Positions 1-47,829 of a stretch of DNA of 47,829 bases are shown one piece after another. Made by a program: the position numbers and the translations under genes. This stretch comes from Turneriella parva (GTDB taxonomy: Bacteria; Spirochaetota; Leptospiria; Turneriellales; Turneriellaceae). The first letter of the stretch is position 1, and every line of letters begins with the position of its first letter. The DNA lies in the NCBI GenBank assembly GCA_020719945.1, contig DYPL01000015.1, positions 1 to 47,829 of the forward strand, written 5' to 3'. The notes under the pieces were generated by a model. The model had not been told where the DNA came from, did no database searches, and saw only the letters and a program-made list of their open reading frames with translations.

Positions 1-73
1 TATTGAGCTTGTCGAAATAGATGTCGTAGTTTTCGCCCCTGGGTTTTGCGGTCTGCCTGTGCCCGTAGGGTAA

Positions 74-117
74 ATGCGTAGCAAGCCGCAGGCAAAAAGT
101 CCACGGAGGGACTTTTT
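74..117. repeat. Dispersed hairpin repeat, copy 1 (terminator-like)
   Basis: A flank (74-93, core GCAAGCCGCAGGC) precedes a perfect 9-bp hairpin: AAAAAGTCC at 94-102, loop ACGGAG, GGACTTTTT at 109-117. The A-run and T-run on the two sides would let it act as an intrinsic terminator on either strand. The 29 bases at 74-102 match 38544-38572 with one difference. It lies just upstream of ftsK, so it probably ends a gene outside the window. Confidence 0.75.
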
Positions 118-179
118 CAGAGAATACCTAAAAGAGAAGGTCTGTTCTGCCGACAGTTAAGACGGTAAGGAGTTTCTGC

Positions 180-2213
180 ATGAAATGGTTTGAAAAGAAG
201 AAAGTTCCCGGAGACAAAACACTGCCCTGGATGGAAGTGCTTCATACAGGTTTTTTTGCAGAAAAGGAACCTGGCCTGGACGTAAGCCGCGAGCTCGACG
301 ATCTGGCTCTCTGGAGCAGGGCAAGCGAATTCCCTGCTTTTGCTCCTGGTACCTTTGAACCACTGTTCTTTCAAAACATCGAGCAGACTCCATCCTCTGA
401 CAAGCCTATTTCCCGCTCTGCTCCGGAACAACCCACGGGCACTCCAATGAACGAAGCATATGACTCCCCGCCCACGCGCAATCTCTGGGGCAGTGACATT
501 CTGGAGAATACCAATCAACGCGCGGAAAGAGAGCCAGAATACCACTACCTGCCGCCCCAAAGAACGAATGTTTCGTTTGGCTATACATACCCTCTGTCGG
601 CTGAATCGCTACAAAACTCCTGGCCCAAAATCCCGCCGGAGGCCCCCACCCCTTCTCTGGATCCCCTGTCTGTATTTGACGATATAGATCCAACCATTTA
701 CGAAGAGGTGGTCTCCCCTGTTTCCATCGCTCCTGCTGAACCGGTATCCAAGAGCGAGCCAGCGCCACATGCCGTGAGTGAGCAGGCTTCTGGCGTACCC
801 GCCATTCGCTTTGATCCACAGGTACAGATTCCATTTGCTTTATTAAAGAAAAGTGCTGTTCTGCCGGTTCTTGAAACCAATCGCGAAGCCGAAGACGTGA
901 TTGCTCGTTTAGAGGAAGTGCTGCTCCAGTTTGGCATTGAAGGGCGCGTTGTCGGGATACAGCGTGGACCTATCATAACGCGCTATGAATTAAAAATTCC
1001 ACCTGGAATTAAAGTCTCCCGCATTCAAGGTCTCACAGACGAAATTGCCATGGCTCTCGAGGCTCTGCGCATTCGCATAGAGGCTCCCATTCCAGGGCGC
1101 TCTACAGTGGGCGTAGAAGTTCCCAACAAAAAGCGGGCGCGCGTTATGTTGGGCGACATAGTTTCTGATCCCGCGTATACCGAGAGCGAGAAAGAACTGC
1201 CCCTGCCCCTTGGCCGCGACATTGCCGGAAACATCGTCATTGAAGATCTTAGCAAAATGCCGCACCTGCTGATTGCCGGGGCAACGGGTTCCGGGAAATC
1301 TGTAAGCGTAAATTCGTTTATTACAAGCCTGATACTCAACCGCAGTCCCGACGAGGTACGCTTTATTCTCGTGGATCCAAAGCTCGTTGAATTGTCTCAC
1401 TACAACGATATTCCGCATTTGCTGCATCCAGTCATAACAGATCATAACAAGGCCATCCTTGCTCTGAACTGGGCCGTAGAGGAAATGGAGCGCCGCTATG
1501 AGGATCTCGCCGAAATGCGCTCACGCGATATACGCACCTATAACGACAAAATTAAAAGTCTTAAAAGTCACAACCACAGGCGCATGCCCTACATTGTCGT
1601 TTTGATAGACGAGCTTGGCGATCTCATGATGGTAGCCGGAAAAGACGTGGAGTCTTCCATTATTCGATTATCCCAGAAAGCCCGCGCCGTAGGCATTCAT
1701 CTTATTCTGGCCACGCAGCGTCCTTCGGTAGATGTGATTACAGCCCTCATTAAAGCGAACTGTCCTGCCCGCATTGCTCTGCAGGTTGCCCAGAAAACCG
1801 ATTCCCGCACGATTCTCGATTCCAACGGGGCCGAAGATTTGCTCGGCCAGGGAGATCTGTTGTTTAAGCATCCTTCGCGCGGGCAGCTCATTCGCATACA
1901 GGCTCCGCTGGTCTCGGATTCCGAAGTAGAGGAAGTAGTAAGCCAGGTCAAGAAGAGCGGAAAACCAGTGTACATTGAATTGGACGACCCGCGCATGAGA
2001 GAGACTGTCGGCGAAGAAGTAGACGAAGAACTGTTAGAAGAAGCGTGGAAAATTATTCTGGAAGACCAGAAAGCATCGGCGAGTTATCTGCAGCGCCGCC
2101 TTCGCATTGGCTATAACCGCGCAGCCCGCATGATAGAAACCTTTGAAGCGCGCGGATACATTGGGCCGCAAATTGGCTCTAAGCCGCGCGAAATTCTGCG
2201 AAGTCATTCGTAA
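180..2213 (+). CDS. ftsK: DNA translocase FtsK/SpoIIIE family, lacking N-terminal membrane domain
   Basis: This is a hexameric ATP-driven DNA pump, which in the family moves chromosome termini through the closing septum. Residues 1-200 are polar and proline-rich like an FtsK linker. The alpha/beta motor follows from about 210, with Walker A GATGSGKS at 367-374, Walker B LIDE at 475-478 and the conserved LATQRPSVDVITALIKAN segment. A C-terminal winged-helix gamma domain at about 605-670 would read KOPS-like sites. At 677 aa there is no transmembrane segment, whereas typical FtsK starts with several. An in-frame stop at 129-131 and SD AAGGAG at about 167-172 fix the start at 180, so the short form is not a start-site artefact. 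A membrane-anchor gene could lie upstream of the window. The family call is firm; the cytosolic nature is inferred. Confidence 0.95.
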   Translation: MKWFEKKKVPGDKTLPWMEVLHTGFFAEKEPGLDVSRELDDLALWSRASEFPAFAPGTFEPLFFQNIEQTPSSDKPISRSAPEQPTGTPMNEAYDSPPTRNLWGSDILENTNQRAEREPEYHYLPPQRTNVSFGYTYPLSAESLQNSWPKIPPEAPTPSLDPLSVFDDIDPTIYEEVVSPVSIAPAEPVSKSEPAPHAVSEQASGVPAIRFDPQVQIPFALLKKSAVLPVLETNREAEDVIARLEEVLLQFGIEGRVVGIQRGPIITRYELKIPPGIKVSRIQGLTDEIAMALEALRIRIEAPIPGRSTVGVEVPNKKRARVMLGDIVSDPAYTESEKELPLPLGRDIAGNIVIEDLSKMPHLLIAGATGSGKSVSVNSFITSLILNRSPDEVRFILVDPKLVELSHYNDIPHLLHPVITDHNKAILALNWAVEEMERRYEDLAEMRSRDIRTYNDKIKSLKSHNHRRMPYIVVLIDELGDLMMVAGKDVESSIIRLSQKARAVGIHLILATQRPSVDVITALIKANCPARIALQVAQKTDSRTILDSNGAEDLLGQGDLLFKHPSRGQLIRIQAPLVSDSEVEEVVSQVKKSGKPVYIELDDPRMRETVGEEVDEELLEEAWKIILEDQKASASYLQRRLRIGYNRAARMIETFEARGYIGPQIGSKPREILRSHS

Positions 2214-2239
2214 CATTTCCCGCACTTTTTAAAAAATGG

Positions 2240-2268
2240 TTTACCCGATAATAAGAGTGTCTTAGCTT
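2240..2268 (+). promoter_or_regulatory. Putative leaderless promoter of yidD
   Basis: TTTACC at 2240-2245, a 17-nt spacer and TAGCTT at 2263-2268 lie 5 nt before the ATG at 2274. No Shine-Dalgarno sequence is visible. The spacing matches that seen before other genes in the window, placing the predicted transcript start at or next to the ATG. Confidence 0.45.
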
Positions 2269-2273
2269 CCGCA

Positions 2274-2609
2274 ATGAACCAGATTTCTGCACTGCTACTG
2301 CTTATCACTCTGCCCATGTACGCACAGCCATGGGATCCAGATGCTGACCTGTACCAGAAAACCAGACGGGAACCCCATAGCGAACAACTCCAAAGCCTGG
2401 ACGGCAGAACAGCAGCTGTCTGGGCCATTACTCTTTTTCAGAATGTAATTTCTGCCCAGGATGGTTCTGTCTGCCATTATCATCCTACCTGCACTGCGTA
2501 TGGCAAACTCGCGATTAAAAAATATGGCGTACTTATTGGCTCACTTATGGCGGCGGATCGTTTGATTCGCGACAATCCTTTTTCTCCTCCTGCTGTGGAT
2601 TATCCGTAG
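2274..2609 (+). CDS. yidD: YidD-family membrane protein insertion factor with signal peptide
   Basis: YidD (DUF37) helps YidC insert inner-membrane proteins. The domain spans about residues 48-111: FQNVIS, the conserved HPTC motif (Cys67 and Cys73), IKKYG and DNPFSPP, matching the family's YPTC, EKYG and CHPF landmarks. Unusually, residues 1-18 look like a cleavable signal peptide, and a 30-residue polar stretch follows, giving 111 aa instead of the usual 70-85. The gene is not in the rpmH-rnpA-yidD-yidC cluster but sits alone, 60 bp after ftsK and with its stop 8 bp from a convergent methyltransferase. It may be an exported paralogue rather than the housekeeping copy. The family call is solid; location and role are uncertain. 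Confidence 0.85.
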   Translation: MNQISALLLLITLPMYAQPWDPDADLYQKTRREPHSEQLQSLDGRTAAVWAITLFQNVISAQDGSVCHYHPTCTAYGKLAIKKYGVLIGSLMAADRLIRDNPFSPPAVDYP

Positions 2610-2617
2610 GTTGGCGC

Positions 2618-3331
2618 CTATTTTCCGGCCACCGCATCTACCCAATGGCCAAGCTCGCGAAAATGCCAGTCGGCAGAAACAGAAGCAGTCACCTCAGAAC
2701 GAAAAGCAGCAGATGTGCGTGGCTTGGAAACAATACCGCGATGAGACATCATCGTCAAAGCAAAATCGCCGGGAAAAGAATGGCGCACCAGAGAATTGAC
2801 AGCCAGCCTGCCCGCACCACTCCACTGGGAAGCAACGGCAGAAAGAAAATGAACTTCCGGTGCAAACAAATGGTACATACCAAAACTTACAACAGTGTCA
2901 AACGATTTGGGTTTAAAAGGGAGATGAAATAAGTCTGCCTGCAAAAGAAGAATGTGGTCTGGAATAGCGCCGGCAACCGCAACAAGATTTTTTTTGGCCA
3001 GGCGCAGCATGGCAAGAGAACGATCGATTAATACAGTCGGCACCTTATTTTCAGAAAAAGCAGATGCAGTAAACGAAAGAGAACCGCAACCAATATCGAG
3101 AACATTGCGGGAATTCCCAAGAACCTCGCGGGCAAACTCACCGTAACGAGCGACGTGGGTTTTCCAGATGAAAGAATTATAGAGAGGATTGGAAACCAGC
3201 TTGTCGTAACCCCAGGCAATGGAATCGTAATGGGCCTTCCGAAGATTTGCTGGAATCACAGAATAAATCCCGGGTTCTACCTCAGCTAAACCTTCGCGGC
3301 TGGAAAAAAAAGAATTGAATTGGTCTATCAT
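2618..3331 (-). CDS. SAM-dependent class I methyltransferase
   Basis: A 237-aa protein with a Rossmann-like Methyltransf_11 core. Motif I VLDIGCGS lies at 77-84, an acidic motif II (VLIDRS) follows, then LLQADLFHLPF and the motif-IV-like SFDTVVSFGMYH. The leading HYDSIAWGYDKLV segment is typical of the UbiE/BioC-like group. The substrate cannot be read from sequence, and small-molecule methylation is the general expectation. The ATG is directly preceded by AAAAAGGA with no spacing, too close for a ribosome-binding site. TTGACG 33 nt upstream suggests a leaderless transcript instead. The gene converges on yidD. Confidence 0.85.
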   Translation of the reverse strand: MIDQFNSFFSSREGLAEVEPGIYSVIPANLRKAHYDSIAWGYDKLVSNPLYNSFIWKTHVARYGEFAREVLGNSRNVLDIGCGSLSFTASAFSENKVPTVLIDRSLAMLRLAKKNLVAVAGAIPDHILLLQADLFHLPFKPKSFDTVVSFGMYHLFAPEVHFLSAVASQWSGAGRLAVNSLVRHSFPGDFALTMMSHRGIVSKPRTSAAFRSEVTASVSADWHFRELGHWVDAVAGK

Positions 3332-3336
3332 TCCTT

Positions 3337-3364
3337 TTTATGGAAAAGCCAGCAGAGGCGTCAA
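3337..3364 (-). promoter_or_regulatory. Putative leaderless promoter of the methyltransferase
   Basis: On the minus strand TTGACG (3359-3364) lies 33 nt before the ATG, and CATAAA (3337-3342) lies at -11 to -6 with a 16-nt spacer. The AAGGA abutting the ATG is too close to serve as a Shine-Dalgarno site. Confidence 0.55.
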
Positions 3365-3422
3365 ATTGAAAAAAAAATAATCCCTTGCGTAACTTTTGCA
3401 ATTTCAAGCACATTATATAAGT

Positions 3423-4616
3423 ATGACACAGGAACAGGAAAAAGCAGCGCGGGCTCTATGGAACTCCTCCACGAGCGCTCTTCAAATCGTGGCAGGAGCA
3501 GGTTCGGGAAAAACTACGACCATGCTCGAAGCCCTGCAGATGGCAGCCCAGGCCGGATACCATCCAGATGAAATGGCACTGATCACGTTTACGCGAAAAG
3601 CAGGCAAAGAAATGGAAGAGAGACAGCACAAAAAAGGAAACTCCTCGGCCTTCACGGGAACCATGCATGCCCTCGCACTCAAGCTGATTGGAGGAGCGTC
3701 GTCGGGATTCAGCGTGCTGGCCAATGGGGAAACCGTAAAAAAAGAAATGCTGCGGACATTGTTTCCACGGTACTCGCATATTCCAATCGATTTGCTGGTA
3801 CACGGAAATATTCTCAACAAAATTGAAAATGAAAAATTTCAGATCGAATACAAACAGTACAAACAAAACAACCGACTCATTGAATTTGATGACATGATAA
3901 CTATTGCCACAAAAGAAAAAGCGGGAGAGAAAAAGTTTAGCGTGCTGTTTGTCGATGAATTCCAGGATACCTCTCCCGATCAGCTTGCCTTTATTCAATC
4001 TCTACAAGCGCAAAAACTTTTTGTCGTAGGGGATGACTGGCAGAGCATCTATGCATTTCGCGGAGCCAATGTTTCGCTTTCACGCAACTTTCCGAAAATA
4101 TTCCCGGATTCAAAGCGCCTTTTTCTAACGCGTAACTTCCGATCACAGCAAAGAATTGTTATGCTCGGAAACAGAGTCATTCGCCTCTCTTCGGAATTTG
4201 TACCCAAAAATCTGAAGGCACATCATGCTGCGGCAAAACCGTGCAGACTGTTCCTTGCAATGAGAGAACGTTCACCGACAGAACATGCGCACATTTTCAG
4301 GGAAATTTGCAAACAACCAGGACAGATTCTCGCGCGCACAAATTATCTCGTAAACGGAATTGCCTCGAGCTTTCCAGAAAACACGGGAACCATGCATTCC
4401 TCTAAAGGTTTAGAGTACGATACAGTCACGCTGTTTGGAATTTCGCCATCGTACATGCCCCACCCACACGGATATTCTGACGAAGAGATTCGCCTTTTTT
4501 ATGTAGGGATAACGCGGGCCCGGCACGAAATCAATTTTGTCGCGTGGGAAGAAAAAGGAAAGTATTCCCGCCTGCTGCCGTTTTTAGCAAAGCAATGCAG
4601 GATTATATATTTTTGA
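3423..4616 (+). CDS. Compact UvrD/Rep-family superfamily 1 helicase
   Basis: A 397-aa ATP-dependent helicase with every SF1A motif in order: Walker A GAGSGKTT at about 25-32, ITFTRKAGKEM (Ia), FVDEFQDTSPDQ (II), VVGDDWQSIYAFRG (III), LTRNFRS (IV), HSSKGLEYD (V) and FYVGITRAR (VI). UvrD, Rep and PcrA run to about 650-750 aa, so the 1B/2B accessory subdomains must be largely missing here. DNA repair or recombination is plausible, but UvrD itself is not implied. I start at 3423 (MTQEQEKA) rather than the in-frame ATG 27 bases upstream, because the family begins near here and TATATAAGT lies directly before it. It converges on tlyA across a 244-bp gap. Confidence 0.9.
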   Translation: MTQEQEKAARALWNSSTSALQIVAGAGSGKTTTMLEALQMAAQAGYHPDEMALITFTRKAGKEMEERQHKKGNSSAFTGTMHALALKLIGGASSGFSVLANGETVKKEMLRTLFPRYSHIPIDLLVHGNILNKIENEKFQIEYKQYKQNNRLIEFDDMITIATKEKAGEKKFSVLFVDEFQDTSPDQLAFIQSLQAQKLFVVGDDWQSIYAFRGANVSLSRNFPKIFPDSKRLFLTRNFRSQQRIVMLGNRVIRLSSEFVPKNLKAHHAAAKPCRLFLAMRERSPTEHAHIFREICKQPGQILARTNYLVNGIASSFPENTGTMHSSKGLEYDTVTLFGISPSYMPHPHGYSDEEIRLFYVGITRARHEINFVAWEEKGKYSRLLPFLAKQCRIIYF

Positions 4617-4860
4617 GGGAGGAGAAAGGTTGAAAGATTCCTTCGCAGAATTGTAAAACCCAAAGACATACCTGACAGTGGGTGCAAAATCAGGATGCCT
4701 CCGACTGAAGGAGGATACTCGCGCTTTGGCTCACTAACAAATAGCTCGGAACAATACGCGCACCGCGCCACTCAAAACTGTGGGGAACCTCTAAAAATTA
4801 ACTTTTTATGTTTGCTATGCGAATTATATTAAGGACGATTATTAAAATTTTGAAAAAATA
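4617..4860. other. Gap between convergent helicase and tlyA genes
   Basis: No gene is supported in these 244 bases. A short inverted repeat CCTCC/GGAGG with a 7-nt loop lies at 4698-4714, and the last 60 bases are very A/T-rich, as expected next to a gene end. No strong terminator stem was found for either flanking gene. Confidence 0.5.
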
Positions 4861-5598
4861 TTAATATCGAGAAGTTGCCTGTATAAAAACGACCTCTTCC
4901 TGGTTGCCCGTGCTGCCGGCAATACGGGCTGGAGCATGGCTAAGCAAAGCAATCCCCTCCGCAGAAAGAAAACTTAAAAAAGAAGCAAGAAGATCCTGAC
5001 GAAGAGTTTCATCGTGGAGAACACCCTTCTCCAGCAGGTGGCTTCTCTCTTTTTCAATTTCAAACTGAGGCTTAAAAAGAACAATTCCTTTGGCTCCGTT
5101 AGATACTATAGATTCAATACAAGGTATGACTTTCCGTAGGGAAATAAAGGAAACATCGGCAGTAAAAAAATCAGGAACGAACGGAAGGTGTTCCGGACTA
5201 ACCGAACAGATATGAGTTTTTTCCAGAACAGTCACGCGCGAATCCTTCCGCAGGCCGTAGTCGAGCTGGTTAGTGCCCACATCTAGGGCAATCACCCTGC
5301 GGGCTCCTTTTTCCAGCAGCACCTGTGTAAAGCCTCCCGTAGAAGAACCAACGTCCATGGCGAGCAATCCATCCACTGAAACAGAAAAGTCCTCTAATGC
5401 TCCCAAAAGTTTTTCTGCACTGCGGGAAACATAGCGCGACTCACCGCGCACGCGAACAGAATCCTCTGGTTTTACGGTGGCCCCCGGACGCGATACGGGC
5501 TGATCATTCAAGAGCACTTTGCCGGATAATATCAGCCCTCTGGCGGTAAATTCATCGGGAGCAAGGCCATCGGCAAGAACGCGTTCGAGAAGATTCAT
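4861..5598 (-). CDS. tlyA: TlyA-family rRNA 2'-O-methyltransferase (hemolysin-like)
   Basis: TlyA enzymes methylate ribose 2'-OH of cytidines in 16S and 23S rRNA using SAM. The 245-aa protein has an N-terminal S4 RNA-binding domain (about 1-60, MNLLERVLADGL through RVRGE). An FtsJ-type domain follows: DVGSSTGGF SAM-binding motif, IALDVG, TADVSFIS and LFKPQFE, consistent with the family's catalytic K-D-K-E residues. The start at 5598 overlaps the ispA stop as ATGA, and the longer in-frame extension upstream (to 5739) is only ispA coding sequence read in another frame. It is the last gene of ndk-ispA-tlyA. ispA-tlyA adjacency is common in other bacteria. Confidence 0.92.
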   Translation of the reverse strand: MNLLERVLADGLAPDEFTARGLILSGKVLLNDQPVSRPGATVKPEDSVRVRGESRYVSRSAEKLLGALEDFSVSVDGLLAMDVGSSTGGFTQVLLEKGARRVIALDVGTNQLDYGLRKDSRVTVLEKTHICSVSPEHLPFVPDFFTADVSFISLRKVIPCIESIVSNGAKGIVLFKPQFEIEKERSHLLEKGVLHDETLRQDLLASFLSFLSAEGIALLSHAPARIAGSTGNQEEVVFIQATSRY

Positions 5599-6452
5599 TG
5601 CCTGCGGTAGTAAATAAAAGACGGAAGTGATTGCAGAAAAGCAGAACCAGAAAAAATAGAAACTGCCGCATTCGAAAGGCGCCGAACAATGGATTCCGCT
5701 TTGCGACGCGTTCGCTCCATCCCCCACTGCGTTACCCAAGTTACCTTTTGGTCACGCACGTCTTTTCCAGGTGTCTTGCCTAATTCTTCGGCTGTTCCGG
5801 AAGCGTCCAGAATGTCGTCTTTGATCTGGAATAAAATTCCAAGAAGTTTTCCCCAGCTAGCCACTTTGTCTTTTTTGGGTGAATCGATTTCAATATAAGC
5901 GAGAGCGAGAGAGCTTTCAATCAGTCTGCCCGTTTTGCGCTCCTGGATATCGCGCAGCGTTGCGCCACCCTTTATGTCGAGGTATTGCCCACCGGCCATG
6001 CCGCAAGGCCCGGCGGATTCAGCAAAAGCGAGAAGAGTATGGGAATGTACGCCGGCACGGGCAAACATTTCGAAGGCGAGCGTCTGCAGGGCATCCCCGG
6101 CTAAAATGCCAATGTCCTCACCGTAGACTTTATGGGTCGTTGGTTTTCCCCGACGCAAATCGTCATTGTCCATTGTCGGCAGATCGTCGTGAACCAGGGA
6201 ATACGTATGCAACAGCTCCAACCCCAGAGCCATAAGCATGGCCTTGCTTGGCTCTATTCCACAAAGGGTTGCTGTTTCTAATAGAAGGACAGGACGCACC
6301 CGCTTGCCACCTGCCTTCATGGCATACAGAATGGCATCCCGAAATCCGGGAGGGGTGCGGGAAAGCGAAGAGGTAGCAAGCAGCTCCGGGTAGGCCGCTT
6401 CAAACGAAGACTGGCGTTCTCGAAATTCCTGCTGAATCTCCGCGAGTTGCAT
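5595..6452 (-). CDS. ispA: Polyprenyl (geranyl/farnesyl) diphosphate synthase
   Basis: This enzyme condenses IPP with allylic diphosphates to feed undecaprenyl and quinone side-chain synthesis. The 285-aa protein shows GGKRVRP, the first aspartate-rich motif DDLPTMDNDD and the second FQIKDDILD, with GKTPGKD nearby, as in IspA-type short-chain synthases. Length is normal. The small residues before the first aspartate motif (HTYSLVHDD) fit a C10-C15 product, but chain length is inferred. The start codon overlaps the ndk stop (TGATG) and the stop overlaps the tlyA start (ATGA), so all three are probably translationally coupled. Confidence 0.93.
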   Translation of the reverse strand: MQLAEIQQEFRERQSSFEAAYPELLATSSLSRTPPGFRDAILYAMKAGGKRVRPVLLLETATLCGIEPSKAMLMALGLELLHTYSLVHDDLPTMDNDDLRRGKPTTHKVYGEDIGILAGDALQTLAFEMFARAGVHSHTLLAFAESAGPCGMAGGQYLDIKGGATLRDIQERKTGRLIESSLALAYIEIDSPKKDKVASWGKLLGILFQIKDDILDASGTAEELGKTPGKDVRDQKVTWVTQWGMERTRRKAESIVRRLSNAAVSIFSGSAFLQSLPSFIYYRRQ

Positions 6453-6889
6453 CAGGACAAAAGATCGAGACCGGCAAAAAAGAAGTCGGCTTCCAGGCGG
6501 GCGTTCTCTACGGAGTCAGAACCGTGAACGGCATTTTCCCCTTTAGAACGCGCATACAGTTTGCGGATGGTTCCTTCTTCTGCCTCTGCCGGATCTGTCG
6601 CTCCGATCACTTTTCTCCAATGCGCGACGGCATTGTCTCTTTCGAGAACCGCTGCAACGATTGGGGCAGAAGCCATAAATTTTACGAGTTCGCCGTAAAA
6701 CGGGCGTTCGCGGTGAACATAATAAAATGCACCGGCCTGTGTTTCGCTTAACACCATGCGCTTGAGGGCGCGAATCTGGAAGCCTTCTTTTTCAATTCTC
6801 TCCAGAATGGCTCCCGTGTGGCCGTCGGCTACGCCATCTGGCTTAATCATGATGAGTGTAAATTCTTTCTTAAAATACGGTGTAAACAT
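6452..6889 (-). CDS. ndk: Nucleoside diphosphate kinase
   Basis: Ndk balances nucleoside triphosphate pools by phosphate transfer through a phosphohistidine. The 145-aa protein has the IKPDGV start of the fold, [11 protein letters not shown], and the active-site segment ENAVHGSDS with the nucleophile His122; length is typical. SD AGGAGA lies 7 nt before the ATG, so this operon head looks leadered, unlike many neighbours. It heads ndk-ispA-tlyA. A degenerate hairpin at 6921-6940 separates it from the preceding minus-strand gene. Confidence 0.97.
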
Positions 6890-6920
6890 TCAATATCTCC
6901 TGATTTTTTATAACTTTTGT

Positions 6921-6940
6921 AAAAGTCCATCCGGGCACTT
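6921..6940 (-). terminator. Possible degenerate hairpin terminator
   Basis: Read on the minus strand, AAGT, a one-base bulge and CC pair with GG and ACTT around loop CGGAT, followed by TT. It resembles a decayed copy of the AAAAAGTCC hairpin family. It sits about 155 bp downstream of the esterase-like gene that ends at 7095, where a terminator for that operon would be expected. Confidence 0.3.
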
Positions 6941-7094
6941 GTTCGCAGCGTATTCATATATTCACTGCCACATAAACACGGTTCATGGTTATTCAGGTTA
7001 TTAAGGATGGGGCGTCAATCCACGTTTTGGGGTTGGCACTCCCCCCTTCGATACATGACTTCGTCATTACTCAGGGGAAAATCAGGTAGCTCCC

Positions 7095-8066
7095 TCACTC
7101 TTCATCTTTTCTGCCAAGCAAATGGCGGGAGAAAAAGCGCAGCGCATTGCTCACGGAATCTTTTTTGGAAAGGGTTTTGTCTTCGCGCTCTTCCGTATAC
7201 AGATACATTTCTTTTTCGGTAGAAAGAGCGTGAAAAGCGGCAAAAACTTCAGAGGCTGGAAACTGCTTATCCTGGAGATCCACGTTCACACCAACGGGTA
7301 TTTTAAGATTGCGCAAAAAATTAAGACCATCAAAATATGACAGGGTCGAGAGAATTTCGGATTTTATTTTTTTAGCACGGCGCATGGCGGGAAAAATCTC
7401 TTTGGCATAATTAGTTTTAGATTCTTCGAGTGAGCGGGGAAGATTCAGAAATGTGGGCCTGTCGAGAAAAAGCGCAGTTGTTCTACCCATAAAATAAGAC
7501 ACAAACATGGCCATTGCTGCGCCGGTGCCAATTCCCCACACGCCAATTTTTCCCGTATCAACTTCTTTGCGGAGTCTAACCACTTCTACCAGTCTGTACG
7601 CATCCAGAAACAATTGTCCCATGTAGTACATATTTTTTTCTGTAAGATTTTCTGCAAAAAATCCATGGAGGGCTTCTGTTTCTTCACCCTCTTCCGTCGT
7701 TGCCTGCGCCTTAGGCAGAGTTTCATCGTTGCCGCGCAAATGCATGACAATTTCTGCAAAACCGGCCTGTATAAAACTCTTATGGGCTTCCGGTTTCTCC
7801 ATATAATCAGAAAAAAGAATAATAGCGGGCGGGTTGCCTTTTCGAGGAGCGATCAAATGAGCGTCGAGATGGTATTTTTCTATTCCCTGGAACCCAAGCT
7901 GTATGTTCTGCTCTGAAAGAATTTTACGAGAGAGTTTTGTTTTACCTTCTAACTCAATCGGCACTTTTTTTAGTTCGACAATTCTTGCTTTCCAGTATTC
8001 TTCAAAATCGGTCGGCAATCCAGAAAAGTCCGCTGTGGCAGAATAACATTCGTCAAAATTGGGCAT
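7095..8066 (-). CDS. Acetylxylan-esterase-like alpha/beta hydrolase, predicted catalytically dead
   Basis: The 323-aa protein follows the AXE1 (PF05448) plan. LPTDFEEYW near residue 20 matches the family start. A large-domain strand ends in HLRGND (usually RGQG), then come the YRLVEVV helix and EVDTGKIGVWG. The nucleophile elbow should read G-x-S-x-G but is G178-I-G180-T-G182, with glycine in place of serine. The acid Asp266 (LQD, then FAAFH) seems kept, but the segment that normally ends in GHE reads TEERED, so the histidine also appears lost. The reading frame is intact, which argues for a retained non-catalytic role. It follows argF by 33 bp. Family is inferred from overall pattern; loss of serine is seen directly if the alignment is right. 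Confidence 0.72.
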   Translation of the reverse strand: MPNFDECYSATADFSGLPTDFEEYWKARIVELKKVPIELEGKTKLSRKILSEQNIQLGFQGIEKYHLDAHLIAPRKGNPPAIILFSDYMEKPEAHKSFIQAGFAEIVMHLRGNDETLPKAQATTEEGEETEALHGFFAENLTEKNMYYMGQLFLDAYRLVEVVRLRKEVDTGKIGVWGIGTGAAMAMFVSYFMGRTTALFLDRPTFLNLPRSLEESKTNYAKEIFPAMRRAKKIKSEILSTLSYFDGLNFLRNLKIPVGVNVDLQDKQFPASEVFAAFHALSTEKEMYLYTEEREDKTLSKKDSVSNALRFFSRHLLGRKDEE

Positions 8067-8099
8067 AGACCAATTCTGGACTTACGCACAGCCGCGCAA

Positions 8100-9005
8100 T
8101 CATGAAAACAAAAAGTGCATCAAAGCCTTTTGCGCGTGGAGCCTGTTCTCGGCCTGATCAAAAACACGAGAGTAAGAACTTTCAAACGCAGCTTCCGTTA
8201 TTTCCTCTCCCTTGTGGGCTGGAAGGCAGTGGAGCAAAATGCCGCCGTTGTTCATTTTCGATGCAATTTTTTCGTTGAGCTGGTAGGGCATCAGAATAGT
8301 CTTTTTAGCTTCTGCATCCTTTTCTTGGCCCATGGACACCCACACATCGGTATACAGAACATCGGATTCTTTTGCGTCCTTTAGATCGGCAGAAATAGTG
8401 AGCTTGGCCCCCATAGCCTGTGCGGCTTCGACAACGTCATCATCGGGACGATACTCTTTGGGTGAAACTATGACAATTTCTGATCCGGCCAGTGCAGCAC
8501 CAAAAATAAGAGAATGGGCTACATTCGAAGAACCATCGCCCATATACACAATGCGGATTTTATCCGGATGTTTTCCCATTTCCAGAATGGTCTGAAAATC
8601 CGCGAGAGTCTGACTGGGATGATATTTATCTGACAGGCCATTTATCACAGGGATAGAAGAAAACCCGGCAAGCTCCGTCAGTTTTTCGTGCGAGAACGTG
8701 CGTATCATAATCCCGTCCACATAGCGGGACAATACGCGCGCCGTATCTGCCAAGGATTCCCCGCGCGCGATCTGGATTTCATTTCCCGACAACACTATGG
8801 GTGTGCCACCTAACTGCTTAACGCCTACCTCGTAAGAGACGCGCGTGCGCGTAGATGGTTTTTCGAAAAGCAGAGCGATATGCCTGTCCTGTAACGGCGC
8901 ACCGAGAGCACTGCGATTGCGCTTTACCCGCGCCGCATTTTCAAGAATGGAAAAAAATTCTGCGCTGCTGTAATCGCGCAGTGACAGAAAATGACGTAAC
9001 TGCAT
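8100..9005 (-). CDS. argF: Ornithine carbamoyltransferase
   Basis: ArgF makes citrulline from ornithine and carbamoyl phosphate in arginine synthesis. The carbamoyl-phosphate loop STRTR is at 51-55, HPSQTLADFQT follows near 127-137 and the ornithine-site HCLP lies near 260. The SMG loop (WVSMGQE) identifies ornithine rather than aspartate as acceptor. At 301 aa the length is normal. Its ATG overlaps the stop of the SPOR gene by one base (TGATG), so it is translated from the pdxB-coaE-SPOR operon. No other arginine gene is nearby, so no pathway operon is present. Confidence 0.96.
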   Translation of the reverse strand: MQLRHFLSLRDYSSAEFFSILENAARVKRNRSALGAPLQDRHIALLFEKPSTRTRVSYEVGVKQLGGTPIVLSGNEIQIARGESLADTARVLSRYVDGIMIRTFSHEKLTELAGFSSIPVINGLSDKYHPSQTLADFQTILEMGKHPDKIRIVYMGDGSSNVAHSLIFGAALAGSEIVIVSPKEYRPDDDVVEAAQAMGAKLTISADLKDAKESDVLYTDVWVSMGQEKDAEAKKTILMPYQLNEKIASKMNNGGILLHCLPAHKGEEITEAAFESSYSRVFDQAENRLHAQKALMHFLFS

Positions 9006-9583
9006 CAGGATACCACTTTTTTTACGAGAACATTATAATTCAGAGAACGGAGCTTTTCTACCTCTCTTTCGAGATTGCTTTTATTTTCTGTTTTGCCAAC
9101 GCGAACGAACCAGTACAACGTACCTCTGTCTATGCGCGCCTGGATACCTTTTTCCGAAAGTCTGGATACAAGGTGGCGTGCGTCAGACTCCTGGCGGTAG
9201 GCGGCAACCTGAATGGTATAGAATGTCCCGGCACTCGCCTTCTCTACTGTGGAAGGAGGGGCCTTGACAAAAGGATCCGATTCTACAGGCAGTTTTTCTC
9301 CCGGCTCGAGCACAGCATTTTCCTCTACCGTTACCGGCGGTAGGATTTCACTGCCGACATGTGGCAGGACTTCGGTCGGTTCCTGGACAGCAGCCTCAAT
9401 GGGAGACGATTCTTCCTGTAGCGGCAGATCCGGTTCTCTCGCCACGGTAGAATGCTTGCCAAGCGCAATGCCCGCGAACAGGAGCAAACCAGCGAGTAAC
9501 AGCAATAGGCCTGTGACAATCATTACGCGATTTTTATCTAAATTGACTACGTATATTTCCTGTGTATTTGTTTCAGCTTTCAT
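9005..9583 (-). CDS. Single-pass membrane protein with C-terminal SPOR domain
   Basis: SPOR domains bind denuded peptidoglycan glycan strands and often localise to the septum. The 192-aa protein has a short cytoplasmic start, one membrane helix at about 20-42 (MIVTGLLLLLAGLLLF), a Pro/Glu-rich periplasmic linker at 45-115 and a SPOR fold at about 118-190 (FYTIQVAAYRQESDARHLVSRL, then YWFVRVGKTENKSN). Inner-membrane anchoring with a periplasmic C-terminus is inferred. It overlaps coaE by 11 bp and argF by 1 bp. A division or envelope role is likely, but FtsN or DedD orthology cannot be claimed. Confidence 0.88.
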   Translation of the reverse strand: MKAETNTQEIYVVNLDKNRVMIVTGLLLLLAGLLLFAGIALGKHSTVAREPDLPLQEESSPIEAAVQEPTEVLPHVGSEILPPVTVEENAVLEPGEKLPVESDPFVKAPPSTVEKASAGTFYTIQVAAYRQESDARHLVSRLSEKGIQARIDRGTLYWFVRVGKTENKSNLEREVEKLRSLNYNVLVKKVVS

Positions 9584-10214
9584 GGGTTTCTCCCAGCCAT
9601 TTCCAGAGCTTTTCTACCTCTGCGGCGAGCTCGTCTTGCGTCCCTGTATTCATCACTACATAATCGGCTTTTTGGGTTTTCTCATCAAGGGAAATTTGAT
9701 GGTTTAAGCGCGACCGCACGGCATCTTCCGTAATGCTAAGACGCCGGGATGCTCTCTGTACACACACCTCTTCTGGAGCATACACGACAATAGATTTGCC
9801 GACAAGCCCATTGAGTCCCGTCTCAAACAAAAGTGGAATATCGTAAAATATGAGAGTGCTGCGTGGAATTTTTTCGACGAGTTCCGTAAATACACGGCTT
9901 ATGTGGGGGTGCGTTACCGCATTCAACCGACGCGTGTTTTTTTCGCTGGCAAAGGCAACCTCTGCGAGGGCACTTCTGTCAAGAAAATCTCCCTGAAACA
10001 GGGGTGTATCGGGAAAGGCATCGGAAAGCTCTCGCTTCACCTCTTCAAAACGCGAATACGATGGCGTAAAAATCTGACGGGCTATCAGGTCAGCATCGAG
10101 TACGAGTGCTCCCTTCTCTTTTAAAAGTTCGCAGACCGTGGTTTTCCCGCTTCCGATAATTCCCGTGATCGCTGCGACGCGCCTGTAAGCAGACTCTAAT
10201 GCTTCTTCGTTCAT
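9573..10214 (-). CDS. coaE: Dephospho-CoA kinase
   Basis: CoaE performs the last step of coenzyme A synthesis, phosphorylating the ribose 3'-OH. The P-loop GIIGSGKT is at 18-25, followed by LDADLIARQIF (the substrate-site DAD motif), NAVTHPHI and the IPLLFETGL lid region. I start at 10214, giving 213 aa, because this ATG overlaps the pdxB stop as ATGA and has AAGG a few bases upstream; an in-frame ATG at 10235 would add seven residues inside pdxB. It lies between pdxB and the SPOR gene in a tightly overlapped operon. Confidence 0.95.
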   Translation of the reverse strand: MNEEALESAYRRVAAITGIIGSGKTTVCELLKEKGALVLDADLIARQIFTPSYSRFEEVKRELSDAFPDTPLFQGDFLDRSALAEVAFASEKNTRRLNAVTHPHISRVFTELVEKIPRSTLIFYDIPLLFETGLNGLVGKSIVVYAPEEVCVQRASRRLSITEDAVRSRLNHQISLDEKTQKADYVVMNTGTQDELAAEVEKLWKWLGETHES

Positions 10215-11230
10215 ATTATCCTTAATGGGTTCCACAAAGGTTCAAAAAAAGTTTCCGAGTAATTCGGAAAAAAAGCCATAAACTCTATCTGCTCTTGCGC
10301 TGTGTACTCAAAAAATTCTTTTCGCCACGGAAAACTGTTCCGGCGTTCTGAAAAAGAAGCAATATCTTTTTGCAGCAGCTCGCTTTCTCTGGAGAGGAGC
10401 CAGGGCTCTCCAGCAGGCATTGGTGGAAGCAACAGCTCCGGGAAAAAAGTCTGTAACGCTCTGTACAAACCACCCACTCGGCCCCGCGTGCTGTACCCCG
10501 CAATGTGGGGGGTAGAAAAACGACGAATCATAGACGGGGGAGGCGGCTCTACCGGAAACACGTCCTGCGCCCATAATTTTCCAAAGCCGAGAATTGTCTT
10601 ATAGAAATTCTCTTCCCAGATTTCTCCTCTCGATGCCTGTATTACATAAGGAAGAACCCCAAAATAGTTTTCGTTCAGCATGTGCTCCGTTCTGTGTTCG
10701 CCCTCCCGTGTCAGAGGAACGTGGAATGTGGCTACTCCCATAGACAATGCTTTTTCGCGTGAGCTGCCTCCGCTCACAAAAGGATCGTACCATGCAACGG
10801 GAATCTTCATTTTTTCCAGCAACGAAACCACGCCCGAGCCTATGCGGCCACGCCCTATCACCCCCACACCGTCTTCCCTGCGAAACGCGCCGGAATGCCA
10901 GCCTTCGAGAAGTGCTTGCAATACATAGTCAACCACGGCATTGGCATTCGCTCCCTCACCCGTAGATATCTCTATACCTCGGCTGCGCAACTCCCGTTCG
11001 GGTAAATTGTCTGTGCCGGTGGAAATTAGACCTGCTTTCTTGAGTGCAGGTAAATCGGAAAGACAGGGACCGGGATTAAAATTTGCGCGGAATAGAATTG
11101 TCTCAGAATCCGGATTCTGCTGAAAAACGCGGCGGGCAGACTCACAGGAAGTGGGGAAGCGTATGGCTCCCAGCATTTCTGCGAGATCTCCGGGCAATGG
11201 AACGCCCTCCTGTACCAGTACCCTGCTCAT
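10211..11230 (-). CDS. pdxB: Erythronate-4-phosphate dehydrogenase-like D-2-hydroxyacid dehydrogenase
   Basis: PdxB oxidises 4-phosphoerythronate in DXP-independent pyridoxal phosphate synthesis. Features in order: STGTDNLPERELRSRGI, GANANAVVDYVL, the NAD-binding VGVIGRGRIGSGV (Gly-rich loop), VPLTREGEHRTEHMLNE, the arginine motif QASRG, DVFPVEPPPP (the acid position) and the PHIAGYSTRGRVGG segment holding the catalytic His. The HIAGYS and GTDN patterns favour PdxB over other 2-hydroxyacid dehydrogenases. The C-terminal dimerisation tail is divergent. I start at ATG 11230 (339 aa), not at the GTG at 11257, because TTGACC lies exactly 34 nt before 11230, as at other heads here. Confidence 0.85.
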   Translation of the reverse strand: MSRVLVQEGVPLPGDLAEMLGAIRFPTSCESARRVFQQNPDSETILFRANFNPGPCLSDLPALKKAGLISTGTDNLPERELRSRGIEISTGEGANANAVVDYVLQALLEGWHSGAFRREDGVGVIGRGRIGSGVVSLLEKMKIPVAWYDPFVSGGSSREKALSMGVATFHVPLTREGEHRTEHMLNENYFGVLPYVIQASRGEIWEENFYKTILGFGKLWAQDVFPVEPPPPSMIRRFSTPHIAGYSTRGRVGGLYRALQTFFPELLLPPMPAGEPWLLSRESELLQKDIASFSERRNSFPWRKEFFEYTAQEQIEFMAFFPNYSETFFEPLWNPLRII

Positions 11231-11235
11231 TTTCC

Positions 11236-11264
11236 CGAATTTCCTAAAAAAGACCACTGGTCAA
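11236..11264 (-). promoter_or_regulatory. Putative leaderless promoter of pdxB
   Basis: On the minus strand TTGACC (11259-11264), a 17-nt spacer and AATTCG (11236-11241) end 5 nt before the ATG. The divergent promoter for 11307 starts 9 bp away, so the two -35 regions lie almost back to back. Confidence 0.5.
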
Positions 11265-11272
11265 GATATTAC

Positions 11273-11301
11273 TTGTCAAATCAGTGCAAAGTTACAAAAA
11301 A
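11273..11301 (+). promoter_or_regulatory. Putative leaderless promoter of the envelope operon
   Basis: TTGTCA at 11273-11278, 17 nt, then an A-run hexamer at 11296-11301 ends 5 nt before the ATG at 11307. No Shine-Dalgarno site is visible. It would drive the unknown gene and kdsB, and possibly the run as far as ruvX. Confidence 0.4.
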
Positions 11302-11306
11302 TCCGT

Positions 11307-13094
11307 ATGCCTGCGGAATATCAATTCGACCGAACGAGAGAAGCTATCGGAACAGACCGCATAGACGACGGCGAACGCCGCGCCATGCTCGACAAATTTA
11401 AATCGGCCGGTGGCCAGGTTTTGTCAGAGAAAGAACTCCGTAGACAGCAGGCAGAGAAAGAAGCCCTTTCAAAAGAGAGGGGTGGAGCTGTCGGCAAACG
11501 TCCCATGCTCCCCTCTGAAATAGAACGTGAAAAAAAACGCGAAGAAGCTGCCCGCAAAGACTCACAAAGCAAAGATGCCGAACGTGCCAAAAAAAATTAC
11601 TCTGGATTTTTTACGGTACTCTTGTTAAAATTGCGCGCCGCCATGAATGGCCTGGCTCCCTTTGGCGGAAAAGAGGTAAACCCGGCGTTTATGTCTGCCC
11701 TTGCCATCGATCTAAAACAGGCACTCGTAGAATTAAACCTTGTCGGCAACGATTTATTTTTGCAGAATCCTGCCATTGGGAAAAAAATTGTCGCGGCTCT
11801 CGATTCTACCAATCCGCTCCTCATGGAAACCCTTGAATATTCCCACCGCCTTTACAACGCAGAGTTATACAACAGACTCCTCGATACCTATGCAGGCAAC
11901 TCCAATAGCCCGGTTCCCTTTTCCAGCATTGACCAGCCTCTCAAGGCCGTATTTAAGCAACTCTACATATTGTATCCTTTTCAAGAGACACTGCGCAAAG
12001 CTTTTGAAACTGCCTCTTCCGTATTTACCGCCAACGTTACCAACCATGAACAGGCTGCTGCCTTCGACCAAAAAAAGAAAAGGCTGTCCCGCGATTTGCG
12101 CACCATCTTCCAGGTTATTTTTCCCAAAATGACGCTCTTGATTCAACGCATTGACGGAGTGGAGTATCCACCCTTCAGCGCTCTTCTCGAAAAAGCCATT
12201 GATCTGCAACTCGACGAAAAACTTGGCCAGAGGAAAAAAGGACAGGAAACATCTTACGATGCAGCCCACTCTAAAACTGCAGAAGAAGAAACAGCAACAC
12301 CAGACAATTCTTCCGAAGGCAACCAAGAAGAAAAAAAAGAAGACGAGAAAGAAAATGCCAATCCCATTCTCAAAACCAGAGAATACCAGTATGGAAAGGG
12401 TATCATGGATGCCATGGCCCCTCCCCGTCTCAAGGAAAAATACGATCCACAAAACAAGATTAACTTTGTTCAACTAAACGATAAAGTGTATCTGGCTTAT
12501 CTTTTTTTCCAGGAGTTTGACTACGAATATTCTTTTGTCTTAACAACCAATAAAATAAAGATAAATGTTGACTACTCCGCCGGCGTTAAGGTGAATCATA
12601 AAAATGAGCTCACCGATATTTACGACGAAGCACGGGGAATATTCCGCGCTTTCGAAAAATATACCGAATCTGTTCTCGAATACGAAAAGCTCAAAAATAA
12701 TAAAATGAGCTCAAACTATATTGAACAATCCAAACTGGAAACCAAAGCGTTAGGCCGCGTTGACATTGAAGCGAGAAACGCACGGGCGCTGATTCGAAAT
12801 TTCATGGATAAAGTGACCAAAGCACTCGGAAAACTCATTGCAGACATGAAGGGCGAAAAACTCATAATTGGGAATATGGACGAAACAATTGTCTTTGATG
12901 CCGCCATGGAAAGGAAGAAAAGGCTCAACGGAAAGCCCGTCCAGAACTGCATTCTCGAAGCCTACAGCTATGCTCTTGCGTTGCGCGAACGACTCTCCAC
13001 GGGAGACCTGTTTGGCGGCCATATCCAGATGACTCCCGAAGAAATGATCAAATCCTTTGCCGATACATACGATACGGGAAATCCTGAATCATGA
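11307..13094 (+). CDS. Conserved-looking hypothetical protein upstream of kdsB
   Basis: I do not recognise this 595-aa protein. It has no signal peptide or membrane helix, so it is probably cytoplasmic. Residues 20-110 are strongly charged with Lys/Glu/Arg runs and look helical or coiled. About 115-320 is a mixed helical region with regular hydrophobics. A second very acidic/lysine segment (about 325-360) links to a C-terminal half with aromatic-rich stretches (AYLFFQEFDYEYSF). The start at 11307 (MPAEYQFDR) is chosen because the upstream frame overlaps pdxB and looks non-coding. Its stop overlaps the kdsB start (ATGA), so the two are coupled, hinting at an envelope link. Function unknown. 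Confidence 0.75.
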   Translation: MPAEYQFDRTREAIGTDRIDDGERRAMLDKFKSAGGQVLSEKELRRQQAEKEALSKERGGAVGKRPMLPSEIEREKKREEAARKDSQSKDAERAKKNYSGFFTVLLLKLRAAMNGLAPFGGKEVNPAFMSALAIDLKQALVELNLVGNDLFLQNPAIGKKIVAALDSTNPLLMETLEYSHRLYNAELYNRLLDTYAGNSNSPVPFSSIDQPLKAVFKQLYILYPFQETLRKAFETASSVFTANVTNHEQAAAFDQKKKRLSRDLRTIFQVIFPKMTLLIQRIDGVEYPPFSALLEKAIDLQLDEKLGQRKKGQETSYDAAHSKTAEEETATPDNSSEGNQEEKKEDEKENANPILKTREYQYGKGIMDAMAPPRLKEKYDPQNKINFVQLNDKVYLAYLFFQEFDYEYSFVLTTNKIKINVDYSAGVKVNHKNELTDIYDEARGIFRAFEKYTESVLEYEKLKNNKMSSNYIEQSKLETKALGRVDIEARNARALIRNFMDKVTKALGKLIADMKGEKLIIGNMDETIVFDAAMERKKRLNGKPVQNCILEAYSYALALRERLSTGDLFGGHIQMTPEEMIKSFADTYDTGNPES

Positions 13095-13822
13095 AAACGC
13101 TCGCAGTCATCCCCGCTCGCATGGCTTCTACGCGTTTTCCCGGAAAGCCGCTCGCCAATATCCAGGGAATCCCCATGGTGGTAAGAGTGGCTATCCTGGC
13201 AAAACAGGCCAACCGCATAGACGATGTCGTTGTAGCTACCGACGATGAGACTATTTTGCGCGTCGTGCAGGAATACGGACACAATGCTTTGCTCACCTCA
13301 CCAGATCATCGATCCGGCTTTGACAGACTTGTAGAAACTTCTATTAAACTTCCCGGTTATGGCGCGTATATCAATGTTCAGGGCGACGAACCGCTCATCG
13401 ATCCGGGCGTTATCGATTCCGTTACTTCCCTGCTCGCAAATCCAGGCTGTTCCATTTCGACCTCTGCCATTCCAATACAAAACGAGGAAGACTATCTAAA
13501 TCCAAACATTGTCAAAGTAGTCTTTGATTCAATGCAAAAAGCTCTCTATTTTTCCCGATCACCCATTCCGCACTACCGCGACAAATTTGCAGAAAAAGAA
13601 AAACCGTGGAAGCATCAGGGAATTTATGGTTTTCGATCCGAAGTTCTGCCAGAACTCTCCAGCCTGGAACCATCTGCCCTGGAAATCGCAGAATCCCTGG
13701 AGCAACTGCGCTTTTTGCAAAATGGTTTTTCCATCTGCGTAACCAGCACCAACAAAGAATCCATTGGAGTTGACATGCCTGCTGATATAGAAAAAGTAAT
13801 CCAGGCACTGTCAGAATCCTGA
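13091..13822 (+). CDS. kdsB: 3-deoxy-manno-octulosonate cytidylyltransferase (CMP-Kdo synthetase)
   Basis: KdsB activates Kdo with CTP so that WaaA (present at 30511) can attach it to lipid A. The nucleotide-binding signature PARMASTRFPGKPLA is at 8-22. DVVVATDD, TSPDHRSGFDR (usually SGTDR), NVQGDEPLI with the metal-binding Asp, and YFSRSPIPH follow, then the dimer segment WKHQGIYGFR. Length (243 aa) is normal. The start overlaps the stop of the unknown 595-aa gene as ATGA. Cytosolic enzyme; the assignment is firm. Confidence 0.96.
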   Translation: MKTLAVIPARMASTRFPGKPLANIQGIPMVVRVAILAKQANRIDDVVVATDDETILRVVQEYGHNALLTSPDHRSGFDRLVETSIKLPGYGAYINVQGDEPLIDPGVIDSVTSLLANPGCSISTSAIPIQNEEDYLNPNIVKVVFDSMQKALYFSRSPIPHYRDKFAEKEKPWKHQGIYGFRSEVLPELSSLEPSALEIAESLEQLRFLQNGFSICVTSTNKESIGVDMPADIEKVIQALSES

Positions 13823-13856
13823 ACAGGGATACAGAAGCTACACAGGAGATGCACTC

Positions 13857-14432
13857 ATGAAAAAAAATAGAAACAAAGTCAGTCCGCCGGATTTTGCGCG
13901 AACCAATTACTATATAGACAAACCTTTTCAAAACCAGTTTTTGATCAGCTTTTCTACCGTTGTACTTTTAAGTACCATCCTGTTTTTTGCCATCATGGCC
14001 GTATTGCATTACCAGGCCTTTGATCTTCTGCCAGACAAGGCAGCTGTGCTCGTACAACAGGAAAGCACGGATAAAGCCGTCTTTATTCATATAGACGAAA
14101 AAGGTACAGCGCAGGTAGACGAACAAAAAGGCATTCCGTATCTCCCGGCATCCAAAAAAGTTTACAGCGCTTTTGATCTGTATTTTCTCCCGGTGCTGTT
14201 TGTAACAGCCATGAATATTCTGCTCATTCTGCTTTTCTCTCTCTTTTTCTCGCACCGTCTGGCGGGGCCCATGCTTCGCATTAAATTTACGTTAAAAAAT
14301 TATCTGGAAGGAAATGGTTTTGAGAGAATCCATTTGCGCCAGGGAGATTTTATGCAGGATGTTGGCGAGCTCATCAACGAAGCCCTGGAAGAAAAAACTC
14401 TCAAAATTAAAAATCCCAACCGTAAAAAATGA
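13857..14432 (+). CDS. Two-helix membrane protein ending in a HAMP-like domain
   Basis: The 191-aa protein has a basic cytoplasmic start, membrane helices at about 28-52 and 107-131, and a periplasmic loop of some 55 residues between them. After helix 2 comes a HAMP-like segment (FSHRLAGPMLRIKFTLKNYLEG, then RIHLRQGDFMQDVGELINEALEE), which ends in a short basic tail. SHRxAGP and the xLRxGDxxxxLxxxxN pattern are typical of HAMP linkers in signalling proteins, but no kinase, cyclase or chemotaxis output domain follows. It could partner another sensor or be a remnant. SD AGGAGA precedes the ATG, 34 bp after kdsB. Confidence 0.75.
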   Translation: MKKNRNKVSPPDFARTNYYIDKPFQNQFLISFSTVVLLSTILFFAIMAVLHYQAFDLLPDKAAVLVQQESTDKAVFIHIDEKGTAQVDEQKGIPYLPASKKVYSAFDLYFLPVLFVTAMNILLILLFSLFFSHRLAGPMLRIKFTLKNYLEGNGFERIHLRQGDFMQDVGELINEALEEKTLKIKNPNRKK

Positions 14433-14440
14433 GGCACGCG

Positions 14441-15094
14441 ATGAAACAAATTCTTTTTTTCGCAATTTCGGCAGCTTTGTTTGCCCAGCAACAGGATCCC
14501 TCCCAGGATTTATTCAACGACATTGACAGCAGAGGTATGGAAGCAGCCCGCGATTTTATGTATCTCGCAGAAGATGACACCATCAAACCACCTTTGAAAT
14601 CACGAGCCATTTTGCGCCTGAGCGTTCTGATCTCCTCCGAAGAAAACAAATCGCACGAAGTGGTTGCATCCTTTCTAAAGGCCCTGGGGAAAAATATGCA
14701 TCCCAAAATGGATCTTCTGGTTCGAGAAAGCACCTGCCAGGCTTTAGCATCTTTCCGCAAAACAAAATCAGAGGACGACGCCCTGCTGCTCATCGAGAAA
14801 ATTTTGGGAAGTGACTTTGAAGAGAAAGTGCAGGTTGCCTGTGCACACTCCCTGGGGGAATATAGAAACAGACTCGAAACTGCGACAAATATTCTTCTGA
14901 AAAGGCTGGAAATCATTAACGCCAAACAGTCCACCGATCCGGTAGATTACGTCGTCACTGCGGAAATTTCCCGTTCGTTAGGAGAACTTGGCCACCGGAA
15001 GAGTTACATTCCTCTCATGAAAATACTGCAATCCCGGTATCCCATTTCCGTTAAGAAAGAGGCACAAAAGGCCGTGAAAAAGATCCAATGGTAA
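14441..15094 (+). CDS. Exported HEAT-repeat-like protein
   Basis: A signal peptide (MKQILFFAISAALFA) leads a 217-aa protein made of paired helices. Patterns such as PLKSRAILRLSVLI, VRESTCQALASFR, VQVACAHSLGEYR, TAEISRSLGELG and VKKEAQKAVKKI resemble HEAT/PBS-type repeats, which mediate protein contacts. A periplasmic location is inferred. GAGG six bases upstream favours ATG 14441; the ATG at 14429 forms an ATGA overlap with the HAMP gene and would add four residues. Specific partner unknown, but it is co-transcribed with envelope genes. Confidence 0.75.
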   Translation: MKQILFFAISAALFAQQQDPSQDLFNDIDSRGMEAARDFMYLAEDDTIKPPLKSRAILRLSVLISSEENKSHEVVASFLKALGKNMHPKMDLLVRESTCQALASFRKTKSEDDALLLIEKILGSDFEEKVQVACAHSLGEYRNRLETATNILLKRLEIINAKQSTDPVDYVVTAEISRSLGELGHRKSYIPLMKILQSRYPISVKKEAQKAVKKIQW

Positions 15095-15894
15095 TTAAGC
15101 CAAACCGCAATATCTGGAAATCATGGCTTCCCAACGGATTTACAATCGGCAACCTGATTTTCGGTTTTTTTTCCATCATAATTTCAGCAAAAGGTTTGTA
15201 CCAGTATCAGGCGAGCGATTTTATGCTCGCTTCCCTGTTGATTGCCATTGCTGCGGCTTTTGATGGAATAGATGGCCCTCTTGCTCGACACCTCGGAACC
15301 AACTCCGACATCGGAGAACAGCTCGACTCCCTTGCTGACCTGACCACGTTTGGAATTGCTCCAGCCATGTTTCTGTATGCACTCAGTCTCCACGAAGTTT
15401 CTTTTACAATTGGCCAGGGAGACTCCCGGCTGACTGTGCCTGCTGGAATGTTTCTCTCTGCAATCTATCCGGCTGCTGCGGCCTACCGCCTAGCCCGCTT
15501 TAATGCGGCGCACCAGAAAAAATCCTTTACCGGGCTCCCCTCTCCCGTGGCCGGCCTTACTATCGCACTGCTTGCATTCCCCGGCCTTAAGGGCATTGTT
15601 CCGGGAGTTCTTTTTTCTGCCCTGCTTTTGCTCGCTCTCTCTTTTTTAATGGTGAGTACCATTCCCTACGAAAAACCAAAACCCAGCCCCGTTCCTAAAC
15701 GCTATCTCTTTGCCATGGCAATGCTGGTTGGACTCGCCCTTTTTATTGTATTCGCACTAAAATGGTACTGGCTGTTTTATGCCGCCATAGCTACCTATAT
15801 TCTGTCCGGAATTCTTACCCTTCTCGTTACATTTTTAGACAGACACCATTTATTTCAAAATCTGAAAGTACCAGCAAACGATGAAAATCCATGA
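15088..15894 (+). CDS. pssA: CDP-diacylglycerol-serine O-phosphatidyltransferase
   Basis: PssA makes phosphatidylserine, the precursor of phosphatidylethanolamine. The CDP-alcohol phosphotransferase signature D-G-x2-A-R-x8-G-x3-D-x3-D is complete at residues 62-84. WLPNGFTIGNLIFGF and STIPYEKPKP are typical of bacterial type-II PssA. Several membrane helices fill the 268 aa, placing it in the inner membrane. The start overlaps the HEAT gene stop by 7 bp (ATGGTAA). Phosphatidylinositol or glycerophosphate synthases share the signature, but the N-terminal pattern favours PssA. No psd gene is in the window. Confidence 0.88.
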   Translation: MVIKPNRNIWKSWLPNGFTIGNLIFGFFSIIISAKGLYQYQASDFMLASLLIAIAAAFDGIDGPLARHLGTNSDIGEQLDSLADLTTFGIAPAMFLYALSLHEVSFTIGQGDSRLTVPAGMFLSAIYPAAAAYRLARFNAAHQKKSFTGLPSPVAGLTIALLAFPGLKGIVPGVLFSALLLLALSFLMVSTIPYEKPKPSPVPKRYLFAMAMLVGLALFIVFALKWYWLFYAAIATYILSGILTLLVTFLDRHHLFQNLKVPANDENP

Positions 15895-15943
15895 CTCTCA
15901 CAAAAACTCCTTTTCTCCCCATAGTGCCTCCTTAGGGTTGCCC

Positions 15944-16546
15944 ATGTTTCTACACAGAATTCTGAGCCTTGCGCTCATTTTACTTACAGCTTCTCTGTCC
16001 GCTGCCGCACAGGAAGACGACATACTCGTAACAGACAAACTGATGGAACACTATCTGGGAAAAAATGATTCCATGTACTCATCATCAGAACACATTTTTG
16101 GGACCATCTTTATGGGCCTTGTCTCGGGAGTTGCCTTTGGAGCGGCAGGCTCTCTCATGGCATACCACTCCTCCGACGAAACGGCAAACCTCAATAATCT
16201 TTACCTTTATGGCGGTGTTTTCGGAATAGGCGGAGCTCTCACTGGACTCGGCATAGCCGCAGCCGAACAATTCCAGGACGACTACTTTTCCATGGGACCC
16301 GATGCCCTCGAGTACACATGGTTTGGAACGTTAGGCGGGGCGGCACTTGGAGCCATGGCGGGCGCGATTCCCTATGCCAGCTCTGGCAGTACAGACGATC
16401 TATTGCATTATACCGGCTATGGTGCCATGGCGGGCCTCGCTACGGGATTAACGCTCTGGCTTTTCAAAATTCCTTCTTACTACTCTGTTACTTCATATAT
16501 CACTCCCGAACAATGGAGCGTTGGCCTCCGCTATACCTGGTATTGA
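15944..16546 (+). CDS. Small glycine-rich envelope protein, function unknown
   Basis: I do not recognise this protein. From ATG 15944 it is 200 aa: a signal peptide (MFLHRILSLALILL to about residue 22), a short polar segment and then at least four Gly/Ala-rich hydrophobic helices with small-xxx-small patterns (GTIFMGLVSGVAFGAAGSL, GGVFGIGGALTGLGIAA, GTLGGAALGAMAGA). It ends in an aromatic tail WSVGLRYTWY. Tight helix packing or a membrane oligomer is plausible, and the terminal aromatic pattern recalls beta-barrel proteins, so both are open. An in-frame ATG at 15881 overlapping pssA is the alternative start. Its stop overlaps ompH (TGATG). Confidence 0.65.
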   Translation: MFLHRILSLALILLTASLSAAAQEDDILVTDKLMEHYLGKNDSMYSSSEHIFGTIFMGLVSGVAFGAAGSLMAYHSSDETANLNNLYLYGGVFGIGGALTGLGIAAAEQFQDDYFSMGPDALEYTWFGTLGGAALGAMAGAIPYASSGSTDDLLHYTGYGAMAGLATGLTLWLFKIPSYYSVTSYITPEQWSVGLRYTWY

Positions 16547-17055
16547 TGAAGAAATTCGCGGCACTGTTTTTTCCCGCTGTATTGTTTGCAGCAGAAATAG
16601 GATACGTCGATCTTGACTATGTAATCGACAATTCTTTCCTGAAAGAACGCGTTGCTGCCGATAATGCAGCCGAAAAAAAAATCCTTGCGGAAGAACAATC
16701 GGCAATCCTACATGAAATGGCAGCGATTCGCTCAGAACAGATTACGCTTGCTTCGCTGCTCACATACCAGGAATACCAGAAAACGACAAAAGAATACGAC
16801 TTGCGCCTTCGTGAAAAAGAAGCCCGACTCAAGGAAGCCTTTGAACGATACGCAGCATGGGAAAAATCGAATTCTGCCCTCTTGTACGATGAGCTGCATG
16901 CCGTGTTGAAAATGGTGGCAGCAGAAAAAAAAGTGCGTGTCATTGTCAACCGGCCCAATACAGTGCTCTATGGAGAACGCGACTTGGATCTGAGCCAAAA
17001 CGTTCTCGATATTCTCAACAAAATCTCAGAACGAGATAAGGCAACGACGAGGTGA
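16546..17055 (+). CDS. ompH: OmpH/Skp-family periplasmic chaperone
   Basis: Skp holds unfolded outer-membrane proteins in the periplasm. The 169-aa product has a signal peptide (MKKFAALFFPAVLFA), then IGYVDLDYVIDNS, the usual start of the OmpH domain. A long charged coiled-coil tentacle region (about 35-115) and a closing KVRVIVNRPNTVLYGERDLDLSQNVL strand/helix follow, which match the family C-terminus. Length is normal for Skp. A longer frame from 16318 reads through the preceding gene and is not credible; ATG 16546 overlaps its stop as TGATG. The ompH-lpxD order is a classic envelope arrangement, though bamA and fabZ are absent. Confidence 0.85.
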   Translation: MKKFAALFFPAVLFAAEIGYVDLDYVIDNSFLKERVAADNAAEKKILAEEQSAILHEMAAIRSEQITLASLLTYQEYQKTTKEYDLRLREKEARLKEAFERYAAWEKSNSALLYDELHAVLKMVAAEKKVRVIVNRPNTVLYGERDLDLSQNVLDILNKISERDKATTR

Positions 17056-17056
17056 T

Positions 17057-18100
17057 ATGCAGCTCAAAGAAATTGCACAGGTGACCGGCACCACTCTGAA
17101 AGGAAACGGGACAATAGAAATTAAAGGCCCCGGAGATATTGAAATTCACTCTCATCTGAATCCGGAAAATCCTGTCGCCCCAGCTACCATTTATTTTGTG
17201 GAAACTGCCCGCATACTGCGCGACAGGCCCGAACTCAAAAAAGCAGACGCCGTGCTGACAACGCAGGAGCTTGCTTCAGAATTCGAGAATGCGATACTGG
17301 CAACGGAAAAAGAAATTCGTCTCGCCTTTATTTCTCTTCTCAATACCTTTGCGCCCAAATTACAACGGTCCAACCTTCGCTCCGCTGCCTGGATTGCAGA
17401 AGATGCTTACGTAGCCGAAGATGCAGTGATCATGCCGGGAACTGTAATTCTCTCTGGATCACGCATTGGCAGCGGTACCATACTCTATCCCCATGTCACC
17501 ATAGAAGAGAATGCCATCGTGGGATCCAACTGCATTCTGTATTCAAACTCGGTTGTTGGCCACCACTGCATTGTTGGCGATGGTTGCATTCTGCACTCCG
17601 GGTCTGTCATTGGAGCAGACGGGTTTGGTTTTCGCGATATAGACGGAGTTCGCTATAAAATTCCGCAGATAGGAAATGTTATTCTGGACGAAGATGTGGA
17701 ACTTGGAGCCGGAACGACAATTGACCGGGCAACGATAGATTCCACCCGAATTGGAGCGCACACCAAAATTGACGACCAGGTGCATATTGGGCATAACTGC
17801 CAGATTGGGCGCAACGTATATATTGCAGGAAACGCAGGTATCGCAGGATCTGTTGTGGTAGAAGACGGAGCCGTAATAGCAGGACAGGCTGGTATAGCAG
17901 ACCACGTTACAATCGGGAAAGGAACAGTCGTCCTTGGGATGACCGGAGTGCCCGCCAGCCTGGAACCTGGAAAAGTCTATTTTGGTATTCCAGCCCGGCC
18001 CGTTCGCGAAATGCATAAAATCAATTCCTCGCTATCTGAACTGCCCGATATTCTTAAAAGACTCAAAAAAATCGAAGATGAGCAGAATCCTCGCATTTGA
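17057..18100 (+). CDS. lpxD: UDP-3-O-acylglucosamine N-acyltransferase
   Basis: LpxD adds the second hydroxyacyl chain to UDP-acylglucosamine in lipid A synthesis. An N-terminal uridine-binding domain (about 1-105, IYFVETARI) leads to left-handed parallel beta-helix hexapeptide repeats (110-300). These include the family block GADGFGFRDIDGVRYKIPQIG and ELGAGTTIDRATIDSTRIG. The catalytic histidine is His246 in IGHNCQIG, preceded by His243. A C-terminal helix (320-345) would bind acyl carrier protein. Length is typical. SD GAGG lies before ATG 17057, and the gene follows ompH by 1 bp. Confidence 0.96.
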   Translation: MQLKEIAQVTGTTLKGNGTIEIKGPGDIEIHSHLNPENPVAPATIYFVETARILRDRPELKKADAVLTTQELASEFENAILATEKEIRLAFISLLNTFAPKLQRSNLRSAAWIAEDAYVAEDAVIMPGTVILSGSRIGSGTILYPHVTIEENAIVGSNCILYSNSVVGHHCIVGDGCILHSGSVIGADGFGFRDIDGVRYKIPQIGNVILDEDVELGAGTTIDRATIDSTRIGAHTKIDDQVHIGHNCQIGRNVYIAGNAGIAGSVVVEDGAVIAGQAGIADHVTIGKGTVVLGMTGVPASLEPGKVYFGIPARPVREMHKINSSLSELPDILKRLKKIEDEQNPRI

Positions 18101-18566
18101 TTACGGCTTAAAAAGAACGGGAGTAGCCGTAACCGATCCCGATAGAATTGTCATTTCTCCACTGGAACAACTGCTCACCACGGAACAGGATTTTTCGGCA
18201 AAAGTACAAAAGCTGATACAGGAATATAGTCCCGGCATGGTATTGATAGGCTGGCCTGCTCATGATAACAAAATCCTTGATATTCACCAGGCTATTCAAA
18301 TTTTCAGGGAAAAACTGCAGGTTCAGTATCCGCAGTTACAGGTAGTCTATCAGGATGAATCTTTTTCGTCCGCCGAAGCCAATCGAATTTATACGCAGAA
18401 GCACGGAAGTTCCGGCAATGCAAAAAAGAAAATAGCCCAGAAAAAAAAACAGATCGATTCGCTGGCAGCCTCGCTTATTCTGGAGTCGTATCTTCAGACG
18501 CGGGATTTTCCATCAGCACACTCAGGCTCAGATCCGGAACAAACTCAATCACCGGTGCCTGTTTAA
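18078..18566 (+). CDS. ruvX: Putative pre-16S rRNA nuclease / Holliday junction resolvase-like RuvX (YqgF)
   Basis: YqgF processes the 5' end of 16S rRNA and has an RNase H-like fold. The 162-aa product shows AFDYGLKRTGVAV (first Asp), VLIGWPAHD (family: VGLPL...G), YQDESFSSAEA (second acid) and KKQIDSLAASLILESYL (third Asp). The start at 18078 lies 23 bases inside lpxD. After the core, about 27 residues (DFPSAHSGSDPEQT onward) form an extra tail whose codons lie antisense to the conserved end of rbfA, giving a 92-bp convergent overlap. That tail is probably non-essential sequence forced by the overlap. Confidence 0.88.
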   Translation: MSRILAFDYGLKRTGVAVTDPDRIVISPLEQLLTTEQDFSAKVQKLIQEYSPGMVLIGWPAHDNKILDIHQAIQIFREKLQVQYPQLQVVYQDESFSSAEANRIYTQKHGSSGNAKKKIAQKKKQIDSLAASLILESYLQTRDFPSAHSGSDPEQTQSPVPV

Positions 18567-18816
18567 GACGAAGCTGTCTGCCTATCACTCCGCGAATAAA
18601 TCCGGCTGCATTGCGAAGGGCCCGCAGGGTAGCCTTTTTTCCGTCTGTGTCTTCCATTATGGAAACATAAATTTTAGCGACTGTATTATCTTTGTTTAAT
18701 TCTACCTTTGTAAAGGTAGCAAAGCCAATGGCCGGGCTTTTGAGTTCCCGGAAATAGAGCTCTGCCATCAGTGTAAGAATTCTGCTTTCCAGCCGCTGTT
18801 TGGCTACTTCATTCAT
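18475..18816 (-). CDS. rbfA: Ribosome-binding factor A
   Basis: RbfA assists late 30S maturation at the 16S 5' helix. The 113-aa KH-like protein has RLESRILTLMAELYFRELKSP, FTKVELNKDNTVAKIYVSI, ALRNAAGFIRGVIGRQLRLKQAPVIEFVPD, all family landmarks. Its start overlaps the infB stop (ATGA). It ends the rimP-nusA-infB-rbfA operon, and truB and rpsO, which often follow, are absent because the convergent ruvX occupies the space. The last 92 bp of the gene are antisense to ruvX coding sequence. Confidence 0.93.
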   Translation of the reverse strand: MNEVAKQRLESRILTLMAELYFRELKSPAIGFATFTKVELNKDNTVAKIYVSIMEDTDGKKATLRALRNAAGFIRGVIGRQLRLKQAPVIEFVPDLSLSVLMENPASEDTTPE

Positions 18817-21086
18817 GATTCTTTTACTTTTTCTTTGGATGCTGCTGCATCGGAGCGTTTTTTGTCTTCTGCGATAATAGACTCATAGGTGCGCTTGGTT
18901 TCTTTTACCATATATGATTCTATGATATCGCCTTCTTTAATGTCGTTATAGTTTTCGAGGAGGATACCGCACTCAAAACCTTCGCGCACCTCGCCAACAT
19001 CTTCTTGGAATCGCTTGAGGCTTTTCAGTTTGCCAGTGTATATTACCACGCCTTCGCGAACAACGCGGATTGGATTGTTACGCTTCACAAAACCTGAAGT
19101 AACCATACATCCAGCGACTGTTCCAACGGCTGAGATTTTAAATGTCTGGCGAATTTCCAGCTCACCTGTAATCTCTTCCGAAATGTCGGGAGAAAGCATG
19201 CCGGCCAGAGCAGATTTCACGTCGTCAATGACCTGGTAGATAATGCTGTAATAGCGGATTTCAACGTGTTCGTTGGCTGCCACGTCTTTTACTCTTTTAT
19301 TGGCTCTCGTGTTAAATCCAATCACGAGAGCATTGGCAGCAGAGGCAAGCATGACATCGGATTCGTTGATTTCCCCGGTGGAGGCAAACACGACATTGAC
19401 GCGCACCTGGCTGGAAGAAAGTTTTTCCAGAGAAGCCTGAAGTGCTTCGACAGATCCGCGAACATCTGCTTTCAGAATAATTTTGAATTCCTGAATTTTT
19501 CCATCTTCGATAAATTCGCTGAGATTTTCAAGTTTTACTTTTTTAATCTGCTGGGCCTGTTGCTGTCTGGCAAGCTCCTGCCGCTTTTCTGCAATCGATT
19601 TAACTTCTTTTTCGGATTCAAGAACGTGGAATGGGTCCCCTGCATTGGGAACACCCGAAAGCCCGATAATTTCTACCGGCATGGCTGGAGGGGCTTCGTC
19701 TATGCGCTGGCCTTTGTCATTGTGCATGGCACGAACGCGACCTGACTCCACTCCCACGAGAAATGGGTCACCCACTCTAAGGGTTCCAGCACTCACAAGA
19801 ATGGTTGCAACAGGACCACGCCCCTGGTCCAATTTGGCTTCAATAACAGTTCCCACAGCGCGCTTCGTTGGGGAAGCCTTAAGCTCCATCACCTCGGTGA
19901 GGGTAAGAATGGCCTCCTCTAATTTATCGAGGTTCAATTTCTTGAGAGCAGATACTTCTACAAATGTTGTATCTCCACCCCATTCTTCGGGAACGAGATT
20001 ATACTGCATGAGCTCTTGGCGAACCCGTTCCGGATTTGCCTCGGGCTTATCGACTTTGTTAACCGCTACGATGATGGGAACTTTGGCATCGCGTGCATGC
20101 GAAATAGCCTCTACCGTCTGTGGCATCACTCCGTCATCCGCAGCTACCACAAGAACAACAATATCGGTTGTTTTTGCACCGCGCGCGCGCATGGCTGTAA
20201 ACGCCTCGTGGCCCGGTGTATCGAGAAATGTAATTTTTCCTTTGGGGCGCGTTACTTGGTACGCACCGATATGCTGCGTAATACCACCGGCCTCGCCAGA
20301 AGCAATGTCTGTCTCGCGTAAAGCATCGAGCAGTTTGGTTTTACCATGATCGACATGGCCCATAATGGTTACAACGGGCGGACGAATCTGCAGTTCTTCT
20401 TCTTTGTCTTGTTCTTCTTCTACGAGAGTTTCGTCGTAAAGAGAGACAAGTTCTACCTCTACTCCATACTCCGAGGCGACCAGCGTCACTGTTTCTGCAT
20501 CGATGCTTTGGGTAATGGTAGCCATTACGCCCATACGCATGAGTTTGGTAATGATGTCCGAAGTTTTGATATTGAGTTTGCGGGCTAATTCGCCTACCTG
20601 GATAAATTCTGTAATTTTTATTTTGGAAGGAATACTGGAACTCTGCAGAGAGTCCTGTCTGCCACCACGCCCCTTACTACCCTTGCCAATAAAAAACTTC
20701 TCATGCTCTTTTTGCTTAAGGATGTCTTCGCGCAGATTTGACTTCTTTTTGGCAGGCGTCGCTTTTTTAGGTTTACTGGCATCCGTAACCGGAGGCACAA
20801 CGGGAGCTGTTGGTTCAATAAAAACGGTTCTTTCGCGCGGCGGTCTTTTATCTTCCCGTTTTTCTACGGGTCGCTGTTCCTGGGGAACACTCGCTGCTGG
20901 ACGGGACAGTATCTGCGGCGAAGAGGTTGGATTTGCAGGTTCTGCAACCTTCTGTTGAATTTCAGCTTTTGCAGCTTCTACTTTCTTCTCTTTCTCGTGC
21001 TGCTGGTGCGAAATCTGGTCCGCAATGGTTCCACCCTTCCCGCTCTTTTTTAGTACAATTTTATTCCCTTTGGGTTTATCCATCAT
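18813..21086 (-). CDS. infB: Translation initiation factor IF-2
   Basis: IF-2 is the GTPase that places initiator tRNA in the P site and joins the subunits. A charged, proline-rich N-terminus (1-155) precedes the IF2_N helix bundle (about 160-215). The G domain follows with G1 GHVDHGKT at 243-250, GGITQHIG (switch I), DTPGHEAF (G3), NKVDKPE (G4) and SALKK (G5), and domains II-IV run to residue 757. Two adjacent ATGs (21086 and 21083) are possible. AGGA about 9 bases upstream supports this region as the start. It lies 31 bp after nusA and overlaps rbfA by 4 bp. Confidence 0.97.
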
Positions 21087-21117
21087 ATCGAAAGTATCCT
21101 GCCTTTGTCACAATTAT

Positions 21118-22509
21118 TTACGCCTGTGGTGTGTCACCCTCAATATTGGAGGCAGGTTCGTCATCATCTTCCTCTTCAAACACAACGTTTTCTGCGAGAA
21201 TTTCCAGAATTCTCAGCGCAGTAGAAGTACCAATGCCTTCAATAGAAACAAGATCTTCTTCGCTCATACTCACGATGTCTTCAATGTAGCGTATCCCGCC
21301 ATCTGCGAGAATATTGATAATGCGCCTAGTAAGTCCCGGAAGTTCCGTAAGCGGCGTGCCTTGCTCTTCATCTTCGTCTTCCTCGATGGGCTTGGCGAAA
21401 AGTTCGTCGAGACGCTTGCGAGCTTCTGGGGAAGACATTTCATCTGAAAATTGAGATTCTGATTTTACATCGAGACGAAATCCCGTAACCTGAGACGCCA
21501 GCTTAACATTGGAACCTTCTCGGCCAATGGCAATGGAAAGGTCTTTGTCTGGAATTACGACGAGAGCCTCTTTGTTGGAGGGATCTACTTTTACAGTCGA
21601 TGGAGTTGCCGGAGTCATGGCATTGATTATGAGCTCGCGCGGATCCTGGGAGTATTCCACGATATCAATTCTCTCGTTGCCCAGTTCGCGGATGATAGAC
21701 TGAATGCGAACTCCTCTTGGTCCCACACAGGCACCAACGGGATCCACATCATAGCGGTTAGAAGCAACGACTACTTTTGTGCGTATGCCGGGAACGCGCG
21801 CGATATTTCTTATTTCTACAATGCGGTCGTAAATTTCGGGAATTTCCATTTCGAAAAGTTTTTGGACAAATTTTTTATCTGCCCGCGAAACTACGGCGCG
21901 CAACCCCCGTGGATCGCTTTCTATCGAATACAAAAGAACTTTTATTTTATCTTCGGTACGGTATCTCTCGCCGGGAACCTGGTGGCGAATAGGCATCACT
22001 GCTTCAATTTTTCCAAGGTCGACAAATATGGTATCGGCTTTTTTGCGGAGAATATAGCCATTCATCAGCTCGCCGGCCTTGCTCTCGTACTCTGCTCTCA
22101 GCTTGTTCTGCTCCAGATTGCGCAGCCTTTGTGATACAACCTGCATGGCTGTCTGCGCTGCAATGCGACCATACTCGATGGGACGCTCTTCAATTTCCAT
22201 CTCATTGCCTATTTGTGCTTCGGGATTGATCGCTCGCGCCTCTTCCAGGGAAATCTGCATTCCCGGCATCACAACGTTATCGACAACCGAACGAGTAGCG
22301 AGCACATAGACATCATCTTTTTCTTTATCAAACACGACTCGAATATTTTCTTTAGAATTAAACTTCTTGCGATAAGCTGCAATCAACCCCGCTTCTATAA
22401 TTTCAAACACTTCTTCGCGATCAAATCCCTTGTCAGAAACAACCTGGTGCATACTCTCAAAAAATTGTTTGGATTGCTGATTCGCTGCTTTTACTTTTGC
22501 TTTGGCCAT
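21118..22509 (-). CDS. nusA: Transcription termination/antitermination factor NusA
   Basis: NusA binds RNA polymerase and nascent RNA to modulate pausing, termination and antitermination. The 463-aa protein has the NusA N-domain (1-130), S1 domain (about 135-200, GYILRKKADTIFVDLGKIEAVMP), two KH domains (ASNRYDVDPVGACVGPRGVRIQSI and IAIGREGSNVKLASQ), and a helix-hairpin-helix segment with SIEGIGTSTALRILEILAE. It closes in an acidic tail. SD GAGG lies before ATG 22509. It follows rimP and precedes infB, the standard order. Confidence 0.97.
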   Translation of the reverse strand: MAKAKVKAANQQSKQFFESMHQVVSDKGFDREEVFEIIEAGLIAAYRKKFNSKENIRVVFDKEKDDVYVLATRSVVDNVVMPGMQISLEEARAINPEAQIGNEMEIEERPIEYGRIAAQTAMQVVSQRLRNLEQNKLRAEYESKAGELMNGYILRKKADTIFVDLGKIEAVMPIRHQVPGERYRTEDKIKVLLYSIESDPRGLRAVVSRADKKFVQKLFEMEIPEIYDRIVEIRNIARVPGIRTKVVVASNRYDVDPVGACVGPRGVRIQSIIRELGNERIDIVEYSQDPRELIINAMTPATPSTVKVDPSNKEALVVIPDKDLSIAIGREGSNVKLASQVTGFRLDVKSESQFSDEMSSPEARKRLDELFAKPIEEDEDEEQGTPLTELPGLTRRIINILADGGIRYIEDIVSMSEEDLVSIEGIGTSTALRILEILAENVVFEEEDDDEPASNIEGDTPQA

Positions 22510-22533
22510 ATTTTCCTCTTTTCTATAGTAATC

Positions 22534-23058
22534 CTAAAAATCAAGATGCAGGTGAACCTGCTGAATCGCTGTAAGATTGAGTTCCATCGTTTGCGGCGGT
22601 TTGTTTTTTCCGATGATTCCCTGGTTTCGGTTAAATTTAACATCGGCTGTTTTCCAGCGTGTAAGATCCCCGTCCCGTTCTAAAAAACTCAAAATTCTGG
22701 TATCACTTTTTCCGCTTTCCTGGAGATAGCGTACTTTCATGGGCCGCTTGCGAAATCTCTCCAGATCGTCTGGCAACCGCAGTTGTCTTTCTGCACCGGG
22801 AGAAGATACCTCCACCGTATACTGCTCTGGCATTGTTTCCACCATCCCAAGCATGTGGTGATACACATGCGCGTACTGCTCGCATTCCTCTATGGTGGGG
22901 GAGCCGGTTTCGCTGATAATTTTATCGAGAAAGATCTGTAGCCTCACTCCTTTTTTTCCATGGATGAAGATTAAATCAAACAGAGAAAACCCGACAGGCA
23001 AGGCTTCTGTTGCATATTGCCTTGCTTTTTCTTCCCAGCTATCTGCTTTCTCGTCCAT
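22534..23058 (-). CDS. rimP: Ribosome maturation factor RimP
   Basis: RimP supports 30S assembly. The 174-aa product carries VGFSLFDLIFIHGKKGVRLQIFLDK, IEECEQYAHVYHHML and YTVEVSSPGAERQLRLPDDLERFRKRPMKVRYL, the last being the family's S-P-G-x-x-R-P-L hallmark region in a variant form (SPGAERQL). I start at ATG 23058 because GGAG lies six bases upstream; a TTG two codons earlier is possible. It heads rimP-nusA-infB-rbfA and follows a strong terminator at 23155-23185, so the operon probably has its own promoter, which I could not define. Confidence 0.92.
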   Translation of the reverse strand: MDEKADSWEEKARQYATEALPVGFSLFDLIFIHGKKGVRLQIFLDKIISETGSPTIEECEQYAHVYHHMLGMVETMPEQYTVEVSSPGAERQLRLPDDLERFRKRPMKVRYLQESGKSDTRILSFLERDGDLTRWKTADVKFNRNQGIIGKNKPPQTMELNLTAIQQVHLHLDF

Positions 23059-23154
23059 TGTCAACTCCCAGTTCGCTCCAGCCTCTGAAAAAATCCTCTG
23101 TCCAACAACATTACAGGATCCGGATCTTCATTGGTTATGGATTTCTGAACGCGC

Positions 23155-23185
23155 TTCCAAAACAAAAAGCGGCCAAGGCCGCTTT
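23155..23185 (-). terminator. Intrinsic terminator between the LamG-like gene and rimP
   Basis: A palindrome, AAAGCGGCC at 23166-23174 and GGCCGCTTT at 23177-23185, forms a GC-rich stem. On the minus strand it is followed at once by TTTTTGTTTT. It lies about 75 bp past the stop of the LamG/FN3 gene and separates it from the rimP operon. Confidence 0.8.
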
Positions 23186-23258
23186 GATCCAATGTATCTG
23201 CGTGCGACAGGCCGTCAACTTAAAAAGAACGACTGTGATATCCTTATACAGAGTTTAC

Positions 23259-24890
23259 CTAAGGCTGCAAGCGGGAAAAAACAGGCTGCGAAAATACAGA
23301 TTCGTGATCGGCCCTGTCGGGGGTTTCCATGTAAGAAGAATCAACCGCAGTAAGCCAGAAATAATATGGCATATTGGGTTGCAAAAGGGGATATTCATAC
23401 AGGAGCCGGGGCGACTTCATGGCATGGGCATAATTTGTCGTGATCAAACTATTGTCTAACGTAATTTCCAGATAGTTTACATAGCGGGGATCCTTTGTGG
23501 TATGCCTTGCATTGGCATCTGTAAACGGTGTGAGCACGCCGGTAGCAAGATCGATAGCCTTATAGCGAATTACGCCGAGCGGCTCACCCGGGGCAAGGCC
23601 ATAGTACAGATGATACCTGCCCCCTTGCAAAACGTCCATTTCCGCGTTGCGCATAAAGCGAATCGTTAAAGAAGAATTCGTCGTATCTATTACCTGCAGG
23701 CCTCGCGGAGCAGAGGGAGGAAGATTTTTTTCGACCAGGATTTCTGTCTTAGAAACAATCGGAGACGTAAGACCACGGGCATCAGAGAAGAACTCAATTT
23801 TATACTGATAAAAGCGCCCCCGTACATCGAGCTCTGGAGTAACGAATTCAAATGGAATAACAAACTCACTCGTATCTCCCGGAAAACGAAAATCGGCAGC
23901 CCGTATTTTGAACAGAACCTTTGTCCCCTGCGGTTCTGTTTTTGTGATGATTGCAGAGATCAACCGGGAATCGGAAACGCCCGCATCGAATACGTGCGAA
24001 ACATACTCTCCCGGCTTTTGCTCCAGAATCTGCCCGTTGCGCTGTATCCCTTCAAACGCACCGGGTGTAAGCGCGGGAGAAAGTACACTATGGGTGAGAA
24101 TAAGCTCATCCATGGAGGCAAGCAATCCTCTGCCAATCACCAATGGAGATTTATCCCAGCGGTGGTAATGTGGAATATATAATGTTCCACGTGGATTTCC
24201 ATCCGCAGTCAAAAATCTGCGGTTTTGCTCCCTGCCATTCATGTATAAACTTAAAGATCCATCCGCATCATTGTAAACGATGAGAACACTGCTCATCCTG
24301 TTTACGGAAAGAGAATCCCTGGCAGTAATGCGAACAGACGAGAGAGAATTTTCTGCATCATAAAAGAAATGAGTAAAATCTGCCTCAATGAGACCCTGTC
24401 GCATGCTCACCGAAAAACCATGTCGCTGCCCTTCAAAAACAGCTTCCCTTCGCAGAATATTCATCGTAGCACTTTTCTGGTATGGCTGAATCATGAAAAA
24501 GATGGAAAAACTTCTGCCATCCGATGCACCGGGAGAAAATAGAAAATCGCCGGTCTTAACAATAATTTCGTGGGCAGGCTGCTCAAAGCTCGCCGCAGAT
24601 CCAAGACTTCCATTGGCAGGAAGCCGTTTGTAAGATTCCCGCATCATTCTGCCGGGAATTTCATTTTTATGCTCAAAAGAAAGATGCAGAGTATCGCTGG
24701 CATTGTCTGCCTGTACGGCAAGCGGCTTGAGTGACAATTCCTTACCCGACACAATTCCTGTAGAATTGAACGCGCGAAATGGCCGCCCTCCCCCTTCGGA
24801 GAACACAAAGGAAGAAGAGGAGCGAAAATCTGCCTGCACAAAAAAGACAGTAAGCGTTATAAAAAATGAAACCCGCAAAAACAACTTCAC
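23259..24890 (-). CDS. Secreted LamG-like / fibronectin type III protein
   Basis: The 543-aa product begins with a signal peptide (MKLFLRVSFFITLTVFFVQA, GTG start). About 115-290 resembles a concanavalin A-like/LamG jelly roll: SFSIFFMIQPY, SSVLIVYNDADGSLSLYMNGREQ, then IGRGLLASMDELILTHSVLSP, the usual small-displacement pattern for LamG. From about 385 a fibronectin type III-like module follows (PPSAPRGLQVIDTTNSSLTIRF ... YYFWLTAVDSS). Such architectures bind glycans or proteins at the cell surface. It starts 20 bp after rpiB and ends before a strong terminator, so it is co-transcribed with rpiB for no obvious metabolic reason. Export route and ligand are unknown. Confidence 0.8.
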   Translation of the reverse strand: MKLFLRVSFFITLTVFFVQADFRSSSSFVFSEGGGRPFRAFNSTGIVSGKELSLKPLAVQADNASDTLHLSFEHKNEIPGRMMRESYKRLPANGSLGSAASFEQPAHEIIVKTGDFLFSPGASDGRSFSIFFMIQPYQKSATMNILRREAVFEGQRHGFSVSMRQGLIEADFTHFFYDAENSLSSVRITARDSLSVNRMSSVLIVYNDADGSLSLYMNGREQNRRFLTADGNPRGTLYIPHYHRWDKSPLVIGRGLLASMDELILTHSVLSPALTPGAFEGIQRNGQILEQKPGEYVSHVFDAGVSDSRLISAIITKTEPQGTKVLFKIRAADFRFPGDTSEFVIPFEFVTPELDVRGRFYQYKIEFFSDARGLTSPIVSKTEILVEKNLPPSAPRGLQVIDTTNSSLTIRFMRNAEMDVLQGGRYHLYYGLAPGEPLGVIRYKAIDLATGVLTPFTDANARHTTKDPRYVNYLEITLDNSLITTNYAHAMKSPRLLYEYPLLQPNMPYYFWLTAVDSSYMETPDRADHESVFSQPVFSRLQP

Positions 24891-24910
24891 GGGTTTAGTA
24901 TCGGCGCAAA

Positions 24911-25342
24911 TCAGCGGGAGACTTCGTCGATTTTTTTCACGCGAATTTCATGGCGGCCACCATCAAACGGCGTTTTAAGAAATATATCGATAAAGCGGAA
25001 CGCCATATCGGGGGCGATAATGCGGCCACCGAGAGTGATCAGGTTGGCATCGTTATGGCGGCGGCACATTTCGGCACCAAAATCGTCGTGGATAAGCGCA
25101 GCACGCACTCCTTGGAAGCGGTTTGCCGTCATGGAAGCGCCTATTCCACTGCCACAAAGAATGATGCCCTTTTCTACCTCTCCACTCTGCACCTTTTTGG
25201 CGGCGGCAGCAATCACATCCGGGTAGTCTACGGAATCCGTTGAATGCGCTCCTACGTCTACAAATTCAATGTCTTTAAAATGCTTTTTGATGAGTTCTTT
25301 GAGTTCAAACCCACCGTGATCCGATCCAATTACAAGTTTCAT
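24911..25342 (-). CDS. rpiB: Ribose-5-phosphate isomerase B
   Basis: RpiB interconverts ribose-5-phosphate and ribulose-5-phosphate. The 143-aa product shows IGSDHGGFELK (5-14), DSVDYPDVI, the catalytic Cys63 in ILCGSGIGASM, and RRHNDANLITLGGR with the ring-opening His96. I start at ATG 25342, where the family begins; upstream in-frame codons to 25414 are unlike the family. TTTGCA at -34 and no ribosome-binding site fit a leaderless transcript. RpiB and galactose-6-phosphate isomerase LacAB are related, but the Cys/His set favours RpiB. Confidence 0.93.
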   Translation of the reverse strand: MKLVIGSDHGGFELKELIKKHFKDIEFVDVGAHSTDSVDYPDVIAAAAKKVQSGEVEKGIILCGSGIGASMTANRFQGVRAALIHDDFGAEMCRRHNDANLITLGGRIIAPDMAFRFIDIFLKTPFDGGRHEIRVKKIDEVSR

Positions 25343-25347
25343 CTGCC

Positions 25348-25376
25348 AAGATGTTCTGCTTGCCATCCTCTGCAAA
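25348..25376 (-). promoter_or_regulatory. Putative leaderless promoter of rpiB
   Basis: On the minus strand TTTGCA (25371-25376), 17 nt, and CATCTT (25348-25353) end 5 nt before the chosen ATG. The -35 match is weaker than at other sites. Confidence 0.35.
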
Positions 25377-25404
25377 TCTTTTTTTATTGCTCTAAACGCG
25401 GTAT

Positions 25405-25429
25405 ATCCCGTCAATATTGACAGCGGGAT
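25405..25429. promoter_or_regulatory. Nested palindrome between rpiB and the TPR/barrel gene
   Basis: ATCCCG (25405-25410) and CGGGAT (25424-25429) enclose a perfect 10-bp palindrome TCAATATTGA (25411-25420). TTGACA at 25417-25422 lies inside it, 34 nt before the ATG at 25451. Unlike other such heads, AAGGAG also precedes this ATG. It could be an operator over a -35 box, or a hairpin in a leader. Confidence 0.4.
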
Positions 25430-25450
25430 TACTTCTGTTAAGGAGCCATT

Positions 25451-26983
25451 ATGAAATCGTTATTATTTTTCTCTTTTATCATGTTGTCCACAGCGGGACT
25501 CGTGTTTCCGCAAAACTTGACGGGAAATAAAGCACCGGGGGCAGAACAGGACGAAGAAACTCTGATACGCACAGGCATTCTTCTCTCAGACGAAGGCCGC
25601 TACGAAGAAGCCATCGGCTTATTCCGCAAAGCCATTTCCAGAGAAAACAGCAAGACAGCTGTAGCTTACCACAATCTCGGGTTTGCCTATGAACTTTCTG
25701 GAGATAAGGTAAAAGCCATGGACGCATACCAGGAAGCTTCCGAGAGAAACCCCGAACAGGTAATCACTCTGGCCCGCTTGGGCACGCTGCAATACGAGCT
25801 CGGCCAATACCGCAATGCCATTAATACGGGCGAAGAAGTTCTCCGCAAAGATCCCCGCAATCAGGAAATTCGCAAATGGCTGCCCGATGCCTACGCAAAG
25901 GCCGCCGAACAGCGACTCTTTCATCTGGGACAGGAAGAAGATTCGACTACTGGACCCTCGACAAGCGAAGGCACCTGCTCGGACAATTCGAGTCGGCAGT
26001 ATCTCGTGGAATATTCCGTGCAGCCCGCCCTGCTCTATAACCGGAACAGTTCCGCATTCTCTGTTCATAAACAGAACGGATTCTCGTACCTCCCTATGTC
26101 TCTGCGCGGAAACGCCTTTGTTGCAAATGAGTTTGAAATCGACGTTTCCCTCGGTTCGCCAGACTTTGGAATTCTACAGCCGAATTTTATGGCTGCCCAG
26201 GAGAGCATTCTCTTCCGCATTTACAGCGACCGTTTTTTTTACGGCTTTGGTCTTCTGTTCACGCAAATCAACATGAGAAAAAACGAAAACCCGGGACTGT
26301 CATCCTATTACCATAATGACGAATTTACGGATCTTTCGGACAGCAAAATAGGGCTGCATTTTGGCACGAGAATGAAAAAAACACAGTTCGAAATTTCTGT
26401 CTATCCAAACTATCCTCTCGGCGATGCAAAATCCGGTCCTACGTCTTCTGCCATGGATTATGTGAAAATGGATCTCGCCCTGCGGACACAACTGAACCTG
26501 TTCGAAAACCAGGGAGAAAAATCGACGAGCTGGCCTTTCTTTCTTACCTTTGCTTTTTCACAGGACGAAATCTATATTACAGAGTACGACGTAGACGGCA
26601 CCGGTACACATCTGGGCCATTATTTTGGTACGTACGATATTTCCCTGGGGTTTGAACTCGGCGAATTAAAAAGAACGATGAACGGATCTTCTGCCACATT
26701 TGGGATGAATATAACAGAACGGCTGTATGGAGCCAATTTGTCCAACGCAACAATTAACCAGTTTGGAAACGGACAAGGATTCTTTGGCTTCAGTACGGAA
26801 AGCGCAATCTCCGGAAATGCTTTTCCCAGCTTTCGCTCAAATTCCCACATTTTGACACTGTACTCCCGGCAAATTTTCTTCAACCACGTCATTGTAAAAG
26901 AGGCTGTATCGTACGAGCACACCCTGCCGTTTGAACCCTATCTTGGCATTCTATTTGACTTCTCTATAGGGTATGTCTTTTAA
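25451..26983 (+). CDS. TPR protein with C-terminal outer-membrane beta-barrel-like domain
   Basis: A 510-aa protein: signal peptide (1-20), then four or so TPR motifs from about 35 to 165 (GILLSDEGRYEEAIGLFRKAI, AYHNLGFAYELSGDKVKAMDAYQEA, LARLGTLQYELGQYRNAINTGEEVL). A polar Ser/Thr linker follows. From about 185 to the end there are alternating aromatic/polar strands (FFYGFGLLFTQI, KIGLHFGTRMKKTQFEISVYPNY, YLGILFDFSIGYVF). The final Phe is the usual BAM-dependent outer-membrane signal. A surface barrel with a periplasmic TPR head is inferred; ligand unknown. SD AAGGAG precedes the ATG. The next gene, also TPR, overlaps by 11 bp, suggesting one complex. Confidence 0.78.
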   Translation: MKSLLFFSFIMLSTAGLVFPQNLTGNKAPGAEQDEETLIRTGILLSDEGRYEEAIGLFRKAISRENSKTAVAYHNLGFAYELSGDKVKAMDAYQEASERNPEQVITLARLGTLQYELGQYRNAINTGEEVLRKDPRNQEIRKWLPDAYAKAAEQRLFHLGQEEDSTTGPSTSEGTCSDNSSRQYLVEYSVQPALLYNRNSSAFSVHKQNGFSYLPMSLRGNAFVANEFEIDVSLGSPDFGILQPNFMAAQESILFRIYSDRFFYGFGLLFTQINMRKNENPGLSSYYHNDEFTDLSDSKIGLHFGTRMKKTQFEISVYPNYPLGDAKSGPTSSAMDYVKMDLALRTQLNLFENQGEKSTSWPFFLTFAFSQDEIYITEYDVDGTGTHLGHYFGTYDISLGFELGELKRTMNGSSATFGMNITERLYGANLSNATINQFGNGQGFFGFSTESAISGNAFPSFRSNSHILTLYSRQIFFNHVIVKEAVSYEHTLPFEPYLGILFDFSIGYVF

Positions 26984-27956
26984 CCTTTTATTTCATGGGC
27001 GTATTCAAAGACAAAACCTCTGGTTTTTGTGGTTGGTATTGCTCTTTGCAATACCTTCCGGAATCCTAACGGCTAAACCGATTTCGGATTACCGTTGGGA
27101 AAGCTTTTACGAAATTGGAAAAGTGCACGAGCAACTCAACCGTTTAGACAATGCCTATTACTATTACGATAAGGCAGAGCGATGGATGCAGGGCCAGAAA
27201 GCAAGCGATCTCCAGAAAGCAGATCTCTACAATGCAATGGGCCGTATTCGGCAAAAGCAGAATAAACCATACGAGGCAGAAATTCTTTTCAGAAAATCTC
27301 TTCTCTATAAGGAAGACCAGGAAAACATTCATCTTTTTCTGGGTGGTTTTCAATACGAGAGAAGAAGGTATGCAGAAGCTGCGCAGCATTATGGCCGCTA
27401 TCTCTCTCGCGTTACCACCGACCCCGATGCTGCCCGCTCTGCCGCAATCGCCTTTGCAAGGGCCGGAAAGCCCCAGCAGGGACGGGAACTTCTGCTGCCC
27501 TATGGTTCAGATAATGAAGATATTCGGCGGGAATGTGCTGCCCTTTCGCTGCAGAGCTCACAGGAAACCCTGCTTGCCTGCCATATAAGAGCGCTTTCCG
27601 TGAATCCCCTCGATGCGGAGTCACTGCGCGAAATGTGGCGCATTTCCTATGCTCTGTTTCAGGCTAAGGGCAACCATATACACCTTCAAGATTCCCTGAT
27701 CGCTGCTGAGCAGCTGCACTTTTTATTTCCAGAAATTCCAGAGGGAGGATACTACTACGCTCTCAGTCTCCTGGCAGAAAAAAAATACGGGAATGCCGCC
27801 CAAGTATTGGCAGGTTTCAAAAGAAGCGAGGGAATGGAGCTGCCCGCTTTGATGATTGAGGCAGAACTGCGAAAGCGAAAGGGCGAAAGGGATCGCGCCG
27901 AAGAAATTTATTCTGCCGTAGAAAAAATATCTGGATTGCTGCAGGAACAGAGATAA
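26973..27956 (+). CDS. TPR-repeat protein with N-terminal signal or membrane anchor
   Basis: The 327-aa product has a basic start and one hydrophobic stretch (about 16-34, LWFLWLVLLFAIPSGIL), likely an uncleaved anchor or signal peptide. TPR helices follow: SFYEIGKVHEQLNRLDNAYYYYDKAERW, ADLYNAMGRIRQKQNKPYEAEILFRKSL, HLFLGGFQYERRRYAEAAQHYGRYL, and later YYALSLLAEKKYGNAAQVLAGF. No enzymatic motif is seen. It overlaps the TPR/barrel gene start by 11 bp, so it is probably made together with it, perhaps as a periplasmic scaffold. Its last 49 bp overlap the convergent cupin gene. Confidence 0.75.
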   Translation: MSFNLLFHGRIQRQNLWFLWLVLLFAIPSGILTAKPISDYRWESFYEIGKVHEQLNRLDNAYYYYDKAERWMQGQKASDLQKADLYNAMGRIRQKQNKPYEAEILFRKSLLYKEDQENIHLFLGGFQYERRRYAEAAQHYGRYLSRVTTDPDAARSAAIAFARAGKPQQGRELLLPYGSDNEDIRRECAALSLQSSQETLLACHIRALSVNPLDAESLREMWRISYALFQAKGNHIHLQDSLIAAEQLHFLFPEIPEGGYYYALSLLAEKKYGNAAQVLAGFKRSEGMELPALMIEAELRKRKGERDRAEEIYSAVEKISGLLQEQR

Positions 27957-28255
27957 AAACGCGCTCCCTCCAAAAAGGGAAACGCAACAAGGTGGATAGA
28001 AAATGGTTCAATAATCGCAATATCGCCAGAACCTAAATCGACAATGTCCTCTTCGATAATGGCCCGAAGCCTTCCCTCAAGAACAAAAAGAATTTCCGTA
28101 TTTTGGTGAGCATGATAGGGAACAAGATCTCCCTGGCGGTTGCGAATATCAAATATTTTTGCCTTTCCAAGAAGCAGTCTTTTTAGAAAGCGAGTCAGCT
28201 CGCGCTCACTCGCAAACAAGTCTGTGCTTTTCTTAATTTCATAAAAGGACTTCAC
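27908..28255 (-). CDS. Small single-domain cupin
   Basis: The 115-aa product is one beta-barrel cupin. Motif 1 is HAHQNTEILFVLEG with ligands His48, His50 and Glu54, and motif 2 has PFSIHLV with His88, a complete metal-binding set. The partner sequence around motif 1 resembles sugar-isomerase or regulatory cupins, but no substrate can be named. The start codon is GTG at 28255. TTTCCA lies 34 nt upstream with no ribosome-binding site. The final 49 bp overlap the convergent TPR gene. Confidence 0.82.
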   Translation of the reverse strand: MKSFYEIKKSTDLFASERELTRFLKRLLLGKAKIFDIRNRQGDLVPYHAHQNTEILFVLEGRLRAIIEEDIVDLGSGDIAIIEPFSIHLVAFPFLEGARFYLCSCSNPDIFSTAE

Positions 28256-28371
28256 TGTGCTGCCTTGTAGATAGTTTTGCTAATGGAAAGCACAAAATCC
28301 CCTGATCTGTTAGAAAAGGGGACGTCAGGTGGCCGACTATTGTGCGAATTACAGGGAATGTACCGAAAAAA

Positions 28372-29121
28372 TCAGTATTCTCCCATCTTTTGTTTCATTT
28401 CTTCGTGCTTCTTGCGGATTCTGTCGATAGCCGCTTGGTTTCTGTCTTTCTGATCTTTCAGTAGATTGTAGTTTTTTTCTTTCATTACGTCAAGCCGTGC
28501 AAAAATTTCCATTTTGCGTTTCATGTAAGCATCCAGAATTCCCTGTTTGAGCTCTTTGCCTTTTTTTACGATTTGTTCCTGTCCGGTCAGCGTAGCCTCT
28601 TCCCCTGTGCTGCTGTCCGAAACGGCAACCTCTCCTTCGTTCACGTAAACGCCAGATTCTACGTCATGGTCTTCGCCCTGCTCTGTCTGCTCACTGACGA
28701 CAAATTCTGTCCCGCGAACTCCCGCAGTCAGCGTGGGGGAATGAATGCGAAAGCTGGAATCTTTATCCAGTTTTTTTACGATTTTGGAATACGCAGCTCC
28801 CTTGCTGAGCTTAAGAGCAATCTGGCGGGAGTCGCCCATTTCTGCTAGGGAATCCATTTCGATAGTGCTGTACTCAGACAAATGGACAACAGCATGCGGG
28901 CCAACCTGCATGTCTATTTTTCCTTTTTTGGTAAAAACGCGATCTCCCTCATAGAAGATGGTTTTTGTAAATACTTTCTTTTCGGAATCGCCTCTTTCGT
29001 AAAAGACTTCGCCAACGACAAAGGTGGCAACGGCGAGAGTTTCTTTTTTTGTCTGGGTTTGTTCTGCATGGATCGCTGGCAGCAACAGAGCCAACGCAAC
29101 AATTATGACTGCTTTTTTCAT
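28372..29121 (-). CDS. Exported FecR-domain protein
   Basis: The 249-aa protein has a signal peptide (1-19) and a FecR domain at about 35-145: GEVFYERG, YEGDRVFTKKGKIDMQVGPHAVVHLSEYSTIEM, LSKGAAYSKIV, then the signature TAGVRGTEFVV. A lysine/glutamate-rich helical tail (about 190-249) could be a coiled coil. FecR domains often anchor or sense in TonB-linked sigma regulation, but no sigma factor or TonB receptor is adjacent. Secreted FecR-only proteins of this type are frequent in spirochaetes. SD AAGGAG precedes the ATG. It is divergent from pdhA. Confidence 0.85.
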   Translation of the reverse strand: MKKAVIIVALALLLPAIHAEQTQTKKETLAVATFVVGEVFYERGDSEKKVFTKTIFYEGDRVFTKKGKIDMQVGPHAVVHLSEYSTIEMDSLAEMGDSRQIALKLSKGAAYSKIVKKLDKDSSFRIHSPTLTAGVRGTEFVVSEQTEQGEDHDVESGVYVNEGEVAVSDSSTGEEATLTGQEQIVKKGKELKQGILDAYMKRKMEIFARLDVMKEKNYNLLKDQKDRNQAAIDRIRKKHEEMKQKMGEY

Positions 29122-29231
29122 GGTGATCTCCTTTTTATTATCTCTTAACTCTGAAAGAAACGACTATTGCGCTTTTCAGATTATCGCTGAAGATAAGACG
29201 CATAAGGCGCGCAGGCGTTCAAGTTTTTTTC

Positions 29232-29260
29232 TTGTCCGTTGCATCAGCACCGTTCACTTT
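29232..29260 (+). promoter_or_regulatory. Putative leaderless promoter of pdhA
   Basis: TTGTCC at 29232-29237, 17 nt, then CACTTT at 29255-29260, 5 nt before the ATG at 29266. No ribosome-binding site is visible. Confidence 0.5.
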
Positions 29261-29265
29261 GACCC

Positions 29266-30234
29266 ATGCCAGAATCTGCCCGCACAAAAAAACTCCTTGG
29301 ATTTTATGACCAGATGCTACGGATCCGCCGCTTTGAAGAAGCAGCTGCAAAAGCCTACGCAGGGGGCTCCATTAAAGGGTTCTGCCATTTATACATTGGA
29401 GAAGAATCCATTGCTGTTGGGGCCATCGCCAATCTCGAAAAACAGGATTATATTATTTCTACCTACCGCGACCACGGCCATGCCTTGGCCCGTGGAATGG
29501 AACCGGGATCCGCCATGGCAGAGCTGTACGGAAAGGAAACAGGTTGCAGCAAAGGAATGGGCGGCTCCATGCACCTGTTCGACAAAGACCTCCGCTTTAT
29601 GGGAGGACACGGAATTGTGGGTGGCCATGTTGCCGTAGCTGCCGGCCTGGCCTTTGGTGCCCGCTACCAGAAAGAGCGAAGTGTAACTCTCGCATTTATC
29701 GGAGAAGGCGCTGTTTCCATTGGCGGTTTTCACGAGGGACTTTCTCTTGCCGCTTTGTGGAAACTCCCGGTTGTTTTCATTGTAGAAAACAATTTATACT
29801 CTATGGGTACGCCTCAGTACCGCCATCTTTCCGTAAAAGATATATCCATGCGGGCCGAGGGTTACGGAATGCCGGGCAAAAGAATCAATGGATCCAATGT
29901 GTACCACGTTTTCGAAGAGGTTCGCGATGCCGTCAACCGTGCGCGCTCCGACCATGGGCCAACTCTGATAGAAATAATTACGTATCGGTTTCGCGGGCAT
30001 AGTATGTCCGACCCGGCCAAATACAGAGCTCCCGGTGAACTCGAACTCAAAAAAGAAAAAGATCCCATTCTGGTAACCCATGCTGAACTGCTCTCTATTG
30101 GAGTGAGCGAAGATACACTAAAAGCTATTAATGACAAGAATAAAAAAATCGCGGATGATTCCGTAGAATTTGCAAAAATTTCTGCTTTCCCTCCAGCATC
30201 GGATCTGCACAAATACACGTATGTCAATCCCTGA
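29266..30234 (+). CDS. pdhA: Pyruvate (2-oxo acid) dehydrogenase E1 component, alpha subunit
   Basis: E1 alpha binds thiamine diphosphate and decarboxylates pyruvate. The 322-aa product shows MLRIRRFEE, the YIGEES/ GFCHLYIGEE segment, STYRDHGHALARG, the TPP/Mg motif GEGAVSIGGFHEGLSLAALWKLPVVFIVENN (about 146-176), and the RFRGHSMSDPAKYR regulatory loop with HSMSDP conserved. Length is normal. The beta subunit normally follows, but here the next genes are acyP and waaA. pdhB and E2 must lie elsewhere, or this is an orphan or alternative E1. Branched-chain or acetoin dehydrogenase E1 alpha are related; GFCHLYIG and KGMGGSMH favour pyruvate. Confidence 0.88.
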   Translation: MPESARTKKLLGFYDQMLRIRRFEEAAAKAYAGGSIKGFCHLYIGEESIAVGAIANLEKQDYIISTYRDHGHALARGMEPGSAMAELYGKETGCSKGMGGSMHLFDKDLRFMGGHGIVGGHVAVAAGLAFGARYQKERSVTLAFIGEGAVSIGGFHEGLSLAALWKLPVVFIVENNLYSMGTPQYRHLSVKDISMRAEGYGMPGKRINGSNVYHVFEEVRDAVNRARSDHGPTLIEIITYRFRGHSMSDPAKYRAPGELELKKEKDPILVTHAELLSIGVSEDTLKAINDKNKKIADDSVEFAKISAFPPASDLHKYTYVNP

Positions 30235-30505
30235 AAAAACTCTCCACGCCATCGTTAGTGGCCTGGTGCAGGGTGTTGGTTACCGTGCCTTTGCTCAAAA
30301 ATCAGCCATGCACCTTCACCTTACCGGCTGGGTAAAAAACAGACCAGACGGAAAAGTAGAAATAACAGTTACGGGCCCGGAAGACAGCCTGGAGAATTAT
30401 ATTGCACAGCTCCGCAAAGGGCCTGCTTTTTCGCATGTAAAGCATGTGGAAACAGAATTCAGCAGCAATGTCCAAGTATTTGCGGGTTTTGAAATCCTGA
30501 AATAA
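30221..30505 (+). CDS. acyP: Acylphosphatase
   Basis: A small (94-aa) hydrolase of acyl phosphates. The signature GLVQGVGYRAFAQ holds the phosphate-binding Arg22, and GWVKNRPDGKVEI holds the catalytic Asn40; the fold ends with VKHVETEF. I start at ATG 30221 (MSIPEK), which overlaps pdhA by 14 bp; a longer frame from 30170 lies inside pdhA and is unlikely. Being between pdhA and waaA suggests a simple housekeeping operon. Confidence 0.93.
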   Translation: MSIPEKTLHAIVSGLVQGVGYRAFAQKSAMHLHLTGWVKNRPDGKVEITVTGPEDSLENYIAQLRKGPAFSHVKHVETEFSSNVQVFAGFEILK

Positions 30506-30510
30506 AAGCG

Positions 30511-31746
30511 ATGACCACTATCCTGTATGACCTGCTCATGCATACTCTGGTGAGCCTGTTGCGCGTTGCGTCGTTATTCTCTCCCCGCCTTGCCTATGCC
30601 TTCCAAAGCCGCCAAACAACCTGGCCATCCATTCCCGCCGGGCGCACCGTGTATTGGTTCCATGCAGCCTCCGTGGGAGAATACGACACGCTTCGCCCGC
30701 TTGCTTCCCGCCTTCTAACAGAAAAGCCGGACGCATTCCTGCTGTTTACCGTTTTTTCTGATTCTGCCATGAAGCAGCGTTCTTTGGATTCATTGCCCCA
30801 TCTGTTGATTCCCCTTCCATTTGATACTCGCAAAAACGCCATTCGCTTTATGCAACATTTTAAGCCCAGAGCGGTATTCTACTCGCGCTACGACGTATGG
30901 CCCGCCTTTGCCCGCGAAGCCAATGCACGGAAAATTCCGCAATTTTTGATTTCTGCGATTCTTCCGGAAAATTCCAAACGCCTCAAAGGAATTTCTGGTC
31001 TGCTCCTTAAACAGGCATATGCAGGCCTCAAAAAAATTTACGCTCTGAATGAGGCAACGGCTGAGCGGTTTCGCGCTGCAGGATTGAGGAATACAGAATC
31101 TGCTGGTGACGCGCGGGCAGATGAAATCCGTTCTAAAATGGAGACTCTGTTACAGCGTCCGGAAACCTCCGAAAAAGCTAACCGCATTTTTTCCCTTTTA
31201 GAGAAAAGCCGCATTACGATTGTAGCTGGTTCCACCTATGAGACCTGCGAACCCATGATTCTCGATGCCATCGCAAACCAGCCGGATTTTTCTGCCATCC
31301 TTGTGCCGCATCACATAGACCAAAAACATTTGTCCTGGCTAAAAAGCTATCTGGAAGAAAAAAAAATTCCCCATGCGTTCTACTCTGACCCATCCGCCAA
31401 ATCAGAAAGAATTGTCATAGCAGATACTCTGGGGGTTCTGCCCGCTTTATACCAAACCGGAGATATCGCCTTTGTTGGCGGCGGCTTTGAGGGGAAAATA
31501 CACAATGTGCTGGAGCCGGCCCTTCATGGGCTTCCCGTATTAAGCGGCCCGGCCTTTCGCAATTCTGACGAAGCCATCCAAATGCATGAACAGGGATTTT
31601 TATTTTCTTTGGAATACGCCTGGCCTGAAACATTTGCGAAAGCGGTTATAGAGCATTCTGGCAAAACAAAAGAAATCGCGAAATTCTTTGAGACCGTAAC
31701 GGGGGCGACGGAAAAAATCTATAACGATCTGCGGCTCTATCTGTAA
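30511..31746 (+). CDS. waaA: 3-deoxy-D-manno-octulosonic acid transferase
   Basis: WaaA (KdtA) transfers Kdo from CMP-Kdo onto the lipid A precursor at the inner membrane. The 411-aa protein has a hydrophobic N-terminal anchor (about 6-25), then [11 protein letters not shown] (51-60) with the catalytic Glu57. PENSKRLKG follows in the place of the usual SxRSxxR region. The C-terminal GT-B half has [35 protein letters not shown] and [22 protein letters not shown]. Together with kdsB and lpxD it completes a convincing LPS signal for the organism. It starts 5 bp after acyP and overlaps the convergent patatin gene by 10 bp. Confidence 0.94.
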
Positions 31747-32648
31747 AACAAACGACTCAAAAAAGCCAAGCTTCCCTGACTGAATTTTTTCCTGATCTGG
31801 GGCATGGCCTGCATGGCACTCTGGTAACCTTCGCGAATAATTTTTTCTGCATCCTGGTAGTCTGCCCAGTGAACGGACCGCCGAATCGGGCGCAATACAA
31901 ACCTGGCCATTTTCATCTGCGCTGCGTTGCGGTGGCGGGAAGAAATTTCTTCAGAGCGCAGCATGACATCTAACGCGTTTTGCATTTTCTCGTTCTGTAA
32001 TCCGGGCGGATTGACATCGACAGCGAGAATGGGTCCAAATCCGGCTTCTTTAGCAGACTCTATTCCGTTCACGTCGAGAACACCGCCGTCGGTATACCAC
32101 ACTCCAGCAATTTTGCGTGGAGGAAAAAGGATGGGCATGGACGCAGAGGCAAGCACCGCATCCCGCAGGCTGTCCTGGTTACGAAACAATTTTCGATCTC
32201 CCGTTTTGAGATTCACGGCTACGCACGAAAAAGGAATGGCCGTACTTCCAAGCCGAATGTCAGGAAGAACCTGAAACAGGACTGGTTCAATTTCCCGGCG
32301 CGATATAAGCCCCTTGGACAAAAAGAGACGCCCTGCAATTCCAGTGCGCGTCGAAATATTTTCTACAACAGAAAGAAACCCTCCTGGATCCTGTTCCACT
32401 TTTTTTTTCCAGTTTCCCATCAGGGAACTTTTAAATTCGGAAGAATATATCATGGTAAGAATTTTCTCTTTTGCAAATGCGACATTGGGTTCTACCGCAT
32501 AAACCGCACCCACGATGGCGCCCATGGATACCCCCGTAATAGACTCTACTTGAATCTGGTTTTCTTCGAGAGCCTGGAGAACGCCGAGATGCGCAAGCCC
32601 CCGGGCTGCTCCACCGCCAAGATTAAGATGGAGAAATACTTTGTTCAT
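31737..32648 (-). CDS. Patatin-like phospholipase
   Basis: A 303-aa serine lipase of the RssA/patatin type. The oxyanion loop [12 protein letters not shown] is at 11-22, the nucleophile Ser41 sits in GVSMG and the dyad Asp187 in YTDGGVLDV. All catalytic parts are present. There is no signal peptide, membrane helix or POTRA domain, so it is probably cytoplasmic like RssA/YchK. The substrate (lysophospholipid or acyl ester) is inferred. It converges on waaA with a 10-bp overlap and is divergent from the ABC operon. No good ribosome-binding site is seen. Confidence 0.9.
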
Positions 32649-32673
32649 ACAAACTTTCTATGTATCTTCTAAA

Positions 32674-32715
32674 CGTGTAACGAGCCACAGGCCCAAAGTC
32701 ACTCCGTGGATTTTG
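32674..32715. repeat. Degenerate copy of the dispersed hairpin repeat (copy 4)
   Basis: The flank GAGCCACAGGC matches the GCAAGCCGCAGGC core with several differences, followed by AAAGTC, ACTCCGTG and GATTTT, a weakened stem. It lies between divergent genes, where a terminator is not needed, so it looks like a decayed element. Confidence 0.5.
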
Positions 32716-32810
32716 CATACTTCACCTAAGTAGATTTTTTACAATCTTCTGAAACTGTAAACCTGTTTCTGCTTGACATTCAATCCGAATTTTTCCTCCT
32801 CTACCTTTGT

Positions 32811-33734
32811 ATGATTCAGGTAAAGAACCTCACAAAACAGTTCGGTAATTTTACGGCTGTCAACAATATCAGTTTTGAAATTAAAGCCGGCGAGGTGGCC
32901 GGGCTACTCGGTCCCAACGGAGCCGGAAAAACAACCACGATGAGAATGCTGACCGGATTTTACAATCCTACTGGCGGCAGCATTCAGATCGATACTCTTT
33001 CCATGCCGGCAAACAGGCAGGCTATCCAAAAGAAAATTGGATATCTCCCCGAATCTGCCAGCTCGTATGCCGACATGACGGTATGGGATTTTCTGCAGTT
33101 TGCCGCAGACGCACGAGGCCTTACTTCTGAAGACAAAGCTAAAGGTCTTGAAAAATCGATTGCGGCTACCGGAATTTCTGAGTATCTCTACCACCCTATC
33201 CATAAACTTTCCAAGGGTTACAAACAGAGGGTAGGGCTTGCCTCTGCGCTCGTTCACGATCCGTCTATTCTAATTCTTGATGAGCCTACTTCGGGCCTTG
33301 ACCCAAACCAGATTGCCGAAATTCAAAATCTGATTCGCGAGCTTTCCAAGGATAAAACCATTATATTGAGCTCTCACATTCTAAGCGAAGTAGAAGCCGT
33401 AGCAGACCGCGTTCTGATTATTGCACGCGGAGAACTTGCGTACGATAAATCGATTGCGGATCTTAAAAACCAGAGCCAGACAACAACTCTCGCTGCATTC
33501 CGCAATGCACCCGAAAACCTCCCGGATATTCTCCGCGAATCTCTTAGTCTTGCAGAAAGGCCACAGTCCCAGATGCGCGATGGAGAAACCCTGTTCCGCA
33601 TTGCCGGCGATAAAGAGACTTCGCACCGAATTTTCAGGGCAGCAGCGGAAAGAAATCTGGAGCTCACTGAAGTCTACCGCGAAACAGAATCTTTGGAAGC
33701 TCTGTTCCGCTCTATAACCGGAGGAAACAAATGA
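32811..33734 (+). CDS. ABC transporter ATPase (GldA-like ABC-2 exporter)
   Basis: The 307-aa ATPase powers the membrane subunit encoded next. Walker A GPNGAGKTT, the Q-loop region KKIGYLPES, signature LSKGYKQRVGLA, Walker B ILILDEPTSGLD and the H-loop SSHIL are all intact. A C-terminal extension (about 220-307) is common in ABC-2 ATPases of the Gld/Nos group. It is not preceded by a clear ribosome-binding site; TTGACA lies 38 nt upstream. Its stop overlaps the permease start (ATGA). GldA is a family likeness, not evidence for gliding. Confidence 0.92.
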   Translation: MIQVKNLTKQFGNFTAVNNISFEIKAGEVAGLLGPNGAGKTTTMRMLTGFYNPTGGSIQIDTLSMPANRQAIQKKIGYLPESASSYADMTVWDFLQFAADARGLTSEDKAKGLEKSIAATGISEYLYHPIHKLSKGYKQRVGLASALVHDPSILILDEPTSGLDPNQIAEIQNLIRELSKDKTIILSSHILSEVEAVADRVLIIARGELAYDKSIADLKNQSQTTTLAAFRNAPENLPDILRESLSLAERPQSQMRDGETLFRIAGDKETSHRIFRAAAERNLELTEVYRETESLEALFRSITGGNK

Positions 33735-34450
33735 ACTGGAATACCATCAACGTCATTTACAAAAGGGAAATGGGGCATTATTTTAATACTCCCATTGGAT
33801 ATATATTCCTGGCCATTTTTATCTTGTTTGCCGGGTTTATGCTTTTTTTTACGCCTCCCCGCTTCTGGGATTCCGGCAATTCCATGCGCAGCTTTTTTGA
33901 TCTGCTTCCCATCCTTTACATGTTCTTTATTCCCGCCATCACGATGCGGCTCTGGGCAGAGGAAAAAAAATCGGGCACGATTGAATTTTTCTTTACCCTT
34001 CCCTTTACCGAGACAGAAGCCATTCTTGGAAAATTTTTGTCCGCTCTAACGTTTCTCGCCATTGCTCTTTCTACAACGCTGCCCATCGCGGTGACAACCA
34101 TTCTGACGGGCAGCCCGGATTTGGCGCAGATTCTGGGAGGCTACCTGGGTGGTCTGCTGTCTGGGGCAGCCTATATTTCGCTGGGGCTGTATTTGTCGTG
34201 GCTGGTAAACGACCAGATCAACGCTTTTCTCCTGGCCTTTTTGGCCAGCTTTTTCTTCTTTATGCTCGGCTACCAGCCGCTTCTACAGTTTTTTGGGCCA
34301 TGGAAAGATTTTCTTGCTTTTTTTTCCATCTCATGGCACGTTCAGTCGCTGTACCGGGGTCTTATAGACACGCGCGATATTCTGTACTTTATTTTGTTCC
34401 CACTTTTGTTTTTATATCTCAACCGGGAAAGCATTTGGAGATCCCGCTGA
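33731..34450 (+). CDS. ABC-2 type permease (GldF-like)
   Basis: This 239-aa integral membrane protein has about six hydrophobic segments, starting after MNWNTINVIYKREMGHYFNTPIGY, a typical ABC-2/GldF N-terminus. RLWAEEKKSGTIEFFFTLPFTETEAILGKFL is the coupling-helix region characteristic of ABC-2 permeases. It partners with the preceding ATPase by a 4-bp ATGA overlap. Substrate unknown; in Gld-like systems GldF works with GldG. Confidence 0.9.
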   Translation: MNWNTINVIYKREMGHYFNTPIGYIFLAIFILFAGFMLFFTPPRFWDSGNSMRSFFDLLPILYMFFIPAITMRLWAEEKKSGTIEFFFTLPFTETEAILGKFLSALTFLAIALSTTLPIAVTTILTGSPDLAQILGGYLGGLLSGAAYISLGLYLSWLVNDQINAFLLAFLASFFFFMLGYQPLLQFFGPWKDFLAFFSISWHVQSLYRGLIDTRDILYFILFPLLFLYLNRESIWRSR

Positions 34451-34465
34451 TTACGGAGTATAGCC

Positions 34466-36067
34466 ATGGATAAGTTCATTAAATCAATCCAACAGTTTTT
34501 GTCATCCCGCAACGCGACGGTCGCCCTCGTCATTCTCCTGTTTCTCTCTGTGAGTTACCTGAGTTATGGCCTATACCTTCGCATGGATCTTTCCAGCCAG
34601 GGGACTCTGCGGCTTACCAAGACGACAAGGCAGATCTTGAACAAGCTGGAAGAGCCGCTCACCATAGAAGCCTATTTTTCAGAAGATATGCCAGAGGCGG
34701 CTTTGCAGACGGTTAAGTTCATGAAAGACTTCGTTTCTGAATATGCCGGCATCTCTTCCAAAGTCCGCCTGCGCGTATTGAACCCCGACAAAGACGAAGA
34801 TGCCAAAATGCGCGCCGACTCGCTTGGAATTCGTCCTCTCCAGATTGGTGCCGTCGACAAAAAAAAGCAGGAAGTGGCTTCCATCTATTTTTCTCTGGCA
34901 CTTCACTACGGAGGCAAAACCGAAATTGTGCCTTCTCTGCTCGAATCCCCTTCTCCTGAGTACGACATTACAGCACGCGTAATTAAACTGAGCCAACCGG
35001 AACGCAACCGCGTTGGAATTCTCGTCAATCCAGGCATGGTCCGCCCGGATTCCAATGCCAGCAGCTTTGAAAAAGTGGAGTATCTTCGCGACACCATAGA
35101 GACTCTGTATGGAGCCATGGAACAGATTGATACTACGGTTTCGGAAATCCCGCCAGAAGTGAAGACGATTCTACTGGTAAGACCCGGTGTACTCACGGAA
35201 ATAGATCGATATAAGCTAGACCAGTTTTTGATGCGCGGCGGCAGACTGATTGTGGCAGCCTCTGGCATGGCCATTGATTTTCAGTCCGGCATTGCATCAG
35301 AATCAACGAGCGACATAGTATCGTTTTTAGAGCCGTATGGAATTGTCCTAGGAAAAGATATAATCTATGAGTCCAACAGCAATTTTCTCCCGTACGAACA
35401 GAGAGTGAACGCCTTCCAGTCGATTTCCCTTCCGTATCCTGTCTGGAATATTTCTACGTCACTTAACCAGAAACTGGAAATCACCAAAGGACTCAAAGCA
35501 CTCGTCCTCCCGTATGCTTCTACGATTACACTCGCTGGAAAACAGGAAGGCACGACGGCAGAAATTCTGGCATCTTCTTCTTCGGGTGCATGGGCCCAAA
35601 AAAGTTTTGCGATGATCGATCCCCGCCGCATGCCAACGCAACCACCAGAGGGCACAACCAAACAGATTCACAACCAGTCGGTTTTATTAAGTGGCAAATT
35701 CAAGAGTGCCTTTGCGGCTTCGCCAGATCAGAATTCTGCCTATCCGCATTTACCAGAAGGCGAGGGAAAGCTTCTCGTAACAGGTACCCCGTATGCATTC
35801 ACTGACATTGGGGTGCAATTGAGTGACGGACTCAACCTCAATTTTGTTCTCTCTGCCGTTGATTCTTTTAACGGAATGGAGGAACTGCTCGCACTGCGCA
35901 AAAAAAGTCCGCCCGCTCCTAAACGATTGAACCTTAGCCAGGCAACCCAGGATGCCATTACTTTTTTCAATTTTTTAATTCCACTTGGCTTACTTGCGGG
36001 ATTTGGAATCTATCACTTTTCGCAGCGCAGACAAAGAATGAACCAGGGAGAAAACCATGAAAACTAA
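34466..36067 (+). CDS. GldG-like ABC auxiliary protein
   Basis: The 533-aa protein has an N-terminal membrane helix (about 17-38) and a C-terminal one (about 500-520), with a large periplasmic domain between. The segment RMDLSSQGTLRLTKTTRQILNKLEEPLTIEAYFSEDMPE is the hallmark of the GldG / ABC_transp_aux (PF09822) group, and VPSLLESPSPEYDITARVIKL follows it as usual. It works beside ABC-2 permeases in an incompletely understood export machine. SD ACGGAG lies before the ATG, 15 bp after the permease. It overlaps the DUF4340 gene by 11 bp. Confidence 0.88.
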   Translation: MDKFIKSIQQFLSSRNATVALVILLFLSVSYLSYGLYLRMDLSSQGTLRLTKTTRQILNKLEEPLTIEAYFSEDMPEAALQTVKFMKDFVSEYAGISSKVRLRVLNPDKDEDAKMRADSLGIRPLQIGAVDKKKQEVASIYFSLALHYGGKTEIVPSLLESPSPEYDITARVIKLSQPERNRVGILVNPGMVRPDSNASSFEKVEYLRDTIETLYGAMEQIDTTVSEIPPEVKTILLVRPGVLTEIDRYKLDQFLMRGGRLIVAASGMAIDFQSGIASESTSDIVSFLEPYGIVLGKDIIYESNSNFLPYEQRVNAFQSISLPYPVWNISTSLNQKLEITKGLKALVLPYASTITLAGKQEGTTAEILASSSSGAWAQKSFAMIDPRRMPTQPPEGTTKQIHNQSVLLSGKFKSAFAASPDQNSAYPHLPEGEGKLLVTGTPYAFTDIGVQLSDGLNLNFVLSAVDSFNGMEELLALRKKSPPAPKRLNLSQATQDAITFFNFLIPLGLLAGFGIYHFSQRRQRMNQGENHEN

Positions 36068-36950
36068 TTTCCAACTACTTCTCGCCGCTCTTGGAATTTT
36101 TCTGTTAGCTCTGATCGTAAATGATCCATTTGGATGGCGCCGACACAGTTACAGCGATTCCAAACCGCTACTCAATATTTCTGCCGATACCGTGAAGGAA
36201 ATCACCATAGCGGACGGAGCAAACTCCTTTACCATTGCACGGGATGCCAACGGATCGTGGGAGCAAATTACGCAGGGACAAAACCGCTACCGGGCCGATG
36301 CCGAGGCTGTCCAAAAAGCAGTATTACAACTTCTCGAAATACGCCGTTACACCCGCGTAGGTTCTGCGTCCGCCTTTGACCAGAAACTGGGCATCTCTGA
36401 ACAGGGACTGCGCGTGGCTCTCAAGGCAGATAAACACTACACCATTCTAATTGGCAATACGGCAGAAAACGGCGTAGAGACTATGGTACGGCTTGCTGAC
36501 GAAAAAAGCATTTATAGTGCACGCGACAACCTTGCCATGACTTTTCAAAAAGGGGCTGATTTTTTCCGGTCGAAATCGTTTCTTCTCGCTGCCAAAGAAA
36601 ATATTCGGGCCATTCGCTATTCTGGAAAAAAAAATCTCCAACTGGTACTCGAAGGGTCTGACTGGAAAAACGGAAGCCGAATTGTAAAACCCGAAGAAAT
36701 GACAAAACTTCTCGATGCCCTCCTCACTCTGAAAGCGGAATATTTTGAGGCTATACCGCAACTTCCGCTCAACGCGGAAATTATTCTGGAACTGCAGTCG
36801 GGGCCGGCCAAAAGAATTGAAATACGGGGACCAGATGCGAACAATAAACTGTACGCTGTATCAACGGATCTTCCCGAAGGAGGTACAATAGCTCCATACC
36901 GCCTGGATCAAATTGTACCGACAGATGAAAACTTATATAATGAAAAATAA
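36057..36950 (+). CDS. DUF4340 domain protein
   Basis: The 297-aa product has one N-terminal membrane helix (about 5-22) and a periplasmic region containing DUF4340: VKEITIADGANSFTIARDANGSWEQ, YRADAEAVQKAVLQLLEIRR, then LGISEQGLRVALKADKHYTILIGNTAENGVETMVRLADEKSIY. DUF4340 proteins commonly accompany GldG-type ABC systems, as here. GGGAG lies six bases before the ATG, and the gene overlaps GldG by 11 bp. A part in substrate handling is inferred only from context. Confidence 0.85.
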   Translation: MKTNFQLLLAALGIFLLALIVNDPFGWRRHSYSDSKPLLNISADTVKEITIADGANSFTIARDANGSWEQITQGQNRYRADAEAVQKAVLQLLEIRRYTRVGSASAFDQKLGISEQGLRVALKADKHYTILIGNTAENGVETMVRLADEKSIYSARDNLAMTFQKGADFFRSKSFLLAAKENIRAIRYSGKKNLQLVLEGSDWKNGSRIVKPEEMTKLLDALLTLKAEYFEAIPQLPLNAEIILELQSGPAKRIEIRGPDANNKLYAVSTDLPEGGTIAPYRLDQIVPTDENLYNEK

Positions 36951-37659
36951 ACTCTATACTCTTGCGGGAATTCTGATTCTGCTGTATTCCTGCAGCGATG
37001 GTTCCCGTCTGGCACGCGAGGGAAGAGAACACCAGCAGAAAGCACACAATGTAGCCGCCTTGAACCTGTACGAAAAAAGCCTGGAACAAAATCCATCCAA
37101 TCCCATTGCTCTTCTAGGTAAGGGATCTATTCTCGTTCGAGAAAATGTAACGAGAGTCATGGGAATTTCGATGATAGAAAAGGCTTTGCCCAAAATCAAA
37201 GATCCCGCTATGAAGGCAGAGGGATATGCAATTTTGCTGAACGATTCTATTTCCAGAGGTGACAGTCGCAAAGCAGATAAACTCTCTCAAACCATTCAAC
37301 AGCAGAAGCTATATTCCCCGAAAATATTTTCACTGCTCGCAAGAAGTTCCAAGAACTCCGGCACTGTATACGAAACGGCCTTGCAGAACTACCCGGACTC
37401 GAGAGAACTCCGACTGGAGTACGCTTCGTGGCTGGCGTCCCGCAACAATTACACAGAAGCACTGCAACAGTTGCGGAGCGCACCGCTGGCAGGACAAAGA
37501 GATGCTGCACTGCTGTCTGCGCGGATCTATTATCTTCAGGGGAATAGAGAAAAAGCGATCGAAGTTTATCCTAAAGACGATACGCATTCCCTCGAAATTC
37601 TGAAGTTGATTAATCAGGGGAAATGGAACGTTGCCATTGAATGGATCCAGAGCGAATAG
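36940..37659 (+). CDS. TPR-like lipoprotein
   Basis: From ATG 36940 (239 aa) the signal peptide ends in the lipobox LYSC, lipidated at Cys18. Helical repeats follow: EHQQKAHNVAALNLYEKSLEQNPSNPIALLGKGSIL, LRLEYASWLASRNNYTEALQQLRSA, ARIYYLQGNREKAIEVYP, consistent with TPR/Sel1-type solenoids. Two earlier in-frame ATGs (36913 and 36925) lie inside the DUF4340 gene; the third gives the best signal peptide. It is the fifth gene of the ABC operon, likely periplasmic or outer-membrane anchored. Confidence 0.8.
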   Translation: MKNKLYTLAGILILLYSCSDGSRLAREGREHQQKAHNVAALNLYEKSLEQNPSNPIALLGKGSILVRENVTRVMGISMIEKALPKIKDPAMKAEGYAILLNDSISRGDSRKADKLSQTIQQQKLYSPKIFSLLARSSKNSGTVYETALQNYPDSRELRLEYASWLASRNNYTEALQQLRSAPLAGQRDAALLSARIYYLQGNREKAIEVYPKDDTHSLEILKLINQGKWNVAIEWIQSE

Positions 37660-38536
37660 CCCAAGGAATCCCGGCGATTTCTGGTTTGTTTTTTTTGCAC
37701 CTGTAACATTTCTATTTGTATTTTTATTTTTTTTATTACTGCTGCCGGAAATTTCGTGGCAATCCTTTTCGCGCAAGACCATGGCAGAAGACCCCCGCGA
37801 AATACGCGTACTGCTCGAAAACGCGGAAAAACAAAAACAGAAGGAACAGAAAGAGAAAGTATTTTTATCGGACTCGGATAACCAAGCGCAGGGAAATGTC
37901 ACACGAGAACAGGGCTTTTCAGCCGTAACAAAAGATTATGTCTTTGACTATAAGACGAGTGGACGTACCGGAAAAGACTCACTTAAAAATGGCAGCAACT
38001 ATAGAACGTATGTTTCGAGCACCGGAAAATACACGGTTACACTGCACCCTGATTCTGGAAATCCAACGGTAAAAAGCAGTGAAGTGAAAATTACGCGACG
38101 CCTTCCCTCATACTATAATTTTAAAGATCGCTTTGCCCTGTCATGGAATAAAAACGGAACGCCAAGAATCCCAACGAAGAATATGGAGCACTACAGCTAT
38201 TTTCGAAAAATGCTGAGCAAAATCCAAGACCACTGGTCGCCACCGGGAGGCAATCCTCTCATGATGGACGCCAATGCATTTTATGGGACAACACCCACTC
38301 CGGGAATGGTTCGCTACCAGGCTTTTCCCACACAGGATATTCGCGTCGTCTTTATGCTCGATGCAGAAGGAAACGTCATTGATCTAAGGCTCCACGAATC
38401 CAAAGGTTTTTCTGCTCTCGATGCTTCCTGCCTTGAATCCATAGAATCGTCGCGCAACTTTGGCGCAGTGCCGACCGAACTTCTCGACAACGGCACGCTC
38501 ATTGTCCCATTAATTTTTAGGATTATTCTTAAGTAA
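37631..38536 (+). CDS. TonB/TolA-like energy-transducer protein
   Basis: The 301-aa product starts at a TTG, with GGGGA upstream, and overlaps the lipoprotein gene by 29 bp. No ATG is available before the membrane helix at about 17-40. A Lys/Glu/Gln-rich helix (60-85) and a polar linker follow. The C-terminal domain (about 200-301) reads FRKMLSKIQDHWSPPG, then VVFMLDAEGNVIDLRLHESKGFSALDASCLESIESSRNFGAVP, the TonB_C/TolA C-terminal pattern. It is therefore a periplasm-spanning link to the outer membrane. No ExbB/ExbD genes are nearby. It closes the ABC operon and ends before the hairpin at 38564. Confidence 0.8.
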   Translation: MPLNGSRANSPRNPGDFWFVFFAPVTFLFVFLFFLLLLPEISWQSFSRKTMAEDPREIRVLLENAEKQKQKEQKEKVFLSDSDNQAQGNVTREQGFSAVTKDYVFDYKTSGRTGKDSLKNGSNYRTYVSSTGKYTVTLHPDSGNPTVKSSEVKITRRLPSYYNFKDRFALSWNKNGTPRIPTKNMEHYSYFRKMLSKIQDHWSPPGGNPLMMDANAFYGTTPTPGMVRYQAFPTQDIRVVFMLDAEGNVIDLRLHESKGFSALDASCLESIESSRNFGAVPTELLDNGTLIVPLIFRIILK

Positions 38537-38543
38537 CCTCTGA

Positions 38544-38587
38544 ATGCGAAGCAAGCCGCAGGCAAAAAGTCCCTCTGTGGACTTTTT
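38544..38587. terminator. Dispersed hairpin repeat, copy 2: bidirectional terminator
   Basis: The flank (core GCAAGCCGCAGGC) leads to AAAAAGTCC at 38564-38572, loop CTCTGT and GGACTTTTT at 38579-38587. It sits between the convergent ends of the TonB-like gene (38536) and ilvD (38598). The hairpin is nearly the reverse complement of copy 1's hairpin, while the flank keeps the same orientation. Confidence 0.8.
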
Positions 38588-38597
38588 CAAACCTTAT

Positions 38598-40436
38598 TTA
38601 AATTTCGAGAATGGCTCCACGGGCAGCGTTCGTTACCAGCTTGCGGTAGCGGGACAAATAACCCCGACCCATATCGCGCAGCACGGGTTTCCAGTTTTTT
38701 CTGCGCTCGGTCATCTCCTGCTCGCTTACCTTTAGCTCAAGAATATTTTTATGCATATCGATAAAAATTCTGTCGCCATCCTTTACCAGTGCAATGGGCC
38801 CTCCCTCTGCTGCTTCGGGAGAAACATGGCCAATACTTGCTCCACGCGTTCCACCCGAAAAACGACCATCGGTAATGAGAGCTACTTTATCTCCAAGCCC
38901 CTTGCCCATAATGAAAGAGGTGGGAGCAAGCATTTCCTGCATGCCGGGCCCACCACGGGGACCTTCGTAACGAATTACGACGACATGCCCTGCACGCACC
39001 TTGCCTCCGAGAATGCCCTCAACTGCTTCTTCTTGGGATTCAAATACTATGGCATCTCCCTCAAAAACGAACATTTCGGGAACGACTCCGGCTGATTTGA
39101 CAACGGCCCCTTCGGGAGCCAGATTGCCATACAAAACATTCAATCCGCCGGTCTTACTGTATGCGGTATCTACGGTGCGAATGCAATCATAGGGATCAAA
39201 TCCAAGATACTCTTTTGTTCTTTGCGCCGGATCAATCTTGTTTTCCGAAGACAATTCTTTTGCACCCAGTTTGTGAGTTGGCGCAGCAAGCGATAGTTCC
39301 AATTTTTCAGCTGTGGCTTTGCCACCGCGAAGATCGTAGTCATCGATATTCTCTCCGAGAGTTTTTCCCGTTATCGTGAGAGACTTTTCATGCAGAAGAC
39401 CAGGAATGCCACGGCGTACTTCTCCAAGAATCGTGTGGATTCCACCAGACAGATGAAGATCCTCAATGTGATAGGGGGAAGATGGAGAAACCTTGCTGAT
39501 ATTGGGAGTTTTTCCGTTGAGTGAATTAATACTCGCCATGGTAAAATCAAACACTCCTGCCTCGGCGGCTACTGCGAGAGTATGCAGAAGCGTGTTCGTG
39601 GACCCACCCATGGCCATATCGAGAATCATTGCGTTTTCGAGGGTATGCTTATTCACGATGGAACGCGGTAAAAAGGGGTACGCCTCGCCGCGCTGCCTGT
39701 AGTCCTCCTCTTCCTGCACCATTTCAACGATTCGCTTAGCAGCTTTTTGATACAAAGCAATTCGGTATTTGCTTGTGGCCAGAAGTGTTCCATTTTCTGG
39801 AAAAGAAAGACCTAATGCTTCGGTAAGACAATTCATGGAATTGGCCGTGAACATACCGCTGCAGGATCCGCAGGAAGGACAGGCATAGTCTTCTCTTTCT
39901 TTGAGCTGTGCTTCTGAGATTTTGCCTTCTTTGAATGCCCCCACTCCTTCAAAAACGGATATCAAGTCGACGAGTTCGCCCGATGGTGTAAGGCCAGCCT
40001 CCATTGGGCCTCCCGAAACAAATATAGAAGGGATATTGGCCCGCATAGCTCCCATAAGCATACCCGGAACAATTTTATCACAATTAGGAACAAATATAAC
40101 TCCATCAAAATGGTGAGCTTTTAATACAGTTTCCACAGAGTCTGCAATCACTTCGCGAGAGGCAAGAGAATATTTCATCCCGTCGTGGCCCATGGCAATA
40201 CCATCATCTACCCCGATTGTATTAAAGACAAACGGAACTCCACCGGCTTCGCGAACGAGCTTTTTCAGAAGATCGTTAATTGTTGTTAAATGAAAATGTC
40301 CGGGAATAATGTCAATGTGGCTACTGGCAATAGCAATAAACGGCTTGCCGAAATCTTCGTCACGCACTCCTGTCGCCTTGAGCAGGGAGCGATGGGGAGC
40401 CCTTTCATATCCTTTTTTAATTGTATCTGATCTCAT
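38598..40436 (-). CDS. ilvD: Dihydroxy-acid dehydratase
   Basis: IlvD dehydrates dihydroxy-acids in valine, leucine and isoleucine synthesis through an iron-sulfur cluster. The 612-aa protein has Cys119 in NCDKIVPG, Cys192 in [13 protein letters not shown], the Lys121 expected to be carbamylated, [20 protein letters not shown] and SGGPMEAG. The position where plant-type enzymes carry Cys-Asn reads PGHFHL, as in E. coli, so the oxygen-sensitive class is likely (inferred). Its minus-strand -35 TTGACG is 34 nt upstream. A palindrome there is shared with panE. The ilvCBN genes are absent here. Confidence 0.96.
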
Positions 40437-40441
40437 CTGTT

Positions 40442-40470
40442 CCTATTTCGAATAGACGCTCACGCGTCAA
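40442..40470 (-). promoter_or_regulatory. Putative leaderless promoter of ilvD
   Basis: On the minus strand TTGACG (40465-40470), 17 nt, and AATAGG (40442-40447) end 5 nt before the ATG. A weak AGGA is within reach. The -35 overlaps a palindrome shared with panE. Confidence 0.5.
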
Positions 40471-40481
40471 GAATCTTGACA
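40467..40481. promoter_or_regulatory. Palindrome joining two divergent -35 boxes
   Basis: GTCAAGA (40467-40473), one centre base and TCTTGAC (40474 on, to 40481) form a perfect 7+7 inverted repeat. It holds the TTGAC of the ilvD promoter on one strand and of the panE promoter on the other. It may be an operator for one regulator of both, or simply two fused -35 boxes. Confidence 0.45.
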
Positions 40482-40504
40482 GTCTGATGGAGCAAAACAA
40501 GAAT
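40476..40504 (+). promoter_or_regulatory. Putative leaderless promoter of panE
   Basis: TTGACA at 40476-40481, 17 nt, then AAGAAT at 40499-40504, 5 nt before the ATG at 40510. No ribosome-binding site. Confidence 0.55.
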
Positions 40505-40509
40505 CGTTT

Positions 40510-41415
40510 ATGAACCTATCTATTGCTGTTGCCGGAGCCGGCGCGGTTGGCACTTTTTACGGTGCCCGCATTCTCAAGGCGGGATACCATACCGAGTTTT
40601 ATTCGCCTTCTTCGGTGCAGGAAACAAAAGACATCTCTATTCAAAGCATCTGGGAAAACTTTCACATTGAGGCTGATTTCTTTGGAAATACAAACCAGAT
40701 GAAAAAGGCAGACATTGTTATCATAACAACTAAATCGCTGCCCGGAGTTGCGTACCGCGATATCCTTAAACCACTCGTGCACGAAAATTCGATTTTATTT
40801 TTACTGCAAAATGGAATCGGCGAAGAAGAAAAAATTGCCGAATTGTTTCCTCACAACCCTCTCATTGGTGGAGTAGCGTTTACCTGTGTGACAAGAAACT
40901 CCCCCGAAGAAATTGAACATACCGATTACGGAGCTATTAAAGCGGCTTCCTGGAATAACCAGTCGCGCGACGCATTATACACAATCGAGTCTGTGTTTAT
41001 GGCTGCGCGCGTTCCCTTTATCCTAGTAGATTCTTTGATTCAGATGCGCTGGGAAAAACTTCTCTGGAATATTCCGTTTAATTCCCTGTCTGTTGTGTTC
41101 CGTGCAGATACCGATAAAATGATGAATCGAACTGCAAGCAGAAATCTTGCTGAAATGTTAATGAGGGAGACTCTGCAAATTGCAGTAGCCGACGGCGCCG
41201 CCCTCGAAGAAAAACATTTAATCCAAAAAATGGAAGAGACACAAAAAATGGCTCCCTACAAAACCTCGATGCTGTTAGACTTTCTGAATAACCGCGCTCT
41301 CGAAATTGAAAGCATTCTTGGCGAACCCCTGCGGCGCGCCCGGCAACACGGAGTGGCTGCCCCCCATCTCGAAACGGTTTACTTTATTCTGCAGTTTTTG
41401 TCGGTTGCCTCCTGA
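40510..41415 (+). CDS. panE: 2-dehydropantoate 2-reductase
   Basis: This NADPH-dependent enzyme reduces ketopantoate to pantoate in the pathway to pantothenate and CoA. The 301-aa product has the Rossmann loop GAGAVGTFYG at 9-18, ADIVIITTKS (the Lys-Ser pair near NADPH), LLQNGIGEEE, RWEKLLWNIPFNSLSVVF with the catalytic Lys, and TSMLLDFLNNRALEIESILGEPLRRARQHGV, the conserved substrate helix. It is divergent from ilvD, whose pathway supplies the ketoisovalerate used upstream of pantoate, so co-regulation is sensible. The family is often misread as ApbA; the motif set is standard. Confidence 0.92.
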   Translation: MNLSIAVAGAGAVGTFYGARILKAGYHTEFYSPSSVQETKDISIQSIWENFHIEADFFGNTNQMKKADIVIITTKSLPGVAYRDILKPLVHENSILFLLQNGIGEEEKIAELFPHNPLIGGVAFTCVTRNSPEEIEHTDYGAIKAASWNNQSRDALYTIESVFMAARVPFILVDSLIQMRWEKLLWNIPFNSLSVVFRADTDKMMNRTASRNLAEMLMRETLQIAVADGAALEEKHLIQKMEETQKMAPYKTSMLLDFLNNRALEIESILGEPLRRARQHGVAAPHLETVYFILQFLSVAS

Positions 41416-41421
41416 TTGCTA

Positions 41422-41450
41422 TTGACAAACCGGTTATTCGCTGACAGGCT
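41422..41450 (+). promoter_or_regulatory. Putative leaderless promoter of the 41456 lipoprotein
   Basis: TTGACA at 41422-41427, 17 nt, then CAGGCT at 41445-41450, 5 nt before the ATG at 41456. The -10 is poor except for A at its second position and T at the sixth. Confidence 0.45.
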
Positions 41451-41455
41451 GACCC

Positions 41456-41995
41456 ATGAAAAATTACTTTCTCGCCATCGCTATTACTGTAACGACTGTT
41501 TTTTTCGCCTCGTGTTCCACGGCACCCAAAATACAGGAAGCGCATATTACCGATAAACACTCTGCCGTTCGCGAAGAATTCTTTGCACGCAAAACTGATT
41601 CAGATGTTGTGTTTCGTCTTTTTGCCACTTCTTCGTCCATGCAGCGGGACCAGGTTCACTACCAGGACAGCATTGCTCTCGTAGAGGATACAGCAGGCGA
41701 CGATGGTTTGTTAGAACAAATTAAAAGATACGATATTGTCGAGATGGCGGCAGAAGGTGAAATTCTCGTGGAGCTCTACCCGGATTCCGGTTCATTTTAC
41801 AGGCTGCGACAGATTCGTCCCTCAGAAATTGTAGAAATCGACAAGCTCATGGCTCAGGACATTACCCGTTATCGTTTTACTTTTCCCAAAAAAACAATCA
41901 TGCCTTCGCGTTTTCACATTATCTACAAGGTGCAGTTAGAGAAAAAACTCACGCGCGAAGAAGCGTACGAACTCCTGAAAAAACACTCGCACTGA
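41456..41995 (+). CDS. Putative lipoprotein of unknown function
   Basis: I do not recognise this 179-aa protein. A signal peptide (MKNYFLAIAITVTTVFF) ends in lipobox FASC, with Cys about residue 20. The mature part is mostly alpha/beta, with several acidic/aromatic segments (DSDVVFRLFATSS, EILVELYPDSGSFYRLRQIRPSEIVEIDKLMAQD, RFTFPKKTIMPSRFHIIYKVQLEKKL) but no known domain. It is 40 bp after panE with its own candidate promoter and is followed by the hairpin at 42021-42043. Confidence 0.78.
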   Translation: MKNYFLAIAITVTTVFFASCSTAPKIQEAHITDKHSAVREEFFARKTDSDVVFRLFATSSSMQRDQVHYQDSIALVEDTAGDDGLLEQIKRYDIVEMAAEGEILVELYPDSGSFYRLRQIRPSEIVEIDKLMAQDITRYRFTFPKKTIMPSRFHIIYKVQLEKKLTREEAYELLKKHSH

Positions 41996-42020
41996 AATAT
42001 ACTTTTCAGGTAACCTTTGG

Positions 42021-42043
42021 AAAAGTCCATGCGTGGACTTTTT
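42021..42043. terminator. Dispersed hairpin, copy 3: bidirectional terminator
   Basis: AAAAGTCC (42021-42028) and GGACTTTT (42035-42042) enclose loop ATGCGT, with an extra T. It lies between the convergent lipoprotein (ends 41995) and the 498-aa unknown gene (ends 42070). The long flank of copies 1 and 2 is not present here. Confidence 0.75.
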
Positions 42044-42069
42044 AAGAGCGGACTTAACAGGGAATGAAT

Positions 42070-43566
42070 TTAATCGCTGTCTGAAAAATATATGAAATCC
42101 ATTCCCAGAAAACGCATAATGACAAAAAAATAAAGATACGAGAGTTCCTCCTGTAAAAAAGGATACAGCTCTTTTGTATTGTGCAGGCGAAAATGGCGTA
42201 GCAGTTCTGGTTCTGTTCTAAGTTTTTCAAGTACTCTTTTTTGTTCTTCTGCCCAGTATGTTTTTACCTTGTTCTGAATCTGCGCGTACATATCTCGAGA
42301 ATTGCGTTCCATGGGAGTCAACTTGCGATACACTTTTTCGTCCCACCAGTTCTTTAATATAAACTTAATATATTCAAAAGGGAGCTCTCTAATCATCTGG
42401 TCTTTTTTTAAGTGGCGGTGAATATACCCGGTCCTACCTTCTTTCATAAAATGCATGATGAGTCGAAAAAAATACACCGGGGTAAAATGATACAAAAAGA
42501 CAGTCTTTTCTAATTCTGAGCCATCTCTATAATGCAGGAGCAAAGTATCCCGCACAAAATCAAAATAGGTATAGAGAAAGTTATTATACTCTTCTACCTT
42601 GTCTTTTTTTCTGGCCTGCGAAATAAATTTACGGATGAGCTCCTGGCGCAACGCAAGATCCTCTGCTCCAAGATGGCTTTCCACATACACGGCTACGCGG
42701 ATCTTTTTTTCGTCCATCTGCACACGGCGGGCTTCGAGCTCCATGGTATACACCATTGGCTGGTTAAACAATTCACTGCCTCGGCTGTCTAATAAATAAG
42801 TACCTTTAATGCAGGTATTTTGAAATTCCTTGTGAACCTTTTCCGGCTTTTTTTCTCTAACTCCGGAGTCCACCTCTGACACTACATGGTGGATATCTTT
42901 CTGGAATACTGTTGAAAATTGATATTTAATGACAGAAGAATATTTTCCCTCCGCATACAGTCTGTTCCCGCGCACTTCTTCTTTACTGATTTTCAAAATC
43001 AGAGCCATGCGTCGCAAAAGCAGATCCGTTAAGTCAGCAAGCTCCAGGCGTGGATATACCTTGAAAGACAAAACCTGTTCCAGAAAAAGAGAGTTATAAG
43101 ACTGAATTTTGATCTCTTCAAAAACCTCTCGAATAATGACCCAGGAAGCGCGCACGATCATATTAAATTTTTTTAGCGCCTCATAGGTCTTCAGAAAAAT
43201 CATAAACTCCATTTTCGGAGCCTCTATTTCTGCCGCCTGAAACACGTTGAAGTAGTCGCGCTGGGCCACTGTTTCCAAGGTTCTATCCTGCAGATCCATC
43301 AGCAGTTCGGAAAAAGCTCTCTGGATCGAGGCAATGGCATCGTCTACATCGCGGGACTTAAATCGATACTCTACACGAATCTCTGCCGTAACAGAAGCAG
43401 ATCCAAGATATTTGCGCAGGCCGTCAGCATTGAGCAAATGGGCTTCAAGCGGTTTCATGTAGCCGCGCTTAAACGGCTCCATGTGAACTTCTATGGCATC
43501 GGAATCTTCCGCAGAGATTTTGCGGAAATCAATTTCAGGAATGTACTGAAATTTTGATATATCCAT
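42070..43566 (-). CDS. Hypothetical protein following galT
   Basis: I do not recognise this 498-aa protein. It lacks a signal peptide and clear membrane helices. It is rich in aromatic and charged residues, with many helices and motifs such as FLYTYFDFVRDTLLLHYRDGSELEKTVFLYHF and PFEYIKFILKNWWDEKVYRKLTPMERN. No enzyme signature is visible. An anti-parallel helical cytoplasmic protein is the best guess. It starts 1 bp past the galT stop, so it is translated with galT in the AsmA-galT unit. Confidence 0.75.
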   Translation of the reverse strand: MDISKFQYIPEIDFRKISAEDSDAIEVHMEPFKRGYMKPLEAHLLNADGLRKYLGSASVTAEIRVEYRFKSRDVDDAIASIQRAFSELLMDLQDRTLETVAQRDYFNVFQAAEIEAPKMEFMIFLKTYEALKKFNMIVRASWVIIREVFEEIKIQSYNSLFLEQVLSFKVYPRLELADLTDLLLRRMALILKISKEEVRGNRLYAEGKYSSVIKYQFSTVFQKDIHHVVSEVDSGVREKKPEKVHKEFQNTCIKGTYLLDSRGSELFNQPMVYTMELEARRVQMDEKKIRVAVYVESHLGAEDLALRQELIRKFISQARKKDKVEEYNNFLYTYFDFVRDTLLLHYRDGSELEKTVFLYHFTPVYFFRLIMHFMKEGRTGYIHRHLKKDQMIRELPFEYIKFILKNWWDEKVYRKLTPMERNSRDMYAQIQNKVKTYWAEEQKRVLEKLRTEPELLRHFRLHNTKELYPFLQEELSYLYFFVIMRFLGMDFIYFSDSD

Positions 43567-43567
43567 T

Positions 43568-44635
43568 TTATTCCGGAATTACCCGAACATTGCGCAAATG
43601 GGCCGCTGCATCCTCCGGACGCACAGGATTGATACTGAAACCGGTTCCCCATTCAAATCCTGCATTAAATGTAATGCGCGGTGTAATGCGGATATGCCAA
43701 TGAAAATCCTGCTCTATACTGTCCCAGTAATCCGGGCGAGTAAGTTTTGGCGACTGGGGAGGCGCCGTAATCAAGACAAAATTATACGGCGGATTCCGCA
43801 GCGTTTTATTGAGTCTCTGCAAAACGTTTCCAAGAACGCGCGACAATGAATGCAACTCCTCGTCTGTCGACAGTGAAAAATCGTGAGCATGCCTGCGCGG
43901 AATCACCATGAGCTCAAACGGATGAGACGATGCAAAGGGAACAAAGGCAGTATATACGTCGTCTTCAAAAACGACACGGCTGGCCCCGTCGCGTTCCTGG
44001 CCAAGAACATCGCAAAACAAACAGCGTTCTTTGCGGTTAAAATGATCGCGGCTGGTAGAGAGCATGGTTTGAAGATTGAGCGGTCGCTCGGGCAGGGCCA
44101 CAATCTGCGTATGAGAATGGTACATGGCGGCACCGGCCCGGCTGCCATGATTTTTAAAAATTAAAATATGGCGAAATCGAACATCTCTTTTGAGGTCGAG
44201 AATACGGGCACGGTATGCTTTCAAAATCTCTGCACGCCGCTTAATGGAAATATCGGCAAAATGCAGATCACAGGTTGGCGTATCTACCACGATTTCATGC
44301 GCGCCCACTCCTTCGACTATGTCATAAAGGCCTTCGCTCCAGCGCTTTACCGTTCCCTCGATGCGAAATACTGGATACCGATTCGGAACGACTTTTACAA
44401 ACCAGGGAAATTCTTTTTCTGGATCGGAAGACTGATAAATCACATTGCCCTGAGAAATTTCGGAATGATGGCAGAACGGGCAAATATCTCCATCCGCCTG
44501 CGGTGGATTGTCGGGAACGGGCGGAATAAAGGTCCCGGGCCGCTTGCCTCTTTCCGGAGAAACAATCGTCCAGATTTTTAGAATGGGATCCCAGCGCATC
44601 TGGGTAGAATCTTTTACGGGTGTGAGTTCGTTCAC
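43568..44635 (-). CDS. galT: Galactose-1-phosphate uridylyltransferase
   Basis: GalT exchanges UMP between UDP-glucose and galactose-1-phosphate. The 355-aa product (GTG start overlapping the AsmA stop as GTGA) has CPFCHHSEI (zinc Cys pair), the core NHGSRAGAAMYHSHTQ with the nucleophile His175 in H-S-H-T-Q (His-Pro-His-Gly-Gln in E. coli), CLFCDV and PFELMVIPRRHAHDFS. Length and order fit GalT, though related nucleotidyltransferases (e.g. ADP-glucose phosphorylase) share the HIT-like core. No galE, galK or galM is nearby. Confidence 0.9.
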   Translation of the reverse strand: MNELTPVKDSTQMRWDPILKIWTIVSPERGKRPGTFIPPVPDNPPQADGDICPFCHHSEISQGNVIYQSSDPEKEFPWFVKVVPNRYPVFRIEGTVKRWSEGLYDIVEGVGAHEIVVDTPTCDLHFADISIKRRAEILKAYRARILDLKRDVRFRHILIFKNHGSRAGAAMYHSHTQIVALPERPLNLQTMLSTSRDHFNRKERCLFCDVLGQERDGASRVVFEDDVYTAFVPFASSHPFELMVIPRRHAHDFSLSTDEELHSLSRVLGNVLQRLNKTLRNPPYNFVLITAPPQSPKLTRPDYWDSIEQDFHWHIRITPRITFNAGFEWGTGFSINPVRPEDAAAHLRNVRVIPE

Positions 44636-47600
44636 GGATTTTCTTCCTCTTCCTCGCCCTCTACGCTGTAGGCAGCAGCCTCCCTCGATGCCCTCTGCAT
44701 GAACTCAGGGATGGGTATTCTGTTCTGCTCTATTTTTTCGCCCGACGGCGCAATGGTCATATTGGCCAAAAGTCCCTTTTTATACAAAATTTTTGCATAC
44801 ACGAGACCCTCACGGATGCTGAGATCTATGCTCTGTACCGTAATGGTATTGTCTATCAAACCATCAATGAGCGCATTGGAATCCGGCTTTACCACCTTCA
44901 GCGCCTGCTTTCCGAACTCCTGCCCTATTTTGTAAATTTTTACATAACCCGTTAAATTTTCGATAGGTTGTTTGAGATTATTAACCGTAATGCGAATATC
45001 TCCGCGAACCGTACCATCCTTAATGGCTTTTGCCTTTTCGGGATCCATGAGCTGTTTTAAATCGATATCCTTAATCTGCAAAAATGCATTGAATTGCATT
45101 TTCTCTGGTTTTAATGGCCCCAGATTAAAGAAAATATCCCTGCCCGAAATATTACCGTTCAACATGTTCATCTGCATCACGGGAATTTCAAACACATTTT
45201 CCCGATACCGCATCACGGCACCAAAAGCAGGGTTTTTGCCTTCGTTTTGAGAATACAAGAGGCGAAAATTTTCGTTCTCAACAAATGGGTGGGCAATATC
45301 CACAGATTCTATGGTAAAATTGTAGGGCTCGGAATAGTTGTAATTCTGGACAATTTTTTCTCGGCTGGCAGCAGTCAAATTGACAGATTCAATTTTCAGC
45401 ATATCGTGCTCAAAGGGAAAATCGAAATTCACGCGCGAGATACTTGCTTTGGGACTTTTCAAAGAGAAATTGTCTATCTTCATATTCCCTGCAATAATAT
45501 GATCCGAAACTTTGGCATTAAGACCAATCGCTCCCTGGATAAAATTTCCCAGTCCTATTTCTATGGCTTCTTTTTTAGCCAAAGCAAACTTGAAAGATAT
45601 ATCCCTGTGCATTCCCTTTTGTCGCACAATGGTGTCGCCTTCCGGGCCAAGAGTTTTGATCATACCTTCATGCAGGCGCCCCGTAATTTCCATGCGCAGA
45701 GAATCTTTTAAGCCCGTCAGTAAAACCTGGCGAATGCGGATATCGCCAGGTTGTATGCCAATGCCAGCTTTGAGAATAATGTCATCTACGCGGAAATCGG
45801 GAAGATGTACGCGCGTCTCGTGCTTTATATCCTGTGACTTGCCGCGTATCTGCACAAAGCTTTCCCCGGAAATCAGGATTTTGGTACGCACATTTTCTGA
45901 CAGGGGAGCAAGCGAACCAGCAAGAGACTCCGGAACACTTGTTACAAGATTGCGCGGATGCAGAGAAAACTCGCGAATAAAAAATCCAACGTCGGTGGAT
46001 CCAGGGGCCTGGGTCACTTTGGCATCGGAGCGGAAAATAACAGAGTCGCGGTTTTCCGAATTCTTTAATTTAAGAGACAACTGCTTTAATGCCACGCTGA
46101 CCGTCTTAAAAGAGAGATTGGGCGAATCGATATCGGCAGATAGAACCATATCCATTTTGTTCACGGGTGATTTACCGCGCCCCACCGTATAGGTAAACCA
46201 AGGAGCAAAAACATGAAGATTTGTTTTCAGATGGTTTTCCGCAGGACCAGTAACAGATAAATCGACATTAAAATTTCCATTCGTTTGGCCTTTGGAAAAT
46301 GGTGCCGGATTAAAATTGTGCACCTTTAACTGAACGTCTACTTCGCGCCCGGGGCGAAATACAATATCACTGACGAGAGAGGCACCATTAAGGCTTCCCT
46401 TAAAACCAGCTTTGGCAATGTCCAGCGGTTGCTCATTTTTAGTGTCTGCATCGGCAAAATAGTATAACCGGAAAGCAGGAATAGAAATGGGAGCAGAAGG
46501 TGTCCTCACGATAACATTGCGCAGCGACACGGCTCCATCCACCACATAATGCGTTCCCTCCCCCGTAATGAGAAGCGGAGCCAGAGAAATATTGCCCGCA
46601 AACCGAAGCGTTTTATTTCCGGTAAAAGATACAAAGTATGGATACAAAGCGGTAAGGTTAATATCGGATTCGGCTATCTCTATACGCGCCTTCATTTTCT
46701 TAGGGTCGGTGGCCTTTTCTGCATTGCCCACAATCCGCAGCCATGTCTGGCCAAGCACTCCAACTTTGAATTTTTCGATGGTAAAAAAATCAGTATGGGG
46801 ATTGTAATTCAGATTATAGCCAATATCAAATCCCAAGGGAAGTTTTTGCTGCCCCTTGAGGCTGACCGGTATATTAGAGTTCCCAACCTTCAGGCGGGAA
46901 ACAAAGGCAGGCTTTTCCTGTTCTCCGTCTACACCCACGAGAAGATGGAGATCAAACGGCGTGGCGGTGGCAGCAGCCGGCGAGCGAAAATATACATCGA
47001 TGGTTTCTTGGGGATTGAGCTGGATAAGAAACGTATGCAAATTGTCTGCAAGCTGGGGAAGAGTGAGCGGAACCCGGTTTGTTTTTTTGGTGAGCAGATG
47101 CGTGCGGAATGTGAAGTCCTTTACGCCGGCTTCCATGGGAGCCTTGCCTTCGCTGCCGTCAACCACGAGGCGGAAATCTTCGAGAACTAACTTCACAAAA
47201 ATGCGGTACGAAAAGGGAAGTGTGAGCTCTTTGGGAGCCTTGCCTTTCTTTTTTACCTTCTCTTCTTTTTCCTCTTTCTCTTTGGGTTTTCCAGGTTTCA
47301 TGAGGGTGTCGGTATTCCAGACAGTTCCCCTTTGGATTAAAAATATTTCCGGTTTATAAATTCCTATTTCGTGGATGCCAAAGTCTCCCGCCCAAAATCC
47401 AGGAATATTCCAAGCAAGCTTGAGTTTTTCCAGCTTCGCCAGCGGTTTCCCAGCAAAGTCAGGGCCCGAATAGACCGTTATATTGTGGAATTCAAATCCG
47501 CGCAGCAGAGAAGCTTTTTTAACCGTTAGCTCCAGTCGCCCATTGGACATTTTATTGAAATTGTTTTCGATGAGGCCTTCTACAAACGAAGGGCGAAAAA

Positions 47601-47721
47601 CAAAAAAGTACGCGATGACGATGACGACCAAAACCGTGAGAAGGAGTATTCCTAACCCCCGAAAAGTCCAACGGATAATCTTTATCCAGAGTGGTTGTGT
47701 GTTGTCTACTTGCGCGTTCAT
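44632..47721 (-). CDS. AsmA-like (TamB/YhdP-type) envelope protein
   Basis: The 1029-aa product has a cytoplasmic start, one membrane helix at about 17-40 and then a very long, beta-rich periplasmic region. An early block (SFVEGLIENNFNKMSNGRLELTVKKASLLRGFEFHNITVY) is the AsmA-N-terminal pattern of a membrane-anchored, chorein-like bridge. A Lys/Glu-rich insertion (about 147-165) interrupts it. Near the C-terminus GYVKIYKIGQEFGKQALKVV and LVYAKILYKKGLL close the groove-like repeats, and the tail is acidic. AsmA family proteins are thought to carry phospholipids between the membranes. It heads the operon with galT and the unknown 498-aa gene. TTGCCT at -35 may be its promoter, weakly. Confidence 0.82.
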   Translation of the reverse strand: MNAQVDNTQPLWIKIIRWTFRGLGILLLTVLVVIVIAYFFVFRPSFVEGLIENNFNKMSNGRLELTVKKASLLRGFEFHNITVYSGPDFAGKPLAKLEKLKLAWNIPGFWAGDFGIHEIGIYKPEIFLIQRGTVWNTDTLMKPGKPKEKEEKEEKVKKKGKAPKELTLPFSYRIFVKLVLEDFRLVVDGSEGKAPMEAGVKDFTFRTHLLTKKTNRVPLTLPQLADNLHTFLIQLNPQETIDVYFRSPAAATATPFDLHLLVGVDGEQEKPAFVSRLKVGNSNIPVSLKGQQKLPLGFDIGYNLNYNPHTDFFTIEKFKVGVLGQTWLRIVGNAEKATDPKKMKARIEIAESDINLTALYPYFVSFTGNKTLRFAGNISLAPLLITGEGTHYVVDGAVSLRNVIVRTPSAPISIPAFRLYYFADADTKNEQPLDIAKAGFKGSLNGASLVSDIVFRPGREVDVQLKVHNFNPAPFSKGQTNGNFNVDLSVTGPAENHLKTNLHVFAPWFTYTVGRGKSPVNKMDMVLSADIDSPNLSFKTVSVALKQLSLKLKNSENRDSVIFRSDAKVTQAPGSTDVGFFIREFSLHPRNLVTSVPESLAGSLAPLSENVRTKILISGESFVQIRGKSQDIKHETRVHLPDFRVDDIILKAGIGIQPGDIRIRQVLLTGLKDSLRMEITGRLHEGMIKTLGPEGDTIVRQKGMHRDISFKFALAKKEAIEIGLGNFIQGAIGLNAKVSDHIIAGNMKIDNFSLKSPKASISRVNFDFPFEHDMLKIESVNLTAASREKIVQNYNYSEPYNFTIESVDIAHPFVENENFRLLYSQNEGKNPAFGAVMRYRENVFEIPVMQMNMLNGNISGRDIFFNLGPLKPEKMQFNAFLQIKDIDLKQLMDPEKAKAIKDGTVRGDIRITVNNLKQPIENLTGYVKIYKIGQEFGKQALKVVKPDSNALIDGLIDNTITVQSIDLSIREGLVYAKILYKKGLLANMTIAPSGEKIEQNRIPIPEFMQRASREAAAYSVEGEEEEENP

Positions 47722-47829
47722 CGGAGCAATAATCTGTTTTCAGTACAGAAAGGCAATCATTATAACTGGATTTATTATGCAACCCGGAGACATATCTGAC
47801 AGATTATTGAAGATATTTGCTTGAAAAGC

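Follow-up and report, generated by a model that had tools for sequence, protein, structure and literature searches.

Our results suggest, with confidence and doubt in about equal measure, that the six genes described here, A to F, form an operon of Turneriellales-type spirochaetes and represent an order-specific extension of a Gld/DUF4340 ABC transporter module by a periplasmic adaptor, F, and a TPR lipoprotein, E. The genes lie in a 47,829-nucleotide stretch of Turneriella parva DNA, referred to here as the window. In the mechanism that we propose, A and B would together make up an inner-membrane ABC-2 transporter, which C and D, as membrane-anchored subunits, would extend into the periplasm. 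ATP hydrolysis by A would drive B together with the periplasmic C and D, and an envelope component, perhaps a lipoprotein or a lipid-linked glycan, would be released or moved from the inner membrane; both the substrate and the direction are what we infer. F would span the periplasm as an adaptor, and E would act as a docking scaffold on the far side.

All six genes are on the forward strand, and their description in an earlier note on this DNA as overlapping or abutting was borne out by the open reading frames, each of which overlaps its neighbor or lies no more than 15 nt from it. A (32811-33734, 307 aa), a GldA-like ABC transporter ATPase, overlaps by 4 nt the gene for B (33731-34450, 239 aa), a GldF-like ABC-2 type permease, which is followed after 15 nt by C (34466-36067, 533 aa), a GldG-like auxiliary protein, and this in turn overlaps by 11 nt the DUF4340 protein gene D (36057-36950, 297 aa). 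The remaining junctions depend on the choice of start codon. The TPR lipoprotein gene E, at 36943-37659 (238 aa) or from an ATG at 36928 (243 aa), overlaps D by 8 or 23 nt, and F, which begins at a TTG at 37631 or 37637, ends at 38536 and encodes a membrane-anchored protein of about 300 aa with a TonB/TolA-like C-terminal domain, overlaps E by 29 or 23 nt. The unit is flanked before A by a gene for a patatin-like protein (31737-32648, reverse strand) and after F by the convergent IlvD gene (38598-40436, reverse strand). Just after F, a forward-strand hairpin with a U tract (38565-38587; fold -15.3 kcal/mol, z -1.7) is likely to be a transcription terminator, and it is also one copy of an interspersed palindromic repeat. 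Matches in our promoter scan were no more frequent than expected by chance; the terminator scan, which was slightly above chance (10 sites with 6.4 expected), found no forward-strand site at the gene junctions. The palindromic repeat is REP-like, is built around GTCCCTCYGTGGAC and occurs in the window at 32681-32712, 38555-38587 and 99-115; the first two of these copies stand on either side of the six-gene unit and share one orientation, and 14 exact copies were counted genome-wide against 1 for a reversed control pattern. In a sister genome of the same genus, F and IlvD are separated by a tandem array (L062 15380-15970) whose units are approximately 45 bases long (CCAAAATAGGTGACATAATTCTGGATTTTGTTATCTAC). 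The array is not present in the window, where the gap between the two genes is 61 nt.

Genes A to D have the composition of a Gld-type ABC and DUF4340 module, that is, an ATPase, an ABC-2 permease, a PF09822 protein and a PF14238 protein encoded side by side. A contains a Walker A motif (LLGPNGAGKTT), the signature LSKGYKQR and a Walker B motif (ILILDEPTSGLD), and it matches PF00005 at 3e-33. B matches the ABC2_membrane_2/5 family models (ABC2_membrane_2 at 1.7e-10), and C, in which a large domain is placed between two hydrophobic helices, one near each terminus, matches PF09822 (2.5e-41) and DUF7088 (1.2e-18). D has an N-terminal hydrophobic anchor, scores 62.4 bits against the PF14238 cut-off of 25 and is found at a single locus in the genome. 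Together with the TPR and TonB_2 matches of E and F, these results agree with all the family assignments made earlier from the sequence, including the view that the first four genes are a recognised module; this GldA/F/G-like and DUF4340 module proved to be class-wide. That A, B and C resemble GldA, GldF and GldG could also be read as pointing to an apparatus for gliding motility or type IX secretion, a reading that we consider very improbable. All three proteins fall well below the NCBIfam cut-offs of the equivalog models for GldAFG of gliding Bacteroidota (291.9 bits against 402.6 for A in TIGR03522 GldA, 160.7 against 288.5 for B in TIGR03518 GldF, and 113.5 against 389.85 for C in TIGR03521 GldG), and A to D stand without E and F across the class. 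A search of the genome for GldM gave no match, but the control genomes likewise gave none. We found no functional study of DUF4340 in the literature; one report on Verrucomicrobium calls a DUF4340 domain essential (PMC12283558). In one genome of the sample (G006, L067 15153-18489), a second B-related permease gene, accompanied by genes for 596-aa and 267-aa proteins, adjoins the six-gene unit in divergent orientation.

The conservation of the whole unit was followed in 18 genomes from the order and 48 from the class to which the window belongs. The six-gene order is uninterrupted in 12 of the 18, in two of which A is cut by a contig end, and three further genomes fit as far as their contigs extend (the contigs of G011 and G012 start within the unit, and the unit of G013 is split over two contig ends). 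Two genomes depart from this arrangement. G015 has A-B-C-D-F with E missing and F directly after D, while in G017, which has no clear E, F lies beside IlvD on a different contig from A to D. Since G016 is masked after B, the linkage is kept in 15 of 17 informative genomes, and E and F are joined to the module in a conserved co-directional unit throughout the window's own family and in two of the order's three remaining families. Across genera, F shares no more than 33-46% identity with the F of the window. The genes flanking the unit also vary between genera, so the linkage has outlived rearrangement. Purifying selection acts on all six genes: in the comparison with the nearest genome, where F is 95% identical, dN/dS was 0.06-0.14 in A to F, lowest in F (0.058) and highest in E (0.139). 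Because of these values and because the order is kept across genera at such divergence of F, the unit is not a product of chance. The main rival to our explanation is that of an operon of convenience, in which E and F came to lie behind the Gld module in the order's ancestor, serve a separate envelope process, as F has to wherever it is located after ruvB, and are kept in place by translational coupling and shared dosage. We regard this as possible, though on the improbable side, as the linkage has survived strong divergence and the reshuffling of its flanks in about ten genera and F has stayed directly after D in G015, where E is missing.

Outside the order the picture is different for the module and for its two additional genes. 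A to D are found in nearly the whole class without E or F beside them; in the ten loci examined from the other two families of the class, the module stands as A to D alone or with a D too diverged to score, and neither E nor F was ever next to it. F itself is present in 46 of the 48 genomes of the class. In the 28 sister-family genomes that have both F and the module (C or D), the two are never close: G029 and G033 have them 105 kb and 155 kb apart, and the others have them on different contigs. In 9 of 10 sister-family loci examined F directly follows ruvB, typically overlapping it. The gene that F overlaps there was at one point supposed to encode a TPR lipoprotein; it proved to be RuvB, and the idea of an ancient E-F pair was therefore dropped. 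At L092-L098, L100 and L101, where the TonB/TolA-like gene overlaps or abuts the 3′ end of ruvB, a gene for an HtrA-like protease is often found upstream. Because every sister family tested, and G017 as well, has F at a different locus, F needs no adjacent module. From its distribution, F is evidently an old, separately conserved protein that became a neighbor of the module in one order. Several of these observations are what an operon of convenience would produce: the motifs of F are conserved whatever its neighbors are, the overlap with ruvB shows that it is often co-transcribed with unrelated genes, and each part can occur without the other, as in the small genome G046, in which C and D are present and F was not found, and in G039, in which F is present and neither C nor D was found. 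The proposal of the earlier note that the module has been extended by E and F thus stands as a conserved unit of the order and does not stand as a fixed six-part machine, as the sister families have no clear E orthologue and a distant F. The same note had named unlinking of the last two genes in relatives as the observation that would speak against it; they are unlinked outside the order, in the 28 genomes, so the linkage fails at the level of the class, and inside the order they mostly remain linked.

E matches TPR family models and has a signal peptide and lipobox cysteine of the kind expected of an outer-membrane lipoprotein, the cysteine (in LLYSC) following a hydrophobic stretch and being invariant in 15 of 15 orthologues in an alignment inspected by eye. 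E probably sits in the outer membrane. Its AlphaFold2 model is an all-helical TPR solenoid (mean pLDDT 89), and PilF is among the nearest solved TPR folds. Clear orthologues (E-value at or below 2e-76) are present in exactly 15 genomes, all of the six-gene type, and E looks like an addition specific to the order. That it might be a class-wide protein was considered and rejected, as only generic TPR matches were found outside the order (best 1.9e-15).

F is borderline as a TonB protein by family model, with 22.2 bits for TonB_2 against a cut-off of 22 and scores for TonB_C and TIGR01352 just under their cut-offs, and the assignment gains support from the structure prediction and from a search of solved structures with a sequence profile. 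In the prediction, a single N-terminal helix is followed by a long disordered region and then by a confident C-terminal domain whose modelled fold matches the TonB C-terminal domain and TolA domain III (probability 0.97-1.0, E-value 0.006-0.02), and the sequence profile finds TonB 5lw8 at 2.3e-6. Two further parts of the protein are conserved, namely a motif (LLEN...FLSDxD...GxLTxEKGFES) that lies a short way beyond the helix, and a segment before the fold (RIPxYYxFRxxFALSW...HYSYFRxMxxKIQxxWxPPGG). We found no described function for F.

Alternatively, F could be the force transducer of distant ExbBD/TolQR motors and E its TPR lipoprotein partner, in the manner of CpoB and TolA, with the ABC module a mere neighbor. 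This is unlikely in our estimation, although several points are in its favor. F has the three-part layout of TolA and TonB as well as their C-terminal fold, and CpoB is a TPR protein that is thought to be a former outer-membrane lipoprotein (PMC12204202). The tol-pal loci of other phyla often adjoin ruvABC (PMC12204202), as F does ruvB in the sister families. The absence of ExbBD noted earlier is true of the window, where neither ExbB/ExbD nor TolQ/TolR is found beside F, and does not hold genome-wide: ExbD occurs at three loci (contigs C27, C107 and C16), that on C27 being an ExbB-ExbD-TonB operon, and the genome contains four other TonB_C matches besides F. TonB and TolA bind their motors through the SHLS motif, Ser-3X-His-6X-Leu-3X-Ser (PMC12905483), and the motif is absent from the membrane helix in 25 of 25 F proteins tested, its Ser-3X-His half being present in only one, the outlier F of G053 (L080). 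This argues against a motor-driven F, and only weakly, because the helix of the C27 TonB beside ExbBD is also without the histidine. No TolB_N match was found in the genome of the window, and TIGR02800 was above its cut-off in none of 61 genomes; membership of a Tol-Pal system was rejected on the ground that TolB was not found. Elsewhere in the genome of the window, on contig C37 (L111 5659-7187), a TonB-like protein with Ser-3X-His-6X-Leu is encoded directly upstream of an ABC ATPase that is MlaF-like by eye, which makes a second pair of neighboring TonB-fold and ABC genes.

Work on Flavobacterium offers a parallel for the extended module that we propose. There, the outer-membrane lipoproteins GldJ and GldK depend on GldA for their stability, and GldA mutations reduce their levels, while GldF and GldG are required for the membrane localization of GldA (PMC9127263). 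These findings would fit transporters of this type having a part in the assembly of envelope lipoproteins. The mechanism that we propose draws on this analogy and on the anatomy of the unit. The six proteins may form one complex and have a joint function, and the role in cargo transport or surface assembly suggested earlier for the whole set is possible. A stronger form of this idea would be a single trans-envelope machine whose TonB/TolA-fold protein takes its drive from an ATP-dependent ABC motor, not from the proton-driven ExbBD/TolQR, and which links the inner membrane to a TPR lipoprotein of the outer membrane. We hold this to be quite unlikely. Counting against a joint machine are the location of F elsewhere in the sister families and G017, the module without F in G046, and the absence of E from G015 and G017.

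No substrate has been assigned to the widespread GldAFG-like/DUF4340 ABC module, and an order in which E and F are stably linked to the module provides a genetic handle on its role. F deserves notice as well: nearly all the genomes sampled from the class encode this TonB/TolA-like protein, which lacks the usual motor motif.

Comparison with known systems places the locus as follows. The four-gene Gld/DUF4340 module in the rest of the class (L082-L091) consists of orthologous A to D in the same order as here; in contrast to the unit in the window, it stops after D, has no E and is far from F. GldA-GldF-GldG of Flavobacterium, which belong to the PF09822/TIGR03521 group, likewise comprise an ATPase, an ABC-2 permease and a GldG-like auxiliary protein in the same order, with gldA located apart from gldF-gldG by locus tags (PMC9127263), and the GldA signature LSKGYRQR corresponds to LSKGYKQR in A. 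The unit described here differs in its sub-equivalog scores and in having a DUF4340 gene after C, followed by E and F. E resembles the CpoB- and PilF-type TPR proteins and lipoproteins in its short TPR solenoid and lipobox-type cysteine; the similarity is that of TPR proteins in general and assigns E by sequence to neither. TonB and TolA share with F an N-terminal membrane helix, a disordered linker and a C-terminal domain of TonB/TolA fold. F differs from them in its borderline family scores, in lacking the SHLS motif and adjacent ExbBD/TolQR genes, and in having two additional conserved elements of its own, the segment ahead of the fold and the motif after the helix.
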